Below are positions 1-64,000 of a stretch of DNA of 64,000 nt, one piece after another; position 1 is the first letter of the stretch; the number at the start of each line of letters is the position of its first letter. The translations under genes and the position numbers were made by a program. The notes beneath the pieces are model-generated. The model ran no database searches. It was not told the DNA's origin and worked only from the letters and a program-made list of their open reading frames with translations. Source of the DNA: an uncultured Commensalibacter sp. GTDB lineage: Bacteria; Pseudomonadota; Alphaproteobacteria; Acetobacterales; Acetobacteraceae. The stretch covers positions 124,001 through 188,000 of the forward strand of contig CALYOP010000002.1 in the NCBI GenBank assembly GCA_945266285.1, read 5' to 3'.

Positions 1-2683
1 AATGGGCCATGGCTCCGATTACGATAGCCAGTTCAAAGCACTGACTTCAGGAAGCATCCTTGATGTTTTCAATCTTTATGAGACGATGGCGATTGATGAC
101 ATTAAAGCTGCATGTGCGGTATTAATGCCTGTTTGGGAAAAAACCAAAGGCTTGGACGGCTATGTCAGCTTGGAAGTTTCTCCCTATATCGCTATGGACG
201 GAAAAGCAACCATCGAAGAAGCAAGACGCTTGTGGAAAACCGTCAATCAGAAAAACCTGATGATCAAAATCCCAGCAACAGCACCTTGTATTCCAGCCAT
301 CGAAACCGCAATCAGCGAAGGCATTAATGTTAATGTCACCTTGCTCTTCTCTTTAGATTATTACAAACAAGTCCTCGAAGCTTACATCAAAGGTCTGGGA
401 AAACATCTCCAGGCAGGAAGACATATTGCTCATATCGCCAGTGTCGCTTCTTTCTTCGTCAGCCGTATTGATACAGCCATAGACAAAGAAATCGATGCAC
501 GTATTGCTGCAAATGATAAAGATAGTGACGCTTTAAAAGCAACACGTGGTAAAGTTGCTATCGCAAATGCGAAACTGGCTTATCAACATTATCTGGAAGT
601 AACCAAAAGCGAACGCTGGAAGAAATTGGTCGCTGCTGGCGCTAATCCACAACGTCTGCTTTGGGCTAGCACAAGCTGCAAAGATAAAAGCTTCCCCGAT
701 ACTATCTATGTCGATAACCTAATTGGCAAAGACACCGTTAACACCATCCCACCAGCGACTTTTGATGCTTTCCGTGATCATGGAACACCTGGTGAAACAT
801 TAACCAAAGATGTCGAAGGTGCTAAAAAGGTTATGGCTGATGCTGAACGCCTTGGCCTCAACCTTAAAGCTGTTACCGATAAGCTCCTCAAAGATGGTGT
901 CACCTCTTTCCAAAAAGCTTTCGATGACCTCCTCGGTTCCGTCGCCGATAAACAAATGGCTTTACAAGGTGATAAAGTCGTTCATATGGAACATCATCTT
1001 GATTCCGCTTTTGAAAAAGCAGTTCAAGAAGGCCTTGAGTCTTGGCGTTCTGAAGGTAAGGTCAGAGGCGTTTGGGCTCATGACACAGCCGTTTGGACCG
1101 GAAAAGATGAAAATAAATGGTTAGGTTGGCTAAACATTATTGATCAGCAAATTACCGATTTACCTCAATTTGAAACTTTCCAAAAAGAAGTTCAAGCTCG
1201 CGGTTTTACCGATATTCTTTTATTAGGAATGGGCGGTTCTAGCCTTGGTCCCGAAGTATTGGCAGAAGTATTTGGTCATCAACCTGGTTTCCCAAGATTG
1301 CATGTTCTTGACAGTACTGATCCTCAACAAGTTAAAACTTTTGAAAAAAAGGCAAACCCAGAAAAAACATTATATTTTGTTTCTTCTAAATCCGGTAGTA
1401 CCCTCGAACCTAACATCCTAAAAGCTTATTTTTACGAACAAGCGAAAAAGGTTTTGGGCGATAAAGTTGGTAGTCATTTTGTTGCGGTTACTGACCCTGG
1501 TTCTCATATGGAAGCGGTTGCCAAAAAAGATGGTTTTTGGAAAATCTTCTACGGTTTAAAAGAAATCGGTGGTCGTTATTCCGTTCTTTCTAACTTTGGC
1601 ATGGCACCTGCCGCCGCCGCAGGTTTACCGATGAAATCGCTGTTTGAATGTGCGCAGCGTATGGAAAAAGCTTGTATGGCTGGATCACCACCTTCGCATA
1701 ATCCTGGTGCCCTATTGGGAACGATTATGGGTGTAGGCGCCGCTAAATTTGGTCGTGATAAATTAACGATTGTTGCTTCTCCTGCGATACAGGCTTTGGG
1801 TGCGTGGCTGGAACAGTTAGTTGCGGAATCAACCGGTAAAATCGGCAAGGGAATTATTCCAATCGATGAAGAAACTTTTACGGATTCTACCCATTACGGC
1901 AAAGATCGTTTATTTATTTACTTGCGGTTAAATCATCATACCGATGCTGAACAAGAAAAGAAAATTGCCGCTCTAAAAGCAGCAAATCAGCCTGTAGTTA
2001 CCATTACCTTGAATGATAAAATGCAAATTGTACAACAATTCTTCCAGTTGGAATTTGCAACTGCTGTTGCAGGATCATTCATTGGCATCAACCCCTTTGA
2101 CCAACCTGATGTTGAAGATAGCAAGGTTGAAACGCGTAAAATTACGGATGCCTATAATCAGAATGGTAAACTACCTGATATACATCCAACCGTTACCGAT
2201 GGTTCATTTTTGCTCTTTTCCGGTAAAGCTGAAGAAAACAAACTGAAAAATACGACTTCTATTACCGAAGCATTAAAACTGCTTTTCCAACAAGTCAAAG
2301 AAGGCGATTATGTTGGCGTTCTTGCTTATATTGAACGGGATATGGCAACACGGGAATGGATTCAGAAATTACGGTTGAATATACGTGACAAGAAAAAAGT
2401 TGCTACAGCAGCCGAATTTGGTCCACGCTTCCTTCATTCAACAGGACAAGCCTATAAAGGCGGTCCGAACAGTGGTGTATTTTTACAGATCACTGCTGAT
2501 GATGCGCAGGATTTACCAGTCCCTGGTGAGAAATATACTTTTGGCATTGTCAAAGAAGCGCAGGCACGCGGAGATTTTGATGTCTTGTCCGAACGTAATC
2601 GTCGTGTAGTGCGTATCCATATTAAAGGGGATATGCAAGCAGGTCTGAATACGTTAAGTCAAGCTATTATAAACGCTTTATAA
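1..2683 (+). CDS. bifunctional transaldolase / glucose-6-phosphate isomerase (5' end outside window)
   Basis: Fusion of two cytosolic sugar-phosphate enzymes. Transaldolase moves a dihydroxyacetone unit between sugar phosphates in the pentose phosphate pathway; phosphoglucose isomerase interconverts glucose-6-P and fructose-6-P. The visible part is 893 codons. Residues 1-330 are transaldolase, with the Schiff-base lysine in KIPAT (K89 of the visible part). Residues 340-893 are the isomerase, with GMGGSSLGP at 409-417 and the sugar-phosphate loop SSKSGST at 461-467. The first visible ATG (position 2) is not the true start: transaldolases have about 50 more N-terminal residues, and the frame is open to the left edge. 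Such tal-pgi fusions are known from acetic acid bacteria and some other bacteria. A hairpin follows the gene and gnd lies downstream on the same strand. Confidence 0.95.
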   Translation, partial: MGHGSDYDSQFKALTSGSILDVFNLYETMAIDDIKAACAVLMPVWEKTKGLDGYVSLEVSPYIAMDGKATIEEARRLWKTVNQKNLMIKIPATAPCIPAIETAISEGINVNVTLLFSLDYYKQVLEAYIKGLGKHLQAGRHIAHIASVASFFVSRIDTAIDKEIDARIAANDKDSDALKATRGKVAIANAKLAYQHYLEVTKSERWKKLVAAGANPQRLLWASTSCKDKSFPDTIYVDNLIGKDTVNTIPPATFDAFRDHGTPGETLTKDVEGAKKVMADAERLGLNLKAVTDKLLKDGVTSFQKAFDDLLGSVADKQMALQGDKVVHMEHHLDSAFEKAVQEGLESWRSEGKVRGVWAHDTAVWTGKDENKWLGWLNIIDQQITDLPQFETFQKEVQARGFTDILLLGMGGSSLGPEVLAEVFGHQPGFPRLHVLDSTDPQQVKTFEKKANPEKTLYFVSSKSGSTLEPNILKAYFYEQAKKVLGDKVGSHFVAVTDPGSHMEAVAKKDGFWKIFYGLKEIGGRYSVLSNFGMAPAAAAGLPMKSLFECAQRMEKACMAGSPPSHNPGALLGTIMGVGAAKFGRDKLTIVASPAIQALGAWLEQLVAESTGKIGKGIIPIDEETFTDSTHYGKDRLFIYLRLNHHTDAEQEKKIAALKAANQPVVTITLNDKMQIVQQFFQLEFATAVAGSFIGINPFDQPDVEDSKVETRKITDAYNQNGKLPDIHPTVTDGSFLLFSGKAEENKLKNTTSITEALKLLFQQVKEGDYVGVLAYIERDMATREWIQKLRLNIRDKKKVATAAEFGPRFLHSTGQAYKGGPNSGVFLQITADDAQDLPVPGEKYTFGIVKEAQARGDFDVLSERNRRVVRIHIKGDMQAGLNTLSQAIINAL

Positions 2684-2696
2684 CATCGTTATATTC

Positions 2697-2748
2697 AATC
2701 ACTTCTTTTATGATTTATAACCATAAAAGAAGTGATTCCAAATTTTTA
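2697..2748 (+). terminator. inverted repeat with weak T tract between tal-pgi and gnd
   Basis: Perfect 14-bp arms (2697-2710 and 2724-2737) enclose a 13-nt loop. A short T run follows at 2743-2747. The stem is AT-rich and the T run is short, so it may terminate only part of the transcripts and let gnd be read from the upstream promoter. Confidence 0.55.
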
Positions 2749-2763
2749 AGTGGAGTATAAAAT

Positions 2764-3744
2764 ATGAAATTAGGTATGTATGGTTTAGGCAGAATGGGTG
2801 GAAATATGGCAATCCGCCTTGCACGTCATGGTCATGAAGTGGTTTTATTAAACCGCACCCGTAGTGTCAGCGAAAAAATCCATGCTGAAGCTCCTAAAAG
2901 CGAGATTGCCGATAATTTAGAAGACATGCTAGCAAAACTGCCATCACCTAAGATCGTATGGATTATGCTACCTGCCGGCGATATCACAGAACAGGCAATT
3001 GAAACACTGGGTAAACTACTTAGCAAAGGTGACATCGTTATTGATGGTGGAAACACACATTATAAAGATGATGTTCGTCGTGCTGCAATTCTAAGAGAAA
3101 AAGGCATTCATTATATGGATGTTGGTACTTCTGGCGGAGTTTGGGGCTTAGAACGTGGTTATTGCCTTATGTATGGCGGCAGCAAAGAAGCAGCTGACCA
3201 TGTAGATCCTTTATTGGAAGCATTAGCACCTGGAATGGGCGATATTCCTCCGACTAAAGGAAGAGGTTCCGAATTAAATCCTCGTGCAACCAAAGGCTAT
3301 CTGCATTGCGGTCCAGCAGGTGCAGGTCACTTTGTAAAAATGGTTCATAACGGTATCGAATACGGCATGATGCAGGCCTATGCTGAAGGCTTTGAGATCA
3401 TGAAAATGAAAGGATCAGACAGACTTCCTGCTGAACAACGTTTTGACCTAAATATGGCTGACATTGCTGAAGTTTGGCGTCGCGGAAGTGTTATTCCTTC
3501 ATGGCTGCTAGATTTATGCGCTGAAGCCTTAGCTAAAAACAATGATTTATCAAACTTCAAAGGTGATGTTGCCGATACTGGTGAAGGTCGGTGGACAATC
3601 GAAGCTGCGATTGAAGAATCGGTTGCTGCACCGGTTATTACTTCCTCGCTTTACACCCGTTTCCGCTCTCGTAGTGAGAACACATTTGGTGAAAAAATGC
3701 TTTCTGCGATGCGCTTTGGTTTCGGCGGACACGTAGAAAAGTAA
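2764..3744 (+). CDS. gnd: 6-phosphogluconate dehydrogenase, decarboxylating (short form)
   Basis: Oxidative decarboxylation of 6-phosphogluconate to ribulose-5-phosphate in the cytosol. At 326 residues it is the short bacterial form rather than the 470-residue enterobacterial type. The nucleotide-binding motif GLGRMG is at 8-13, and NRT follows at 30-32, a position where arginine often contacts the NADP phosphate, so cofactor preference cannot be settled from sequence. The substrate loop GGNTHY is at 95-100 and the catalytic lysine of KMVHNG is K192. The start at 2764 has GGAG about eight bases upstream. It lies 80 bp after tal-pgi, matching the clustering of pentose phosphate genes in acetic acid bacteria, and is closed by a good intrinsic terminator. 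Confidence 0.94.
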
Positions 3745-3774
3745 TAATCTTCTTTACCAAAAGAAAAATAATCT

Positions 3775-3806
3775 GGGTTCTGTTTTATAATAGAACCCTT
3801 TTTTTA
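3775..3806 (+). terminator. intrinsic terminator after gnd
   Basis: Seven-bp stem GGGTTCT / AGAACCC (3775-3781, 3792-3798) with a 10-nt loop, followed directly by a run of seven T. This is a canonical Rho-independent terminator. Confidence 0.88.
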
Positions 3807-3939
3807 ATTTTTACTTAGCCGAAATTTTGTTCATTTTATAAATTTAAATTCAAAAAAAAATTTGAATAATATTTACTTAAAAAATACTTAAATAAATTTT
3901 TCTTATTAACTTTGCATAATATCAAATTCTATAATATTC

Positions 3940-3969
3940 TTGACACTAAATTTTCATCATAATAATAAT
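3940..3969 (+). promoter_or_regulatory. candidate sigma-70 promoter for the 4002-7551 gene pair
   Basis: A perfect TTGACA (3940-3945) is followed after 18 bases by AATAAT (3964-3969, five of six matches to TATAAT). It lies 32 bp before the next start codon, in a very AT-rich spacer where chance -10 matches are common. The -35 match is the main support. Confidence 0.45.
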
Positions 3970-4001
3970 CCTTAACGTTTATTTTAGACGAGTTAACATT
4001 A

Positions 4002-5078
4002 ATGTTCTCCTTTGAAGATTATATCACATCCCATACTTGGCATTTTGCTCGAACTGATGGTTCTATGATTTCTCCTATTTTCCGTTTTTTACCGGATGGA
4101 AGAATTGGCGGTCATATTCATCCTAATGAACGTTTCTGGGAAATTAATGATAATGTGTTACTGTTAAAAAACATGACAGGCGAAACTTCAACACGTATTA
4201 ATCAATTTACGTGGGACAAGGATGGCATTGTGAAAATGTCGGGGCCTACACGGTATACGGAAGAAAACGGCCATGTTTTTGAACGTGTTACAATACCCTC
4301 TTTTGCTGATTTGGGGCAGGAGTCAAAATGGAAAGGTCTTCCTCCATTTCAAAAGATATTGTCACCTACGGCTAAAAAAAGGAAAAATCTTGTCGTACTA
4401 AGAGCAGGGAAAAATTCACTTCATACAAAATGGGAAAGAAACATTGATGAATGTGATAAGAATTGGGATCTTTGCCTAAGTTGGTATGATGCTGAAATAC
4501 CAGAGGAAATGGTTGAATGTGAATATTTTTCACATCAACCAAATGATCGAAAATTTGGCCCTATTTTTGGACTTTTTGAAGAAAATAGCCCCCTATGGGC
4601 TTATGAAAATATTTGGCTTCCTGACGATGATCTAGAGACGACTTGGGCTGACATTAATCGGATGTTCAATATATTTAAATATAATCATTTTGATATTGCT
4701 CAACCTTCGTTAGCACCGCAATCCTACGTCAATCATTCTATAACGATCCAAAAACCGGAATTCTATTTCCGTTATACAACATTTGTCGAAGTGATGTGTC
4801 CTATCTTCAAGCGTGACATTTGGAAAATATGTGTAAAACCTCTAGAAGGGTCAATTTCAGGTTTTGGTTTAGATCATATTTGGATTGCCTTGCAGGGAAG
4901 ACTTTGCAGTCGCGTCGCAATTATTGACGATGTTGCTGTGGTTCACACACGACCTATGGGTAAAAATTATGATCTGGATAGCGCCATGCAGGAAGGTATG
5001 CAATTGATGGGACTTTGTTGTGTCGGTGCTTTTTTCTTCGAAGTAGGTGGATTACAACGTGATTTCAATATTTTATAA
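4002..5078 (+). CDS. DUF707-like protein with N-terminal beta-type module, probable glycosyltransferase-related
   Basis: Function unknown. Residues 1-100 form a small Trp/Gly-rich module of the type seen at the ends of capsule and glycan proteins. From about 128 the sequence resembles DUF707: VVLRAGKNSLHTKW near 131-144, WDLCLSWYD at 155-163, an acidic triplet PDDD ending at 210 that looks like the metal-binding DxD of GT-A glycosyltransferases, GFGLDHIW at 287-294 and IDDVAVVHTRP near 308-318. No signal peptide or membrane segment is visible, so it is probably cytosolic. The start is the first ATG; its ribosome site is weak. It is followed after 91 bp by a double-hydrolase gene on the same strand, which suggests a shared role in a surface glycan. 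Family assignment is from motif memory only. Confidence 0.6.
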   Translation: MFSFEDYITSHTWHFARTDGSMISPIFRFLPDGRIGGHIHPNERFWEINDNVLLLKNMTGETSTRINQFTWDKDGIVKMSGPTRYTEENGHVFERVTIPSFADLGQESKWKGLPPFQKILSPTAKKRKNLVVLRAGKNSLHTKWERNIDECDKNWDLCLSWYDAEIPEEMVECEYFSHQPNDRKFGPIFGLFEENSPLWAYENIWLPDDDLETTWADINRMFNIFKYNHFDIAQPSLAPQSYVNHSITIQKPEFYFRYTTFVEVMCPIFKRDIWKICVKPLEGSISGFGLDHIWIALQGRLCSRVAIIDDVAVVHTRPMGKNYDLDSAMQEGMQLMGLCCVGAFFFEVGGLQRDFNIL

Positions 5079-5169
5079 CCAACAATTTTCTGTATAATAT
5101 TTATAATTTGGAAATTTGTATTTCTAAACAGAAAATCGTTGTGAGTTAATTTTTGAAGTAGAATATGCT

Positions 5170-7551
5170 ATGGCCGAAATGACACTTATATATTCTGGTA
5201 AACATATTCAAGCATATGCCCAGATCTATAATACGAAAAGCATATTCATAACTTTCAATAATGCCGGTGAAATTTATACAACCAACGGTAAATTCTGGGG
5301 CGATAAATATTTCAACAAAATGCAAATATCGGCTATCGGTATTGTTGCAAAAAAGCCCAATTTCTTTCCTGAAATAGAAATGAAAGAAATTGCGCAAATT
5401 ATTAAAAAATATACAAAAAAACGCCGCGTTATTAGTTATGGTTCTAGTATGGGTGGTTATGGAGCCATACGCTATTCAAAACTTCTTCATACGGATATTG
5501 CTTTGGCATTTTCTTCACCATGGTCTATGAACCCTGCTGAAATTGCTCCTCATCTTTATCATGTGCCCGAATACACCTATGATCCAGAGTTAGAAAATGG
5601 CAGAGGGGTTCGGGAAGAAGATCTCCATGGAAAAATTTTTATCTTTTTTGACCCTTATGAATACCCAGATCGTGCTCATATTAATCATTACAGAGATTTC
5701 AAAAATGTTTATTTAGTTATAATGCCTTTTACGTGGCATGGAAGCTTGTTGCAGTTCTTTTCTAATAAAAGTATTAACAATGTTATCCAAGCTGCGATGC
5801 ATTACAATACCGCTACACAGCAGCACTTCCGCTTCCTTGTGCGGAGCTCACGGAAAAATAATAACTATTATAATAATATTAAATTAAAATATTTGGCTAA
5901 CCGACTAGAAACCAGCAAACTTGGTTCTTCCTATGAAATTGACCGCATAACAAAAAATCTTGATACGCAAGAAGGTCATCTAATTCAAGCCATATGCCAT
6001 TATCTTAAAGGTGATGAAGCTCTGGCTATCACATTAATTCAACAGGAAATTTCGCAACAGCTTAACCAAATTCATATTACAGATCTAGAAAGAATTTATA
6101 GAATCTGTATAAATCGTCATTTCACATCTGGAGCAAACCTTATCGCTCAAGCAATGGGATGGCCAATGACACAAACCGAAAAATCACCCTCAAAAGACCA
6201 AATTATTTTTGAAAGCGATGATATCGTTTTACACTACCATAAAGGATCATCTAATTTCACATTAATTACGTTTATTGGTATTGGTAACGAACATTTGGCA
6301 ACAGCTAGCTATCTAGGAAAACCAGTTGCCGAAGCAGATGATATAACGACTTTTGGCTTCACTACGAAAAAGCGAAACTGGTACACCAGTAAAAATATGT
6401 CGAGAGCCATAGAAGTTTACAACCAATTTGTTAATAAACATTCTAAAAAAATTTGTATTGGTTTGTCAGCAGGTGGTTATGCTGCTATCAAATACTCAAA
6501 ATTATTATCACCTGATGTAGCACTCTCTCTTGCGCCACAACTTTCTATTGATGATCAAGAATGGGAAGTTATTGACGAATGGAAGCCACTATGTACCCCA
6601 GAAATGCGTGGTATGGGCATTAAACGTAATGATATTTACGGAAAACATATAATTGTTTATGACTCGAAACATACCTTAGATTCCAAAACGGCAGCCACTT
6701 TAAAATCTTTTAAAAGTGATAATGTTGAACTGATTGAAATGTTCTATGCGGGACATATCATTTATGAAAACATTAAAGGTATTGAAGAATTTAGACAAAT
6801 TCTTGCCTGTTTGAATGGTCCAATTCATAATTTAGGAAAATTACTCAATAATATTCGAAGAAAAAACTACGTAAATATTTATAATAAAATTATGGAAGCT
6901 TACACTAAGCATCCTTTTTTGGTTTACAAACTTCTCACCTCTCAAAAACTTCTAACAATCAAGCATTACCAAAGAATTATTTATGATGAGCTTAAATTCG
7001 TTCATTTATTGGCTATTCTAACGCAAAGAGGATATTATAAAGAAGCACGTGATCTATTTTGGCGTCTAGTTGGATTTTATATTAATGAAGATTTTCGCCC
7101 CTCTAGTAACGCTTCTTATTTTTATCGTAATCCCGCTCCAATATTGATTGATCATCGTGGTCGTTTTCTTGGTTATTCACCCAAAGAAAAGAAATTTGGT
7201 AGCTGTAATATTGTATATATGGAAAATAGCTGTATCCCCGTTAAAGCATATTCTTACGATAACCGTATTATTCCTATCGTTGAAATTATTGGTCAAATAT
7301 TTTTAATAGCATTTCAGAACAACCAATTCACCTTATGCAAATTAGAAGATTATAACGAATATAAAGACGATATTCTGTATTTTGAACGCAAAGGTACAAA
7401 TGTCGCCATGAAAGAGCGAAATATTTATATCTCTATTGTTGGTGATAATTTGACGAATTTGAATACACAATGGACGGATACGGAAACATTTACGCTGTTC
7501 TATCCATATTACGAAGATGTTTCTGTACCAACGACGCCAATAGCACGTTAA
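5170..7551 (+). CDS. protein with two alpha/beta-hydrolase-like domains
   Basis: 793 residues with an internal duplication of a hydrolase fold. Domain 1 (about 1-215) has GSSMGGYGA with S93 as likely nucleophile, and D161 and H190 as likely partners. Domain 2 (about 340-545) has GLSAGGYAA with S433, plus D498 and H529. Both copies have the same order and a similar RYSKLL / KYSKLL stretch after the elbow. The last 250 residues have no recognised fold. No signal peptide or membrane segment is seen. The serine hydrolase or acyltransferase activity is inferred from the motifs; the substrate is unknown. The neighbour upstream is DUF707-like, so tailoring of a glycan (for example acetylation or deacetylation) is a reasonable guess. 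The 3' end overlaps the convergent lipase-like gene by four bases. Confidence 0.6.
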   Translation: MAEMTLIYSGKHIQAYAQIYNTKSIFITFNNAGEIYTTNGKFWGDKYFNKMQISAIGIVAKKPNFFPEIEMKEIAQIIKKYTKKRRVISYGSSMGGYGAIRYSKLLHTDIALAFSSPWSMNPAEIAPHLYHVPEYTYDPELENGRGVREEDLHGKIFIFFDPYEYPDRAHINHYRDFKNVYLVIMPFTWHGSLLQFFSNKSINNVIQAAMHYNTATQQHFRFLVRSSRKNNNYYNNIKLKYLANRLETSKLGSSYEIDRITKNLDTQEGHLIQAICHYLKGDEALAITLIQQEISQQLNQIHITDLERIYRICINRHFTSGANLIAQAMGWPMTQTEKSPSKDQIIFESDDIVLHYHKGSSNFTLITFIGIGNEHLATASYLGKPVAEADDITTFGFTTKKRNWYTSKNMSRAIEVYNQFVNKHSKKICIGLSAGGYAAIKYSKLLSPDVALSLAPQLSIDDQEWEVIDEWKPLCTPEMRGMGIKRNDIYGKHIIVYDSKHTLDSKTAATLKSFKSDNVELIEMFYAGHIIYENIKGIEEFRQILACLNGPIHNLGKLLNNIRRKNYVNIYNKIMEAYTKHPFLVYKLLTSQKLLTIKHYQRIIYDELKFVHLLAILTQRGYYKEARDLFWRLVGFYINEDFRPSSNASYFYRNPAPILIDHRGRFLGYSPKEKKFGSCNIVYMENSCIPVKAYSYDNRIIPIVEIIGQIFLIAFQNNQFTLCKLEDYNEYKDDILYFERKGTNVAMKERNIYISIVGDNLTNLNTQWTDTETFTLFYPYYEDVSVPTTPIAR

Positions 7552-8642
7552 TTAGGCATTAATTTATCTAATTGAGCAGGCATATAAAAAGGTACCTTAT
7601 CGGGTTTACCCATTGAGCCCCAGGCAGCTGCAGCAATATCGCCGCCTGATGGCAACCAATTATTTAGTTGTTCAATCCAGTTTGTAATATCTCTAACGAT
7701 GTTTTCGTTTTGTTTATCACGCAATAATAAATGATATCCACCAAGAATATAATCTTTTCGAACCGATGATGAAAAACGATACCAAACGTTTTTCATCACC
7801 GCATCTGGTACAATTTGATCATTACTCCCATAAATTACTAAAGATGGATATTTTATTGAAGGCGCCGCTTTGCTCGCTTCACCCATTAAATCTACTAAAC
7901 CCGATAGAACACTAATTTTGGTGTCATGCAAAGAAAGTGGGTCAAAGTAAAGGCGCATTAATGCAAAATTATTATTGCTAGCTACGACACTTTTAGGAAG
8001 CTCACGCCCCGTTACCCGCCAATAAGGGGTAACAAGATTCATAAACCTCAATGATATATCTCCAGCAAATCCTATTTGTTTCCTATTCCACACAGCTGGA
8101 GAAATCATTATATATCCATTAACCGGTAAGGCTTCCTGTTGTGAAGCAACACACATTAATATTGCTCCGCCCATACTTTCTCCCATTAAATAGAGTGGTA
8201 TATTGGGATAGCGGGTTTTAATATATTGGACTTCTTCTCTTACATCCTGAATAAGGCGCCGATCTCCAGCCCATTTACCACGTAAAGGTGCTTGTCCAAA
8301 ACCTCTTTGATCTGGTGCATAAAGGCTAATTGCCTTCTTTACAAAAAAAGGAGCAGCTTCTTCCCATGCATCCCGACTATCATTAAATCCATGATAGGCT
8401 AGAATAATTGCTTTTGGGTTTGGTGCTTGCCAAACGCGAAAAGGAATATAAGCACCATCGGATAAAATCATCCAAAAATCTGGCGGAATAAATCTTTTAA
8501 ATTCGATATAAGGATCGCCTGTTTTATGAATAACGTAACTGGGTTTATCATTTTTATTCTGTGCCTGGATTATTGAACAATCCAGGCCGATAAAACAAAA
8601 TAAAAATACCAATACATAATTAAACAGGCGTTCCAGTTTCAT
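7548..8642 (-). CDS. secreted alpha/beta hydrolase, monoacylglycerol lipase-like
   Basis: Serine hydrolase of the monoacylglycerol-lipase / lysophospholipase type. From the chosen start it has 364 residues. A hydrophobic N-terminus ending near QAQ looks like a signal peptide, so the protein is probably exported. Motifs: YHGFNDS (oxyanion region), APDQRGFG, the nucleophile elbow GESMGGA, a late acid in YGSNDQIVPD and a histidine in GGYHLLL. The frame is open to 8681, but the ATG at 8642 is preferred: it has a GAAGAG-like ribosome site and makes the signal peptide N-terminal. It is encoded just downstream of the OprB gene on the same strand (60 bp gap) and may be cotranscribed with it. Confidence 0.8.
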   Translation of the reverse strand: MKLERLFNYVLVFLFCFIGLDCSIIQAQNKNDKPSYVIHKTGDPYIEFKRFIPPDFWMILSDGAYIPFRVWQAPNPKAIILAYHGFNDSRDAWEEAAPFFVKKAISLYAPDQRGFGQAPLRGKWAGDRRLIQDVREEVQYIKTRYPNIPLYLMGESMGGAILMCVASQQEALPVNGYIMISPAVWNRKQIGFAGDISLRFMNLVTPYWRVTGRELPKSVVASNNNFALMRLYFDPLSLHDTKISVLSGLVDLMGEASKAAPSIKYPSLVIYGSNDQIVPDAVMKNVWYRFSSSVRKDYILGGYHLLLRDKQNENIVRDITNWIEQLNNWLPSGGDIAAAAWGSMGKPDKVPFYMPAQLDKLMPN

Positions 8643-8702
8643 CCAAGACTCTTCGTGAACAGAATATTTTATAAAAAACAATCTTACCCGATATAAAGTC
8701 TA

Positions 8703-10226
8703 TTAGAAATTTGCCGTTGTGCGCAAGCCAAATACGGCTTCATCAGCAATTCTGTTATGCGTACCATCAATAACAACCCCAGCACCAGGTTTGAACATGT
8801 ACTGAAAGTTCGGTTGTAATTGTAACCATGGAGTAGCTTGAACTTGCCAAGTTACTTCAAGATGATGTTCGGTTCCTCTTACACGCCAGTTTTCATCACT
8901 TAAACGCCGATAGTCACGATCGTAAGCTCTTGCACGCTCACCCATCCGACCAAGTCCCCAGCCAATACCAAAAGAATCCTTATCACGACCAAAAAGACCT
9001 TTATAAACCAATCCAGCATCAGCAGCGAAATTGATCGGGTTACGATCATTAGGCGTTACCTGAACGCGACCAAAAACCCCTAATGATTCCGAAGATTGTG
9101 CTGATGGACGCCAAACCATTTGATCAACAATTCCGTAGACTGACCAATTATTCCGACGCATACGGGCTTTTTGCTCACTATTAGGATCACCGAGCAACCC
9201 ACCTTGATAATTATACCGTTGATCAGGGAATTTTGCAGAATCATAATAGGCACCGATACGATAAGTTCCCGGTAAACCCACATCATCCTTGGCTGTAGAC
9301 GCATCATCAGGTTGTGGATTTAAGTGATACTGTAATTCCTCTGTAATAAAAGCACCCGTCTTGAAATTAAACCGGGTTCCTGATCTATGGTGTTCTTGTG
9401 GATCACAAGTCAAAGGTCCCGAAGGGTTACAAAAAGGGGAATTATTAGGGTTATCATCAGCAATCGCAAACAGATTTGTCCAATGCTCGTCAGGCTGGAA
9501 ACGAAAGCGAATAGCTGGAGCAGCCAATGGGTAAGCCACCCCACCGCTATACGTATTCAAAGATGGAATCATAGGCCAGCCAAAAGAAGAATTTAAAAAT
9601 AAGACTCCGTAATCGGTAATATTAAATTCTTGATCAAGACTAAGCTTACCAATTCGAATATCGAATTTATTATCGAAAAACCCTTGTTGATACCAAAGTT
9701 CCCATAAACGTGTTGCACGATCCGCTTCAGCATTACTAACAGGGTTCAAAACACCAAGATTTTCTGCGCTATGTGCACGACCACGAATCTGTAAAGCACT
9801 TATATTAAACAACCCATTTTTGATCCCAAGTGTTTTTTCTGGATCATAATTAAGGGTCATTGTGGTCATCCCTTCATAGGCTGCACCTTTTTTTAATCCA
9901 CCAGAAGGATTACCCCATACTTCGTTAACATCAACCAAAGTAAACGTGATTCCTTTAGAAGCAAGCCATGGTCGAAGCCCCCACATATCTTCTAACAACA
10001 TGTCATTATCTTCGGGATGTTGTCCGCTATCTTTATCTAAAACAACAGCAGGAGGTGGAGATTTTTTTACAGGTGTTGCCCCACTATATCCCGCAGAAGG
10101 TGCGGCACCTTGCGAGATTAAAGCGCTATCCCTAGCATAAACATGACTTGCGAAAGTCACACTCGATAGCGCAAGGACTGACAACGTTGGTAAGAAACAC
10201 GACTTTTTAACAGGATAATTTTTCAT
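8703..10226 (-). CDS. oprB: OprB-family carbohydrate-selective porin
   Basis: Outer-membrane beta-barrel porin for sugar uptake. The first 30 or so residues are a signal peptide ending in VYA, followed by a proline-rich linker and the family hallmarks: GITFTLVDVNEVWGN near the N-terminus, FDIRIGKLSLDQEF, FGWPMIPS, and a C-terminus ending in phenylalanine as expected for barrel assembly. About 507 residues, normal for the family. The frame can also start at a GTG (10235), but the ATG at 10226 is preferred because it is the usual codon; neither has a clear ribosome site. OprB porins are abundant in acetic acid bacteria, which oxidise sugars in the periplasm. A Fur-box-like sequence lies about 85 bp upstream. 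Confidence 0.9.
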   Translation of the reverse strand: MKNYPVKKSCFLPTLSVLALSSVTFASHVYARDSALISQGAAPSAGYSGATPVKKSPPPAVVLDKDSGQHPEDNDMLLEDMWGLRPWLASKGITFTLVDVNEVWGNPSGGLKKGAAYEGMTTMTLNYDPEKTLGIKNGLFNISALQIRGRAHSAENLGVLNPVSNAEADRATRLWELWYQQGFFDNKFDIRIGKLSLDQEFNITDYGVLFLNSSFGWPMIPSLNTYSGGVAYPLAAPAIRFRFQPDEHWTNLFAIADDNPNNSPFCNPSGPLTCDPQEHHRSGTRFNFKTGAFITEELQYHLNPQPDDASTAKDDVGLPGTYRIGAYYDSAKFPDQRYNYQGGLLGDPNSEQKARMRRNNWSVYGIVDQMVWRPSAQSSESLGVFGRVQVTPNDRNPINFAADAGLVYKGLFGRDKDSFGIGWGLGRMGERARAYDRDYRRLSDENWRVRGTEHHLEVTWQVQATPWLQLQPNFQYMFKPGAGVVIDGTHNRIADEAVFGLRTTANF

Positions 10227-10235
10227 GAGAAACAC

Positions 10236-10634
10236 GCGAAATTCAAGGAAAGAGATATAAAGTTCAACAAGATAATGATCACTTAATCATTAACGCTTCT
10301 ATTAACATTAATACTAATAATCATTATCATTTCTTAAATAAACCCAACCATTTTTAAAAAAACAACTCATTTTAAATACATAACCGTTATAAAAAAATTT
10401 TTTAAATCATGTGATACTTATAAACCACAGCACATTAATCAAGAATGCACCGTTATAAAATCAAGTAGATTTTTGTGGAATTCTATAAGTTCACGCTAAA
10501 TAACCCGATTTTATCCAGAAAACTATCAAAAACATGTAAAATTATACAAATAATTCTTTACTATGTTTTTCTGCATGTTTTAACGTCATAAATTCACATG
10601 ATAATTCTTCAAAAAGCAGCGAATAAATAACATC
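10236..10634. other. 399-bp AT-rich divergent intergenic region between oprB and the SDR gene
   Basis: No gene seen. It should hold the promoters of both flanking genes. Near the oprB side are an inverted repeat AATGAT-N6-ATCATT (10274-10291) and a Fur-box-like sequence (10310-10328). The remainder is A/T-rich without further structure that I can support. Confidence 0.6.
10310..10328 (-). promoter_or_regulatory. Fur-box-like sequence upstream of oprB
   Basis: Read on the minus strand, this 19-mer matches the classical 19-bp Fur consensus at 15 of 19 positions, with the first nine bases GATAATGAT identical. It lies about 85 bp upstream of the oprB start. The region is AT-rich, which raises the chance of such matches, and the iron regulator of this organism may be Irr or Fur. 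Confidence 0.35.
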
Positions 10635-11459
10635 ATGAGTTATAATATCTTTAGAAAACAACGGAAAATTGCCGTTGTGACTGGTGCAACAGGTGGGTTG
10701 GGAAGGAATTTAATTCAACCTTTATTAAACCATCACTATGATATCATCATTGTCGGACGTAATCAGACACAACTTCAACAAGTTGTAAACCAGTACGGGA
10801 AACGAATCACCGCTTGTATTTGCGATATTTCTCGTCCTGAAGAAATTCAATATTTATGTGAAGATATTCGTATACGTTTTGGTTCAATTCACGCATTAAT
10901 TCATTGCGCAGGGATGATTTATCCTGGTGCTTTTATTTTACAAAGCGAAACTACAATTCTTGAACAAATCCAGACAAATTTAACCGGTACAATTCTCTTA
11001 ACAAGAGGACTTGTTCCTTTAATGAACAAAGGAAGCTCCATTATTTTTATTAATTCTCTGGGTGGTTTAATGCCTCTTAAAAATAGTGCCCTCTATTCAG
11101 CAAGCAAATTCGGCTTAAGAGGATTCGCTTTGGCTTTATCTATGGAATTAAAATCACGCCGCATATCGGTTTCGTCAATTTTCCCTGCAGCGATTGATAC
11201 CCATATGTTGCATCGTGAAATTGAAGAGGGCGGTTCTATGCTTAACTTCTGTTCCCCCCCACTACCGGTTCATGCAGTATGCCGAACGATTATCAAAGCG
11301 CTATATCAGAAAAAATTAGAATATTATTTGCCACGTTCTAGCGCCATACAAATCAAAGCTATGATGTTAAAACCGGCATTGATTAAATTGCTAATGCCAA
11401 TTATGGAAAGAATAGGAAAAAAAGGTTACAAAGAATGGAACAAAAGTAGAAACCTATAA
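10635..11459 (+). CDS. short-chain dehydrogenase/reductase (SDR)
   Basis: NAD(P)-dependent oxidoreductase of the classical SDR family, substrate unknown. The cofactor loop TGATGGLG is at 16-23, the structural motif CAG near 91-93, and the catalytic residues are S141, Y154 and K158 in YSASK. At 274 residues the length is typical. The C-terminal 50 residues are basic and moderately hydrophobic, as in SDRs that act on lipids near the membrane. Start at the ATG 10635. It is a single gene, convergent with the exporter operon (9-bp gap). Confidence 0.85.
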   Translation: MSYNIFRKQRKIAVVTGATGGLGRNLIQPLLNHHYDIIIVGRNQTQLQQVVNQYGKRITACICDISRPEEIQYLCEDIRIRFGSIHALIHCAGMIYPGAFILQSETTILEQIQTNLTGTILLTRGLVPLMNKGSSIIFINSLGGLMPLKNSALYSASKFGLRGFALALSMELKSRRISVSSIFPAAIDTHMLHREIEEGGSMLNFCSPPLPVHAVCRTIIKALYQKKLEYYLPRSSAIQIKAMMLKPALIKLLMPIMERIGKKGYKEWNKSRNL

Positions 11460-11468
11460 TAATCCAAT

Positions 11469-13670
11469 CTAGACAGCAGCTTCGGGAGCATTTTGAGATG
11501 GTTGTGGTTGAAAACCATCTTGCGTTCGATACATAATATCAAGTTCACCTTTCTGAATTTTATCCGGATTCATCATAATAACAATATCAGAATGTGCAAC
11601 CGTTGCGGGTCTATGTGCAACAATCACCCGAGTAATCCTCATATTCTTAAGCGTATTTGCAATAACAGCTTCAGTCTGTTCATCCAAATGACTGGTTGCT
11701 TCGTCTAAAAATAAAATATCAGGTAATCGATATAAAGCTCGTGCCAAAATAACCCTTTGTTTCTGTCCCCCTGATAACGAACTTCCCATATCACCGACAA
11801 ATGTTTCAAATTTCATCGGCATGGCCATGATATCATGGAGAATAGCGGCATATGCGGCGCATTCTGCAATCCGTTTTTCATCGGGTTTATCCGAATAACC
11901 CGAAATATTATCGGCGATTGATCCAGAAAAAAGTCCATCATCTTGTAACACACCAGCTATTTTATCGCGATACTGATTAAGCGAAAGCTGAAGAATATTT
12001 TGTCCGTCAAAAAGAATCTCGCCTTCTTCTGGTGTTGTCAAACCCATTAAAGCCTTAAGCAAAGTGGATTTCCCGCAACCGGATGGTCCAATAATAGCAA
12101 CACTCTTACCTCTTGGAATACGGAAACTAAGATTTCGAAAAACCCAAGGTTCAGAAGGAGAATAGCGAAAACCAAGATCATGAAATTCTAAATGAGTCGC
12201 TTGATCGGCCTTTGTAAGACTCATCATATTTTCATTAAAAGTTGAAGAAACGCTTTCCTTTTCCGTAGGGGTTAAAACGATATCCGATAAACGATCACTT
12301 TGAACGGATAACATACGGAGATTAAAAGCTGCTCCAATCAAACTACCTACACGAGCACTGAATTGATCTTTATAAGACAAAAAGGCTACCAACATACCTA
12401 CCGTCATCTTGCCTGTCATGACGTAATCGGCACCAACAACCAATAAGATAAGACGGTCCGCCGAAAAAATCAGATCATTTAATCGACCAAATATCAGATC
12501 ATAACGCTGCGTTTTTAATCCTACATTGATACTATCCACCAATAGATTTAACCAACGTGCACGACGACGTTCCCGCAATCCCAAAAGTTTAACGCTTGCC
12601 ATTCCTCGCAAGGTTTCCATAAAATGGGAATCTCTTTTTGCACTATAGACAATACCTTCTTCTGCTGCCTGTCGATAAGAGCGATAAGCTATGACCCTTA
12701 CAATTCCATCACATGTTACAGCTGCTATTGTAACCAAGGCCAGCCATTTTCCATAGTAAATTAACATCACCAACATGCCGACAGCCATGATACCATCCAT
12801 GACGGCTTGTACCATATCAGTGGTTAATGTCTTTTGGATTGCACCTAATGAACCAAAACGCGATAAAATATCTCCGACATGCCGCTTTGCAAAATAATCC
12901 AATGGTAAGCGAGTCAGATGGTCAAATAGGCTTGCATTCCATTGCACGCTAACCCGTGTTGAAAAAAGCATGACCATCCAGGTCCGACAAGTCGCAATAA
13001 TCATCTGTAAGAGAATTAAAAAAACCACCCCTACAGCAACGGTAGTTAATAGATCTTTATCATTGTTAACCACAACCTCATCGATAACAACCTGTGAAAC
13101 AATGGGCATGATAATCGCGATGACTTCTAACCCGATTGATGTAAAAAACAATCGGGTTAGGGTCATTTTCAAACCAGAAACATGACGAAAGAGATCTTTT
13201 AATCGAAGATTATTTCGCTCATCTTTCTCTTCAAAATGTTCATTTGGTGAAACTTCTAAGGCAACACCAGTAAATTCTTTACTAACCTCTTGCCAAGGAA
13301 TGTTTCTTTGCCCATGAGCCGGATCATTAATAACGATCCCATTTGATTTAACTTTAATAAGAACAACAAAATGATTCAGTCCCCAATGCAAAATACAAGG
13401 CATACGAAGCTTTGAAAGCTCTTCCATTTCTAAGCGCAATGGACGCGTTGTCAGATTCATACGATTGGATACTTTGATCAATTCCTGTAGCGTTGTACCT
13501 TTAATAGAAATAGGTTCTTGTCTTCTAAAACTCGCCAGATCAATCGGACGATGATAATATCCCAAAATCATAGCAAGACAGGCCAGTCCACATTCTGAAG
13601 CCTCTACCTGTAGGATAACGGGAACACGATTAAGAAAACTAAATCTGATATTTTCAAAAATTTCCATCAT
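11469..13670 (-). CDS. peptidase C39-containing ABC exporter (bacteriocin/peptide type)
   Basis: Inner-membrane ABC exporter that cleaves a leader peptide from its substrate and exports it, as in the CvaB/LagD group. Order: C39 peptidase (about 10-140) with C27 in SECGLACLAM, H100 in LNHFVVL and D116 in NDPAHG, so the catalytic set is complete; transmembrane domain (about 160-460); ATPase domain with Walker A GPSGCGKST, signature LSGGQKQR and a Walker B ending in LDEATS. 733 residues, normal length. It overlaps the HlyD gene by four bases (ATGA), so the two are cotranscribed. No outer-membrane TolC-like gene and no double-glycine precursor gene could be found close by, so the cargo is unknown. 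Some C39 exporters move larger RTX-type proteins rather than small peptides. Confidence 0.9.
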   Translation of the reverse strand: MMEIFENIRFSFLNRVPVILQVEASECGLACLAMILGYYHRPIDLASFRRQEPISIKGTTLQELIKVSNRMNLTTRPLRLEMEELSKLRMPCILHWGLNHFVVLIKVKSNGIVINDPAHGQRNIPWQEVSKEFTGVALEVSPNEHFEEKDERNNLRLKDLFRHVSGLKMTLTRLFFTSIGLEVIAIIMPIVSQVVIDEVVVNNDKDLLTTVAVGVVFLILLQMIIATCRTWMVMLFSTRVSVQWNASLFDHLTRLPLDYFAKRHVGDILSRFGSLGAIQKTLTTDMVQAVMDGIMAVGMLVMLIYYGKWLALVTIAAVTCDGIVRVIAYRSYRQAAEEGIVYSAKRDSHFMETLRGMASVKLLGLRERRRARWLNLLVDSINVGLKTQRYDLIFGRLNDLIFSADRLILLVVGADYVMTGKMTVGMLVAFLSYKDQFSARVGSLIGAAFNLRMLSVQSDRLSDIVLTPTEKESVSSTFNENMMSLTKADQATHLEFHDLGFRYSPSEPWVFRNLSFRIPRGKSVAIIGPSGCGKSTLLKALMGLTTPEEGEILFDGQNILQLSLNQYRDKIAGVLQDDGLFSGSIADNISGYSDKPDEKRIAECAAYAAILHDIMAMPMKFETFVGDMGSSLSGGQKQRVILARALYRLPDILFLDEATSHLDEQTEAVIANTLKNMRITRVIVAHRPATVAHSDIVIMMNPDKIQKGELDIMYRTQDGFQPQPSQNAPEAAV

Positions 13671-15001
13671 TGCCGTGGAGAACCTAAAACATTACGCACG
13701 GTATTTTTAATTTCAATAACAGGCTGGAACATCCATTGATATAAACGACGATGATCAATTGCTATATCTGCTTCAACGGCCATCCCAGCTTCCAGATAAT
13801 GTGGTTCTTTTAGTTTTTTCTGTGGATTATAAACCATCACGTAAGGTAAATTAGGCTTAACTCGAATTCGATACATACTATTTTCTTCGCTTTGCTTTCC
13901 ACCCGATGATGCTGGTGCAGAGGATGATTGACCACCACCAGCTTCCTTTCCACTCACTGAAGAGGTAACAGGCGTACTTGTTACTTCGGAAACTTTTCCG
14001 TCATATAAACCGAATTTTTGATAAGGAAACGCTGAATAACGCAAAACAACGGGTTCCCCAATACGGATAAAACCAATTGCTGAACTAGGAACGTAAAGTT
14101 CTGCTTCCAATTGATAACCTTCTGGAAGAAGCGTTACGAGCGGTACTCCAGTGGATACCTGTTGTCCAACATAACCTCTAACGGCTGTTAAAACACCATC
14201 ACTGGGAGCAACAATCAAGTTTTTTTCCTTGCCTTCGCCTTCAACGATATGTTGGTCAACCTCAATAATCTGTTTTCTTATTTCATTTAGATCATGCTCA
14301 AGCGTATTTTCATAACGTTTAAGTTTCGAGATATTGTCGATAATTTGACCTTCGACCGTTGTCTGGCTTTGTAGAAACTGGGCATGAGAACTTAAGAGCT
14401 GAGCATAACTATAAAGCTGATTTTGATATTCTACATTGGTTGCTAAAGACTGTTTTTTTGCTCTTTCAACCATATCAAGCGATTTTTTTATTAGCGGCAG
14501 AATTTCATTATCCTGCTGAATCTGATTCGTAATTTTGGTATATTGCTTTGTTAGGGTTGTAATCTGATTTTGTAAATTCTGCTTTTCTAACGGAGCATCT
14601 CGCTCTCGTATCGTCAATTGATCTTGTAATATTTTTTTCTGTTGGATCAACGTTTCGTTAATGCGGCTCTGGGTTGGTCCTACTCTTGATTGATCATCAA
14701 GATTGACAACAAATAAAACATCACCCTTTTTGACATGCTTACCTTCAATAGCATTACGGGTAATAATTACACCATTCGCTCTTGCTCCAACCGTTACCAA
14801 CCCCGTTGGTGGCATCATACTTCCTATTGTATGAACGCGTCGGGTATAACCCCCGAAATAGACATAAATAGCAACTGCTATAGCAAAAACCACAGATAAT
14901 ATTGCGATAATTCGAATAGGAATTGGTTGTACATCCTGTACTTTTCCTAACCAAGCATCTCGACGCGCTTCTAAAACTTCTGGACGGAAAAGAGAACTCA
15001 T
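13667..15001 (-). CDS. HlyD-family periplasmic adaptor (membrane fusion protein)
   Basis: Partner of the C39 ABC exporter: links it across the periplasm to an outer-membrane channel. A single membrane segment lies near residues 30-50, a long coiled coil covers about 110-255 (many Q, E, K), with lipoyl-like halves on either side (GVIITRNAIEGKHVKKGD and VAPSDGVLTAVRGYVG). An unusual Ser/Gly-rich insert (GGGQSSSAPASSGG) breaks the C-terminal beta domain. The frame is open to a GTG at 15046, but the ATG at 15001 gives the usual HlyD N-terminus (FRPEVLEAR) and has AGGT upstream. First gene of the exporter operon. Confidence 0.88.
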   Translation of the reverse strand: MSSLFRPEVLEARRDAWLGKVQDVQPIPIRIIAILSVVFAIAVAIYVYFGGYTRRVHTIGSMMPPTGLVTVGARANGVIITRNAIEGKHVKKGDVLFVVNLDDQSRVGPTQSRINETLIQQKKILQDQLTIRERDAPLEKQNLQNQITTLTKQYTKITNQIQQDNEILPLIKKSLDMVERAKKQSLATNVEYQNQLYSYAQLLSSHAQFLQSQTTVEGQIIDNISKLKRYENTLEHDLNEIRKQIIEVDQHIVEGEGKEKNLIVAPSDGVLTAVRGYVGQQVSTGVPLVTLLPEGYQLEAELYVPSSAIGFIRIGEPVVLRYSAFPYQKFGLYDGKVSEVTSTPVTSSVSGKEAGGGQSSSAPASSGGKQSEENSMYRIRVKPNLPYVMVYNPQKKLKEPHYLEAGMAVEADIAIDHRRLYQWMFQPVIEIKNTVRNVLGSPRQ

Positions 15002-15172
15002 CAATAAACCTGTTTCAAATCTGTAATACCAATTAGGTTTGATCACTTAATGAATAAGACATGCGTAAACTTTAGACGCTATTACTATTTTTCTTTAAAA
15101 TACATACAACATACCCAACTTCTTTATATTTTCGTTTTCATATAAAAACGATTTATGATTTTAATATCGTCA

Positions 15173-15895
15173 TTACCTTTTTTTTGCAATATCAGTTTGA
15201 AAAATTGGCATTAACAGACCTTGAACACCTGTTGCTACAATTTGTACACCGATGCAAAGCAGCACTAAAGCCGCCATCCGGGAAAATACTCTTGTCCCTG
15301 ACCGTCCTAACATTCGCATAATCTTATTGGCAGAAGAATAAGCAATCCAAATAGTTAAAGAAACAATTGTAATTGCCAGAATTAACCCCGCATAAAATCC
15401 AATAATCTTTTCCCCATGAGGGTGAACGGTATTTAAAGCGATTGCAACAGCAATACAACCCGGTCCAATTGTAAAAGGCATTGTCAATGGAAAGAATGCT
15501 GCATCTAAACCATTAGGTAAAGCCATCGTCCGACCATCTTGTTCGGCTTCTTTTTGTTTACGATCCGCATTCTGCTCGGGTGCCTGTAATAAATTCCATG
15601 CTCTTACTGCAATAACCAATCCACCAGCAATCCGTACTGCATCGATTGAAATGCCAAAAAAACGTAGAAAATATCCACCTAATAAAGCCGTTGATAGCAA
15701 AATAATAAAAGAATTAATGCCAATTTTTCTTGCTAGAATACGACGTGCTAGTTCTGAACGGCCTTCGGTAACCTGGTGAAAAATGATTGCCGAACCTAAC
15801 GGATCTGAAATCGATATCAGCGCCGGCAAACATAACCAAAAACTACCAGAAAAAGTGGAAAAAACATCCAATGCAATCGGAAGCGGTAAAGACAT
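15173..15895 (-). CDS. MarC family membrane protein
   Basis: Six-pass inner-membrane protein of the MarC/SnatA family (UPF0056); members have been linked to amino-acid export, but the function is mostly undefined. Family features: ISDPLGSAIIFHQVTEG in the first helix pair, a conserved ARKIGINSF stretch, and PLTMPFTIGPGCIAVAIAL around the middle. An internal hydrophilic loop near 105-125 is rich in Q, E and K. Length 240 is slightly above the usual 200-220. Stands alone between the exporter operon and the channel gene, all on the minus strand. Confidence 0.85.
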   Translation of the reverse strand: MSLPLPIALDVFSTFSGSFWLCLPALISISDPLGSAIIFHQVTEGRSELARRILARKIGINSFIILLSTALLGGYFLRFFGISIDAVRIAGGLVIAVRAWNLLQAPEQNADRKQKEAEQDGRTMALPNGLDAAFFPLTMPFTIGPGCIAVAIALNTVHPHGEKIIGFYAGLILAITIVSLTIWIAYSSANKIMRMLGRSGTRVFSRMAALVLLCIGVQIVATGVQGLLMPIFQTDIAKKR

Positions 15896-15969
15896 AATTA
15901 ATAAAGACCGTTATCAAAAAAGAAACATTAAATAAATTCATCTTTTTGGTTAATTAAAGTTAACCAATT

Positions 15970-18426
15970 TTATTCAGATTTAGCTGTTTTGTCATCTGAT
16001 TTTTTCTCAATTTCAATCGGCGCATCTAACTGTTGTCCAGGTCTATTCAAACCCCATCGTGTAATTTCAGATAGATATTGTGCAAGAATCTCACTTCTAA
16101 CCATATCAACATTACTAGAATATCCGACATAAGCTTTAAGCGAAATAATCAACGATGTTTCGGTAATGCTATCTACAAGAACAATCGGCTTTGGATTATC
16201 AACAACTTCCTTATGTGCTTCTAGAATTCCCAAAATAACTTTTCTAGAAGCTTCTAGCTGATAAACCGTAATAACCGGCAGGGTTAAAGATAAAAGCCCC
16301 AAATGCCGACTACGCGTTGCATTCTGAACTGAAGAAGTAATAAGCTGTGAATTTGGAACGATCAATGTTGACAAATCACTCAGTTGGATCTCTGTCGCTC
16401 TAACCTTGATACTTAGAACCGTTCCTTTAACACCGCCAACAGTCACAGTATCTCCAATACGAACTGGCCGTTCAGTTAACAAGATTAATCCAGAAACAAA
16501 ATTCTGAACAATTGCTTGTAAACCAAAACCAATACCAACAGATAAGGCACTGACAATCCATGTAATATTTTGCGTGGTTACGCCCAAAATAGAAAGCACA
16601 ATTATTGCTACGAGAACCCAGCAAAAATAATTAAAAATAGTAACAATTGAATTTCGTGAAGCATTATCCAAACTGGTTTTAGGAAAAAAGCGGTTTAATA
16701 ACCAGTTTCTAACTGTTCTAATACAGTAAAGACTGATAATAATTACAAAAATTGCTTCGCCAATTAAGTAGAAAGATAAGGTAAATCCCCCGATTTTCTG
16801 GCTCATAAAAGCTTTGTAAATATTATGCAGGAACATCGAAAAATCGAAATTGCCCGGTGACATTACTGAAATGATCACCAGCAATAATGTAAGAACTGAC
16901 ACAATACCGGTTATAATCGTGGAAAGCTGATCCATACGTTGGGCTTTGATACCCAGAACTTGTACTTTTAGACCCAACCACCGATCTGGGTCCAACACCA
17001 GATGCGTAATATCGGTTGCAATCATGCCTAATAAGCCCAAAGTGCTAATAACCAGCAAAGTCCAATTCAACCAAACACACATTGAAAATCCAAGTGGGAT
17101 ATAACCCAGCAGGATAGTAACAATACAGGTCATAAAGAATATGGGTAAGGCCACAGCAAGAACCAGAAATTTCAATCCTGGTCCATTTCCAATAATATTT
17201 TCTAGTTTCTTCTTCCATATTGTCTTTAATTTCAAAGGAATGGTAAGAAATAGAAAACACATCATCAATGTGAAGAAGCCATTACAGAATTGCTGAGCAA
17301 TCAGGCTGACCCCACTGGCATTATTAATATATTTTAGAATACCAAGGATAAAAACCAAACAGGCATAAAGAATTGGTAAAATGCTAATCGCTTTTGCGGT
17401 CTCATCCCCTATTGGTAATAAACGCCATTGCGGGTTACGCACGGCCAAGAAACCACGATAAAGCCCTAAAATAAATCCACAAAAATAGAGTTGGTTGATA
17501 ATCGTATGCGCAAAAGTCAATGCACTATGTCCAGCAATATCTTCTGATGAAAGGCTGGATATAACAATGGTTGCAGATATACCGGCAGTAAAAGATGAAA
17601 GTATAGCCGCAATTAACGTCATCAAACTGCGACGTAACCGAGTAGGTGGAATAAATTTTTCCACAAGCTTGGTAATGATTTTTTCCAGGAGTGGGCGTAA
17701 AATGAAAATCATCACGCCAGCACCAACAAAACCTAAAATCATTAAAAACTTACTAAGAAGGCTATCATTCCACGTTAGCGAAAACAGATTCCAAAAATCA
17801 CGATAAACAGCATTTATACGCGTCGAATCTGACGGGCTATTTACAATAAATTCATGCCAGAAATCGTAACTTAGCGGTGAAGGAACCCAAGAAAAAAGCT
17901 GCGTTTGTTGAATTTGGGACAGATTTTCTTGAATCTGCATAATCTGTCCTCTGGCTTCCAGCTGAATCAATGATGCTTGCTGTATTTGTGCCAGCGTATT
18001 ATCGCGGAATTTGATGAGATTTTTATGCTGTAGCGCAAGATCTGCATTTTGTGGCGTTGTCGTAGATTTCTCCGGAACATCCCCGATTAGTTTCAACGCC
18101 TGTTCGTAACCAGCAAGACGCGGTTTAAGCGTAGTAATCAAATCAGAAGATTGGTCAATTAACTCCTGTGCTTCGATCATTAAAGCCTGTAGAGCGCTTC
18201 TATCCCACATTCGGCTAGGATTTTGCAGAACCTGATTATTTCTACGCAATCTTGTTTTTAAATTATCTAATGTCGGTTGTGTTGTCTTATCGGGGATATT
18301 TAAAAAAACTGGTTTGCTGGTTTCTGATACATCCGAAACTGGCGTTGTTTCACCTAAGCTAGGCTGAGCAAGCCCAAAAGAACAGGCAAGCATAATCCCT
18401 AGAAAAAGACGTGAAAAGAAGCGCAT
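15970..18426 (-). CDS. large mechanosensitive channel (MscS superfamily, DUF3772 type)
   Basis: Inner-membrane channel likely to open under osmotic shock. 818 residues: signal peptide (1-25), periplasmic helical region with predicted coiled coil (about 40-190, DUF3772-like), roughly ten membrane segments (200-600), then the MscS core. The pore helix and beta domain are recognisable by GIGFGLQAIVQNFVSG, LTERPVRIGDTV and the conserved IVPNSQLI. The N-terminus is typical of the long MscK-like forms. The C-terminus is Lys/Asp-rich and probably cytosolic. Independent gene; nothing in the surroundings suggests a special trigger. Confidence 0.88.
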   Translation of the reverse strand: MRFFSRLFLGIMLACSFGLAQPSLGETTPVSDVSETSKPVFLNIPDKTTQPTLDNLKTRLRRNNQVLQNPSRMWDRSALQALMIEAQELIDQSSDLITTLKPRLAGYEQALKLIGDVPEKSTTTPQNADLALQHKNLIKFRDNTLAQIQQASLIQLEARGQIMQIQENLSQIQQTQLFSWVPSPLSYDFWHEFIVNSPSDSTRINAVYRDFWNLFSLTWNDSLLSKFLMILGFVGAGVMIFILRPLLEKIITKLVEKFIPPTRLRRSLMTLIAAILSSFTAGISATIVISSLSSEDIAGHSALTFAHTIINQLYFCGFILGLYRGFLAVRNPQWRLLPIGDETAKAISILPILYACLVFILGILKYINNASGVSLIAQQFCNGFFTLMMCFLFLTIPLKLKTIWKKKLENIIGNGPGLKFLVLAVALPIFFMTCIVTILLGYIPLGFSMCVWLNWTLLVISTLGLLGMIATDITHLVLDPDRWLGLKVQVLGIKAQRMDQLSTIITGIVSVLTLLLVIISVMSPGNFDFSMFLHNIYKAFMSQKIGGFTLSFYLIGEAIFVIIISLYCIRTVRNWLLNRFFPKTSLDNASRNSIVTIFNYFCWVLVAIIVLSILGVTTQNITWIVSALSVGIGFGLQAIVQNFVSGLILLTERPVRIGDTVTVGGVKGTVLSIKVRATEIQLSDLSTLIVPNSQLITSSVQNATRSRHLGLLSLTLPVITVYQLEASRKVILGILEAHKEVVDNPKPIVLVDSITETSLIISLKAYVGYSSNVDMVRSEILAQYLSEITRWGLNRPGQQLDAPIEIEKKSDDKTAKSE

Positions 18427-18547
18427 TTACGAAAAGTCCCCTATACTAAAAACTTCACAAACATAAAAAAGTCTACGAATTAAAAACGCTGAATCTGGCA
18501 AAAGTTGTTCCGAAATGTATCAATTTGTAAAAACACGTTTTTGTTCC

Positions 18548-19783
18548 TTAATCAGGTTTCAATTGCTCTAACTGATTAACTTGATGCAAGGCAGGAAAGA
18601 TTTTTATCCAAATCATCGCAATTAAAATCGTTCCAATTCCCCCGAATACAACACAAGACACTGGCCCAATCCACGAAGCCAGCATACCACTTTCAAATTC
18701 ACCTAACTGGTTTGATGAACCAATAAATAACATATTGACTGCTGAAACCCGACCTAACATAAAATCGGGAGTCCGAAGTTGTACCAAAGCACTCCGCACA
18801 ACCACACTAACCACATCAGCGCCCCCCAAAATAGCCAGAAAAAAAATAGAAACCATTAAATTCTTTGATAAACCAAATCCAATCGTCGCAAAGCCGAATA
18901 CAAAAACGGCACCAAACATCCATTTACCTGCTTTGCTCTTTATTGGATGGTGCATTAAAATAACGGATACAATCAAAGCACCAATGGCCGGTGCTGCCCT
19001 TAACAGCCCAAGATAAAAGGGGCTTCCGTGCAAAATATCATTAGCATAAATTGGTAACATTGCCGTAGCACCCCCCAAAAGCACGGCAAAAAGATCTAAT
19101 GAAATCGCACCCAAAATATCGGGTTTAGAAAAGATAAAACGGATCCCTTCCAACATCGTATTTATTGACATTGCTGTCGTAGAACGAATGGTTTTAGTTT
19201 GGAATCGAATTGTTGATGTCGCAAAAGCAGCAATTCCAAACCCAATTACACAAATCATATATGTAAAATCGGCCCCAAAACTATAGAGAACACCCCCCAA
19301 AGCGGGGCCAATAATAGATACGGCCTGAAATAAAGATGAAGATAGGGCTGTTGCTTGTGGAAAGTAATGACTGGGAACGATATTAACCAAAAATGTCTTT
19401 TGGCAAGGCCCTTCAAATGCTCGCGTACATCCAAAAAACATCAAAAGCAGATAAATAATTCCAGGGGTTAACCATCCTCCATAAGTTCCCAAAGCCAGCA
19501 TTATTGCTATAAATGTTTCAACAATCAGACAGATTGTGACAATAACTTTACGATTAAATTGATCAGATAAATGACCTGCAGGTAACACCAAAAACAGCAT
19601 GGGTAAAAATATTACTAAACCCACAAATCCCAAAGCCTTTGCACTATGGGTAATATCATAAATTTGCCAACCAATAGCTACAGCTAGTGTTTGGGTTGCC
19701 AAAGCCGTTAAAGTACGTCCCATTAAGGCAGCAAATAAACCTGGATATTGGAAAATTTGTCCAAAGGACGATTGCGAATTCAT
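18548..19783 (-). CDS. MFS transporter, EntS-like
   Basis: Twelve-helix major facilitator with the shape of the EntS/DUF894 group, which includes siderophore exporters; substrate not known here. Features: QIYDITHSAKALGFVGL in helix 1-2, the loop motif GHLSDQFNRK between helices 2 and 3, and a repeat of the fold in the second half. 411 residues, as usual. No siderophore biosynthesis genes are nearby, so a general drug or metabolite efflux role is equally likely. Divergent from yigZ, with a 135-bp spacer containing a small inverted repeat (CTATA-N5-TATAG near 19872-19886). Confidence 0.82.
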   Translation of the reverse strand: MNSQSSFGQIFQYPGLFAALMGRTLTALATQTLAVAIGWQIYDITHSAKALGFVGLVIFLPMLFLVLPAGHLSDQFNRKVIVTICLIVETFIAIMLALGTYGGWLTPGIIYLLLMFFGCTRAFEGPCQKTFLVNIVPSHYFPQATALSSSLFQAVSIIGPALGGVLYSFGADFTYMICVIGFGIAAFATSTIRFQTKTIRSTTAMSINTMLEGIRFIFSKPDILGAISLDLFAVLLGGATAMLPIYANDILHGSPFYLGLLRAAPAIGALIVSVILMHHPIKSKAGKWMFGAVFVFGFATIGFGLSKNLMVSIFFLAILGGADVVSVVVRSALVQLRTPDFMLGRVSAVNMLFIGSSNQLGEFESGMLASWIGPVSCVVFGGIGTILIAMIWIKIFPALHQVNQLEQLKPD

Positions 19784-19918
19784 ATTATTAAAAATAAATT
19801 TCTATACATTAATTTAGGGGAATAACGGTTTCTAAGGCTAAGCAAAAAGTATAGATAGTCAAGAAAAGCGCTATACAATTTATAGTGTAAAATTGAAATA
19901 TTTGTTCTAATACAGCTT

Positions 19919-20521
19919 ATGGAAAAAAAAGAAACTTTTTATACCCTACCTGCTCCTTACCATCACCAACAAGAGATCAGAAAAAGCATTTTTCTAGCAC
20001 AAGCCTTTCCCGTTTCTTCAATTAACCAAGCGATGGATACCATCCAAAATCATCGTGATCCCGAAGCAACGCATAATTGTTGGGCTTATCGTATCGGTCA
20101 ACATTATCGTAGTGATGATGATGGAGAACCTTCAGGAACAGCAGGAAGGCCCATTTTACAAGTAATTGAAAAACAGAATTATAATGAAGTTCTTGTAATC
20201 GTAACCCGTTGGTTCGGTGGGATTAAACTTGGTGCGGGTGGGCTTATACGAGCTTATAGCGGGACTGCTGCTGAATGTTTGCGTCAGGCGTCTGCTATTT
20301 TATATATTCCCCAGAAAAATATTGAGGTAACTTGCTCTTTTTCTGATTACGCACTTGTTAAATCAAGAATTGCCGAATATGGCGGCATACTGCAACAAGA
20401 AGATTTTTGCAGTCAACATGTAAGCATGAACCTAACCATACCCGAAGATCAATATGACGCCATGCTTACCAGAATATTAGATATTACACGTGGGCAAGCT
20501 CTTATTAAAATAAAGGACTAA
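19919..20521 (+). CDS. yigZ: YigZ/IMPACT family protein
   Basis: Cytosolic protein of the YigZ (UPF0029/IMPACT) family, related to ribosome-associated regulators in eukaryotes; the bacterial role is not settled. Residues 20-130 form the IMPACT domain with YRSDDDGEPSGTAGRPIL and VTRWFGGIKLGAGGLIRAY, both family signatures; the C-terminal 60 residues match the DUF1949 domain. 200 residues, normal length. No ribosome site precedes the ATG, which may mean a leaderless or very short leader. The stop overlaps that of tldD (convergent). Confidence 0.88.
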   Translation: MEKKETFYTLPAPYHHQQEIRKSIFLAQAFPVSSINQAMDTIQNHRDPEATHNCWAYRIGQHYRSDDDGEPSGTAGRPILQVIEKQNYNEVLVIVTRWFGGIKLGAGGLIRAYSGTAAECLRQASAILYIPQKNIEVTCSFSDYALVKSRIAEYGGILQQEDFCSQHVSMNLTIPEDQYDAMLTRILDITRGQALIKIKD

Positions 20522-21969
20522 CCACCTGTTCCCCCCACCGTAAGGCCAGACAATTTTAACATTGGTTGTCCTACGCCCACCGGAACGCCTTGACCTGCTT
20601 TACCACAAGTTCCGATGCCTTTATCCAATTCCATATGATTACCAATCATAGTGACCTTGGTTAATGCATCAGGCCCATTTCCGATCAAAGTTGCTCCTTT
20701 AACAGGATAGGTTACTTTTCCATCTTCAATACAATATGCTTCGGACATAGAGAAAACAAATTTTCCCGATGTAATATCGACCTGTCCACCTCCGAAATTA
20801 ACCGCATAAATACCTTTTTTCGTACTTCGAATCATATCTTCGGTAGAAGCATCACCCACCAACATAAAAGTATTTGTCATTCGTGGAATAGGCGTACAAG
20901 CATAAGATTCCCGACGTCCATTACCCGTTGATTTTTTGTTCATTAAACGGGCATTTAACCGGTCGTACATAAAACCAGTCAAAATGCCATTTTCAATTAA
21001 TGTGGTTCTTTGAGTAGGGGTACCTTCATCGTCAAAGTTCAAACTCCCTCTTCTTTCTGCGATGCTCCCATCATCAATTACGGTAATACCAGGAGCTGCA
21101 ACTTGCTTTCCCATTAATTGGGCAAACGCAGAAGTACCTTTTCGATTAAAATCCCCTTCTAACCCATGACCGACTGCTTCATGCAATAAAATACCTGGCC
21201 AACCCGGTCCTAAAACAACATCCATTTCTCCCGCAGGTGCAGGTTTACTTTGTAAATTAACCAAAGACTGATGCAATGCCTGTTCAACGGCATCCTTCCA
21301 TACCGATTCCTGCATAATGCGATCAAATCCGTAACGACCCCCACAACCATAAGAACCCGTTTCACGACGTCCATTTTCTTCGGTCACAACAGCTATGTTC
21401 AAACGTACTAACGGTCTAACATCTGCGACACGATGTTGATCAACCCGTAATATCTGTACTGCCTGCCATTCAGCCGTAATTGATGCACTTACTTGCACCA
21501 CTCTTTTATCTTTTGCACGGGTATAAGCATCAATTTCACTTAACAAAGAAGCACGTTTAGCAAATACACCTTGTTGTAATGGATTATCAGAATGATATAA
21601 ACGTTGATTTGTCGGTAAAGGATTTTCAGCCTTTACACCTGCTCTTCCACCTTTAAGCTGTTTTACGGTTTCACTGGCTCGATATAAAGCCTGATCACTT
21701 AATTCATTCGAATGAGCAAAAGCCGTTTCTTCTTCAAGAACAGACCGTAATCCGAAACCCGAAGTAATATTGGTTACCGCGTTACGAATAGCCTGATCAT
21801 CCAAACTAATGACTTCGCTTTCACGATATTCCAAAAATAGTTCCCCATCATCCATAGAATTTAAGGTCTGATTAACCAATTGTTCAGCCCTATTCCGATC
21901 AAGCTGAGAATTCGGTTGATCAAAAAAAAGTTTATCGGTAATGGCAAGAGCATTAATAGGATCCGTCAC
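20518..21969 (-). CDS. tldD: metalloprotease TldD
   Basis: Zinc protease subunit that acts with TldE/PmbA; known for maturing microcins and for degrading CcdA. The HExxxH motif is present as HEAVGH (H263, E264, H268) and the C-terminal GKAGQGVPVG region is conserved. 483 residues, full length. Starts at GTG 21969. No partner pmbA lies in this window. In combination with the C39 exporter about 5 kb away a peptide-maturation link is conceivable, but TldD is widespread and no functional tie is shown. Lies 77 bp downstream of ctaA on the same strand. Confidence 0.93.
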   Translation of the reverse strand: MTDPINALAITDKLFFDQPNSQLDRNRAEQLVNQTLNSMDDGELFLEYRESEVISLDDQAIRNAVTNITSGFGLRSVLEEETAFAHSNELSDQALYRASETVKQLKGGRAGVKAENPLPTNQRLYHSDNPLQQGVFAKRASLLSEIDAYTRAKDKRVVQVSASITAEWQAVQILRVDQHRVADVRPLVRLNIAVVTEENGRRETGSYGCGGRYGFDRIMQESVWKDAVEQALHQSLVNLQSKPAPAGEMDVVLGPGWPGILLHEAVGHGLEGDFNRKGTSAFAQLMGKQVAAPGITVIDDGSIAERRGSLNFDDEGTPTQRTTLIENGILTGFMYDRLNARLMNKKSTGNGRRESYACTPIPRMTNTFMLVGDASTEDMIRSTKKGIYAVNFGGGQVDITSGKFVFSMSEAYCIEDGKVTYPVKGATLIGNGPDALTKVTMIGNHMELDKGIGTCGKAGQGVPVGVGQPMLKLSGLTVGGTGG

Positions 21970-22046
21970 GCTTTATTCTTTCAATTATCTAAAGGCTGCT
22001 TTTGTTAAAATAAGCATTCTATTAACTGAATAAAAGAAGCATTCAG

Positions 22047-23108
22047 TTAGATATTCGCTTCTGTTGGTACCGATTTCGGCATACGCAAATGATAAAGTAC
22101 GGTCACCAAAATACCTAATAATATCGCTGCAAAAGCCTGGTGAACCGTTCCCGCCCAAACTGGGACAACCAATAATAAAGCTGTCAGACCTAAAATATAT
22201 TGTATCAATACGGCCCACCCCAGCAACATAAATGCATCTTGCGCCGTTTTTTGAAGATGCGATTTCAAACCAATAAAGACAGTAATAAAAATCATGATCA
22301 GCGTTAAGGTAGCTAAAAGCCGATGGTTAAATTGGACTGCCGCTACATTTTGAAACCAATTACTTAAAAAAGGCGATAATTTTGCATAGCCTGCTGGTAC
22401 TAAATGACCATCCATGAAAGGAAACGTATTATAAACAAATCCTGCATGTGTGCCGGCTGTAAATCCACCTGCAATAATCGTTAATGCTAACAAACAACAA
22501 TCAAGAATAACCCATCTTCTTACCCGCGTAACTTTTGAACGATCAGCGGTGAAATCTGTTTTTGCATAACGAACCGATAATGCAGTCCATAAGAGCAATA
22601 CATATAAAATCAATGCACAGGATAAATGTGCAACCAATAATGAAGGAGCAACGGCAATACTATTTGGATTAAAACCCGAAGCAACCATTACCCAACCAAT
22701 ACCGCCTTGCAATCCACCGAGAACAAAGAGGAACATTAACCAAAGAAACAGTTTTATTGATAAAGCTTTTTTATAAATAAACCAGATCAAAGGAACCAAC
22801 AAAACAATACCAATTAAACGCCCCAAAAGACGGTGTGACCATTCTGCCCAGAAAATCTGTTTAAAATCTTCCAATGTAAAACTATGATTGAGGATATGAT
22901 ATTGCGGAATTTGTTTATAAATATTAAACTCTCTAACCCAATCATCATGCGATAAAGGGGGAATAATACCTGTCACTGGTTTCCATTCCATTATAGAAAG
23001 TCCCGATCCCGATAAACGCGTATATCCTCCCAAAGCAATCATACAAATGAGCAAAAAACAAATGAAAAAAAGCCAGTTTGATATATGAATACGGTAGTTG
23101 TCTTGCAT
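22047..23108 (-). CDS. ctaA: heme A synthase (COX15/CtaA)
   Basis: Inner-membrane enzyme oxidising heme O to heme A for heme-copper oxidases. Eight hydrophobic segments and the family motifs are present: [12 protein letters not shown] near residue 28, EWSHRLLGR with a heme-ligand histidine, [21 protein letters not shown] and TVHQAFA. 353 residues, normal for the alphaproteobacterial type. Its presence implies that the organism makes an a-type oxidase, alongside the SCO-like protein encoded at 30291. Divergent from the TVP38 gene. Confidence 0.93.
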
Positions 23109-23245
23109 TGAAAATATAACCGTTACGTTGATGGATTTGATCTATAGAAAGAAATGGCATAACAATGCGATATTTCTTGCTTCGCTTCTATCTTTTATAA
23201 GATATTTCTCACAAGTTAAAGCCTGTATATCATTTTAATTACAAC

Positions 23246-23935
23246 ATGAATTTTAAAGAAACCAAAGTGGCATCACAAAAAACATTTTTTTCTTTTTGCC
23301 AACAATTTTACAAACCTTTTTTAATGGTCCTTGGGATATTAATTCTGGTTTTGTTGACACGTTATTTTCATATCATTGATGTTTTCTTAAATGATAAAAC
23401 GCTTCTCCGTCATGGTTTGCAAGGAAAAGTCATTTTTTTAATAATTGCTATTATAATGTGTGCCGTTGGCTTTCCAAGGCAAATCGTTTGTTTTACGGCA
23501 GGCATCGTTTATGGATTTCTAATTGGAACGGTGCTGGCTACAATTGCAACTATTTGTGGCGCTTTGTTAGCTTTTGGATGGGCTTTATGGCTTGGTCATC
23601 AATGGGCACAAAAATATCTTGAGCATGCTAAATTACGTTGGATTAGTAATTTTATTCGTCAACATCCTTTTTCCTCAGTGTTAACTTGTAGGCTGATGCC
23701 GGTAGGGTCGTCACTTTTAGTCAATATGGCCGCAGGTGTCGTTGGCATTCATTTCTGGCCATTTATTATGGCTACTTTTTTAGGAAGCCTACCTCAGACG
23801 CTTGTTTTTGTTCTACTGGGTGGTGGTGTTCGTATTGGTCATACAAATCAAATTATTTTTAGCTTGATATTGCTTGCTCTATCTGCGGGTCTAGGTGCTT
23901 TTCTAATGCGGAAAACAATAACAAATAAAAATTAA
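23246..23935 (+). CDS. TVP38/TMEM64 family membrane protein
   Basis: Inner-membrane protein of the VTT/DedA superfamily, thought to move lipids or keep the envelope healthy; precise role unknown. About five membrane segments, with the family motif FPRQIVCFTAGIVYGF near 75-90 and a conserved RLMPVGSSLLVNMAAGV in the second half. 229 residues. A second, classical DedA relative is encoded at 44289. Start at ATG 23246. Confidence 0.84.
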   Translation: MNFKETKVASQKTFFSFCQQFYKPFLMVLGILILVLLTRYFHIIDVFLNDKTLLRHGLQGKVIFLIIAIIMCAVGFPRQIVCFTAGIVYGFLIGTVLATIATICGALLAFGWALWLGHQWAQKYLEHAKLRWISNFIRQHPFSSVLTCRLMPVGSSLLVNMAAGVVGIHFWPFIMATFLGSLPQTLVFVLLGGGVRIGHTNQIIFSLILLALSAGLGAFLMRKTITNKN

Positions 23936-23997
23936 TTTGCCAAACATAATATAAAATGCTTTCATTCATATAACATCTGACTTTTAGGAGGATACAT

Positions 23998-24609
23998 ATG
24001 AAACTTTATTCAATGCCTGGCGCATGTTCCACAGCCGATCATATCGCATTACAATGGACAGGAGAGGCTTTTGATTTTCAAACAGTCTCTCATGATCAGC
24101 TTGGAAGTCCAGAAATATTAAAATTAAATCCCAATAAACAAATTCCTATTTTGGTTGATGGTGATTTTGTTTTGACACAAAATGTTGCCATCATGAATTA
24201 TATTGCTGAAAGTTTTCCCAAAGCTCATCTGGAAGGTGATGGAAGCAAAAGACAAAAAGCTGAAACCCTACGATGGTTGGCTTTTATGAATGCCGATGTT
24301 CATCCTGCTTTTGCACTTATTTTTCACGCAAAAAATATTAGTAACGACCCTAAAATTCAAGAAACCTTCGAAAACCAAGGGCGTAAACAATTACGAGAGT
24401 TATATGCCATTGCGGATAAACAATTAAATGGAAAAGAATGGATTGCTGGTTTCCGTTCAGTTGCTGATCCTTATCTTTTCATAACGCTCAAATGGGCACA
24501 ATCTATTAAATTAGACATTTCTGACTTCAGCAATCTAGAACGCTTTTTACATAAAATGGAAAAAGATCCTGGTGTAATTGCTGTATTTAAAGCAGAAGGA
24601 TTATCCTAA
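23998..24609 (+). CDS. glutathione S-transferase family protein
   Basis: Cytosolic GST with an N-terminal thioredoxin-like domain (1-80) and a helical C-terminal domain. The opening MKLYSMPGACSTADHIAL resembles the beta-class GST start, in which a Cys or Ser near residue 10 contacts glutathione; here C10 and S11 are both present. NKQIPILVDGDFVLTQNVAI covers the gamma-glutamyl-binding region. 203 residues, standard. A strong AGGAGG site precedes the ATG, suggesting high expression. A 12-bp hairpin follows. Confidence 0.88.
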   Translation: MKLYSMPGACSTADHIALQWTGEAFDFQTVSHDQLGSPEILKLNPNKQIPILVDGDFVLTQNVAIMNYIAESFPKAHLEGDGSKRQKAETLRWLAFMNADVHPAFALIFHAKNISNDPKIQETFENQGRKQLRELYAIADKQLNGKEWIAGFRSVADPYLFITLKWAQSIKLDISDFSNLERFLHKMEKDPGVIAVFKAEGLS

Positions 24610-24616
24610 ACTTCCA

Positions 24617-24652
24617 TAATCAGAAAACCTTAGTTTTCTGATTATTCATTTT
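24617..24652 (+). terminator. hairpin after the GST gene
   Basis: Perfect 12-bp stem (24617-24628, 24633-24644) with a four-base loop CTTA, followed by a mixed T-rich stretch. The long stem just after a stop codon suggests termination, though the T tract is imperfect. Confidence 0.6.
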
Positions 24653-24658
24653 ATAGCG

Positions 24659-25789
24659 ATGATAGAATATCTTCCTTTTTCTCCCCTTTTCCGTCTGGCT
24701 CAACCCAAACCAAAACCTGAGATTATAAATTTACGCCAGATTCCAGATACCAAACCATGGATCGTTCCTCCGTTAAAAATAGGAACCGTTGATTTAAAAT
24801 TATCGGGTATTGAAGATGAATGGGTTAAAAATCCTCCCAAACCCCATAATTCTTATAATTTTCTTTTAAATCACCCTATTATCAGTTCTGAGGGAGGTAT
24901 TATTCAAACCCGTGAAGGGTTTGTTATGGAAGATTCTTTAGACCACACTCAGGCTAAACTTGATCTTTATAAAATATCTGAAACGGGTATCGCTCTGCCA
25001 AAACCTAAAGAACAATTACATGGCTGTTGGTTAAGCCTTTTATTGGGAAATCAAGATAATTATTTTCATTTTCTTTTAATGAATTTAGGACGTTTGTCTC
25101 AACTTACACCTCAAGATATTGAAAAAATTGATGGCGTTTTATTACCTGAAGATTTAAAAAATGCAGCATTACAAGCGCTTCGCTTTGCACTTCTTCACGT
25201 CTTTAAAAGAAAAAATATTACGGTTAAATTAGTATCCAGAGGTCAATCTTTTAAAATTGATCATCTTTTTTTGCCGTGACTTCCAGTCTCTGCTCGAGCT
25301 TATACACATTCTGGAGTTGTTCAGTTTTTAAACCATTTATATCCAAAAACTTCATCTAAAAACTGGCCAAAACGTTTTTATATTGATCGAAGAAACGCAC
25401 AAAACCGTGTTTTGATTAATGAAAATGAATTGATTGAGGCCCTAAAATCACGTGGTTTTATCCCTATTCAACTAGAAAAACTTAGCTTTGGGCAGCAATG
25501 TGAACTCTTTGCAAATGCTGATTTTATTATAGGCGCTCATGGTGCAGGTTTAACCAATATCGTTTTTTCTTCACCAAAAACGATTATTATTGAATTAATT
25601 CCTCATGCCTTGGTACGCTGATGTTATCGGCAGTTAGCAATAGTAAATGATTTGATTTATGATTGTATCCTTACCCAAAGCTATGCCAACGAAATGACCC
25701 CACCTCCTTGGGCAGCACATCATGTTTTTATTGATCATGTAATGAAAGTTATTGATTTATATTTTCTTGATCATTTAAATCATAATTGA
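24659..25789 (+). pseudogene. GT61-type glycosyltransferase interrupted by two in-frame TGA codons
   Basis: Read through, the frame encodes 376 residues of a GT61 (DUF563-like) glycosyltransferase: the family hallmark ADFIIGAHGAGLTNIVF lies in the second segment, and YIDRRNAQNRVLINE precedes it. The frame never shifts over 1.1 kb, but TGA occurs at 25277-25279 and 25619-25621 before the final TGA at 25787. Neighbouring genes and this one use TGG for tryptophan, so general TGA reassignment is excluded. Both TGAs lie where a tryptophan would be plausible (the second before CYRQLA), consistent with two G-to-A changes. Probably a very young pseudogene; programmed readthrough is possible but unsupported. 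Three remaining pieces: 24659-25279, 25280-25621, 25622-25789. Confidence 0.8.
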
Positions 25790-25851
25790 AAATTCTTTCA
25801 ATCATATGATATAAAAAGAAAAAATTTATTAATAATTATTTAGGAAAAAAA

Positions 25852-27093
25852 ATGCCAAGTCCTGTTGTTCTTATAACTTTTGCCGGTCGCAAGAGACAAA
25901 TGACAATATTAGAGCATTATGTTCGTAAAGCGATGGAGGCAGGTTTTATAGATGAATGGCATATCTGGGATTTTACAAGACAGGAATCGGATACCATCTG
26001 GTTAGCTGATCATTTCAAACCAGTTGCTTTTATTTCAGCAGAAACAGGTTATCAAGCTTATGGTCAGTTCGACCTTGCTCAATGTTTTGAATTAACCGCT
26101 AAATCCCTAAATAATTTCCATATTGCAATCTGTCCAAAAAATGAATCCGATTATTTTTATGAAATTGTTATTGGTGGATGGATGAATACACAAACATCTC
26201 TACGCCGTGTGAAAAAAAATACATTTTCAGTTATTCATCGTGCAGAAGAAGATTTCGAAACTATATGGGGTACGCTTACACCTGGTATTGCAGCACCTGG
26301 CGTTTTTCAAAAATACAAATTCCTAATGATTGGGGAAAATCTTCATTTCTCTATTGGAGATCATGTATTTTTCAATATTGAAAAACTGAATATAACAGGT
26401 CCATGTGATATCTTCGTCCGAGGCGGTTATGGCGGTTGGGTTGAATTAAAATCCGATGCGCCTGTTCGGCGTTATGCGGGTGTTCCTACGGAAACCGCAC
26501 CTTATTTCCGGGCCTATAGTTATTACGCTCAAAATTATGAACAATATAAAGATACTTTGTTTCTTAAATGTGATGACGATATTGTTTATATGGATTATAA
26601 AAAATTAGGCGGTTTTATTGAATTTCGACGTAATAATCCTCATTATTTCCTGGTCAGTGCAAATGTTGTGAATAATGGGCTCTGCGCCTATTTACAACAA
26701 GAATCCGGTTACTTACCTAACAGCGTAGGTGACTTTGAGCTTCCCGTTAATGGATTTCACGGAACCTTATGGGAAAGTGGCGAAAAAGCCGTTAAATTAC
26801 ATGAATATTTTCTCTCTAATAATCTAAAAACGATGCATTTTAGACAACCTATTATTCGATGGGATTATTATGTATCCATTAATTTCGTATCTTGGCTGGG
26901 TCACGACCTAAAATATATGTTCTTACCTAGCTGCGACGATGAAAAAGTTCTCAGCGTTGATATTCCTGGCTATACACAGCGATCACACGCTTTCTATTCT
27001 GATTTTACGGTCAGTCATCTTAGTTTCTACCAACAAACCGTAGGTGCGGATTTTGATCCTATTCTTGATAAATATGAAGCTTTAATTCGGTAA
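25852..27093 (+). CDS. probable glycosyltransferase with an inserted FAMeT-like domain
   Basis: 413 residues, cytosolic by appearance. The first 80 residues (VVLITFAGRKRQMT, then EWHIWDFTR) and the part after 210 resemble a GT-A glycosyltransferase of capsule clusters: LFLKCDDDIVYMD with an acidic triplet at 241-243 as probable metal/sugar-nucleotide site. Between them, about 85-200, is a module like the FAMeT (Methyltransf_FA) domain: FHIAICP, EIVIGGWMNTQTSLRR (IGGWMNT at 107-113) and GGYGGWVEL at 191-199. In animals and some bacteria this module is thought to bind carbohydrates rather than methylate. The arrangement suggests an enzyme that holds its acceptor glycan. Sits directly after the broken GT61 gene (62-bp gap), with AGGA before the ATG, and is closed by a terminator. 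Confidence 0.6.
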   Translation: MPSPVVLITFAGRKRQMTILEHYVRKAMEAGFIDEWHIWDFTRQESDTIWLADHFKPVAFISAETGYQAYGQFDLAQCFELTAKSLNNFHIAICPKNESDYFYEIVIGGWMNTQTSLRRVKKNTFSVIHRAEEDFETIWGTLTPGIAAPGVFQKYKFLMIGENLHFSIGDHVFFNIEKLNITGPCDIFVRGGYGGWVELKSDAPVRRYAGVPTETAPYFRAYSYYAQNYEQYKDTLFLKCDDDIVYMDYKKLGGFIEFRRNNPHYFLVSANVVNNGLCAYLQQESGYLPNSVGDFELPVNGFHGTLWESGEKAVKLHEYFLSNNLKTMHFRQPIIRWDYYVSINFVSWLGHDLKYMFLPSCDDEKVLSVDIPGYTQRSHAFYSDFTVSHLSFYQQTVGADFDPILDKYEALIR

Positions 27094-27118
27094 TTCATTT
27101 TATTCTATAGTCTTTTAT

Positions 27119-27153
27119 AAAAGCCTCTTTTGAAAAGAGGCTTTTATTTTTTG
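27119..27153 (+). terminator. intrinsic terminator after the FAMeT-glycosyltransferase gene
   Basis: Perfect 12-bp stem (27119-27130, 27134-27145) with a tight three-base loop, followed by ATTTTTTG. Strong Rho-independent terminator; it isolates the accessory patch from polA. Confidence 0.9.
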
Positions 27154-27306
27154 TTGGTTCTATTTTGAAATTTTACGATTTCTATTGACTATCTATTTTA
27201 CAAAAATTCAAAATCTATTGTACAATTCCCATAATCATTATAAAGATATTCCCAACAAGTTCCTATCTGTTTAAAATCAAGGTTCACATTTTTAAGGTGT
27301 ATTTCT

Positions 27307-27522
27307 ATGAAAAATTCACAATCACTTCCTTTTCCACATCCAAAAAAAGGCAATGTAGAAACAATCCATACCACTTCACCTGTAGTAATGTGCAATGGTG
27401 GAAATGATGTTTTGGGTCACCCAAATGTATATCTGAAAATTTCACAAGGACAGATTTTTTGTCCTTATTGTTCAAAGCTTTATATTCTGGATGAAGCCAA
27501 CTTTCAACCTAAAATGGCATAA
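27307..27522 (+). CDS. CHCC-type zinc-finger protein
   Basis: Small 71-residue protein with a zf-CHCC domain, related to the NDUFS6 / complex I accessory family: VVMCNGG, GHPNVYLKI and FCPYCSKLY provide the Cys-His-Cys-Cys ligand set (C35, H43, C57, C60 approximately). Widespread in alphaproteobacteria; role in bacteria not known, possibly linked to respiratory complex I. AAGGTG lies about ten bases before the ATG. Directly upstream of polA (5-bp gap), so likely cotranscribed with it. Confidence 0.85.
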   Translation: MKNSQSLPFPHPKKGNVETIHTTSPVVMCNGGNDVLGHPNVYLKISQGQIFCPYCSKLYILDEANFQPKMA

Positions 27523-27527
27523 ATTTC

Positions 27528-30287
27528 ATGGCCTCTTCTTCTGAAGCAATGCGTCTTGTTTTTATTGATGGTTCGGGGTTTATTTTCCGGGCATTTCATG
27601 CAATTCCTCTTATGACCGACCCCTCTGGGACACCGGTTAATGCTGTTTATGGTTTTACCAATATGATCATGAAATTGGTAAAAGAACATACAGCAACGCA
27701 TATGGCTGTAATTTTTGATGCTGGTAGAAAAACATTCCGTAATGATATTTATCCTGCTTATAAAGCTCATCGTCCGCCCCCTCCAGAAGAATTAATTCCA
27801 CAATTTGCTTTGGTTCGAGAAGCCGCGCAACTATTAGGTTTACCCACTATTGAACAGCAAGGATGGGAGGCCGATGATCTAATTGCCAGTTATGCAAAAG
27901 CTACGGTAGAAGCAGGTGGTCAATGTACTATCATTTCGTCCGACAAGGACTTGATGCAGCTTATTAATGATCAAGTTTCTTTACTCGACCCCATCAAAGA
28001 AAAACCTATTGATGCACAAGCCGTAAAAGATAAATTTGGAGTTGAACCATCACATATGGTTTCACTTCAGGCTCTTATGGGAGATTCTGTTGATAATGTT
28101 CCTGGTGTTCCCGGAATTGGACCTAAAACAGCGGCTGCATTAATCCAAGAATATGGAAATCTTGAAAATGTCCTAGCTGCTATTAGCAGCATGAAGCCTT
28201 CTAAACGTAAAGATAACCTAGAAAAGTACCAAGAAGATGCACGTATCTCTTATCAATTAGTTCAATTACGGGATAATATCCCTTTGCCTGTTGCTTTGGA
28301 CCAATTGACTTGTTGCAAACCTAACGAAGAAGAACTTATTCCTTGGCTTCAAATTCACGGCTTTCGTTCTATTCTTGCCCGGTGGGGAAAAAGTTATCAA
28401 CCTGCTGCACAACCGGTTTTACAACTCCAGCAACCTAGTTCTAAAGTAAATAATACAGCCATTGAAATAAGCTATGGCGATTATAAAACGGTTCGAACAA
28501 TAGATGATCTGAAATATTGGGTTAAAGAAGCGCAAAAAGCAGGTTTCTGCGCATTAGATACGGAAACTGATAATCTTAATGCTATACAAGCCAATATGAT
28601 TGGTTTTTCTATTGCCGTTTCTCCTGGAAATGCCTGTTATGTCCCGCTTGGTCATCAAGATGAAAATGGCGAACTGATCAAGGAACAAATAACCCGTGAA
28701 GACGCATTCGCTGTTTTAAAAATTCTAATAGAAGATCAATCGGTTCTTAAAATTTTTCAAAATGCCAAATATGATTTTTTGGTAATGGAAAATGCTGGTT
28801 TACCGCCTATTACTCCTTACGATGACACATTGATTTTATCTTTTTTACAATCTGCAGGTTTACATGGGCAAGGGATGGATGAGCTTGCAAAAATTCATCT
28901 TAATCATGAAACCATACGTTATGACGACGTTACAGGAACAGGTAGAAATCGTATTCCCTTCTCCCAAGTTACTATTGATAAAGCTACCGCTTATGCAGCT
29001 GAAGACGCTGATGTAACTTTGCGTTTATGGTATATTTTACGGCCAGAATTGCGGAATCTTAAAGTACTAAGCCTATACGAACAAGTTGAAAGACCTTTAA
29101 TTGGTGTTTTAACCCGTATGGAACAAGAAGGTATTCTTATTGATTCAGAAGCGTTAAAAAAGCTTTCTGAAGATTTTTCTGCAAGAATGGCCGAAAAAGA
29201 AAAAGAGATTCATCATATTGCCGGAGAAACATTCAATATTGCTTCGCCAAAACAGCTTGGTGAAATCTTATTTGATAAGATGAGCTTACCAGGTGGTAAA
29301 CGGATGAAAACTGGCGCATGGGGAACTGATTCCAAAGTCTTACAAGAATTAAGCGATCAAGGACATGTTTTTGCTGATCATATCTTATCTTGGAGACAGC
29401 TAGCCAAATTAAAATCGACTTATACAGATGCATTGATTAATTGCATTAATCCCAAAACAGGTCGTGTTCACACCAGTTTTAATATGGTAGGCGCTGTAAC
29501 GGGACGACTTTCTTCTAATGATCCTAATTTACAAAATATTCCTATCCGTACCGAAGAAGGTGGCCGCATTCGACAGGCATTTATTGCATCTCCTGGTAAT
29601 TTATTAGTCTCTGCAGATTATTCACAAATCGAACTTCGTCTCCTTGCGCATGTAGCCGATATTCCACAACTTAAAGAAGCTTTCTTACATCATGAAGATA
29701 TTCATGCCAGAACGGCCGCAGAAGTTTTCCATATTCCTTTGGAAAATATGGATCCGCTTGTAAGAAGACGAGCAAAAGCCATCAATTTTGGCATTATTTA
29801 TGGCATTAGTGCCTTTGGTTTGGCTAAACAATTAGGTGTATCTGCACAAACAGCCAAGCAATATATTGATACCTATTTTAAACGCTATCCTGGTATTCAC
29901 CACTATATGCAAACGACCAAAGACCAAGCAAAAAAATTAGGTTACGTATTAACACCTTTTGGTCGTCGATGCTGGATTACTGGTATGTCAGCAAAAGGAC
30001 CCCAACGGGCCTATGCAGAAAGGCAAGCTATTAATGCTCCCTTACAAGGAGGGGCTGCAGATATTATTAAACGCGCTATGATTCATATGGATCGTGCTTT
30101 AAAAGAATCTTCTCTCAAAGCTCGAATTTTATTGCAAGTCCACGATGAATTGCTTTTTGAAGTTGCTGAAAAAGATGCTGAAACATTAGCAAAACTAGCA
30201 AAACACGTTATGGAAAATACCGTTCATCTTTCTATTCCTTTAGTTGTTGATGCAGGCATTGGACATAATTGGTCAGAGGCACATTGA
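27528..30287 (+). CDS. polA: DNA polymerase I
   Basis: Replication and repair polymerase, 919 residues. Domains: 5'-3' nuclease (1-290) with DGSGFIFRAFHA and ADDLIA; 3'-5' exonuclease (about 320-510) with the DxE pair intact (D344, E346 in LDTETD), so proofreading is probably active; polymerase (about 550-919) with motif A DYSQIELRL (D697), motif B RRRAKAINFGIIYG and motif C VHDE (871-874). The start at 27528 follows the zinc-finger gene by five bases; an in-frame ATG at 27549 gives a shorter N-terminus that also fits the family. Downstream the SCO gene starts within four bases. Confidence 0.96.
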   Translation: MASSSEAMRLVFIDGSGFIFRAFHAIPLMTDPSGTPVNAVYGFTNMIMKLVKEHTATHMAVIFDAGRKTFRNDIYPAYKAHRPPPPEELIPQFALVREAAQLLGLPTIEQQGWEADDLIASYAKATVEAGGQCTIISSDKDLMQLINDQVSLLDPIKEKPIDAQAVKDKFGVEPSHMVSLQALMGDSVDNVPGVPGIGPKTAAALIQEYGNLENVLAAISSMKPSKRKDNLEKYQEDARISYQLVQLRDNIPLPVALDQLTCCKPNEEELIPWLQIHGFRSILARWGKSYQPAAQPVLQLQQPSSKVNNTAIEISYGDYKTVRTIDDLKYWVKEAQKAGFCALDTETDNLNAIQANMIGFSIAVSPGNACYVPLGHQDENGELIKEQITREDAFAVLKILIEDQSVLKIFQNAKYDFLVMENAGLPPITPYDDTLILSFLQSAGLHGQGMDELAKIHLNHETIRYDDVTGTGRNRIPFSQVTIDKATAYAAEDADVTLRLWYILRPELRNLKVLSLYEQVERPLIGVLTRMEQEGILIDSEALKKLSEDFSARMAEKEKEIHHIAGETFNIASPKQLGEILFDKMSLPGGKRMKTGAWGTDSKVLQELSDQGHVFADHILSWRQLAKLKSTYTDALINCINPKTGRVHTSFNMVGAVTGRLSSNDPNLQNIPIRTEEGGRIRQAFIASPGNLLVSADYSQIELRLLAHVADIPQLKEAFLHHEDIHARTAAEVFHIPLENMDPLVRRRAKAINFGIIYGISAFGLAKQLGVSAQTAKQYIDTYFKRYPGIHHYMQTTKDQAKKLGYVLTPFGRRCWITGMSAKGPQRAYAERQAINAPLQGGAADIIKRAMIHMDRALKESSLKARILLQVHDELLFEVAEKDAETLAKLAKHVMENTVHLSIPLVVDAGIGHNWSEAH

Positions 30288-30290
30288 TTG

Positions 30291-30911
30291 ATGACAACAC
30301 ATAAAAAAATTTCTTTTTGGTATATTGCTGCTGCTGCATTCGTCATAGCACTTATCGGTGGTTTTTCAGCTATAAAATTCACCATGGAATCCAACCAAAA
30401 TCCCCCTCAAACCCGTTCGGAAATTGGTGGACCTTTTCGTTTAAGTAGCCCCGCTGAAAATATTGTAACAGATGGTACTTTTATGGGGCGGTGGCGGCTT
30501 ATGTATTTTGGAGCCACACGTTGTGTTGACGATAAGTGTAGCAAAACGCTTAAAAATTTAGCACAAGCCATGGAAATATTAGGAAATAAAACAACGCATG
30601 TAGCGACATTATTTATTTCTATGGATAATAATTATGATACAGCAAGCCGTTTGCGTTTATTTATTAAGCAATATGGCGATAAAATTATCGCTTTAACAGG
30701 CGGAGATTTGGCTATTCGTGATCTTTCTATCCTATATCACGTACCTATTGTTAAAATTAAGCAAGCCAATGGAACGGATTTAATACAACCTTACAACCAC
30801 ATTTTAATTATGTCGCCAGAAGGTAATTATAGCGGATTTCTAGATGCCGATACTTCGGCTCAGGAAATAGCCGAACGTCTGAGTAGCTTGATTTCAGAAA
30901 GTGAAAAATAA
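30291..30911 (+). CDS. SCO1/SenC family protein with altered Cys motif
   Basis: Membrane-anchored periplasmic thioredoxin-fold protein. SCO proteins deliver copper to heme-copper oxidases or act as thiol reductases. One N-terminal membrane helix (9-30), then IGGPFRL and GRWRLMYFG typical of the family. The metal/redox motif is changed: instead of CPxxC with three residues between cysteines, this protein has RCVDDKCS (C78, C83), four residues apart. The late histidine is present (H160 in PYNHILI). Copper binding is therefore uncertain. The ATG at 30291 is used; a TTG directly in front (30288) is also in frame. Tightly behind polA, an unusual partner. Confidence 0.8.
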   Translation: MTTHKKISFWYIAAAAFVIALIGGFSAIKFTMESNQNPPQTRSEIGGPFRLSSPAENIVTDGTFMGRWRLMYFGATRCVDDKCSKTLKNLAQAMEILGNKTTHVATLFISMDNNYDTASRLRLFIKQYGDKIIALTGGDLAIRDLSILYHVPIVKIKQANGTDLIQPYNHILIMSPEGNYSGFLDADTSAQEIAERLSSLISESEK

Positions 30912-30998
30912 ATTTCTATTTTTGTCATTTTCCAAAGAAAAATGAACATTTATAGCAATTTTCACTTTAAATATTGCGGAAAACTACCAGAATTTTTC

Positions 30999-31074
<76 letters not shown>

Positions 31075-31087
31075 TTTTATTAAGGCG

Positions 31088-31116
31088 GGTATAACGAGGA
31101 AAATTCATTCTGACAA
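31088..31116 (-). promoter_or_regulatory. promoter of tRNA-Ala
   Basis: On the minus strand: TTGTCA (31111-31116), 17-bp spacer, TATACC (31088-31093), then a GC-rich discriminator CGCC and the tRNA 14 bp further. The GC-rich discriminator is typical of stringently controlled stable-RNA promoters. Confidence 0.65.
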
Positions 31117-31751
31117 GCCTAAAAATCAATTTTATTCATTTTTAGGAATAGTATTCTTAAAAGTAAGAAAAAAGCGCTTTTTATACTCAAAAATCTACCG
31201 TACTTTAATCAAGAAAAGCTTTCTTGCTACGTTTTCTAACCGTTATTTTATAATCTGAAAAATAATTTATAGCAGTGAAAAATGCCATCTTAATATTCTG
31301 TTCACTTCCGTCGCAATGCTGAATCTCAATTTCATTCTTTCTACAAAAAACGATTCTCAATCCTTTTTCAGATATTCAAGGTCAAATTTAACAAAAAATA
31401 AAGCTGGGGTACATTGGGGTACATGGGGATTGTACTTTACGAAAAATGAAACCGTACTGACTTACGGGGATAGTACTCTTTTTTTAATTTCAGTGAGTTG
31501 TACACAGCCTTGGTTTGATAATATCTGGATAACTTTCTTTTCGTGTTTTAATTCAATAGGTTGCAAGTTGTACACAGTGTTGAAATTATGGGGTACATTT
31601 TTGGAAAGCTGGGTACCACAGTACTAACAGGGTTCAATAATAACCTCCTCTTAAATTTAAAATTTATCTTTTAAGAAGGATGAATGGAAAAACGGAAAAC
31701 ATCTGATAGACTACTGAAGATCAACTCACTAACAGATGGAAATTCCTTTGA
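31117..31751. other. 635-bp gene-free region between tRNA-Ala and hemE
   Basis: No convincing gene. An inverted repeat CCTAAAAAT / ATTTTTAGG (31118-31126, 31138-31146) lies just upstream of the tRNA promoter. The right half is unusually rich in GTAC (separate entry). A 103-codon frame at 31316-31627 has no recognisable content and an odd, Trp-rich composition. The promoter of hemE should lie here. Confidence 0.6.
31409..31624. repeat. cluster of GTAC-centred short repeats
   Basis: Ten GTAC tetramers in 216 bp (starts 31409, 31419, 31432, 31454, 31473, 31500, 31570, 31593, 31613, 31621), with one more at 31200; about one is expected by chance. Several share longer contexts: TGGGGTACAT three times (31405, 31415, 31589), AGTTGTACACAG twice (around 31497 and 31567) and CCGTACT twice (31198, 31452). 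They lie in a gene-free stretch upstream of tRNA-Ala. They resemble clustered protein-binding sites, for instance integrase arm sites left by a lost element, but this is inference. Confidence 0.6.
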
Positions 31752-32816
31752 ATGCAAGTTTCTAAAAAAATTCTTCAGGTATTAAATGGTCAAAAAATCT
31801 GGCCGCCTCCAATATGGTTAATGCGCCAAGCAGGTCGGTTTTTACCTGAATTTAGAGAACTTCGCCAACAAGCCGATTTCCTTACACGTTGTTTGACACC
31901 TGATCTTGCTGTTGAAATTACATTACAACCTATTCGACGTTTTGGGTTTGATGCGGCTATTTTATTTTCAGATATTTTAATTTTACCTTGGGCAATGGGA
32001 CAAAATCTGGAATTTATTGAAGGAAAAGGGCCCGTTCTTCCACCTATTCGCAATGAAGAAGGTTTAAAGCAGCTCACACCTGAAAATATTCAACAGAAAA
32101 TAGAACCTGTATTAACATCGGTTCGTATTCTCAATAAATTAATCAATTCTGAACAATCAATTGGTTTAGCAAAGGCAAAATCGGTAAGTTTAATCGGTTT
32201 TGCTGGTTCACCTTTTACGGTTGCTTGTTATATGGTCGAAGGAGGAAGTTCACGGGATTTTTCAAATGTTTTTAAAATGATCTATCAAAATCCAGCATTA
32301 TTCCAAAAAATTATCGATCTTCTTGTTACAACGACGGCTGATTATTTATGTCAGCAGATCGAAGCTGGAGCAGAAGTTATTATGTTGTTTGATAGTTGGG
32401 CGGGAATATTATCACCTAATCTATTTAGACAATTTGTTTTGTTACCTACCCAAGAAATCGTTCGTAGAATACGCGAACAATTTCATGATTTTCCAATTAT
32501 TGGTTTTCCCCGATTAGCAGGAACCAAGATTTTTTCATATGCAAAAGAAACAAATTTAAATGTTATCGGTTTAGATCAGACAGAAGATATTTCGGTTATT
32601 GATTCATCAATTGATAACAATATTGGTTTTCAAGGAAATTTAGACCCATTTTATTTATTAAATGGAGGGAATTATATGGCGCAAAATGCAGCATCCATAT
32701 GCCAAAAATTACGCCATAGACCTCATATTTTTAATTTAGGACACGGTGTTTTACCCACAACACCGGTCGAGCATGTTTATGAACTTGTTGAACATGTTCG
32801 TAATTTAAAAGATTAA
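31752..32816 (+). CDS. hemE: uroporphyrinogen decarboxylase
   Basis: Converts uroporphyrinogen III to coproporphyrinogen III in heme synthesis, cytosolic. 354 residues. The N-terminal signature IWLMRQAGRFLPEFR gives the substrate-binding arginines R25 and R29; the central aspartate is D74 in LFSDILILPWAMG. The C-terminal GNLDP and NLGHGV motifs are present. First gene of a run hemE - HAD hydrolase - hemJ - threonine dehydratase, with gaps of 12, 15 and 5 bp, probably an operon. Confidence 0.95.
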   Translation: MQVSKKILQVLNGQKIWPPPIWLMRQAGRFLPEFRELRQQADFLTRCLTPDLAVEITLQPIRRFGFDAAILFSDILILPWAMGQNLEFIEGKGPVLPPIRNEEGLKQLTPENIQQKIEPVLTSVRILNKLINSEQSIGLAKAKSVSLIGFAGSPFTVACYMVEGGSSRDFSNVFKMIYQNPALFQKIIDLLVTTTADYLCQQIEAGAEVIMLFDSWAGILSPNLFRQFVLLPTQEIVRRIREQFHDFPIIGFPRLAGTKIFSYAKETNLNVIGLDQTEDISVIDSSIDNNIGFQGNLDPFYLLNGGNYMAQNAASICQKLRHRPHIFNLGHGVLPTTPVEHVYELVEHVRNLKD

Positions 32817-32828
32817 TTCAGGAGTATA

Positions 32829-33554
32829 ATGATGAGAAGTGATTTAAAAAATGCCATCAAACAGGCTCCTAAAGCTGTACAGCCTGATGGTAAATTAGCT
32901 TTGGTTATATTTGATTGTGATGGGGTTTTAGTCGATAGCGAGCGTTTTTCTGCTATTGTGCTTGGGAATGAAGCCAGAAAGCATGGTTGGGATATTAGCG
33001 ACCAGGAAACTGAGGAACGTTTTACGGGTATCCAGTTGGTCGATATTAAAAAAGAATTTGAAAAACATGCGTCAAAACCGTTTCCTGATAATTGGGTTCA
33101 AACAACCCAGGATAAAATCGTTGACATTATGAAAAAACATGTTGAACCTGTAAAAGACGTTGAATTTATGTTGGAAACGATCAAACAGATGGGCGTTCCT
33201 TTTCGGGTAGGTTCAAATTCTTCAATGGCTGAAATGGATACGAAATTTGCTAAAACCGGTCTTAATCGATGGTTACAAAGGGAACGTTTGCATTCTGGTC
33301 ATGCTGTAAAACATCCAAAGCCTTTTCCAGATCTTTATCTTTATGCCGCAGAGCAGGAAAATGTAGCTCCTGAAAAATGTATGGTAGTTGAAGATTCTGA
33401 TGTAGGATTAAAAGCAGCCTATGATGCCGGTATGGCTTGTGTTCTATTAAGAAATCTCGATAAAAAAGCACCTGATTATCCAGGTTTACTTCGAGTTGAG
33501 AATTTAAAAGAAGTTACAGCTTTAATTCAGTATATTTTACAATCTCAAAAATAA
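32829..33554 (+). CDS. HAD-superfamily hydrolase (subfamily IA)
   Basis: Phosphatase or phosphoglucomutase-like enzyme, substrate unknown. HAD motif I DCDGVLVDSE (D29, D31), motif II in SNSS, and motif IV VVEDSDVG are present; a helical cap lies between residues 45 and 115. 241 residues. AGGAG is well placed before the ATG. It sits between hemE and hemJ with short gaps; a role in tetrapyrrole metabolism would be new, and cotranscription alone does not show it. Confidence 0.85.
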   Translation: MMRSDLKNAIKQAPKAVQPDGKLALVIFDCDGVLVDSERFSAIVLGNEARKHGWDISDQETEERFTGIQLVDIKKEFEKHASKPFPDNWVQTTQDKIVDIMKKHVEPVKDVEFMLETIKQMGVPFRVGSNSSMAEMDTKFAKTGLNRWLQRERLHSGHAVKHPKPFPDLYLYAAEQENVAPEKCMVVEDSDVGLKAAYDAGMACVLLRNLDKKAPDYPGLLRVENLKEVTALIQYILQSQK

Positions 33555-33569
33555 TACGGGAATATATCA

Positions 33570-34019
33570 ATGATCGTTAGCTTATTGCCCTACGCCTTAT
33601 GGATAAAAGCTTTTCATGTTATTTCCGTAATTGCCTGGATGGCTGGGCAGTTTTATTTACCGCGATTATTTGTTTATCATTGTCAAGCAAAAGTAGGATC
33701 AGAAGAAAGCGAACGTTTCAAAGTAATGGAACGTAAATTGCTTCGTATGATTATTAATCCAGCAATGATATTGGCTTTTATATTCGGTATTTTGTTGGCT
33801 TTAATGCCGGGAATGATTAACTGGAATGCAAAATGGTGGGTTGTTAAGCTTGTTGCTATTTTATTGTTAACTGCTTATCACGGTGCTTGTGTCTTATGGT
33901 GGAAACAATTTCTTAATGATCAAAATCGGCATTCGGAAAATTATTATCGATTGATGAATGAAGTGCCGACGGTTTTGATGATTGTGATTGTTATCATGGT
34001 CGTAGTTCAACCTTTTTAA
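33570..34019 (+). CDS. hemJ: protoporphyrinogen IX oxidase HemJ
   Basis: Inner-membrane oxidase of the HemJ (UPF0093) family, oxidising protoporphyrinogen IX to protoporphyrin IX. 149 residues with four membrane helices. Conserved: WIKAFHVISVIAWMAG with the key histidine, FYLPRLFVYH, and a lysine-bearing NAKWWVVKL stretch. Located 15 bp behind the HAD gene and two genes after hemE, which supports the heme assignment. Confidence 0.93.
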   Translation: MIVSLLPYALWIKAFHVISVIAWMAGQFYLPRLFVYHCQAKVGSEESERFKVMERKLLRMIINPAMILAFIFGILLALMPGMINWNAKWWVVKLVAILLLTAYHGACVLWWKQFLNDQNRHSENYYRLMNEVPTVLMIVIVIMVVVQPF

Positions 34020-34024
34020 AAGCC

Positions 34025-34990
34025 ATGATAATGAATTTACCAATTACTTATAACAATGTCTTGGAAGCATCAATACGCCTTAAAGACAAAGCGATTAAAA
34101 CACCGGTTTTTACGTCGCGTACTGCAAATCAACATTCAGGCGCAAGTTTATTCTTTAAATGTGAGAATTTTCAACATGTTGGCGCATTTAAATTTAGAGG
34201 AGCTTATAATGCTATTGCTTCTCTTTCTGATGAACAGCGCCAAAAAGGTGTTCTTACTTTTTCTTCTGGTAATCATGCGCAAGCGATCGCCTATGCCAGT
34301 CATCTTTTCGGTATACAAGCGTTAATTGTTATGCCTGAAGATGCACCTGAAATCAAAGTAGCTGCGACCAAAGGCTATGGCGCTAAAATTCATTTTTATG
34401 ATCGTTATCAACAAAATCGAGAAGTGATTGCCAATCAACTGGCAGAGGAACATGGCTATAGTATTATTCCGCCCTATGATCATCCCGATGTTATTGCTGG
34501 CCAGGGAACATGTGCAAAGGAATTGATAGAAGAAGTTGGACTTCTTGATTATTTATTTGTTCCTTTGGGTGGCGGCGGATTATTAGCAGGCTCTTTATTG
34601 ACAGCTAAAACATTATTACCCTCAGTCAAGGTCATTGGTGTTGAACCTGAGGCCGGTAATGATGCGCAACAATCGCTTCGTTCTGGTCAAATTGTCACAA
34701 TTGAAACGCCAAAATCTATCGCTGATGGCGCCTTAACAACGCATATAGGAAATTATAATTTCCAAATTATTCGTAACCTTGTGGATGATATTGTTACGGT
34801 AAAGGATAATGATCTCATCTCAATGATGAATTTCTTTGCTTCCAGAATGAAAATTATCGTAGAGCCTACGGCTTGTCTTGGTGCTGCCGCTGTTTTTAAC
34901 GCGCTTATTCCCGTTAAAAACAAACGGGTTGGAATTATCTTAAGTGGTGGCAATGTTGATATGAAGCAATTTGCGCAATGGATTAGTTGA
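34025..34990 (+). CDS. threonine/serine dehydratase (PLP-dependent)
   Basis: Fold-type II PLP enzyme deaminating threonine (or serine) to the 2-oxo acid, or a serine racemase; the two cannot be told apart here. PLP lysine K56 in GAFKFRGA, asparagine loop SSGNHAQA, phosphate-binding loop GGGGLLAG near 180. 321 residues with no C-terminal ACT domain, so it is the short, catabolic-type form without isoleucine feedback control. ATG at 34025 (another at 34031) lies five bases after hemJ, so it is probably read with the heme genes. Confidence 0.88.
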   Translation: MIMNLPITYNNVLEASIRLKDKAIKTPVFTSRTANQHSGASLFFKCENFQHVGAFKFRGAYNAIASLSDEQRQKGVLTFSSGNHAQAIAYASHLFGIQALIVMPEDAPEIKVAATKGYGAKIHFYDRYQQNREVIANQLAEEHGYSIIPPYDHPDVIAGQGTCAKELIEEVGLLDYLFVPLGGGGLLAGSLLTAKTLLPSVKVIGVEPEAGNDAQQSLRSGQIVTIETPKSIADGALTTHIGNYNFQIIRNLVDDIVTVKDNDLISMMNFFASRMKIIVEPTACLGAAAVFNALIPVKNKRVGIILSGGNVDMKQFAQWIS

Positions 34991-35005
34991 TAAACAAAAA
35001 CAAAC

Positions 35006-35755
35006 CTAGAAAACTGCTTTTTTACCATAACTTTGAATAATATCTTGAATATGTTGTATGGTTTCCTTTGGAGGGGGTTCCACATTCTCCAGAGGATATT
35101 TTTCCCCCATAACCTGCCACTTATTTACACCTAATTTATGATATGGAAGCAACTCTACTTTTTCGACGTTCTTCATATCTGCGATGAATTGACCCAAAGC
35201 ATGCGCTGTTTCATCATCATCTGTCCATCCAGGAACAACAACATACCGGATCCATGTCCTTTGATTGATTTTTTGTAGGTATTTTGCAAAACGCAAAGTA
35301 TTCGCGTTAGATCGACCAACTAATTTTTGGTGAACTTCATCGCGAACCTGTTTAAGATCTAGCATAACCAGATCTGTCTCAGCAATTAGATGTTCAATTT
35401 GTTCATCTAAATGACGGGCAAAACCATTCGTATCAAGACAAGTTGTTAAACCTTCTTTATGACAGGCTTTAAACCATTCTGTTACAAATTCAGCTTGTAA
35501 CATAGGTTCGCCGCCGGAAGCTGTTACCCCTCCACCGTTAGGTTGCAAATAAGATTTATAACTTTTAATTTCCTGCATAAGTTCAGGAACGGTTATCTCA
35601 GTTCCGCCGCTTATGTTCCAAGTATCGCGGTTATGGCAATAAAGACAACGGAATAAACATCCTTGAAAGAAAACAATATATCGGATGCCTGGCCCATCGA
35701 CAGTACCAAAAGATTCCGTTGAATGAATACGTGCTTTAATAAGTGGTTCAGTCAT
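35006..35755 (-). CDS. pflA: pyruvate formate-lyase activating enzyme
   Basis: Radical SAM enzyme that places the glycyl radical on PflB; cytosolic and active only at low oxygen. CxxxCxxC is present as CLFRCLYC (C33, C37, C40), and GTVDGPGIR precedes it, the usual substrate-binding region. YCHNRDTW and TASGGEP (SAM-binding GGE) are also typical. 249 residues, normal. Lies 97 bp downstream of pflB on the same strand with a terminator between, so its level is probably kept below that of PflB, or it has its own start. Confidence 0.94.
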
Positions 35756-35797
35756 AATAATTATCTTTATAAAATTGAATAAATTATAAGATAGAAT

Positions 35798-35831
35798 AAA
35801 AAAAGGCCTCTTATTTTACAAAGAGGCCTTT
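35798..35831 (-). terminator. intrinsic terminator between pflB and pflA
   Basis: Perfect 11-bp stem (35802-35812, 35821-35831, core GGCCTC) with an 8-nt loop; read on the minus strand it is followed by a run of seven T. It follows the pflB stop by about 20 bp and should reduce read-through into pflA. Confidence 0.85.
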
Positions 35832-35852
35832 AAAAATAATGTTTAACTCAAA

Positions 35853-38135
35853 TTACATCATTTGTGTAAAGGTCCGGGTAACAACATCTTGTTGTTGTTC
35901 ACGGGTTAAAGAGTTAAACCGCACGGCATAACCAGATACACGAATTGTTAATTGTGGGTATTTTTCAGGATGATCCATAGCATCGAGCAATGTTTCACGA
36001 TTTAATACGTTCACATTAAGATGCTGACCGCCTTCAATGCTAGAAGAGTGGTGGAAATAACCATCCATCATACCCGCTAAATTAACCTTACGAACATTGT
36101 CGTCTTTACCAAGCGCATTTGGAACGATTGAGAAGGTATAAGAAATACCATCTTTAGCATATGCAAATGGCAGCTTAGCAACAGAAGTCAGAGAGGCAAT
36201 AGCACCTTTGGTATCACGACCATGCATTGGGTTTGCACCAGGTCCGAAAGGAGCACCTGCACGACGACCATCGGGTGTATTCCCTGTTTTCTTACCATAA
36301 ACAACATTCGAAGTAATTGTAAGAACGGATTGCGTTGGAATTGCATTACGATATGTATGCAGTTTTTTGATCTTTTTCATGAAGCGGCTGACCAGATCAA
36401 TAGCAATATCATCGACTTTTGGATCATTATTACCAAATTTCGGGTAGTCCCCTTCAATTTCAAAGTCGGTTGCTAAACCATTTTCATCACGAATAGGTTT
36501 AACTTTTGCATATTTAATCGCAGATAAAGAATCCGCTGCAACAGATAGACCAGCAATACCGCAAGCCATGGTCCGAATAACGTCACGATCATGAAGTGCC
36601 ATTAACGCAGCTTCATAACTATATTTGTCATGCATATAATGAATGACATTTAATGCGGTGACATATTGTTTGGCCAGCCAATCCATAAAGCTGTCCATTC
36701 TTTCCATAACGGTATCGTAATCCAGAACTTCATCCATAATTGGTGATTCTTTTGGTCCAACTTGGATTTTCAGTTTTTCATCAACGCCGCCATTGATTGA
36801 ATAAAGCAATGTTTTGGCAAGGTTCGCGCGTGCACCAAAAAACTGCATCTGTTTGCCAACAATCATTGGGCTAACACAACAAGCGATCGCATAATCATCG
36901 CTCTTGAAGTCTGGACGCATTAGATCATCATTCTCATATTGTAGAGATGAAGTATCAATGGAGACTTTAGAAGCAAAGTTTTTGAATGCTTGAGGCAGTT
37001 TTTCAGACCACAAAATAGTCAGATTAGGTTCGGGTGATGGGCCCATATTGTAAAGGGTGTTCAAATAACGGAAAGAAGTCTTTGAAACCAAAGTACGACC
37101 ATCCAATCCCATACCACCAATACTTTCGGTCGCCCAGATTGGATCACCAGAGAAGAGTTGGTCATATTCAGGAGTACGAAGGAAACGAACCATACGCAAT
37201 TTCATGATGAAATGGTCAATCATTTCTTGCGCTTGTGTTTCCGTGATAACACCGTTTTTCAGATCGCGTTCAATGTAAATGTCAAGGAAAGTAGAAGTTC
37301 TACCCAATGACATTGCAGCACCATTTTGCGATTTAACAGCGGCCAAATATCCGAAATAAGTCCACTGAATAGCTTCATGAGCGTTTTTGGCAGGGCCGGA
37401 AATATCACAACCGTATTTTGCAGCCATTTCTTTGATTTGACCCAAAGCGCGATGCTGTTCAGCAATTTCTTCGCGGAGCTGAATGGTATTTTGCAAATCA
37501 ACACCAGATTCCAATCTGTCTTGCAAATCAGAGAATTGTGCAAATTTATCAGCCATCAAACGATCAATACCGTATAAAGCAACACGGCGATAATCACCAA
37601 TAATACGGCCACGACCATAAGCATCTGGAAGACCTGTTAGGATACCAGCTTTACGGCAACGCATAATATCGGGTGTGTAAACATCGAAAACGCCTTGGTT
37701 ATGGGTTTTACGATATTCGGTAAAAATCTCTTTAACTTTTGGATCCATTTCACGATTGTACGCCTGAAAAGACGATTCAATCATACGGATACCACCAAAA
37801 GGCATAATCGCACGTTTTAAAGGAGCATCTGTTTGCAAACCAACAATGGTTTCCAGATCTTTCTCTATGTAACCTGCGTCATGAGAGGTAATTGTGGAAA
37901 TAATACTTGTATCGAAATCTAATGGAGCATGGGTTGCATTTTCAACCTTAATGCCTTCCATAACCTTAGCCCATAATTTATTGGTGGCTTCGGTTGGACC
38001 ACTTAAGAAAGATTCATCCCCTTCATAGGGAGTATAGTTTTTTTGAATAAAATCACGGACGTTGATCTCGTTTTTCCAGTCACCGTCGTTAAAATCTTTC
38101 CAGGCTTCTGCTTGTTTTTGACTAAAATCGCTCAT
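35853..38135 (-). CDS. pflB: formate C-acetyltransferase (pyruvate formate-lyase)
   Basis: Glycyl-radical enzyme converting pyruvate and CoA to acetyl-CoA and formate without oxygen. 760 residues, the normal length. The catalytic cysteine pair is in IACCVSPM near 418-424, and the radical glycine in RVSGYAVRF near the C-terminus. [19 protein letters not shown] follows the active site as in E. coli PflB. The paired activase gene lies downstream. This is unusual for an acetic acid bacterium, a group regarded as strictly aerobic, and suggests fermentative growth in a host gut. No clear Fnr site was found upstream. A hairpin lies in the leader. Confidence 0.96.
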
Positions 38136-38174
38136 AGCTTAATTACCCTAGATATTTATGATGATTTATTCTAT

Positions 38175-38205
38175 GGCTTATAGATAGGGAATATAAGCCC
38201 TTTTT
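38175..38205. other. hairpin in the pflB-cysP intergenic region
   Basis: Perfect 8-bp arms GGCTTATA / TATAAGCC (38175-38182, 38192-38199) with a 9-nt loop, followed on the plus strand by five T. It lies about 40 bp upstream of the pflB start, so it could be part of the pflB leader or an operator. A 12-bp perfect palindrome GTTATATATAAC lies nearby at 38370-38381, about 48 bp before the sulfate-transport gene. Confidence 0.45.
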
Positions 38206-38428
38206 CAATGCTTCAGAAGAAAAGAAATTAAATTTCAATTAGATAGGATACATTGAAATAAATCTTTTATAAGATCCAATTTATTTGTCGTTTTTTCCTA
38301 ACGTTATCTTTTCAGAAAAATTTGACAACGCGAATCTTAGTATTTTTTCGAATCCGCAAAAATAATTTCGTTATATATAACAAATAACTATTACGTTTTT
38401 AGTTTTAATTTTAGGATTCCAAAAATTG

Positions 38429-39460
38429 ATGCATAAGCATAAATTGCGTTTAAAAAAAACCATCACTATTTTTAGTATTTCTATAGGCATTTTTGCTTGG
38501 CCCTTTCAAGGATTTTCCAAAGATATTTCTATTCTGAATGCATCTTATGATCCTACAAGAGAGCTTTTTCGTTCTTATAATCATCTATTTGCTGAATATT
38601 GGAAAGCAAAAACGGGCGATAACCTAACGGTTTATGAATCGCATGGTGGTTCGGGAAAACAAGCTCGAGCTGTTATTGATGGAATGCCTGCTGATGTCGT
38701 AACGCTTGCTTTGGCTGGTGATATCGATGCACTTAATCGATATAAACCATTAATTGATAAAAATTGGCAAAATCGTTTACCGGCTCATAGTACTCCTTAC
38801 ACTTCAACTATTGTTTTTTTGGTTCGAAAAGGAAATCCAAAACATATCCATGACTGGGATGATCTAATAAAATCTGACATTCAGGTCGTAACCCCTAATC
38901 CAAAAACTTCGGGAGGAGCCCGTTGGAATTTTCTCGCAGCTTGGGCCTATGCCCAAAATAAATATGGTAGCGAGGATAAAGCCTATCAATTTGTTAAAGC
39001 ACTTTACGCGCGCGTGCCGATTATGGATACGAGCGCACGTGGATCGACTTTGAGTTTTGTTCAACGTGGTTTAGGGGATGTTTTAATATCGTGGGAAAAT
39101 GAAGCCTATATGGCAAAGAAAGAAGAAAAGAGTAATTCTTTTGAAATTATAACGCCTTCTATTTCGATATTAACGGAACCTTCAGTTGCTGTTGTCGATT
39201 CGATTGTTGATCATCGTGGAAGCAGAGAAGTTGCTACGGCTTATTTACAATATCTTTATAGTGATCCTGCACAACGTTTAATTGCACAAAATTATTATCG
39301 TCCCTGTAATCCTGCAATTGTAATGGAATTTAGAGATAAATTTCCATCCTTGACACTAATGACTATTGACAAAACGTTCGGAGGATGGAAACGAGTAAAG
39401 GACAAATTTTTTAGTGATAATGGAATATTTGACAAAATAATTCGTGAAATAAGATATTAG
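38429..39460 (+). CDS. sulfate ABC transporter, periplasmic substrate-binding protein
   Basis: Binds sulfate (or thiosulfate) in the periplasm and feeds the permease encoded downstream. Signal peptide at the N-terminus (about 1-31, ending FSKD). Family signatures: LNASYDPTRELF, SHGGSGKQARAVIDGMPADVVTLAL and NPKTSGGARWNFLAAW. About 343 residues, normal for Sbp/CysP. The ATG at 38429 is used; a TTG just before is in frame. First gene of a four-gene operon with CysT, CysW and CysA. No other sulfur genes in the window. Confidence 0.92.
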   Translation: MHKHKLRLKKTITIFSISIGIFAWPFQGFSKDISILNASYDPTRELFRSYNHLFAEYWKAKTGDNLTVYESHGGSGKQARAVIDGMPADVVTLALAGDIDALNRYKPLIDKNWQNRLPAHSTPYTSTIVFLVRKGNPKHIHDWDDLIKSDIQVVTPNPKTSGGARWNFLAAWAYAQNKYGSEDKAYQFVKALYARVPIMDTSARGSTLSFVQRGLGDVLISWENEAYMAKKEEKSNSFEIITPSISILTEPSVAVVDSIVDHRGSREVATAYLQYLYSDPAQRLIAQNYYRPCNPAIVMEFRDKFPSLTLMTIDKTFGGWKRVKDKFFSDNGIFDKIIREIRY

Positions 39461-39487
39461 CCTAAAATAAAAAGGAATTTGGCTTTT

Positions 39488-40357
39488 ATGTCTTTCGTGA
39501 AACAATCTGTAATACCTGGCTTTTGGTTTGGCCTTGGGTATAGCTTGATCTGGCTTACATTAATTGTGTTAATGCCTTTGATTGCTTTGGTTTTATATGC
39601 TTGTCATATTCATTACGATGAATTGTGGCGTATTCTAACCAATCGCGAATTATTTTGTGCGTTGAAGCTTTCGCTTTATACAGCCTTTATCGCCGCATTC
39701 TCTGTTTCTATTTTAGGTAGCCTTCTGGCTTGGGTATTGGTGAGATATCGTTTTCCTGGAAGTAAACTGATGGATGTGATGATTGATCTGCCTTTTGCTT
39801 TACCCACCGCTGTTGCTGGGATAGCGTTAACATCCCTTTATGATCAAAATGGTTTCTTAGGATCGCTTTTACCTTTTAAGGTTGCCTATACGCCATTAGG
39901 GATCATGATCGCATTGATATTTGTAACGCTCCCTTTTGTTGTTAGAACCTTACAACCCATTATAAAGGGTATTCCTAAATCCATTGAGGAAGCTGCTTTT
40001 AGTTTGGGTGCCAATTCATTTCAATTATTTTTATACGTTTTATTTCCAGCACTTTTCCCAGCTTGGTTAACGGGTTTTTCGCTCTCAATGGCACGAAGTT
40101 TGGGAGAATATGGCTCTATCGTTTTTATATCAGCGAATATTCCTTATAAAACTGAGATTTTACCTTTATTGATTGTCTCTAAATTGGATCAATTTGATTA
40201 TGTTGGGGCAACTGTTGTTAGCATTCTGATTTTATTGGTTTCATTTGCTTTTTTATTGTTGATTAATTTAATACAAAATTACGTAAAGCCTAATCGTATA
40301 TTGTGGATTTTAAACCGCTTTCATCCAATGGCTCTTTTTACGAAAGATCCTTTATGA
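39488..40357 (+). CDS. cysT: sulfate ABC transporter permease CysT
   Basis: One of two inner-membrane permeases of the sulfate importer. Six hydrophobic segments; the ABC-coupling EAA loop is visible as [34 protein letters not shown] is a family signature. About 289 residues. ATG at 39488 with AAAGGA upstream; a TTG nine bases earlier is also in frame. The stop overlaps the cysW start (ATGA). Confidence 0.92.
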
Positions 40358-41190
40358 AAGCCGCTTCGCCAATCATCAAACCTTATTATTTTCTAATTGC
40401 GCTGGCTTGGGTTGTTTTTGCGCTTGTTTTGATTTGTCCATTATTGGTTGTTGTGATTGAAGCATTTTCACAAGGAATAAAAGTTTTCTGGCAGGCATGT
40501 ATTGAGCCAGAAGCGTTATCAGCCATTAAGCTTACTTTACTGGCAACAATTATTGCTTTGATTATGAATGTTATTTTTGGTGTTATGGCTGCATGGTGTG
40601 TTAGCAAATATGAATTTATAGGAAAAACGCTATTAGTGACGCTGATTGACCTTCCTTTTTCGATTTCGCCAATTGTTGTGGGTCTGATCTATACGCTGCT
40701 TTATGGTTCGCAGAGTATCTTTTATAATTTTCTAATCGAACATCATTTACAGGTTATTTATGCCATTCCTGGCATTTTACTTGTAACTATTTTCGTTACA
40801 CTACCTTTTGTTGCACGTTCCTTAATTGCTTTAATGCAGGAACAAGGAACACAAGAGGAAGAAGCCGCTCGTCTTTTAGGAGCAAATGGTTGGCAGATTT
40901 TTTGGCATGTAACTTTGCCAAATATTAAATGGGCTTTATTACATGGATCGGTAATGAGTACAGCCAGAGCTATGGGTGAGTTTGGAGCAGTATCCGTCGT
41001 ATCTGGTCATATTCAAGGACTTACCAATACACTGCCTTTGCATATCGAGATGCTTTATAACGAATATAATATGGTTGCAGCATTTAGCATATCGGTATTG
41101 TTACTTTTAATGGCGATGCTGGTTTTGGTTTTGCGTAAATGGTGTGAAAAACATTTAGAACGCCATCCTCAACAAAAGGAAAGCGCATGA
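40354..41190 (+). CDS. cysW: sulfate ABC transporter permease CysW
   Basis: Second permease of the sulfate importer; pairs with CysT in the inner membrane. The EAA loop is [17 protein letters not shown] and [15 protein letters not shown] is diagnostic. 278 residues from ATG 40354, chosen because it overlaps the cysT stop by four bases (translational coupling); the frame is open further upstream inside cysT. The stop overlaps the cysA start in the same way. Confidence 0.93.
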
Positions 41191-42164
41191 TTATCCAGAT
41201 CGAGAATATCAATAAATGGTATGATCGTTTTCAGGTTTTGCATGATATTAATCTGCAAATTGAAAGTGGAGAATTGATGGCATTATTAGGGCCATCAGGT
41301 TGTGGAAAAACCAGCTTATTGCGTATTATTGCGGGCCTGGAAAAGCCTGATAGTGGTACAATACGTTTCCAGGGACAGGATATGAAAGGTTACGACGTTC
41401 GTAATCGTAAAGTTGGTTTTGTATTTCAACATTACGCATTATTTCGTCATATGACCGTTTTGGATAATGTTGCTTTTGGTTTGCGAATGAAACCTCGTAA
41501 AATCCGTTTATCTGAAAATACTATTTTGGAAAAAGCGCGTTATCTTTTGGAAATGGTTCAATTGGATAAAATTGGCAATCGTTATCCTGATGAATTATCA
41601 GGAGGTCAACGTCAAAGAGTTGCTTTGGCAAGAGCTTTGGCAGTAGAACCCAAGGTTTTATTATTGGACGAACCTTTTGGTGCACTTGATGCCAAAGTAA
41701 GGCGTGAATTGCGGCGGTGGTTAGCAAAATTACATGAAGAAATTCATTTAACCAGCATTTTTGTAACGCATGATCAAGAAGAGGCAATGGAAGTCTGTGA
41801 TCGTATTGTCATCATGAATAAAGGTATTATTGAACAAATTGGTTCTCCTGCTGAAATTTACAATCATCCACGGAATGAATTTGTTTATAATTTTCTCGGT
41901 GATTCCAATAGTTTATCTGTTGGTGGAAAAACGGTTAATTTTCGACCTTATGAAGTCTCAGTTTCTTTTGAAACAAAAAAGGGATATACAGAAGCAGTTG
42001 TTTTGGACGTAAGGCCTATGGGGGCTGTAACGCGGGCAATTTTGCAGCCTATTGGAAATGATTATACAATAGAGGCCCATATTCCAAATATGACATTAGG
42101 CCTGAAAACATTAAATAAAGGGCAGAAAGTTTACTTCAGGCCCATTCTGGATTTCGAAATCTAA
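41187..42164 (+). CDS. cysA: sulfate ABC transporter ATP-binding protein CysA
   Basis: ATPase that powers sulfate import. Walker A GPSGCGKT near 36, Q-loop [11 protein letters not shown], signature [14 protein letters not shown], Walker [12 protein letters not shown] and the H-switch histidine in [11 protein letters not shown]-terminal TOBE-type beta domain (about 240-325) follows, with YEVSV and VLDVRPMG. 325 residues, slightly shorter than E. coli CysA. Coupled to cysW by ATGA. The 3' end overlaps the convergent S9 peptidase gene by four bases. Confidence 0.94.
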
Positions 42165-44104
42165 AGAGTGTTATCATTATGAATAAGAACATCTTCAGAA
42201 AGACCATAGGGCTTAAATCCTAATATCTTTCCGTAAAAAGCAAGTTCGAGTTCCATAACACGATTAATAGTGTTTTCTTGTCTAAATCCATGTCCCTCAT
42301 CAGGAAAACAGTAATAAGCATAAGGTATTTGGTTGGTCTTTAATTTTTCAACAATACATTCAGCTTGAGCAGGCGAAACAACGACATCCTTTAAACCTTG
42401 GAAAACAATTAATGGGTGACGTAACTGATTAAGATGCGTTAAAGGGGAATGATCGTAATAAGTCTGTTTTTCTTGAGGATAAGGACCAATTAGCCCATCC
42501 AAATAATGCGATTCAAATTTGTGCGTTTCTTGGGCAAGTGCTGTTAAATCACCAACCCCGTATAAACAAGCCCCACCAGCAAAAATACCAGAACGAATGA
42601 GTGCAGTTAATACCGTAAATCCACCCGCACTACTGCCTCGAATCACGATACGTTTTGGATCAACATGCTTTTGATAGATTAGATAATGACAAACATCAAT
42701 ACAATCCTGAACATCAATTATTCCCCATTGTTTATTTAATACTTCACGATAGGGTCGTCCAAAACCCGTTGATCCGCGATAATTTACATCGACAACGGCA
42801 AATCCTCGGCTGGTCCACCATTGTATTTTAGAATTAAAACTGGGAAAGCTTTGACCGGTGGGCCCACCGTGTGCCATGACAAGTAAAGGGGGAAGCTCAT
42901 CACGACAAGGACAATAATCCTTATGTTTTGGTGCATAGAAAAAAGCGTGTGCTGATTGACCGTCCTGTGTCGGAAATTTAATGGGTTCTGCGACAGAAAT
43001 AAAATCTTTAGCGATTTTAACCCTATTGGCTGATTTTAAAATTTGACGATGGCTACGGTTTTGTAAAACAATTTGTGCTGGTTGATCTTGAGGGGTATTG
43101 ATCCAAACCCACTGTCCATCATGAAAAGGAACAGGACAATTTTCTGGTTGTCCCATATCAACCGATTTTATGTTTTTGTTTGTAATTAAGATTGTTTCAG
43201 AAATCCCGTTTAAAAGGCGTCTGGCAATAATAGTATCTGAAGATAATTTATACCAACTTCTTTGCCCGAAAATCCATTGTGGAAGTCCTATTTCGGCTTG
43301 CATAGGAGCAATTGCTTGTAAGGAATTAGAAGGATTATCGGTATTTCCTTGATATAAATTCCACCAATTATTACGATCACTACATACCAAAAATTGTTGA
43401 TTATTTAGCCAACCAGGTTCGATCAAGGACTCCTGTTGATTTTGTCCGGCGATAATTTCTTTGGATATAACTTTTGTAATATTTTCAAGTTTTGCCAATC
43501 CAAGCTGTGTTGATTCCCATGGCATAAAAGGATGAGACCATTGAATCCAAAGTAAATGTGACCCATTTGGCGACAGACGAGGAGCACTATAAAAATCCGC
43601 ACCATCAATTAAAATAATGGGTTTAGAAGTATTGGTGGAATCAAGCGGTATCGTGACTAATGAATTTTTTATTTCTTTTGTATGATGATCTTCTTGGATA
43701 GCGATAACAAAATGATCTGTTAAGCAAAAATCTGCAAACCGCAAATAGGAATCTTGAAAAAGCACACGTGGTTTTTGATTTTTATCGAGTAACCAAATCG
43801 CATTGGACGTACGGTCACTAAAAACGATTGTACGATTTCTTACTTGATATGCGCCCCCACCATATTCATGAACACGATTGCCAATATCATATTCTGATGA
43901 AGTGATATCGCTTAAACCTTCTGCTTTATTCCAACGTACCAATATCGTTTTACCTTGAGCTTCAGGTCGTCGTTCCAGCCAATAAATATCGTTTCCGTCG
44001 ACTGATAATTCAGAAAACTGAATATTTTTTCCCGTAACAATTTGTGGAGTAAAAGGTGAAGGCCATGAACCGCAGGGTTGTTCTTTTTTAGAGTCAGATA
44101 TCAT
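42161..44104 (-). CDS. S9 family prolyl oligopeptidase / acylaminoacyl-peptidase
   Basis: Serine peptidase with an N-terminal beta-propeller (about 30-390) and a C-terminal alpha/beta-hydrolase domain (about 400-640). Catalytic elbow [11 protein letters not shown] and the late histidine in PDEGHGFRQ are present; [15 protein letters not shown] forms the oxyanion region. 647 residues, typical. No signal peptide, so it is a cytosolic peptidase that trims short peptides. Start at ATG 44104; monocistronic, divergent from the DedA gene. Confidence 0.88.
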
Positions 44105-44288
44105 GCGTATCTCTTAAGTAAAACTTTTTCACATAATAGGCAGAGAAGTCTTTTTTATTTGTACTAATTTAGCTAAGAAAGGACTAAAGCGAAACTCGAT
44201 TTTTAAAAATGGATTTAAGACCCTGATTGAATATTTTACAACGCTTCTTCATGACTATAGCCATTATTCCTATATTTTTGTTGGTTTA

Positions 44289-44864
44289 TTGATCATGCTT
44301 GAAAGCATGGGCCTACCGTTACCTGCAGAAAGTTTGCTAATCGCGACTTCTATTTATTGTGCGTCCACTTCCGATCTTAATATTTTTTATGTCGCTCTTT
44401 CTGCTGTGATAGGTGCGGTTATGGGCGATAATTTTGGGTATTTGATTGGAAATAAAGTTGGCTATTCTTTTTTACAAAAACATGGTTCCAAGATACGTTT
44501 AACGCATGAGCGTTTAATATTAGGTCAATATCTTTTTAGGAATCATGGTGGAAAAGTTGTATTTTTTGGCCGGTTTGTAGCAATTCTTCGCTTTTTTACC
44601 GCCTTACTGGCAGGTGCCAATCGTATGCCATGGGGGGATTTTTTATTACATAATGCCATGGGTGGGATTTGTTGGGCAGGAGGTTATAGCTTTGCAGCTT
44701 ATTATCTTGGACAACAGCTATTAAAACTTGAAGGCAAATTTGGGGTCGTTCTGGCGGTGCTTGGAGTTATCGTCGTCCTTTTTTCCTTCTTTTTCTTACG
44801 TAGAAATGAAAAGCAGTTAATTGAACGTGCAGAAAAAGAAGCAAAAGAACAAGGTTACGATTGA
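44289..44864 (+). CDS. DedA family membrane protein (true start probably upstream)
   Basis: Inner-membrane DedA protein, now seen as a lipid-carrier transporter family. ESMGLPLPAESLL is the family N-terminal signature, and GRFVAILRFFTALLAGANRMPW the central one. Listed from the first canonical start, a TTG at 44289 (191 residues), which would cut into the first membrane helix. The same frame stays open upstream and the 22 codons from 44223 encode a sequence ending YSYIFVGL that fits the missing DedA N-terminus. No ATG, GTG or TTG exists there; CTG 44223 or ATT 44226 are possible starts. Divergent from the S9 peptidase; ends three bases before convergent trmB. Confidence 0.82.
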   Translation: MIMLESMGLPLPAESLLIATSIYCASTSDLNIFYVALSAVIGAVMGDNFGYLIGNKVGYSFLQKHGSKIRLTHERLILGQYLFRNHGGKVVFFGRFVAILRFFTALLAGANRMPWGDFLLHNAMGGICWAGGYSFAAYYLGQQLLKLEGKFGVVLAVLGVIVVLFSFFFLRRNEKQLIERAEKEAKEQGYD

Positions 44865-44867
44865 AAA

Positions 44868-45608
44868 TTATTTTTTCTGAAAAATCCAGTAAATAGGGGT
44901 TCGGCCTGCGCGTATTGCTTTTTGTTCATAACGTGTATTTGGCCAATCCTGAGGTTTTGTTGTCGTTTCCAGAATCTTTTCAAAATAAGGTTGGTCACTC
45001 ATTACCTGCTTGACCCATTCTTGATAGGTTAGATCATCACTGGCAATGTGCCAATAAGCCTTATGTTTTAATATATGTGCTAATAATGGCAGACGGTCTG
45101 CATTTACAAAGCGACGTTTAGCATGGCGTGCTTTTGGCCATGGATCTGGAAACATCAAAAATAAACGGTCAATAGATTCGGATGGTAATTTTTTAATTAA
45201 TATACGTGCATCCTCATTCCAAACACGCAACATGTCAGGAATAGAAGCTTCCATTTCATCGCTTGTAGAATCAGCAAGACTCGATAAGAGTGAGCAAATT
45301 CCATTTTCAAAAACTTCGCAAGCAATATACCCGATTTCTGGATTTGCTTTATGCTGAGCAAGACTATGTTCACCGCCACCGAAACCAATTTCTAACCATA
45401 TTTGTTTAGGTGTCCTGCCAAAAGCAGAATAGGGCGTTTCAGAAAAGGAAATTGGAAATTTCAAACGCGGCAAATAATAGGATAGTAATCGCTGCTGTCG
45501 TTCTCTTAATGGATGTGCACGACGACGGCCGTAGAGACGTTCGTCGCCTTTAGAATGAGAATGAAGAACCCCTATTGAAATAGAGGACTCTTCTTTAATA
45601 TCAGTCAT
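44868..45608 (-). CDS. trmB: tRNA (guanine-N7-)-methyltransferase
   Basis: SAM-dependent methylation of G46 in tRNA. SAM-binding motif WLEIGFGGGEHSL near 88-100, and the hallmark FPDPWPKARHAKRRF. 246 residues with a longer, basic N-terminus than E. coli TrmB. It begins two bases downstream of metK on the same strand, so enzyme and SAM source are cotranscribed. Confidence 0.94.
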   Translation of the reverse strand: MTDIKEESSISIGVLHSHSKGDERLYGRRRAHPLRERQQRLLSYYLPRLKFPISFSETPYSAFGRTPKQIWLEIGFGGGEHSLAQHKANPEIGYIACEVFENGICSLLSSLADSTSDEMEASIPDMLRVWNEDARILIKKLPSESIDRLFLMFPDPWPKARHAKRRFVNADRLPLLAHILKHKAYWHIASDDLTYQEWVKQVMSDQPYFEKILETTTKPQDWPNTRYEQKAIRAGRTPIYWIFQKK

Positions 45609-45610
45609 TA

Positions 45611-46801
45611 TTATTTACGGTTAAAAGCGTTACGCAGGTCGTTTACCAAATCGGTTTTTTCCCACGTGAAATTGTCTTTTATAGGATCAGGTTTACGACC
45701 GAAATGTCCGTAAGCAGCAGTTTCCTTGTAAATTGGACGGTTCATACGCAAATGCTTACGAATACCTCTTGGAGAGAGATCCATTAATTCGCGTAAAACT
45801 TTTTCTAATTGACGTTCATCAACATCTTTACCCGTTTCGTGTAAGTTAACATAAACGGATAAAGGATGAGAAACACCAATAGCGTAAGAAATTTGCAAAG
45901 TGCAACTATCTGCAAGGCCAGCAGCAACAATATTTTTTGCTAAATAACGGCAAGCATAGGCTGCAGAACGGTCAACTTTTGTCGGGTCTTTTCCAGAGAA
46001 TGCACCACCACCATGAGGTGCTGCACCACCATAAGTGTCAACAATGATTTTCCGTCCAGTCAAACCGCAATCACCATCAGGTCCGCCGATAACGAATATA
46101 CCGGTAGGATTGACGTAAAATTCTTCTTCAGGACACATCCAACCTTCAGGAAGTGTTTTAACAATAATATCATGAACAATATGACGGATGTCACTTTGTA
46201 ACATGTCTTCTTTGTGTTGTGTAGAAACAACAACAGAAGTAGCCCCTACCGGTTTTCCATTAACATAACGTAAGGTTACCTGGCTTTTCGCATCAGGTAA
46301 AAAACCTCTTCCCTTTGGGTTATCCGATTTGCGCAGATCATGGAGATTTTTCAAAATCTTGTGCGCATAATAAATCGGAGCAGGCATCAAACTGTCGGTT
46401 TCTGAAGTTGCGTAACCGAACATGATTCCTTGGTCGCCAGCACCTTCGTCTTTGTTTCCGCTACTATCAACACCGATTGCAATATGAGGAGATTGGGCAT
46501 GCATCAAAAATTGAACATTGGCAGTTTTCCAAGAAAATCCTGCCTGATCATAACCTATTTCCTTTACGGTTTCGCGAGCCTTTTCAATAAGCATGTCCTT
46601 GGTAATGCTTTGGGGGCCACGAACTTCACCTGCCAGAATAATCTGGTTGGTAGTAACAAGTGTTTCACAAGCTACGCGCGCTTCTGGATCCGCTGCGAGG
46701 TAAGTATCCAATACAGTATCGCTGATTTGGTCTGCAACTTTGTCAGGATGTCCCTCAGAGACTGATTCTGAAGCGAACAGAAAATCGCCATTGTTTCGCA
46801 T
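45611..46801 (-). CDS. metK: S-adenosylmethionine synthetase
   Basis: Makes SAM from methionine and ATP, cytosolic. Signatures: [20 protein letters not shown] at the N-terminus, [12 protein letters not shown] and [18 protein letters not shown]. 396 residues, normal. First of a metK-trmB pair, downstream of dapB on the same strand. The 97-bp leader carries a nested hairpin; it does not match any SAM riboswitch class that I can recognise, and the ribosome site is poor. Confidence 0.96.
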
Positions 46802-46844
46802 AAGTTTTCTGCTGTCTCATATTAATAAATGAAAAAGATTTGAG

Positions 46845-46881
46845 CGCTTAGAAGACCTCTTTGAGGTCAAAAGGTCAAGCG
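46845..46881 (-). other. nested hairpin in the dapB-metK spacer
   Basis: Inner stem GACCTC / GAGGTC (46854-46859, 46863-46868) with a three-base loop, inside an outer stem CGCTT / AAGCG (46845-46849, 46877-46881). A T-rich stretch follows about 12 bases later on the minus strand. It may terminate dapB transcripts or form a leader controlling metK. Confidence 0.5.
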
Positions 46882-46898
46882 AAAAATGAAAAAATTGA

Positions 46899-47708
46899 TC
46901 ATTTTCCGTTTTCTTTGTATTCGTCCAAACCTAAAACATGACCCATTCCGTATAAACCATTTGGTTTTCCTACTGCCCAGAAAGCAGAGCGAATGGCCCC
47001 TTTTGCAAAAATACGACGCTCAAAAGCTTCATGGGTTAGCGTTATTCTTTCAACATCCGAAATAAACATCGCACTATGTTCACCAACAATCTGCCCACCT
47101 CTTAAGGAAGCAAAACCAATTGTTCCTTCTTTGCGTGCTCCGACGAAACCTTGACGATTAATTTCACGAACAACAGATAAATCGACACCACGCCCTTCAG
47201 CTATAGCTTCGCCTATTGCTAAAGCAGTACCTGAAGGTGCATCAACTTTTTGACGATGATGAATTTCTAAAATTTCTGCGTCATATTGTTCGGCTGGTAA
47301 TGCCTTAGCAAGTTGCATTGCAAGGCGTGTAATCAATGTAACACCTGGTGAGAAATTGGCAGATTGAACGATAGGAATTGTTTTTGCTGTTTCATCGATT
47401 TGAATCTGTGTTTCTGGAGTAATACCAGTCGTTCCTAAAATCCAAGCCACACCGCTATTACGCAAAGCTTCAGCATGATATTGCGTAATAACAGCATTCG
47501 TGAAATCAATGATAACATCACTTTTTTCAATCAGGGGTTCGATTTTATCAAAAATATTCGTTTTTTCTCGAAGCTGATCGATATCTTTTGAAAGCGCAGT
47601 CCCTCCCACAAGAGTGGCATTTTTTAATAATGAAATTTCTTCAGCTAAAAGACGGCCAACGCGGCCGGAAATACCAGCCACACCAATACGTACGGGAGTT
47701 TTATTCAT
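46899..47708 (-). CDS. dapB: 4-hydroxy-tetrahydrodipicolinate reductase
   Basis: Lysine and diaminopimelate (peptidoglycan) synthesis. Cofactor motif GVAGISGRVGRL at 9-20, catalytic EIHHRQKVDAPSGTA with the histidine pair, and the C-terminal substrate region. 269 residues, normal. Lies 25 bp downstream of dnaJ on the same strand; dnaJ-dapB neighbours are common in this class of bacteria. Confidence 0.95.
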   Translation of the reverse strand: MNKTPVRIGVAGISGRVGRLLAEEISLLKNATLVGGTALSKDIDQLREKTNIFDKIEPLIEKSDVIIDFTNAVITQYHAEALRNSGVAWILGTTGITPETQIQIDETAKTIPIVQSANFSPGVTLITRLAMQLAKALPAEQYDAEILEIHHRQKVDAPSGTALAIGEAIAEGRGVDLSVVREINRQGFVGARKEGTIGFASLRGGQIVGEHSAMFISDVERITLTHEAFERRIFAKGAIRSAFWAVGKPNGLYGMGHVLGLDEYKENGK

Positions 47709-47733
47709 TTTCTTCTCTTTCGTTTAATGGAAA

Positions 47734-48876
47734 TTAAGATTTACCTTCAAAAAAGTCTTTTACTTTTGCAAAAAAACCTGTGGTTTCAGGACTTCCTTTA
47801 TCTTGGTTATTCTGTTCTTCTGCTTCAAATTCTTCAAGTAATTCCTTTTGACGTTTACTTAGATTTTGAGGTGTTTCGACACTAACTTCTATATACATAT
47901 CGCCACGTGCAGAAGAACGTAAGACCGAGAAACCTTTTGATCTTAAGCGGAATTGTTTACCGCTTTGGGTTCCATTGGGAATTTTCATTTTGGTTTTACT
48001 GCCGTCAACAATAGGAACTTCGATTTCTGCACCTAAGGCTGCTTGCGTCATTCTAACAGGCACGCGACAGAAAATATTTGCTCCATCCCGTTGAAAAATC
48101 GGATGGGGTGTTACCATGATGTGGACATATAAATCTCCAGGTGCTGAACCATTACTTCCAGCTTCCCCTTCACCAGCCAGACGGATTCGAGTACCATCAT
48201 CAATACCGGCGGGTATCATAATTTCCAATTCTCTTTCTTGATTTTCAAGACCCGTTCCGTGGCACTTTTTACAAGGATTGCGGATAGTATGACCGGTTCC
48301 ATGACAGTTATGACAAGGACGTTCAACAAGGAAAAACCCTTGTTGGGCACGAATTTTACCCGTTCCGTGACAGGTTGGGCAAGTTTGTTTACCTTCGTTT
48401 TTATCCTCTGAACCGCTGCCATTACAGCTTTTACAGGAAACTTTTGTTTGGAAGTGAACTTTTTTCTTGATACCTGAAAAAGCTTCGGTCAGGCTGACTT
48501 CGGTTTGAATTTGAATATCGGCACCTGATGCTTTACGACCGCCATTACGGCGACCACCTCCCATCATATCCCCAAACATCTGTTCGAAAATATCGCCCAG
48601 ACCGCCTCCTCCAAAACCGCCGCCAAAGCCACCAGCTCCTGGACCACCATTTTGAAAAGCATCATGTCCAAAACGATCATAAGCCGCACGTTTTTGTTCG
48701 TCTTTTAAAATATCATAAGCTTCATTAACTTCTTTGAAATGTGCTTCAGCTTCTGCATTGCCAGGATTACGGTCGGGATGAAATTCCATAGCCTTTTTAC
48801 GATAGGCTTTTTTTAATTCTACACTCGTTACCGTACGACTGACGCCTAAAACTTCGTAGAAATCGCGTTTAGCCAT
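47734..48876 (-). CDS. dnaJ: chaperone DnaJ
   Basis: Hsp40 co-chaperone that stimulates DnaK. J domain 1-70 with HPD at about 33-35, Gly/Phe-rich linker (75-115), four zinc-finger repeats CxxCxGxG (CKSCNGSG, CPTCHGTG, CHNCHGTG, CKKCHGTG), then two beta domains. 380 residues, type I. Downstream of dnaK with a terminator in the 126-bp spacer, which probably lowers DnaJ relative to DnaK. Confidence 0.97.
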   Translation of the reverse strand: MAKRDFYEVLGVSRTVTSVELKKAYRKKAMEFHPDRNPGNAEAEAHFKEVNEAYDILKDEQKRAAYDRFGHDAFQNGGPGAGGFGGGFGGGGLGDIFEQMFGDMMGGGRRNGGRKASGADIQIQTEVSLTEAFSGIKKKVHFQTKVSCKSCNGSGSEDKNEGKQTCPTCHGTGKIRAQQGFFLVERPCHNCHGTGHTIRNPCKKCHGTGLENQERELEIMIPAGIDDGTRIRLAGEGEAGSNGSAPGDLYVHIMVTPHPIFQRDGANIFCRVPVRMTQAALGAEIEVPIVDGSKTKMKIPNGTQSGKQFRLRSKGFSVLRSSARGDMYIEVSVETPQNLSKRQKELLEEFEAEEQNNQDKGSPETTGFFAKVKDFFEGKS

Positions 48877-48911
48877 TTTAGTCCTCTAAAATCTTTCTTG
48901 AATGAGAAGAT

Positions 48912-48947
48912 AAAAAAGAAGCCCGCCTTCTCTATAGAAGTGCGGGC
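48912..48947 (-). terminator. intrinsic terminator between dnaK and dnaJ
   Basis: GC-rich stem GCCCGC / GCGGGC (48921-48926, 48942-48947) extended by four more pairs with one bulge. Read on the minus strand it is followed by TTCTTTTTT. Probably lets only part of the dnaK transcripts continue into dnaJ. Confidence 0.82.
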
Positions 48948-49002
48948 CCCATTTAAATAAGGATAATCAAAACATCCTTGCTATCAAGATGCCTGCGATG
49001 AA

Positions 49003-50919
49003 TTATACAGACTTTTTATCGTTGTTGCTTACATCTTCAAAATCAGCATCAACAACATCATCATTAGGCTTTTCGGATGTTTGTCCAGCTGCTCCAGCAG
49101 CGTTTTCAGCACCATTTGTTGCTTTGTAAACAGCTTCGCCAACTTTCATCGCAACTTGAGATAGTTTGTCTGTTGCTGCTTTTAAAGCGGCTGCATCGGA
49201 ACCTTCTCTAGCAGCTTTAACATCGGTAATGGCTGCTTCAATTTCGATTTTTTCTGCGTCATCTACTTTGTCACCATGTTCTTGCAAAGTCTTTTCGACC
49301 TGAGCGACAAGCATATCCGCATGATTACGGTTTTCGACCATTTCTTTTTTGGCTTTATCTGCTTCAGCATTTGCTTCTGCATCTTTAACCATTTTATCAA
49401 TATCAGCATCAGACAGACCACCAGAAGCTTGAATGCGAATCTGTTGTTCTTTTCCAGTAGCTTTATCTTTTGCAGAAACAGAAACGATACCGTTTGCATC
49501 AATATCGAAAGTTACTTCAATTTGTGGAACACCACGGGGTGCTGGTGCGATACCAGTCAAATCGAAATTGCCAAGCAATTTGTTATCTGCGGCCATTTCG
49601 CGTTCACCTTGGAACACTTTAATCGTAACAGCACTTTGATTATCTTCAGCCGTTGAGAAAGTTTGGCTCTTCTTGGTTGGAATTGTCGTATTACGATCAA
49701 TCAATCGCGTAAAGACACCACCAAGCGTTTCAATACCCAAAGAAAGTGGTGTTACATCAAGTAACAGAATGTCTTTAACATCACCCTTCAGAACCGCACC
49801 TTGAATAGCAGCACCAATAGCAACAACTTCATCAGGGTTAACGTTACGTGCAGGTTCTTTGCCGAAGAATTCTTTAACGGTCTCGATCACTTTTGGCATA
49901 CGGGTCATACCCCCTACCAGAATGACTTCATCAACACCATTAGCTGTTAAAGAAGCATCTTTTAATGCAGCTTTACAGGGTTCTAAAGTTCTTTTGATTA
50001 GATCTTCAACCAAGCTTTCCAATTTAGCACGGGTTAGTTTGATAACCAGATGTTTTGGACCAGAACTATCTGCCGTAATAAAGGGTAGGTTAATTTCGGT
50101 TTCTTTAGAAGAAGAAAGCTCAATTTTTGCTTTTTCTGCAGCTTCTTTCAAACGTTGCAAGGCAAGTTTGTCATTGCGCAGATCAATCCCTTGATCTTTC
50201 TTAAATTCATCTGCCAAAAAGTCGATAATACGTGCGTCGAAATCTTCACCACCAAGGAAGGTATCACCATTGGTTGATTTAACTTCGATAACACCGTCAG
50301 AAATTTCTAAAATGGAAATATCAAAAGTACCACCACCCAAGTCATATACAGCGATAGTACCACTATTTTTCTTTTCTAAACCATAAGCAAGCGCTGCAGC
50401 TGTCGGTTCGTTGATGATACGCAATACTTCAAGACCAGCAATTTTACCGGCATCTTTTGTTGCTTGACGTTGTGCATCATTGAAGTAAGCAGGAACAGTA
50501 ATAACCGCTTGTGTTACTTTTTCACCAAGATATGCTTCTGCTGTTTCTTTCATCTTGCCTAGAATAAAAGCAGAAATCTGTGATGGAGCATATTTCTTGC
50601 TGCGTGATTCAACCCATGCATCGCCATTATCACCTTTGATAATTGCATAGGGAACCAATCCTTTATCGCGATTAACCATCTCATCATCAAAACGACGACC
50701 GATTAAACGTTTAACAGCATAAAAAGTATTAGAAGGGTTGGTAACAGCTTGACGTTTGGCCGATTGACCAACCAACATTTCATCATTTTCTGTAAATGCA
50801 ACCATAGAGGGAGTTGTACGCGTTCCCTCACTATTTTCGATAACCTTTGTTTCATTTCCTTCGCGTACAGCAACGCAGGAATTGGTTGTACCAAGGTCAA
50901 TACCGATTACTTTACTCAT
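49003..50919 (-). CDS. dnaK: chaperone DnaK (Hsp70)
   Basis: ATP-dependent folding chaperone. ATPase domain 1-385 beginning [12 protein letters not shown], with [10 protein letters not shown] and [13 protein letters not shown]; substrate-binding beta domain 395-505; helical lid to 610; Asp-rich C-terminus EDVSNND. 638 residues, normal. ATG at 50919 with AAGGAG well placed. A heat-shock-type promoter is found about 110 bp upstream. Gene order grpE-dnaK-dnaJ on the minus strand. Confidence 0.98.
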
Positions 50920-50988
50920 TAAATTTTCTCCTTAACAGCAACTTTTTGAGGCCCGAAGCGCCATCTAAAAGTCCTAAAATCTTCATTC

Positions 50989-51015
50989 TTTCTGCTTTAC
51001 AGGTTAAAGCAGAAA
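50989..51015 (-). other. hairpin in the grpE-dnaK spacer
   Basis: Perfect 11-bp stem (50989-50999, 51005-51015) with a five-base loop, about 70 bp before dnaK. It lies just downstream of the candidate heat-shock promoter, so it would form in the dnaK 5' leader. No T tract follows directly, so a terminator role is doubtful; mRNA stabilisation is possible. The rest of the 253-bp spacer holds no gene. Confidence 0.5.
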
Positions 51016-51029
51016 TGAATCTGTTTCTA

Positions 51030-51058
51030 ATATACGCATTTTTATTGAGTATTACAAG
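51030..51058 (-). promoter_or_regulatory. candidate sigma-32 (RpoH) promoter of dnaK
   Basis: On the minus strand: CTTG (51055-51058), 18-bp spacer, CGTATAT (51030-51036). The alphaproteobacterial RpoH consensus is CTTG-N17/18-CYTATNT, so only one position differs. It lies 111 bp upstream of the dnaK start, consistent with heat-shock control of this operon. Confidence 0.55.
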
Positions 51059-51172
51059 AAAAGGCTTTGGAATTTATTGGCGAATTTCGATTTTATTTTC
51101 ACATCAAAAACGAAAAATCGCGTTCCCTGTTTAAATTCAAGCCTATTAAATATTTATGGTGTTCTTACCTGA

Positions 51173-51808
51173 TTATTTAGGTTCTTGTTCTGCTTTGGCG
51201 ACGACAACCATCGCAGGTTTAAGCAAACGACCATTTAATGTCCATGTGGGTGTCCAGCTTTGTATAACGGTTCCAGCCGGATGTTCGGTACTAGGTTGTT
51301 CGGACATGGCTTGATGTTTGTTCGCATCAAACGGAGCACCCGTAGGATCTTCACAGACAATACCGTTTCTTTCTAGAATGTTAAGAAAAGAACGTTCTGT
51401 GCTTTCAAAACCTTCACGCATTTTAGTAAGAATAGGATCTTCGTTTTCGGTAGGTTTTGGCAAGCTATCGACACCACGACGAAGATTTTCAGCTGCATCA
51501 ACAACATCCCGAGCAAATTTCTGAATGGCATATTGACGGGTATCGTCCAGTTCTTTTTTGTGACGAGCACGCAGATTTTGGTTTTCTGCTTCTGAACGAA
51601 GCCATTTTTCTTTCATTGCTTCGAGATCAGCCCTAAGCTGTTTTTCGGTTGTTTTTGTATTTTCGGATTGATTAGAAAATTCAGCTTTTTCAGCATTTTC
51701 AACGTTGATTTGAGGGTCGTTGAAAATTGTATCATGCCCTTCATTTTTTTCTGTTTCAGATGAAGAAATATCTTCAGAAGAAGGATTCAAAAGTGTTTCT
51801 TGTGTCAT
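51173..51808 (-). CDS. grpE: nucleotide exchange factor GrpE
   Basis: Releases ADP from DnaK. Acidic, disordered N-terminus (1-50), long coiled coil (55-115) with LRARHKKELDD, and the C-terminal beta domain with FDANKHQAM and a VIQSWTPTWTLNGRLLKPAMVVV-like region near 182-204. 211 residues, as usual. First gene of the chaperone cluster. Confidence 0.95.
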   Translation of the reverse strand: MTQETLLNPSSEDISSSETEKNEGHDTIFNDPQINVENAEKAEFSNQSENTKTTEKQLRADLEAMKEKWLRSEAENQNLRARHKKELDDTRQYAIQKFARDVVDAAENLRRGVDSLPKPTENEDPILTKMREGFESTERSFLNILERNGIVCEDPTGAPFDANKHQAMSEQPSTEHPAGTVIQSWTPTWTLNGRLLKPAMVVVAKAEQEPK

Positions 51809-52004
51809 GACAATTCTTAATTTCGATGTTGTAACATTGGAATAAGGTATGCTCTATGCAACTTGATAGAAAGTCAATCCATATTGGATATTCACCCGAC
51901 TTTCATTCATTTCTACCTAACATAATGTTGTGTTTTTGCTCCGAATTAAACGTTTATAATATATTTCTATAAACTTGTTTTTTCAAGAACGATTGCTTAG
52001 GAAC

Positions 52005-52469
52005 ATGTTCAAACAAATACCGCCTTTTACAAAAGAAACGGCTATAAAAAAAGTAAGACTTGCCGAGAATGCATGGAATAGCTGCAATCCTGAAAAAGTA
52101 TCGCTTGCTTATAGTTTGAATAGTCGATGGAGAAATCGTGATCAATTTATTAATGGAAGATCAGCGATCATTTCCTTTTTAACAAACCAATGGAAAAAGG
52201 AATTAGAATACCGACTGATTAAGGAATTATGGGCCTATTCAGATAACCGTATTGGCGTAAGGTTTGCTTATGAATGGCATGATCACAAAAATCAATGGTA
52301 TCGTTCTTATGGGAATGAGTGTTGGGCTTTTGATTCAGATGGTCTAATGTATGAACGTTATGCGAGTATTAATGATATATCTATCCGTTTAGAAGATCGT
52401 CTGTTTTTCTGGGATTGTTATTTACCCAGACCTGAAAATTATAAATCTTTATCAGAATTTGGTCTTTAG
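52005..52469 (+). CDS. DUF1348 / NTF2-like protein
   Basis: Small cytosolic protein with an NTF2-like fold; DUF1348 members are widespread and of unknown function. PPFTKETAIKKVRLAENAWN at the N-terminus and ECWAFDSDGLMYERYASIND later are family hallmarks. 154 residues from ATG 52005, which gives the standard N-terminus; the frame is open to a TTG at 51975. No ribosome site at normal distance. Stands alone between grpE (divergent) and chvI. Confidence 0.85.
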   Translation: MFKQIPPFTKETAIKKVRLAENAWNSCNPEKVSLAYSLNSRWRNRDQFINGRSAIISFLTNQWKKELEYRLIKELWAYSDNRIGVRFAYEWHDHKNQWYRSYGNECWAFDSDGLMYERYASINDISIRLEDRLFFWDCYLPRPENYKSLSEFGL

Positions 52470-52586
52470 AATAGATTATAAGGTGTTTATAACTATTTTA
52501 TAAAATATTTATAAATTCCAAAACATTGTCTTGTAAATATCGCTGCTTTAAAACAAGAAATGGATGGCTAGAAAAAGAGGAGAATC

Positions 52587-53297
52587 ATGGAATCAGGGAA
52601 ACAAGTTATTGCTTTGGTCGATGATGACCGTAATATTTTAACATCGGTTGCAATGATGCTAGAGGCCGACGGTTTTATCGTGCAAACCTATACAGATGGT
52701 GAACGCGCTTTACAAGGGCTTTTGTCAAGACCAGCAGATCTTGCAATTCTCGATATCAAAATGCCTCGAATGGACGGTATTGAACTTTTGCAACGCCTAC
52801 GAAACCGATCACAAATTCCAGTGATTATCCTTTCTTCGAAAGATGAGGAGATCGATCAGTTGATGGGTTTGCGGTTGGGAGCAGACGATTATATTACAAA
52901 ACCTTTTTCACAAAGATTATTGTTAGAGCGTATTCGTGCCTTATTGCGACGAAATGAAGCTAATCGGACAGAAACCAAGGGGGTTGTTAATCAAGGTGTC
53001 GTTTCGCGTGGAAATTTAACATTGGACGATTTACGGCATCAATGCCAATGGAAGGGTAAAGATATACAGCTGACGGTTACCGAATTTCTTTTGACCAAAG
53101 CTTTGGCTATGCGTCCGGGTCTCGTTAAATCACGTGATCAATTAATTGATGCGGCTTATGGTGAAAATATTTACGTCGATGATAGAACCATTGATAGTCA
53201 TATAAAGCGTATCCGCAAAAAATTCCGTCAGGTTGATAATGAATTCAATCAGATAGAAACACTTTATGGTATTGGTTATCGTTATAAAGAAGAATAG
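52587..53297 (+). CDS. chvI: response regulator, ChvI-like
   Basis: OmpR-family transcription factor. Receiver domain 1-120 with acidic pocket D12-D14, phosphorylation site D56 (LAILDIKMP) and K104-type lysine in ITKPF; winged-helix DNA-binding domain 140-235 ending [10 protein letters not shown]. 236 residues. Related to ChvI/ExoR-type regulators that control envelope and acid responses in alphaproteobacteria. Strong GAGGAG site before the ATG. The sensor gene follows in the same frame. Confidence 0.88.
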
Positions 53298-53429
53298 CTT
53301 AGCAAGGGTTGGTGGATAATTTCTAGGCTTTTTACATTTTTCAGAAGAGTAAGGCATTGTTTTGTTCGTTTTAATAAAGACGCACAGGCCGCCTATATTA
53401 AATATAAAAGACATTTTATTTCGCCTTTG

Positions 53430-55169
53430 ATGCGACGCATTTTATTAGTTAATGCGTTGCCATTGGTCGTTTTGGTCGCCATGCTGCTTTATTTGAACTT
53501 GTTTCAAAACAGTCTTTTGGAAGCGGAAGTTTTGGCGTTGCGTGAGCAGGCTAAGATATATGCGGGTGCTTTAAGACAAAGTGCGATTGTAAAAAAATCA
53601 AATAAATCATCACTGTTTAACAAAGATCTTTACGGCCGTTGGCAGGATGATCAAGATGAAAAAGGTGAAATTTCTATTGAATTGGCGCGCCCATTATTGC
53701 TGAGTTTGATCGAACCGAGTCCGAATGCCCATGCTAGTTTGTATTTTCCTGGTGGACAACTGGTTGTTGATAGCCGTATGGCATCTTTGGAAAAAGACAA
53801 GATTAGCAATTACCCGCTTAAAAACAAAAACGCTTCTCAAGATTCTTTAATCCCTTTTATTGATGAAGAAGCCAAAAGTAATAGCTACGATACCCTATTG
53901 GAACGGGTATACGATATGTTATTGAAATGGCTACCTTATTCAAACAGTCAGAAAATAAAAAATTTAGGGGTCAATGCTGATCCGGATATCATCCCTAACA
54001 GTAAACAAAGTTTTCGTTTTTTAGGGAAAACGGATAATGCGGATAACAAAGAGGATGAAATACCCCCTTATATTCGCAGAACGGCAGGTCATCGTTTATT
54101 TATCACCGTTGCGGAATCGATTATTTATAAAGGAAAAATAATTGGGGTAATCCAGCTAACCCGTGAGGCAAAAAATGTTGATCGTTCGCTTTTCGCGGTT
54201 CGATCATCAATTTTGATGCTTTTTCTGTTGGCGTTAGCAATTACGGTTTTAATGTCCTGGTATCTTTCTCTAACGATTGCAAGACCCTTGCTGCGTTTGG
54301 TAATGTCAGCACATATTATGCGAGAATCGCTTAGTCGGGGTAAGGTCGTTCCTGATCATTTATTGGCCCGACGTGATGAAATTGGTGACCTTGCTCGCAC
54401 TTTGCAGGATAGTGCAAGAGCTTTATGGGTCAGAATGGATGCGATTGAACGTTTTGCAGCAGATGTCAGCCATGAGTTAAAAAATCCACTTTCTTCAATT
54501 CGGTCAGCAATTGAATTGCTTCCTCGGGTATCGAGTGATAGCCATCGAAAAAGATTACTATTTATTATTACGGATGATGTTAATCGGCTTGATCGATTAA
54601 TTACGGATATTGCAACCTTAAGCCGTATTGAATCTGAAATATCGCGTTTAATACCTGAACCTGTAGCAATTGCTCCAATATTTCATTTGCTTGCTGATAT
54701 GAATGAAGCGACACGTAAAGAAAATGGTCCAAAAATTGTCGTAAAGGTCAAGGAGGATAAACAACATCCGTTAAAAGCTTTAGCAATTGAAGATCGATTG
54801 GTTCAGGTTTTACGTAATTTGATCGGTAACGCAGCATCTTTTTCACCGCCGAATGGGGTCATTACCTTGGAAGCCTCGTTATATCAAAATCAAATCCAGA
54901 TCGTTGTTCGCGATGAGGGGACAGGTATTCCTGAAAATAAACTGACGAACATATTTGAACGCTTTTATACGGAACGACCTAATGATGAGGATTTAAGTCA
55001 TCATTCCGGATTAGGTTTATCGATCTGTCGGCAAATTATTAAAGCCCTTAAAGGAACAATTAGAGCGGAAAATTTACATGATTCTAATGGTCAAGTAATT
55101 GGTGCAAGTTTTGTCATTACTTTGCCAAACGCTTCGAAAGGTCATGCGGGTAAGCTTATTTCTTCATGA
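53430..55169 (+). CDS. chvG: sensor histidine kinase, ChvG-like (N-terminus probably extends upstream)
   Basis: Inner-membrane sensor kinase partner of ChvI. From ATG 53430: membrane helix (about 5-22), periplasmic sensor domain (25-245) with a long low-complexity Ser/Asn/Lys part, second helix (250-275), HAMP, dimerisation domain with H348 in DVSHELKNPL, and ATPase with NLIGNAASF and GLGLSIC. The same frame is open for 43 codons upstream, back to the chvI stop, and encodes a basic stretch that matches the cytosolic lead seen in ChvG homologues (ending FISPL). No ATG/GTG/TTG occurs there; ATA 53316 or ATT 53319 with AAGGG at 53304 may be the real start. Confidence 0.86.
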   Translation: MRRILLVNALPLVVLVAMLLYLNLFQNSLLEAEVLALREQAKIYAGALRQSAIVKKSNKSSLFNKDLYGRWQDDQDEKGEISIELARPLLLSLIEPSPNAHASLYFPGGQLVVDSRMASLEKDKISNYPLKNKNASQDSLIPFIDEEAKSNSYDTLLERVYDMLLKWLPYSNSQKIKNLGVNADPDIIPNSKQSFRFLGKTDNADNKEDEIPPYIRRTAGHRLFITVAESIIYKGKIIGVIQLTREAKNVDRSLFAVRSSILMLFLLALAITVLMSWYLSLTIARPLLRLVMSAHIMRESLSRGKVVPDHLLARRDEIGDLARTLQDSARALWVRMDAIERFAADVSHELKNPLSSIRSAIELLPRVSSDSHRKRLLFIITDDVNRLDRLITDIATLSRIESEISRLIPEPVAIAPIFHLLADMNEATRKENGPKIVVKVKEDKQHPLKALAIEDRLVQVLRNLIGNAASFSPPNGVITLEASLYQNQIQIVVRDEGTGIPENKLTNIFERFYTERPNDEDLSHHSGLGLSICRQIIKALKGTIRAENLHDSNGQVIGASFVITLPNASKGHAGKLISS

Positions 55170-55491
55170 CAACGATTCTATATTTTTGAGGTATGTGATT
55201 CTGATTTGTAATCTTTGAGCAAAATCAAGTGTTGTATTTCTGTTTTATGGAGTGAGCAGAAGTATTGATCATAGATCAAGCAAACAAAATAAATGATATA
55301 TTTTCAATAGGTTAAATATATACAATATATTCAGTGCTCTATATTTCAATATAAATATACGATAAAAAATTGTTGCTTTTATAACACAGGTGATAGGTGT
55401 AATTAGAAACAATGCATGATAATTATTGATTAAAAGAAAAGTAAAATTTATTAACTCGACATAGTTTTACCTAACCCGTAAGGTTTATTCG
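55170..55491 (+). other. 322-bp intergenic region upstream of ompW
   Basis: No gene seen. It holds a perfect palindrome TTGATC-ATA-GATCAA (55265-55279) and an extended -10 promoter (55294-55302); the rest is a very AT-rich leader of about 180 nt before ompW. Confidence 0.55.
55265..55302 (+). promoter_or_regulatory. Crp/Fnr-like palindrome and extended -10 promoter of ompW-hemN
   Basis: TTGATC-N3-GATCAA is a perfect inverted repeat with Fnr/FixK-type half-sites TTGAT / ATCAA, but with five rather than four bases between them. Fifteen bases further is TGA-TATATT, a full extended -10 without a good -35 element. The predicted start would be near 55309, placing the palindrome centre at about -37, the position used by activators. 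Both downstream genes belong to families under oxygen control elsewhere. Confidence 0.5.
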
Positions 55492-56268
55492 ATGAAAAAA
55501 TCATTCCGTTCTTTTGCGGCTTTGGCTGTCAGTGCGACAGTTCTTTCCCCATTGTCTAGCTATGCGCAAGTTTCTGCTGCTCCAGCAACGGCGATTGCTC
55601 CAGCAAATGCACCGGCTTACAACACTAATGTTTCAGTTCAGCCGACACATAGTGGTCATTGTGGTGTTTTTGAAACATGCAATGGTATTACCAAAATTGG
55701 TTATGGAAAAGGTGATTTTGTTATTCATTTGAATGCTGTAGGCGTTATCACTAATAATACCAGCAGCAAAACTTCTGTTGGTGGTCGTGTCACCTCTAAC
55801 AATCAGGTAATGCCAGAACTGGCTGTTAATTACTTTGTAACTGACAATCTTGCTTTTGAATTGATTGCAACCAGCACACATCATAAGATCCGTGCCAAAG
55901 GAACCGCTGCTGGTAATGTAAATGTCGGTAAAGGCTGGATTTTACCACCCACATTGACCGCACAATGGCACTTCTTGCCACATCATCGCTTTAATCCATA
56001 TGTTGGTGTTGGCTTGACCGTTGCTTTCTGGCATAATACAAAGCCAGGTGGTGGAATTATTAAGAAGATCGACCTGGAAACAACCGTTGGTCCATCCTTT
56101 AACGTTGGTTTCGATTACCAAGTGGTTGGCAACTGGTTTGTTAACGTTGATGCAAAGCAAATGCTGTTAAATCAACGTGCTCATCTTAATGATGCACCGA
56201 ACAGAATTGATGCGCGTACTTCCTTGCACCCAACCGTTGTTGCAGGTGGTATCGCTTATCGTTTCTAA
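55492..56268 (+). CDS. ompW: OmpW family outer-membrane protein
   Basis: Eight-stranded outer-membrane barrel. Signal peptide 1-25 (ends SYAQ), an Ala/Pro-rich linker, then family features: GDFVIHLNAVGV near 76-87, NYFVTDNLAFELIA, KGWILPPTLTAQWHF and FNPYVGVGL. The C-terminus IAYRF ends in phenylalanine as needed for barrel assembly. 258 residues. OmpW is induced at low oxygen in enterobacteria; here it is 15 bp ahead of hemN, the oxygen-independent heme enzyme. Confidence 0.9.
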   Translation: MKKSFRSFAALAVSATVLSPLSSYAQVSAAPATAIAPANAPAYNTNVSVQPTHSGHCGVFETCNGITKIGYGKGDFVIHLNAVGVITNNTSSKTSVGGRVTSNNQVMPELAVNYFVTDNLAFELIATSTHHKIRAKGTAAGNVNVGKGWILPPTLTAQWHFLPHHRFNPYVGVGLTVAFWHNTKPGGGIIKKIDLETTVGPSFNVGFDYQVVGNWFVNVDAKQMLLNQRAHLNDAPNRIDARTSLHPTVVAGGIAYRF

Positions 56269-56283
56269 TTACGCGAGAACGGT

Positions 56284-57645
56284 GTGAACAAAGCAATTTC
56301 CTTCAACCGTATAGCGCGGTATGAAGGAAATGTACCGCGTTATACCAGCTATCCAACAGCAGTTCAGTTTTCTGATGCTGTTAATAGTAAAGATTATACA
56401 AAATGGTTGCAGGCTCTTTCTGTGGAGGAGCCTGTTTCTCTTTATCTGCATGTTCCCTTTTGTGACGAATTATGTCGTTATTGCGCTTGTAACACTTTGG
56501 TAATGCGACGCGAAGAGGCCCGTGAAGCCTATGGGGACTTATTAATCGAAGAATTAAAACGTCTGACCGCGACACTAAAAACACGGCGGACGGTTAACTT
56601 TATTCATTGGGGTGGTGGCACACCAACTACACTTCCGGCAAAGACAATGTCAAAAATTATGTCTTTTGTTCGGGAAAGTTTTTTTGTGTCAGAAAATGCT
56701 GAAATATCCATTGAATTGGATCCTCGTCATTTTCCACTAGATTATCCAGATATGTTAGAAGCTTGTGGAACGACTCGAGTTAGCGTTGGTGTACAAGATC
56801 TTGATGACCGTGTACAAAAGGCTTGCGGACGTATACAAAGTTGGGAACAAACACAAAGCTGTATTCAGGCTGTAAGGCAAGTAGGAATTCAATCAGTTAA
56901 TATTGATTTAATTTATGGTTTGCCGAACCAAACCTTACAAAGTACACGAAATACAATTCAATCTGTAATTCGTTTACAGCCCGATCGACTTGCTGTTTTT
57001 GGCTATGCTCATGTGCCATGGAAATTTAAACGCCAAACCTTACTGGAAGGTGAAAAGCTTCCTACGATGGAAGAGCGTTTTGAGCAAAGAAGAATTATTG
57101 ACGAAGAACTTATTAAAGCGGGTTATGATCCAATTGGTTTAGATCATTATGCTTTACCGCATGATGAAATGAGTAAAGCCGCAAGAAATGGTACCTTACA
57201 CCGTAATTTTCAAGGTTATACTGTTGATAAAGCCCGTGTTCTACTTGGTGTTGGAGCGTCAGCCATTTCTATACTACCTACGGGAATTGTTCAAAACGTT
57301 ACGGCACCAGTGGATTACAAAAAAGCTATAGAACGCGGTGGATTTCCTATTATCCGTGGGGTAGCACGTAATGATGATGATCGTATGCGATGGGATATCA
57401 TCGAACGGTTAATGTGTGATTTAAGCGTTGATTTAAAAAAAATAGCGCGTAAACATAATCAGACGGAAATTTTATTTGATAATATATTAAAAAATTTGCG
57501 TTCTTTTGAATCCGATGGATTGGTTAAGCTTTCTGATTACACGATCCAAGTAACAGAAGCAGGACGTCCCTTGTTGAGAAATATCGCGGTTCTTTTTGAT
57601 ATTTATTATCATGTTGCGCCTCAACGTCATGCGCAAGCTATATGA
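56284..57645 (+). CDS. hemN: oxygen-independent coproporphyrinogen III oxidase
   Basis: Radical SAM enzyme making protoporphyrinogen IX without oxygen. The iron-sulfur motif CxxxCxxC appears as PFCDELCRYCAC, and GGGTPTTL is the SAM-binding loop. PRYTSYPTAVQF at the N-terminus is diagnostic for HemN proper rather than HemW. 453 residues, as expected. Starts at GTG, 15 bp after ompW, so likely cotranscribed and controlled by the palindrome upstream of ompW. Complements hemE and hemJ elsewhere in the window. Confidence 0.94.
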   Translation: MNKAISFNRIARYEGNVPRYTSYPTAVQFSDAVNSKDYTKWLQALSVEEPVSLYLHVPFCDELCRYCACNTLVMRREEAREAYGDLLIEELKRLTATLKTRRTVNFIHWGGGTPTTLPAKTMSKIMSFVRESFFVSENAEISIELDPRHFPLDYPDMLEACGTTRVSVGVQDLDDRVQKACGRIQSWEQTQSCIQAVRQVGIQSVNIDLIYGLPNQTLQSTRNTIQSVIRLQPDRLAVFGYAHVPWKFKRQTLLEGEKLPTMEERFEQRRIIDEELIKAGYDPIGLDHYALPHDEMSKAARNGTLHRNFQGYTVDKARVLLGVGASAISILPTGIVQNVTAPVDYKKAIERGGFPIIRGVARNDDDRMRWDIIERLMCDLSVDLKKIARKHNQTEILFDNILKNLRSFESDGLVKLSDYTIQVTEAGRPLLRNIAVLFDIYYHVAPQRHAQAI

Positions 57646-57659
57646 ATGAGTTATGACCC

Positions 57660-58325
57660 ATGACTGATATACAAGAATACTCTGAAAATGCTGCGATTCA
57701 TATTCGCTCTGCACTTGAGAACGCCAGTCTTGATCCGCATCCCTATCCGCATTGGAGTATTGAAAACGTTCTTCCTGATTATATCTGCAAATCTTTGTTG
57801 AAATGGGATCCGGGTAGCGAAGCCATTTCTGGGGATATAAAAGGTCGACGAGAATATCATAATCAGTATCGTGTATTTGTTGATAAACAAAAACAGGATG
57901 AAGATATGGGCTGTGCTGCTTTGGCACAAGCGTTTGAAGCAAAAGAAACGCGAGATGTATTTACCCGTTTAACAGGTGCTAGTTTAGATAATACCTGGTT
58001 GCGGTTAGAATTGTGCCTAGATAAAGAAGGGTTCTGGTTAGAACCACATACAGATATTGGCGCTAAAAAACTTACCTTTTTGCTTTCCTTATCGACCGCA
58101 CCAGGCTCTGAAGAATGGGGAACTGATATTATGACCCCAGATGGAAAATCTTTTGGAAGAAGTTTAGGGAAATTTAATTCCGCTTTCCTTTTTATTCCGT
58201 CGAATGATACGTGGCATGGTTACCAACGCCGTCCCATGAAAGGGATTCGACGCACTTTAATTTTAAATTATGTGGACGATACCTGGCGCGCGAAGCAAGA
58301 ACTTGCATTTCCTCCATCGCCATAG
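57660..58325 (+). CDS. 2-oxoglutarate/Fe(II)-dependent oxygenase-like protein
   Basis: Double-stranded beta-helix protein with the iron triad H130-x-D132 and H186 (PHTDIG, TWHGYQ) and an arginine (R197/R198) for 2-oxoglutarate. Substrate unknown. 221 residues, no signal peptide. Lies 14 bp behind hemN on the same strand; an oxygen-consuming enzyme directly behind an oxygen-independent one is a curious pairing. The sequence also resembles proteins found near glycan or lipid genes in related bacteria, but this is weak. Confidence 0.75.
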   Translation: MTDIQEYSENAAIHIRSALENASLDPHPYPHWSIENVLPDYICKSLLKWDPGSEAISGDIKGRREYHNQYRVFVDKQKQDEDMGCAALAQAFEAKETRDVFTRLTGASLDNTWLRLELCLDKEGFWLEPHTDIGAKKLTFLLSLSTAPGSEEWGTDIMTPDGKSFGRSLGKFNSAFLFIPSNDTWHGYQRRPMKGIRRTLILNYVDDTWRAKQELAFPPSP

Positions 58326-58418
58326 TTTAACAAATTTTTTAGATTCAATTTAACAACAGTAATAAACTCCAAACCTTGTTTAAAAAGGTTTGATTCTTTT
58401 TATAACAGGATAAATAGA

Positions 58419-60056
58419 ATGAGCGAGAGTGCACGCGAAAAAATGGAATTTGATGTTTTGATTGTGGGCGGTGGACCATCTGGTCTTTCTGCGGCAATCC
58501 GATTGAAACAATTGGCTCCTTCTGCACAGATTTGTTTAATCGAAAAAGCTTCTGAAATTGGGGCGCATATTGTATCGGGAGCCGTTCTAGAACCGACTGC
58601 GTTAAAAGAGCTTTTTTCAGATTGGAATTCACGCGGTGCTCCGTTAGAAACACCTGTTAAAAAAGAGCGGATAATGTATCTGCTCAACGATCGTAAATCG
58701 ATACAGATTCCGATCATCGATTGGATGATGCCTAATATGGTTAATGAGGGAAATTATATCATTAGCTTGGGCGATTTTTGTCGTTGGCTTGCAAGTGAAG
58801 CCGAAGCGTTAGGTGTCGAAATTTATCCTGGTTTTGCAGGCAGTGATCTGATTATCGAAGATAATCAAGTTATGGGTGTTTTGATCGGTGATATGGGACT
58901 GGATAAAGACGGTAAACCAGGATCTAATTTTACACCTGGAATGGAATTACGTGCCAAATATACAATCTTTTCTGAAGGTTGCCGAGGTTCTTTATCGAAA
59001 AAATTAATATCGCATTATAATTTACGGAAAAAATCCGATCCGCAGACTTATGGTATTGGTATTAAGGAATTATGGGAAATTCCTTCGGATCTTCATTTTC
59101 CAGGCTATATGCAACATAGTTTTGGTTGGCCATTGGATGATAATACTTATGGGGGTTCCTGGCTTTATCATTTTGGTAAAAATTTAGTTTCTTTTGGATT
59201 TGTGCTTGGTTTAGATTATGCTAATCCTTGGTTGTCACCATTTGGTGAAACACAAAGGGTTAAAATGCATCCTGCTTTAAAGAAGCATTTTAAAGGTGGC
59301 CGCAGAATAGCTTATGGTGCACGTGCACTTTCTGAAGGTGGATTTCAATCTATTCCAAAATTGTCTTTTCCAGGTGGTGTATTAGTTGGTGATGCGGCTG
59401 GTTTTCTTAATATGCCAAAAATCAAAGGCACACATACGGCGATGAAATCGGGTATGGTTGCTGCTGAAGCTATTGCCGAAGCTTTAAATAGTGCGCAAAT
59501 AGAACCGGTCAATTATCAGAAAAGAATGCAACAATCCTGGGTATGGGAAGAGCTCTATTCGGTGCGGAACATACGTCCTTCTTTTGCTAAATTTGGTGCA
59601 AAATTAGCAACGGTCTATACAGGTATTGATAGCATGTTGCGTGGAAAGGTTCCTTGGACTTTTCATCATCGTCAAGGGGATAATACAAAATTAGACCCAG
59701 CGGATATGTCACAACCTGTTTGTTATCCTAAACCAGATAATAAACTTACTTTTGATCGTGAATCTTCAGTATATTTAGCAAATATTGATCATCGTGATGA
59801 TCAGCCAATTCATTTGAAATTAAAAAATGAAGCCATTTGGAAGACGGTTAATTGGGATGTTTTTAAATCTCCAGAATCGCGTTATTGTCCGGCAGCTGTT
59901 TATGAAGTGGTTAACGCTGATGTAGAACCTACGCTGCAAATTAATTCGCAAAATTGTGTACATTGTAAGACTTGTGATATCAAAGATCCAACGCAGAATA
60001 TTAATTGGGAAACCCCTGAAGGGGGAAGCGGGCCAAACTATCCAGGTGGCATGTAA
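58419..60056 (+). CDS. electron-transfer flavoprotein-ubiquinone oxidoreductase
   Basis: Membrane-associated enzyme that passes electrons from ETF to quinone. FAD motif VLIVGGGPSGLSAA near 12-25, the substrate region GAHIVSGAVLEP, and a C-terminal 4Fe-4S site with NCVHCKTCDIKDP (a fourth cysteine in RYCPAAVYE). 545 residues, normal. Followed by etfB and etfA on the same strand, forming a complete ETF module. Start ATG 58419 with a poor ribosome site (ACAGGA about ten bases upstream). Confidence 0.95.
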   Translation: MSESAREKMEFDVLIVGGGPSGLSAAIRLKQLAPSAQICLIEKASEIGAHIVSGAVLEPTALKELFSDWNSRGAPLETPVKKERIMYLLNDRKSIQIPIIDWMMPNMVNEGNYIISLGDFCRWLASEAEALGVEIYPGFAGSDLIIEDNQVMGVLIGDMGLDKDGKPGSNFTPGMELRAKYTIFSEGCRGSLSKKLISHYNLRKKSDPQTYGIGIKELWEIPSDLHFPGYMQHSFGWPLDDNTYGGSWLYHFGKNLVSFGFVLGLDYANPWLSPFGETQRVKMHPALKKHFKGGRRIAYGARALSEGGFQSIPKLSFPGGVLVGDAAGFLNMPKIKGTHTAMKSGMVAAEAIAEALNSAQIEPVNYQKRMQQSWVWEELYSVRNIRPSFAKFGAKLATVYTGIDSMLRGKVPWTFHHRQGDNTKLDPADMSQPVCYPKPDNKLTFDRESSVYLANIDHRDDQPIHLKLKNEAIWKTVNWDVFKSPESRYCPAAVYEVVNADVEPTLQINSQNCVHCKTCDIKDPTQNINWETPEGGSGPNYPGGM

Positions 60057-60097
60057 GTTGTGACAAAGCATAGCTTTTCGGAAAAAGAAAGGGCGTT

Positions 60098-60847
60098 ATG
60101 AAAGTACTGGTTCCTGTAAAAAGGGTTGTTGATTCAAACATAAAACCTTTGGTCAAATCGGATAATTCCGGCGTTGAAACCGATGGTTTAAAAATGTCTA
60201 TGAATCCTTTTGATGAAACAGCGGTAGAAGAAGCTGTTCGTTTAAAAGAGCAAAATATCGTTTCGGAGATTGTTGCTGTATCCATTGGTGAGGCTAAATG
60301 TCAGGATACACTTCGTACAGCAATGGCGATGGGGGCATACCGTTCTATTCTGATTACATCAGATGAATTACTGGAACCTTTATCAATCGCAAAGATCCTT
60401 CAGAAAATTGTAGAAAAAGAACAACCCAATCTGGTTTTAATGGGTAAACAAGCATCAGATGATGATACCAATGCAACGGGTCAGATTTTGGCCGGTTTAT
60501 TGGGTTGGTCACAAGGAACTTTTGTTAGCAAACTAGAATTGACTTCTGACAAAGCTCGGGTTCATCGGGAAATTGATGAAGGCGTTCAGATTCTTGATCT
60601 GACCTTACCTGCGGTGATTACGACGGATTTACGGTTGAATGAGCCACGTTTTGCTTCTTTGCCGAATATTATGAAAGCACGTAAAAAACCGATAGAAACC
60701 ATCGCACTAAGCGATATGGATATTAAAACGACAACACGTTTGGAAATGCTTTCGGTAAAAGAGGCCTCGACATCTCGGGAAGGAATTATCCTGAATTCGG
60801 TAGAGGAATTGGTCGAAAAACTTCAAAACGAAGCAAAGGTGATCTAG
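60098..60847 (+). CDS. etfB: electron-transfer flavoprotein beta subunit
   Basis: Beta subunit of the soluble flavoprotein ETF, which collects electrons from acyl-CoA and other dehydrogenases. N-terminal KVLVPVKRVVD and MNPFDETAVEEAVRLKE are diagnostic; GKQASDDDTNATGQ is the AMP/ADP-binding region. 249 residues, normal. Sits between the ETF-quinone oxidoreductase and etfA, in an apparent operon. Confidence 0.96.
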   Translation: MKVLVPVKRVVDSNIKPLVKSDNSGVETDGLKMSMNPFDETAVEEAVRLKEQNIVSEIVAVSIGEAKCQDTLRTAMAMGAYRSILITSDELLEPLSIAKILQKIVEKEQPNLVLMGKQASDDDTNATGQILAGLLGWSQGTFVSKLELTSDKARVHREIDEGVQILDLTLPAVITTDLRLNEPRFASLPNIMKARKKPIETIALSDMDIKTTTRLEMLSVKEASTSREGIILNSVEELVEKLQNEAKVI

Positions 60848-60849
60848 TT

Positions 60850-61791
60850 ATGACAGCGTTAGTTCTGCTGAGTTATGAAGAAAACCAAATCCGTTCAACG
60901 AGTCGTTCAACGATTGCGGCAGCTAAAAAATTTGGTGAAGTCCATGCTTTGCTGGTGGGGCATAATCTATCCGAGCTCTCTCAAAAAGCTGCGAAATTAG
61001 AAGGTGTAACCAAGGTTCTGGTCGCTGACCATGAAGCTTATGCCCATATGTTGGCACAACCTGTAACGGATCTGATTTTATCTATAGCGGAAACATATGA
61101 TTATATTTTGGTTTCTGCAAATGCCGAAGGTAAAGATATCCTACCACGTGTTGCTGGTTTGTTGGATGTGCAACCCATTACCGATGTCGTCGAAGTTGTG
61201 AACGAAAATACTTTTGTCCGTCCTATTTATGCGGGTAGTATTTTGGCAACTGTAAAATCCAGCGATAATAAAAAACTGTTATCTATTCGTGGGACAGCTT
61301 TTGAACCCGTTTCTGATGAAGGCGGGCAAGCGAGTATCGAAGCATTGTCCAAAGTAGCGCATTCAGAAAAAGCATTAGCGCAATTTGTATCGGTGGAAGT
61401 CACTAAATCTGATCGTCCAGAACTCGAATCTGCTCGTGTTATTATATCGGGTGGTCGTGGCATGCAAAGCGGCGCTAATTTTGCAATGCTTGAAAAAATA
61501 GCTGATATCCTAGATGCTGCTATTGGTGCATCTCGTGCTGCAGTAGATGCAGGTTATGTTGGCAATGATTATCAGGTTGGACAAACGGGTAAGATTGTTG
61601 CACCGCAACTTTATATAGCGGTGGGTATTTCTGGAGCGATCCAACATTTAGCCGGTATGAAAGATAGCAAAATTATTGTTGCTATTAACAAAGATCCTGA
61701 TGCACCTATTTTTAAGGTTGCTGATTATGGGATTATCGGCGATTTGTTTGAAATTTTGCCTCAGTTAGAAAACCGGCTTGCAAATCGATAA
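60850..61791 (+). CDS. etfA: electron-transfer flavoprotein alpha subunit
   Basis: Alpha subunit of ETF, carrying [18 protein letters not shown] and [21 protein letters not shown] near the C-terminal FAD site, and [15 protein letters not shown], all family hallmarks. 313 residues. Two-base gap after etfB. Which dehydrogenases feed this ETF is unclear; none are visible in the window. Confidence 0.96.
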
Positions 61792-61794
61792 TTG

Positions 61795-61827
61795 TTTAAG
61801 AATCCTTTCAAAGAGGGGATTCTTAAA
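61795..61827 (+). terminator. hairpin after etfA
   Basis: Perfect 11-bp stem (61795-61805, 61817-61827) with an 11-nt loop, directly after the etfA stop. It is followed by an A-rich rather than T-rich stretch, so it is not a canonical intrinsic terminator on the plus strand. Confidence 0.5.
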
Positions 61828-61894
61828 GGTAATTGAAAAAAAATTATTATCTGGTAAATTTGATAATTGATGCCGCTTAGTTAGGAAATGTGCA

Positions 61895-62038
61895 ATGATT
61901 CCAGAACTTAAAATACCACGTGATAAATATTACGTTGCTGTATTGAATCTTAAATGTCTAGGATATTTGCATCTTGGACTAATTTTCGTATTGGCATTAC
62001 TAGGCTGGATAGGTTGGCATACCGGGGGCCCAGTATAA
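61895..62038 (+). CDS. small single-pass membrane protein (47 residues), unknown function
   Basis: Short gene missed by length filters: 47 codons from ATG 61895 to TAA, with TAGGAAA placed about eight bases upstream. The N-terminal half is polar and basic (IPELKIPRDKYYVAVLN), residues about 23-41 form one hydrophobic helix (LGYLHLGLIFVLALLGWIG) and the end is WHTGGPV. I do not recognise a family. It lies between the ETF module and a metal transporter on the same strand. It could be a subunit of a respiratory complex, as such one-helix proteins often are; this is a guess. Confidence 0.6.
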   Translation: MIPELKIPRDKYYVAVLNLKCLGYLHLGLIFVLALLGWIGWHTGGPV

Positions 62039-62074
62039 TTTTTTCATTAACTCTAACTTATTGACACGCTAAAT

Positions 62075-62971
62075 ATGTCATCAATTGCTCAAGCTTTTTA
62101 TAAAAAGATTATTATCTATATTGCACTTTTTATAAGCTTGTTATGGGGAACACCCCTATTTGCTAAGCCGATATTTATCGTAGCTGCAGAAAACATGTAT
62201 GGCGATATTGCCAAACAGATTGGCGAGGTGCATGTTCATGTTACCACTATTTTGAGTAATCCCGATCAAGATCCTCATTCTTTTGAGCTTACGCCGAGTG
62301 TAGGTTACGCGCTGACAAAAGCGCAATTGGTTATTATAAATGGTGTTGGGTATGATGCCTGGGCTGACCGTTTATTGAGCCATCAAACACAGAACCGTCC
62401 TAAAATTATTTTGGCACAAGATATATTAGGTAAAAAAATGGGGGATAACCCTCATCTTTGGTATGATATTGATGGGATGCAAAAATTATCTCAATATCTT
62501 GCGAAACAATATATTGATCTTATGCCTGAAAATAGAAATTTATTTGAAGCAAATCTGGCACAATTTTCAAACCAACTAACAAAAATAAAGAAAAGAATAG
62601 AAACGATTAAATCTCAGCATTTAGGTTTATTCGTTGCTGCAACAGAACCTGTTTGTGGCATAATGGTTGAGAAATTGGGTTTTGAAATGGGAGAACAAAA
62701 TTTCCAATGGGTAATCATGAATGGCGGTGAACCTTCTCCTCGTCAGGTTGCTCAGTTTGAAGATGATCTTAGGCAGAAAAAGATTAAATTACTTTTTTAT
62801 AATGCACAGGTAATAACACCTGAAACAGATCGGTTAAAACAGATTGCCAATCAAGCCAATATCCCAATTATTGGCGTTTCAGAAACCATGCCTGAAGGAA
62901 TGTCTTATCAACAATGGATGAACGATACCTTAAGTAAAATTGAGGCAGCTTTACCGAAAATAAAACAATGA
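62075..62971 (+). CDS. zinc/manganese ABC transporter substrate-binding protein
   Basis: Periplasmic metal-binding protein of the ZnuA/TroA cluster. Signal peptide 1-30 (ends PLFA). Metal ligands are expected in QDPHSFELTP and NPHLWYDID; a histidine-rich loop typical of zinc-specific ZnuA is absent, so the metal (Zn or Mn) is open. 298 residues, normal. Overlaps the ATPase gene by four bases (ATGA), so an operon with it and the permease. Confidence 0.88.
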   Translation: MSSIAQAFYKKIIIYIALFISLLWGTPLFAKPIFIVAAENMYGDIAKQIGEVHVHVTTILSNPDQDPHSFELTPSVGYALTKAQLVIINGVGYDAWADRLLSHQTQNRPKIILAQDILGKKMGDNPHLWYDIDGMQKLSQYLAKQYIDLMPENRNLFEANLAQFSNQLTKIKKRIETIKSQHLGLFVAATEPVCGIMVEKLGFEMGEQNFQWVIMNGGEPSPRQVAQFEDDLRQKKIKLLFYNAQVITPETDRLKQIANQANIPIIGVSETMPEGMSYQQWMNDTLSKIEAALPKIKQ

Positions 62972-63723
62972 ATGCTGTTTCCTGTAAGGAATTACAGATT
63001 CGGATTGGTTCGAAAATTATTTTTGATCGTCTTGATTTTTCAATAAAGGAAGGTCAATTTGTTGGCGTTTTTGGTCCCAATGGTGCTGGGAAGACAACAT
63101 TTTTTAAATGTCTTTTTGGCAACATTCCATATTCTCATGGAAAATTAGAAGTCTTAGGGCAATCTCCAATCAAAATCAGAGGAAAAATTGGGTATGTGCC
63201 TCAGCAAAGGGATATCTTTCCGCTTAATTTGACAGGAAGAGCTTTTATTGCAACGGCTATTCGTGGAAATCGCCTTGGTATTCCTTTTTTGTTTCGGGAA
63301 GATCAAAAAGAAATCGACCGTGTTCTGGCATTAGTTGATGCAAAGGATTTAGCGCAACAGCCCTTGACAGAGTTATCAGGAGGACAAAGACAGCGTTTGC
63401 TTCTTGCACAGGCATTGTTAGGAAAACCAAATATTTTGATTTTGGATGAGCCATTAAATAATATTGATCCTAAATGGACGCAGCATATTTTAAATTTAAT
63501 TAAACATATCCAATCACAGCAAAAGCTTACCGTTTTTTTATCGACCCATGATCTTAATCCTCTTGTCAACATAATTGATCAGGTTTTGTGTCTTGGGAAC
63601 AAAACGGCTATTTTAGGAAAAGCAAAAGAAGTAATCACTTCTGAGATTTTGACGGATTTATATCAAACCCCTATGCAGGTAATAAAAGCAGAAAATCGTA
63701 TCTTTGTTACGAGCTTTACCTAA
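62968..63723 (+). CDS. metal ABC transporter ATP-binding protein
   Basis: ATPase for metal import, ZnuC-like. Walker A GPNGAGKTT near 35, Q-loop VPQQRDIFP, signature [13 protein letters not shown], Walker B ILILDEPLNNID and switch histidine in LSTHDLNPL. 251 residues. Translationally coupled to the substrate-binding gene by the ATGA overlap. Permease gene follows after 24 bp. Confidence 0.9.
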   Translation: MNAVSCKELQIRIGSKIIFDRLDFSIKEGQFVGVFGPNGAGKTTFFKCLFGNIPYSHGKLEVLGQSPIKIRGKIGYVPQQRDIFPLNLTGRAFIATAIRGNRLGIPFLFREDQKEIDRVLALVDAKDLAQQPLTELSGGQRQRLLLAQALLGKPNILILDEPLNNIDPKWTQHILNLIKHIQSQQKLTVFLSTHDLNPLVNIIDQVLCLGNKTAILGKAKEVITSEILTDLYQTPMQVIKAENRIFVTSFT

Positions 63724-63747
63724 TATGGATAGATAAGGCATTTGTGA

Positions 63748-64000
63748 ATGTTTGCGCTTGAATTCATGAAAATCGCTTTTGTTGCTTCAGGAGTTGTTTC
63801 TATTATTGTGGGATTGATAGGTTATTTTCTATTAATCCGCAGAGAAGCTTTTGCAGGCCATGCATTATCACATATAGGATTTGCAGGTGCAACCGGAGCA
63901 AGTCTTATCGGTTTACCGCCCTTCCTTGGTCTAATAATCTTTAATGTTATGGCAGGGATATGGATGGGTCAAATTGGGGCAAAGTTAAAAGATCGTGATA
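63748..64000 (+). CDS. metal ABC transporter permease (3' end outside window)
   Basis: First 84 codons of a ZnuB-like inner-membrane permease: hydrophobic helices and the family stretch LLIRREAFAGHALSHIGFAG. Third gene of the metal-import operon. Cut by the right edge, so length and integrity are unknown. Confidence 0.88.
   Translation, partial: MFALEFMKIAFVASGVVSIIVGLIGYFLLIRREAFAGHALSHIGFAGATGASLIGLPPFLGLIIFNVMAGIWMGQIGAKLKDRD

Follow-up and report, generated by a model that had tools for sequence, protein, structure and literature searches.

A lectin-like module predicted to interrupt the catalytic domain of a glycosyltransferase from Commensalibacter, with relatives in rhizobia and Nocardia

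In the ppGalNAc-transferases, a lectin module is appended to the catalytic core. The protein described here, encoded in a 64,000-nucleotide stretch of DNA (the window) from an uncultured Commensalibacter sp. (contig CALYOP010000002.1, positions 124,001 to 188,000), instead carries a lectin-like module inside the core of a bacterial glycosyltransferase, and would as such represent a case of an enzyme that reads a glycan to place the next sugar. With respect to the core itself, the closest described systems are the phage glycosyltransferases of family phrog_4447, such as mycobacteriophage Dylan gp33 and gp108 of an M. abscessus prophage. These share the catalytic core and its DDD, DE and H residues, but they span 270–290 aa, are without the inserted module and in some cases adjoin TylF methyltransferases in virion glycosylation clusters. 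Relatives from cluster O phages belong to a group of clustered glycosyltransferase genes whose products reportedly modify the capsid and the tail-tube protein (PMC11600133). The DxD motif, the base and the His that binds metal follow one another in much the same way in the UDP-Galf transferases GlfT2 (mycobacterial) and GfsA (fungal), in which DxD plus His bind metal and a downstream Asp is the base (PMC11538602). A precedent for TPR-directed cytoplasmic O-glycosylation is provided by FlmG of Caulobacter, which transfers pseudaminic acid to flagellins (PMC7591256). The inserted module shares its profile with PF12248 proteins (Methyltransf_FA, FAMeT domain), with the difference that here the domain is embedded inside an enzyme. 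Our literature search found no account of PF12248 within a glycosyltransferase, and nothing useful on the ALTTAQ repeats discussed below.

The open reading frame (Table 1) begins with an ATG, with AGGA upstream. An initial annotation had singled out the motifs IGGWMNT (residues 107–113) and GGYGGW together with an acidic triplet at residues 241–243, and all three lie where they were placed, the triplet being D241-D242-D243. Its assignment of a FAMeT-like module is likewise borne out, as PF12248 matched residues 72–127 of the 413-aa protein at E 7.4e-8 and 32.7 bits, above the curated cut-off of 24.2 bits; in homologues nearly the whole profile was matched (residues 67–207 at locus L073 and 85–211 at L076). 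The proposed glycosyltransferase identity is upheld by a predicted GT-A fold with DxD and by the PHROGs profile phrog_4447 ('glycosyltransferase'), which matched two stretches of the protein at E 2.5e-23, the better of them (residues 218–348) following the insert. The glycosyltransferase part had no Pfam match, the sole NCBIfam match of the protein was a meaningless sub-cut-off one to a sigma factor, and sequence searches of solved structures (PDB) gave nothing significant for either the protein or a 39-sequence profile. In two plasmid records, family proteins are annotated as hypothetical only.

Table 1. Coordinates of features in and around the insert-bearing glycosyltransferase gene (window positions)
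Feature	Position	Strand	Length	Evidence or remark
Glycosyltransferase ORF with inserted FAMeT/galectin-like module	25852..27093	+	413 aa	PF12248, phrog_4447, AF2 model
GT-A domain, N-terminal part, residues 1–57 (TFAGR and DEWHIWDFTR motifs)	25852..26022	+		Model, conservation; kept in insert-less relatives
Inserted PF12248 module, residues 58–201, predicted galectin fold	26023..26454	+		Profile, model; missing from insert-less relatives
GGW, residues 108–110	26173..26181	+		Conserved in 38–39/39 homologues
GGYGGW, residues 191–196	26422..26439	+		G192 invariant
GT-A domain, C-terminal part, residues ~215–413	26494..27090	+		Model, fold match, phrog_4447
DDD metal/nucleotide-sugar motif, residues 241–243	26572..26580	+		Invariant, insert-less phage relatives included
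DDE, residues 362–364, proposed catalytic base	26935..26943	+		D363 and E364 invariant; analogy with GlfT2 D372, GfsA D335 (PMC11538602)
H389, proposed third metal ligand	27016..27018	+		Invariant; analogy with GlfT2 H396
Terminator-like hairpin with T tail, directly 3′ of ORF 25852–27093	27117..27147	+		Hairpin search
Upstream GT61 gene, probable pseudogene (context only, not part of the enzyme)	24659..25789	+		Two in-frame TGA codons; PF04577 match

An AlphaFold2 model of the window protein (pLDDT 93.9, pTM 0.91), built from an alignment of 39 natural homologues, predicts that a galectin-fold β-sandwich (residues ~58–201) interrupts a GT-A domain (residues 1–57 plus ~215–413). Model and fold matches agree on the previously proposed β-sandwich within a Rossmann-like domain, and one continuous ordinary fold was not seen. 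The initial annotation had set the two GT-A parts before residue 80 and after residue 210; the model shifts just the end of the N-terminal part, to near residue 57. In VIA-align comparisons, residues 1–391 superposed on the GT-A enzyme B4GALNT1 (Z 12.6, 179 residues, 3.4 Å) and residues 59–200 on galectins, led by Toxascaris galectin (8zqi; Z 12.4, 118 residues, 2.3 Å); the likeness to this protein, galectin-3 and galectin-7 (Z about 12, ~10% identity) is one of predicted fold alone. The nearest solved folds for the core were B4GALNT1 (UDP-GalNAc), COLGALT1 (UDP-Gal) and GnT-I/II (UDP-GlcNAc), and since the top matches, at a low 7–18% identity, had Z values no better than those of other GT-A families, no CAZy family (GT12, GT25) is given. 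Among viral structures, the best match over the full length was to a Pithovirus protein that bears the name macrocin-O-methyltransferase (TM 0.52 relative to the query).

The predicted fold also bears on the Pfam family name, which would suggest farnesoic acid O-methyltransferase activity for the module and is the one point in favor of that reading. The modeled insert is an all-β sandwich with a galectin fold, unlike the α/β Rossmann domain of class I methyltransferases, and real TylF-type methyltransferases occur beside these enzymes as separate genes or C-terminal fusions. We accordingly rejected the insert as a class I methyltransferase, as the initial annotation had done, and regard such an activity as exceedingly improbable.

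Relatives lacking residues ~58–201 exist and the core belongs to phrog_4447, so the PF12248 module is a true insertion into the GT-A core of this phage glycosyltransferase family. Insert-less forms were found in mycobacteriophages, other phage contigs, a giant-virus-like contig, one Acetobacteraceae genome and 3/199 Rhizobiaceae genomes (the last judged from matched ranges). Aligned with the insert-less set by hhalign (100%, E 2.4e-44), the family shows a gap that falls at the insert, and one insert-less phage protein was modeled as a complete GT-A domain (pLDDT 92.5; COLGALT1 Z 13.8, 215 residues, 3.6 Å). On a core-only tree, in which L004 and L176 form long branches, a single change accounts for the presence of the insert (support 91/89), as it does in 93% of the bootstrap trees. 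The galectin-fold module was probably inserted a single time, at a point that follows the first Rossmann strands and precedes the strand that binds the metal.

Several of these loci carry additional domains or genes. TylF-type methyltransferases lie beside or near insert-less phage relatives (L177:3787-4395, L178:3824-4387, L099:2193-2777), and in some Nocardia forms the enzyme is fused C-terminally to a TylF/Methyltransf_24 methyltransferase (L073:5983-8088, L074:5929-8112). The pairing in phages, the same as in the Nocardia fusions, suggests O-methylation of the added sugar. Locus L076 encodes the enzyme in two tandem copies, and the insert-less relative on the giant-virus-like metagenome contig (L176:1285-2739) carries a fused 2OG-Fe(II) oxygenase domain (PF13759).

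In terms of catalysis, D241–D243, D363, E364 and H389 are kept in sequences with and without the insert, from phages and bacteria alike. The separation of D363 and H389 is 26 residues, as compared with 24 between D372 and H396 of GlfT2. By analogy, this layout supports a metal-dependent inverting enzyme, in which D241/D243 and H389 would hold the metal and UDP-sugar and D363 (or E364) would act as the base. A DxD/base/His layout is common among inverting GT-A families, and a profile comparison with GlfT2 found no homology (hhalign probability 0.3%, with a shallow query alignment of Neff 1.2), so the layout does not identify the donor.

Within the insert, residues D88, H90, E104, GGW108–110, N112, R118, TP143–144, G192 and G194 are conserved across Rhizobiaceae, Acetobacteraceae and Nocardia. 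The insert as a whole evolves faster than the core, with mean identities to the window protein of 26% versus 50%, a pattern that would suit a protein-docking or oligomerization module recruiting a partner enzyme or acceptor protein in place of a sugar reader; β-sandwiches of the galectin-like kind also act in protein contacts. However, the compact set of conserved insert residues persists even where the GT41 and ALTTAQ partners described below are not nearby, and we consider docking a possible but rather unlikely role. In our preferred reading, the insert would grip the glycan of the acceptor, or the first sugar of that glycan, beside the active site.

With respect to distribution, the survey of Acetobacteraceae suggested in the initial annotation detected PF12248 in 8/397 genomes, and all proteins read there show the same architecture. 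An even draw across the class recovered it in 2/240 genomes, from the window's genus only, so the architecture is rare and clustered. When a single genome was scanned for each species, 94 loci were obtained, 80 of which were kept, mainly from Rhizobiaceae, followed by Nocardia, Acetobacteraceae and a few others; the architecture is present in more than 70 species-level genomes, a few of them with two loci. The family is centered on Rhizobiaceae, where it accompanies a probable protein-glycosylation gene cluster, a setting that the initial annotation had not anticipated.

The usual order of this cluster in Rhizobiales is an ALTTAQ-repeat protein, a TPR-GT41 O-glycosyltransferase, the insert-bearing glycosyltransferase gene and UDP-galactopyranose mutase (glf). 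The TPR-GT41 gene is present at 57/81 carrier loci, and in 50/81 it precedes the insert-bearing gene by no more than 200 nt in the same orientation. Long ALTTAQ-repeat ORFs, identified by direct repeat count, are also found at 50/81 loci; one example protein has 51 PF20080 matches, Ser plus Thr make up 27.6% of its residues, and it contains no Cys or Trp. Among 199 Rhizobiaceae genomes, the ALTTAQ protein was detected in 7/7 insert-bearing genomes versus 23/192 others (p 9e-7; with the centre genome left out, p 6e-6), although the genomes are related and the p-value overstates their independence. It was found in 0/3 Rhizobiaceae genomes with the insert-less form. ALTTAQ proteins are more widespread than the insert-bearing enzyme, which fits an elaborating enzyme acting after GT41.

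Flagellin O-glycosylation by Caulobacter FlmG likewise combines TPR and GT41. The rhizobial TPR-GT41 enzyme adjoins a Ser/Thr-rich protein, sometimes near flagellins. In contrast to FlmG, its cluster adds glf and a second, lectin-bearing glycosyltransferase, and the acceptor in rhizobia is probably the ALTTAQ-repeat protein. The ALTTAQ-repeat proteins start MTSI(V/I)xSL (L096:2326-5757, L022:53-3661 and others), recalling the rhizobial flagellin start MTSIITNTG (L016:11623-12597), and judging from these N-termini a common export via the flagellar apparatus is possible.

As for the donor, glf is located 49–160 nt downstream on the same strand at 43/81 carrier loci, distant Hyphomicrobiales MAGs included, and was found in 27/29 carrier genomes searched whole (it is missing from G654 and G662, both MAGs). 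We place galactofuranose as the donor at somewhat better than even odds. The same architecture and chemistry could also operate with another UDP-sugar (UDP-Gal, UDP-GlcNAc or UDP-Glc), with glf serving a different enzyme. The sugars used by the best solved folds and the lack of a GlfT2 profile match point in this direction, as do the carriers from which glf is missing and the 13/57 GT41 clusters with no adjacent glf. In particular, one Acetobacteraceae carrier genome (G349) is rated 100% complete yet has no glf, so galactofuranose may not be the universal donor, and within Acetobacteraceae the association of glf with PF12248 carriage was not significant (6/8 versus 166/389, p 0.07). Weighed against the recurrence of glf immediately 3′ of the gene in such distant genomes, a different donor strikes us as the less probable choice, at well under even odds.

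Taken together, the best overall explanation, to which we assign a probability of about 0.5, is an inverting metal-dependent GT-A enzyme that probably uses UDP-Galf to lengthen a glycan while the lectin-like insert holds it. The protein, in which no transmembrane-like segment was found, would probably work in the cytoplasm, where it would read the sugar already in place and add the next one, most likely galactofuranose supplied via Glf. In Rhizobiales, the TPR-GT41 enzyme encoded just upstream would most likely have attached the preceding sugar to Ser/Thr residues of the ALTTAQ-repeat protein. The computations establish which domains are present, the inserted architecture, the homology of the core to insert-less forms, the conservation of the catalytic residues, the gene cluster and the co-occurrence; we infer the activity, donor, acceptor, order of steps and sugar binding by the insert. 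The galectin fold and the neighboring genes lend support to sugar binding and to action on a surface glycan, as proposed in the initial annotation. More tentatively, and with clearly less confidence, the two settings may be joined in one scheme: a rhizobial cytoplasmic system in which TPR-GT41 starts a glycan on giant ALTTAQ proteins and the galectin-bearing GT-A enzyme extends it with galactofuranose, and lone copies of the gene in Commensalibacter and in further Acetobacteraceae associated with insects, whose products read and extend on another surface acceptor. Such a rhizobial protein-glycosylation system would be an undescribed one; if the cluster model is true, the ALTTAQ repeats (PF20080) would gain a function, and plant symbionts would be indicated to have surface proteins decorated with galactofuranose. 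More generally, the design seen in this acetic acid bacterium of the gut, a sugar-adding enzyme with a catalytic domain interrupted by a lectin-like one, is rare. Plant-associated rhizobia and Nocardia also have it, and the enzyme probably decorates surface proteins or glycans.

The window genome holds a single copy of the gene. A search of this genome found neither the GT41 nor the ALTTAQ partner, so the acceptor there would be another surface glycan or glycoprotein; glf is present on another contig. The gene sits between the interrupted GT61 gene on its 5′ side, with in-frame TGA codons at 25277–25279 and 25619–25621 and a PF04577 match (E 1e-23) on its middle piece, and the terminator-like hairpin on its 3′ side, for which position is the main support, as the search found 1 such hairpin versus 1.3 expected by chance. 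Within the genus, 3/9 genomes carry the gene, among them G005, whose copy matches in its coordinates the one of Commensalibacter melissae AMU001, and the congeners' copies lie at another locus flanked by M16 peptidase-like ORFs. The tree places the window copy apart from C. melissae, with weak support (90/39). The window copy is probably a single gene that was gained independently, with an acceptor that differs from the rhizobial one.

The two stops in the GT61 gene, the patchy presence in the genus and a broken second family copy in another of its genomes would also be expected of a decaying orphan gene with no present function in this host. The frame is nonetheless full-length and open and retains every residue invariant in the 39-sequence alignment, and we judge decay to be quite improbable. 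The second copy, in C. melissae, is split into two frames (L005:849-2154, G005; L094). The M16 peptidase-like ORFs that flank the gene in C. melissae and in one related genome (L071:3202-8006, L002) share near-identical sequence, as if insertion of the gene had duplicated part of a peptidase gene.
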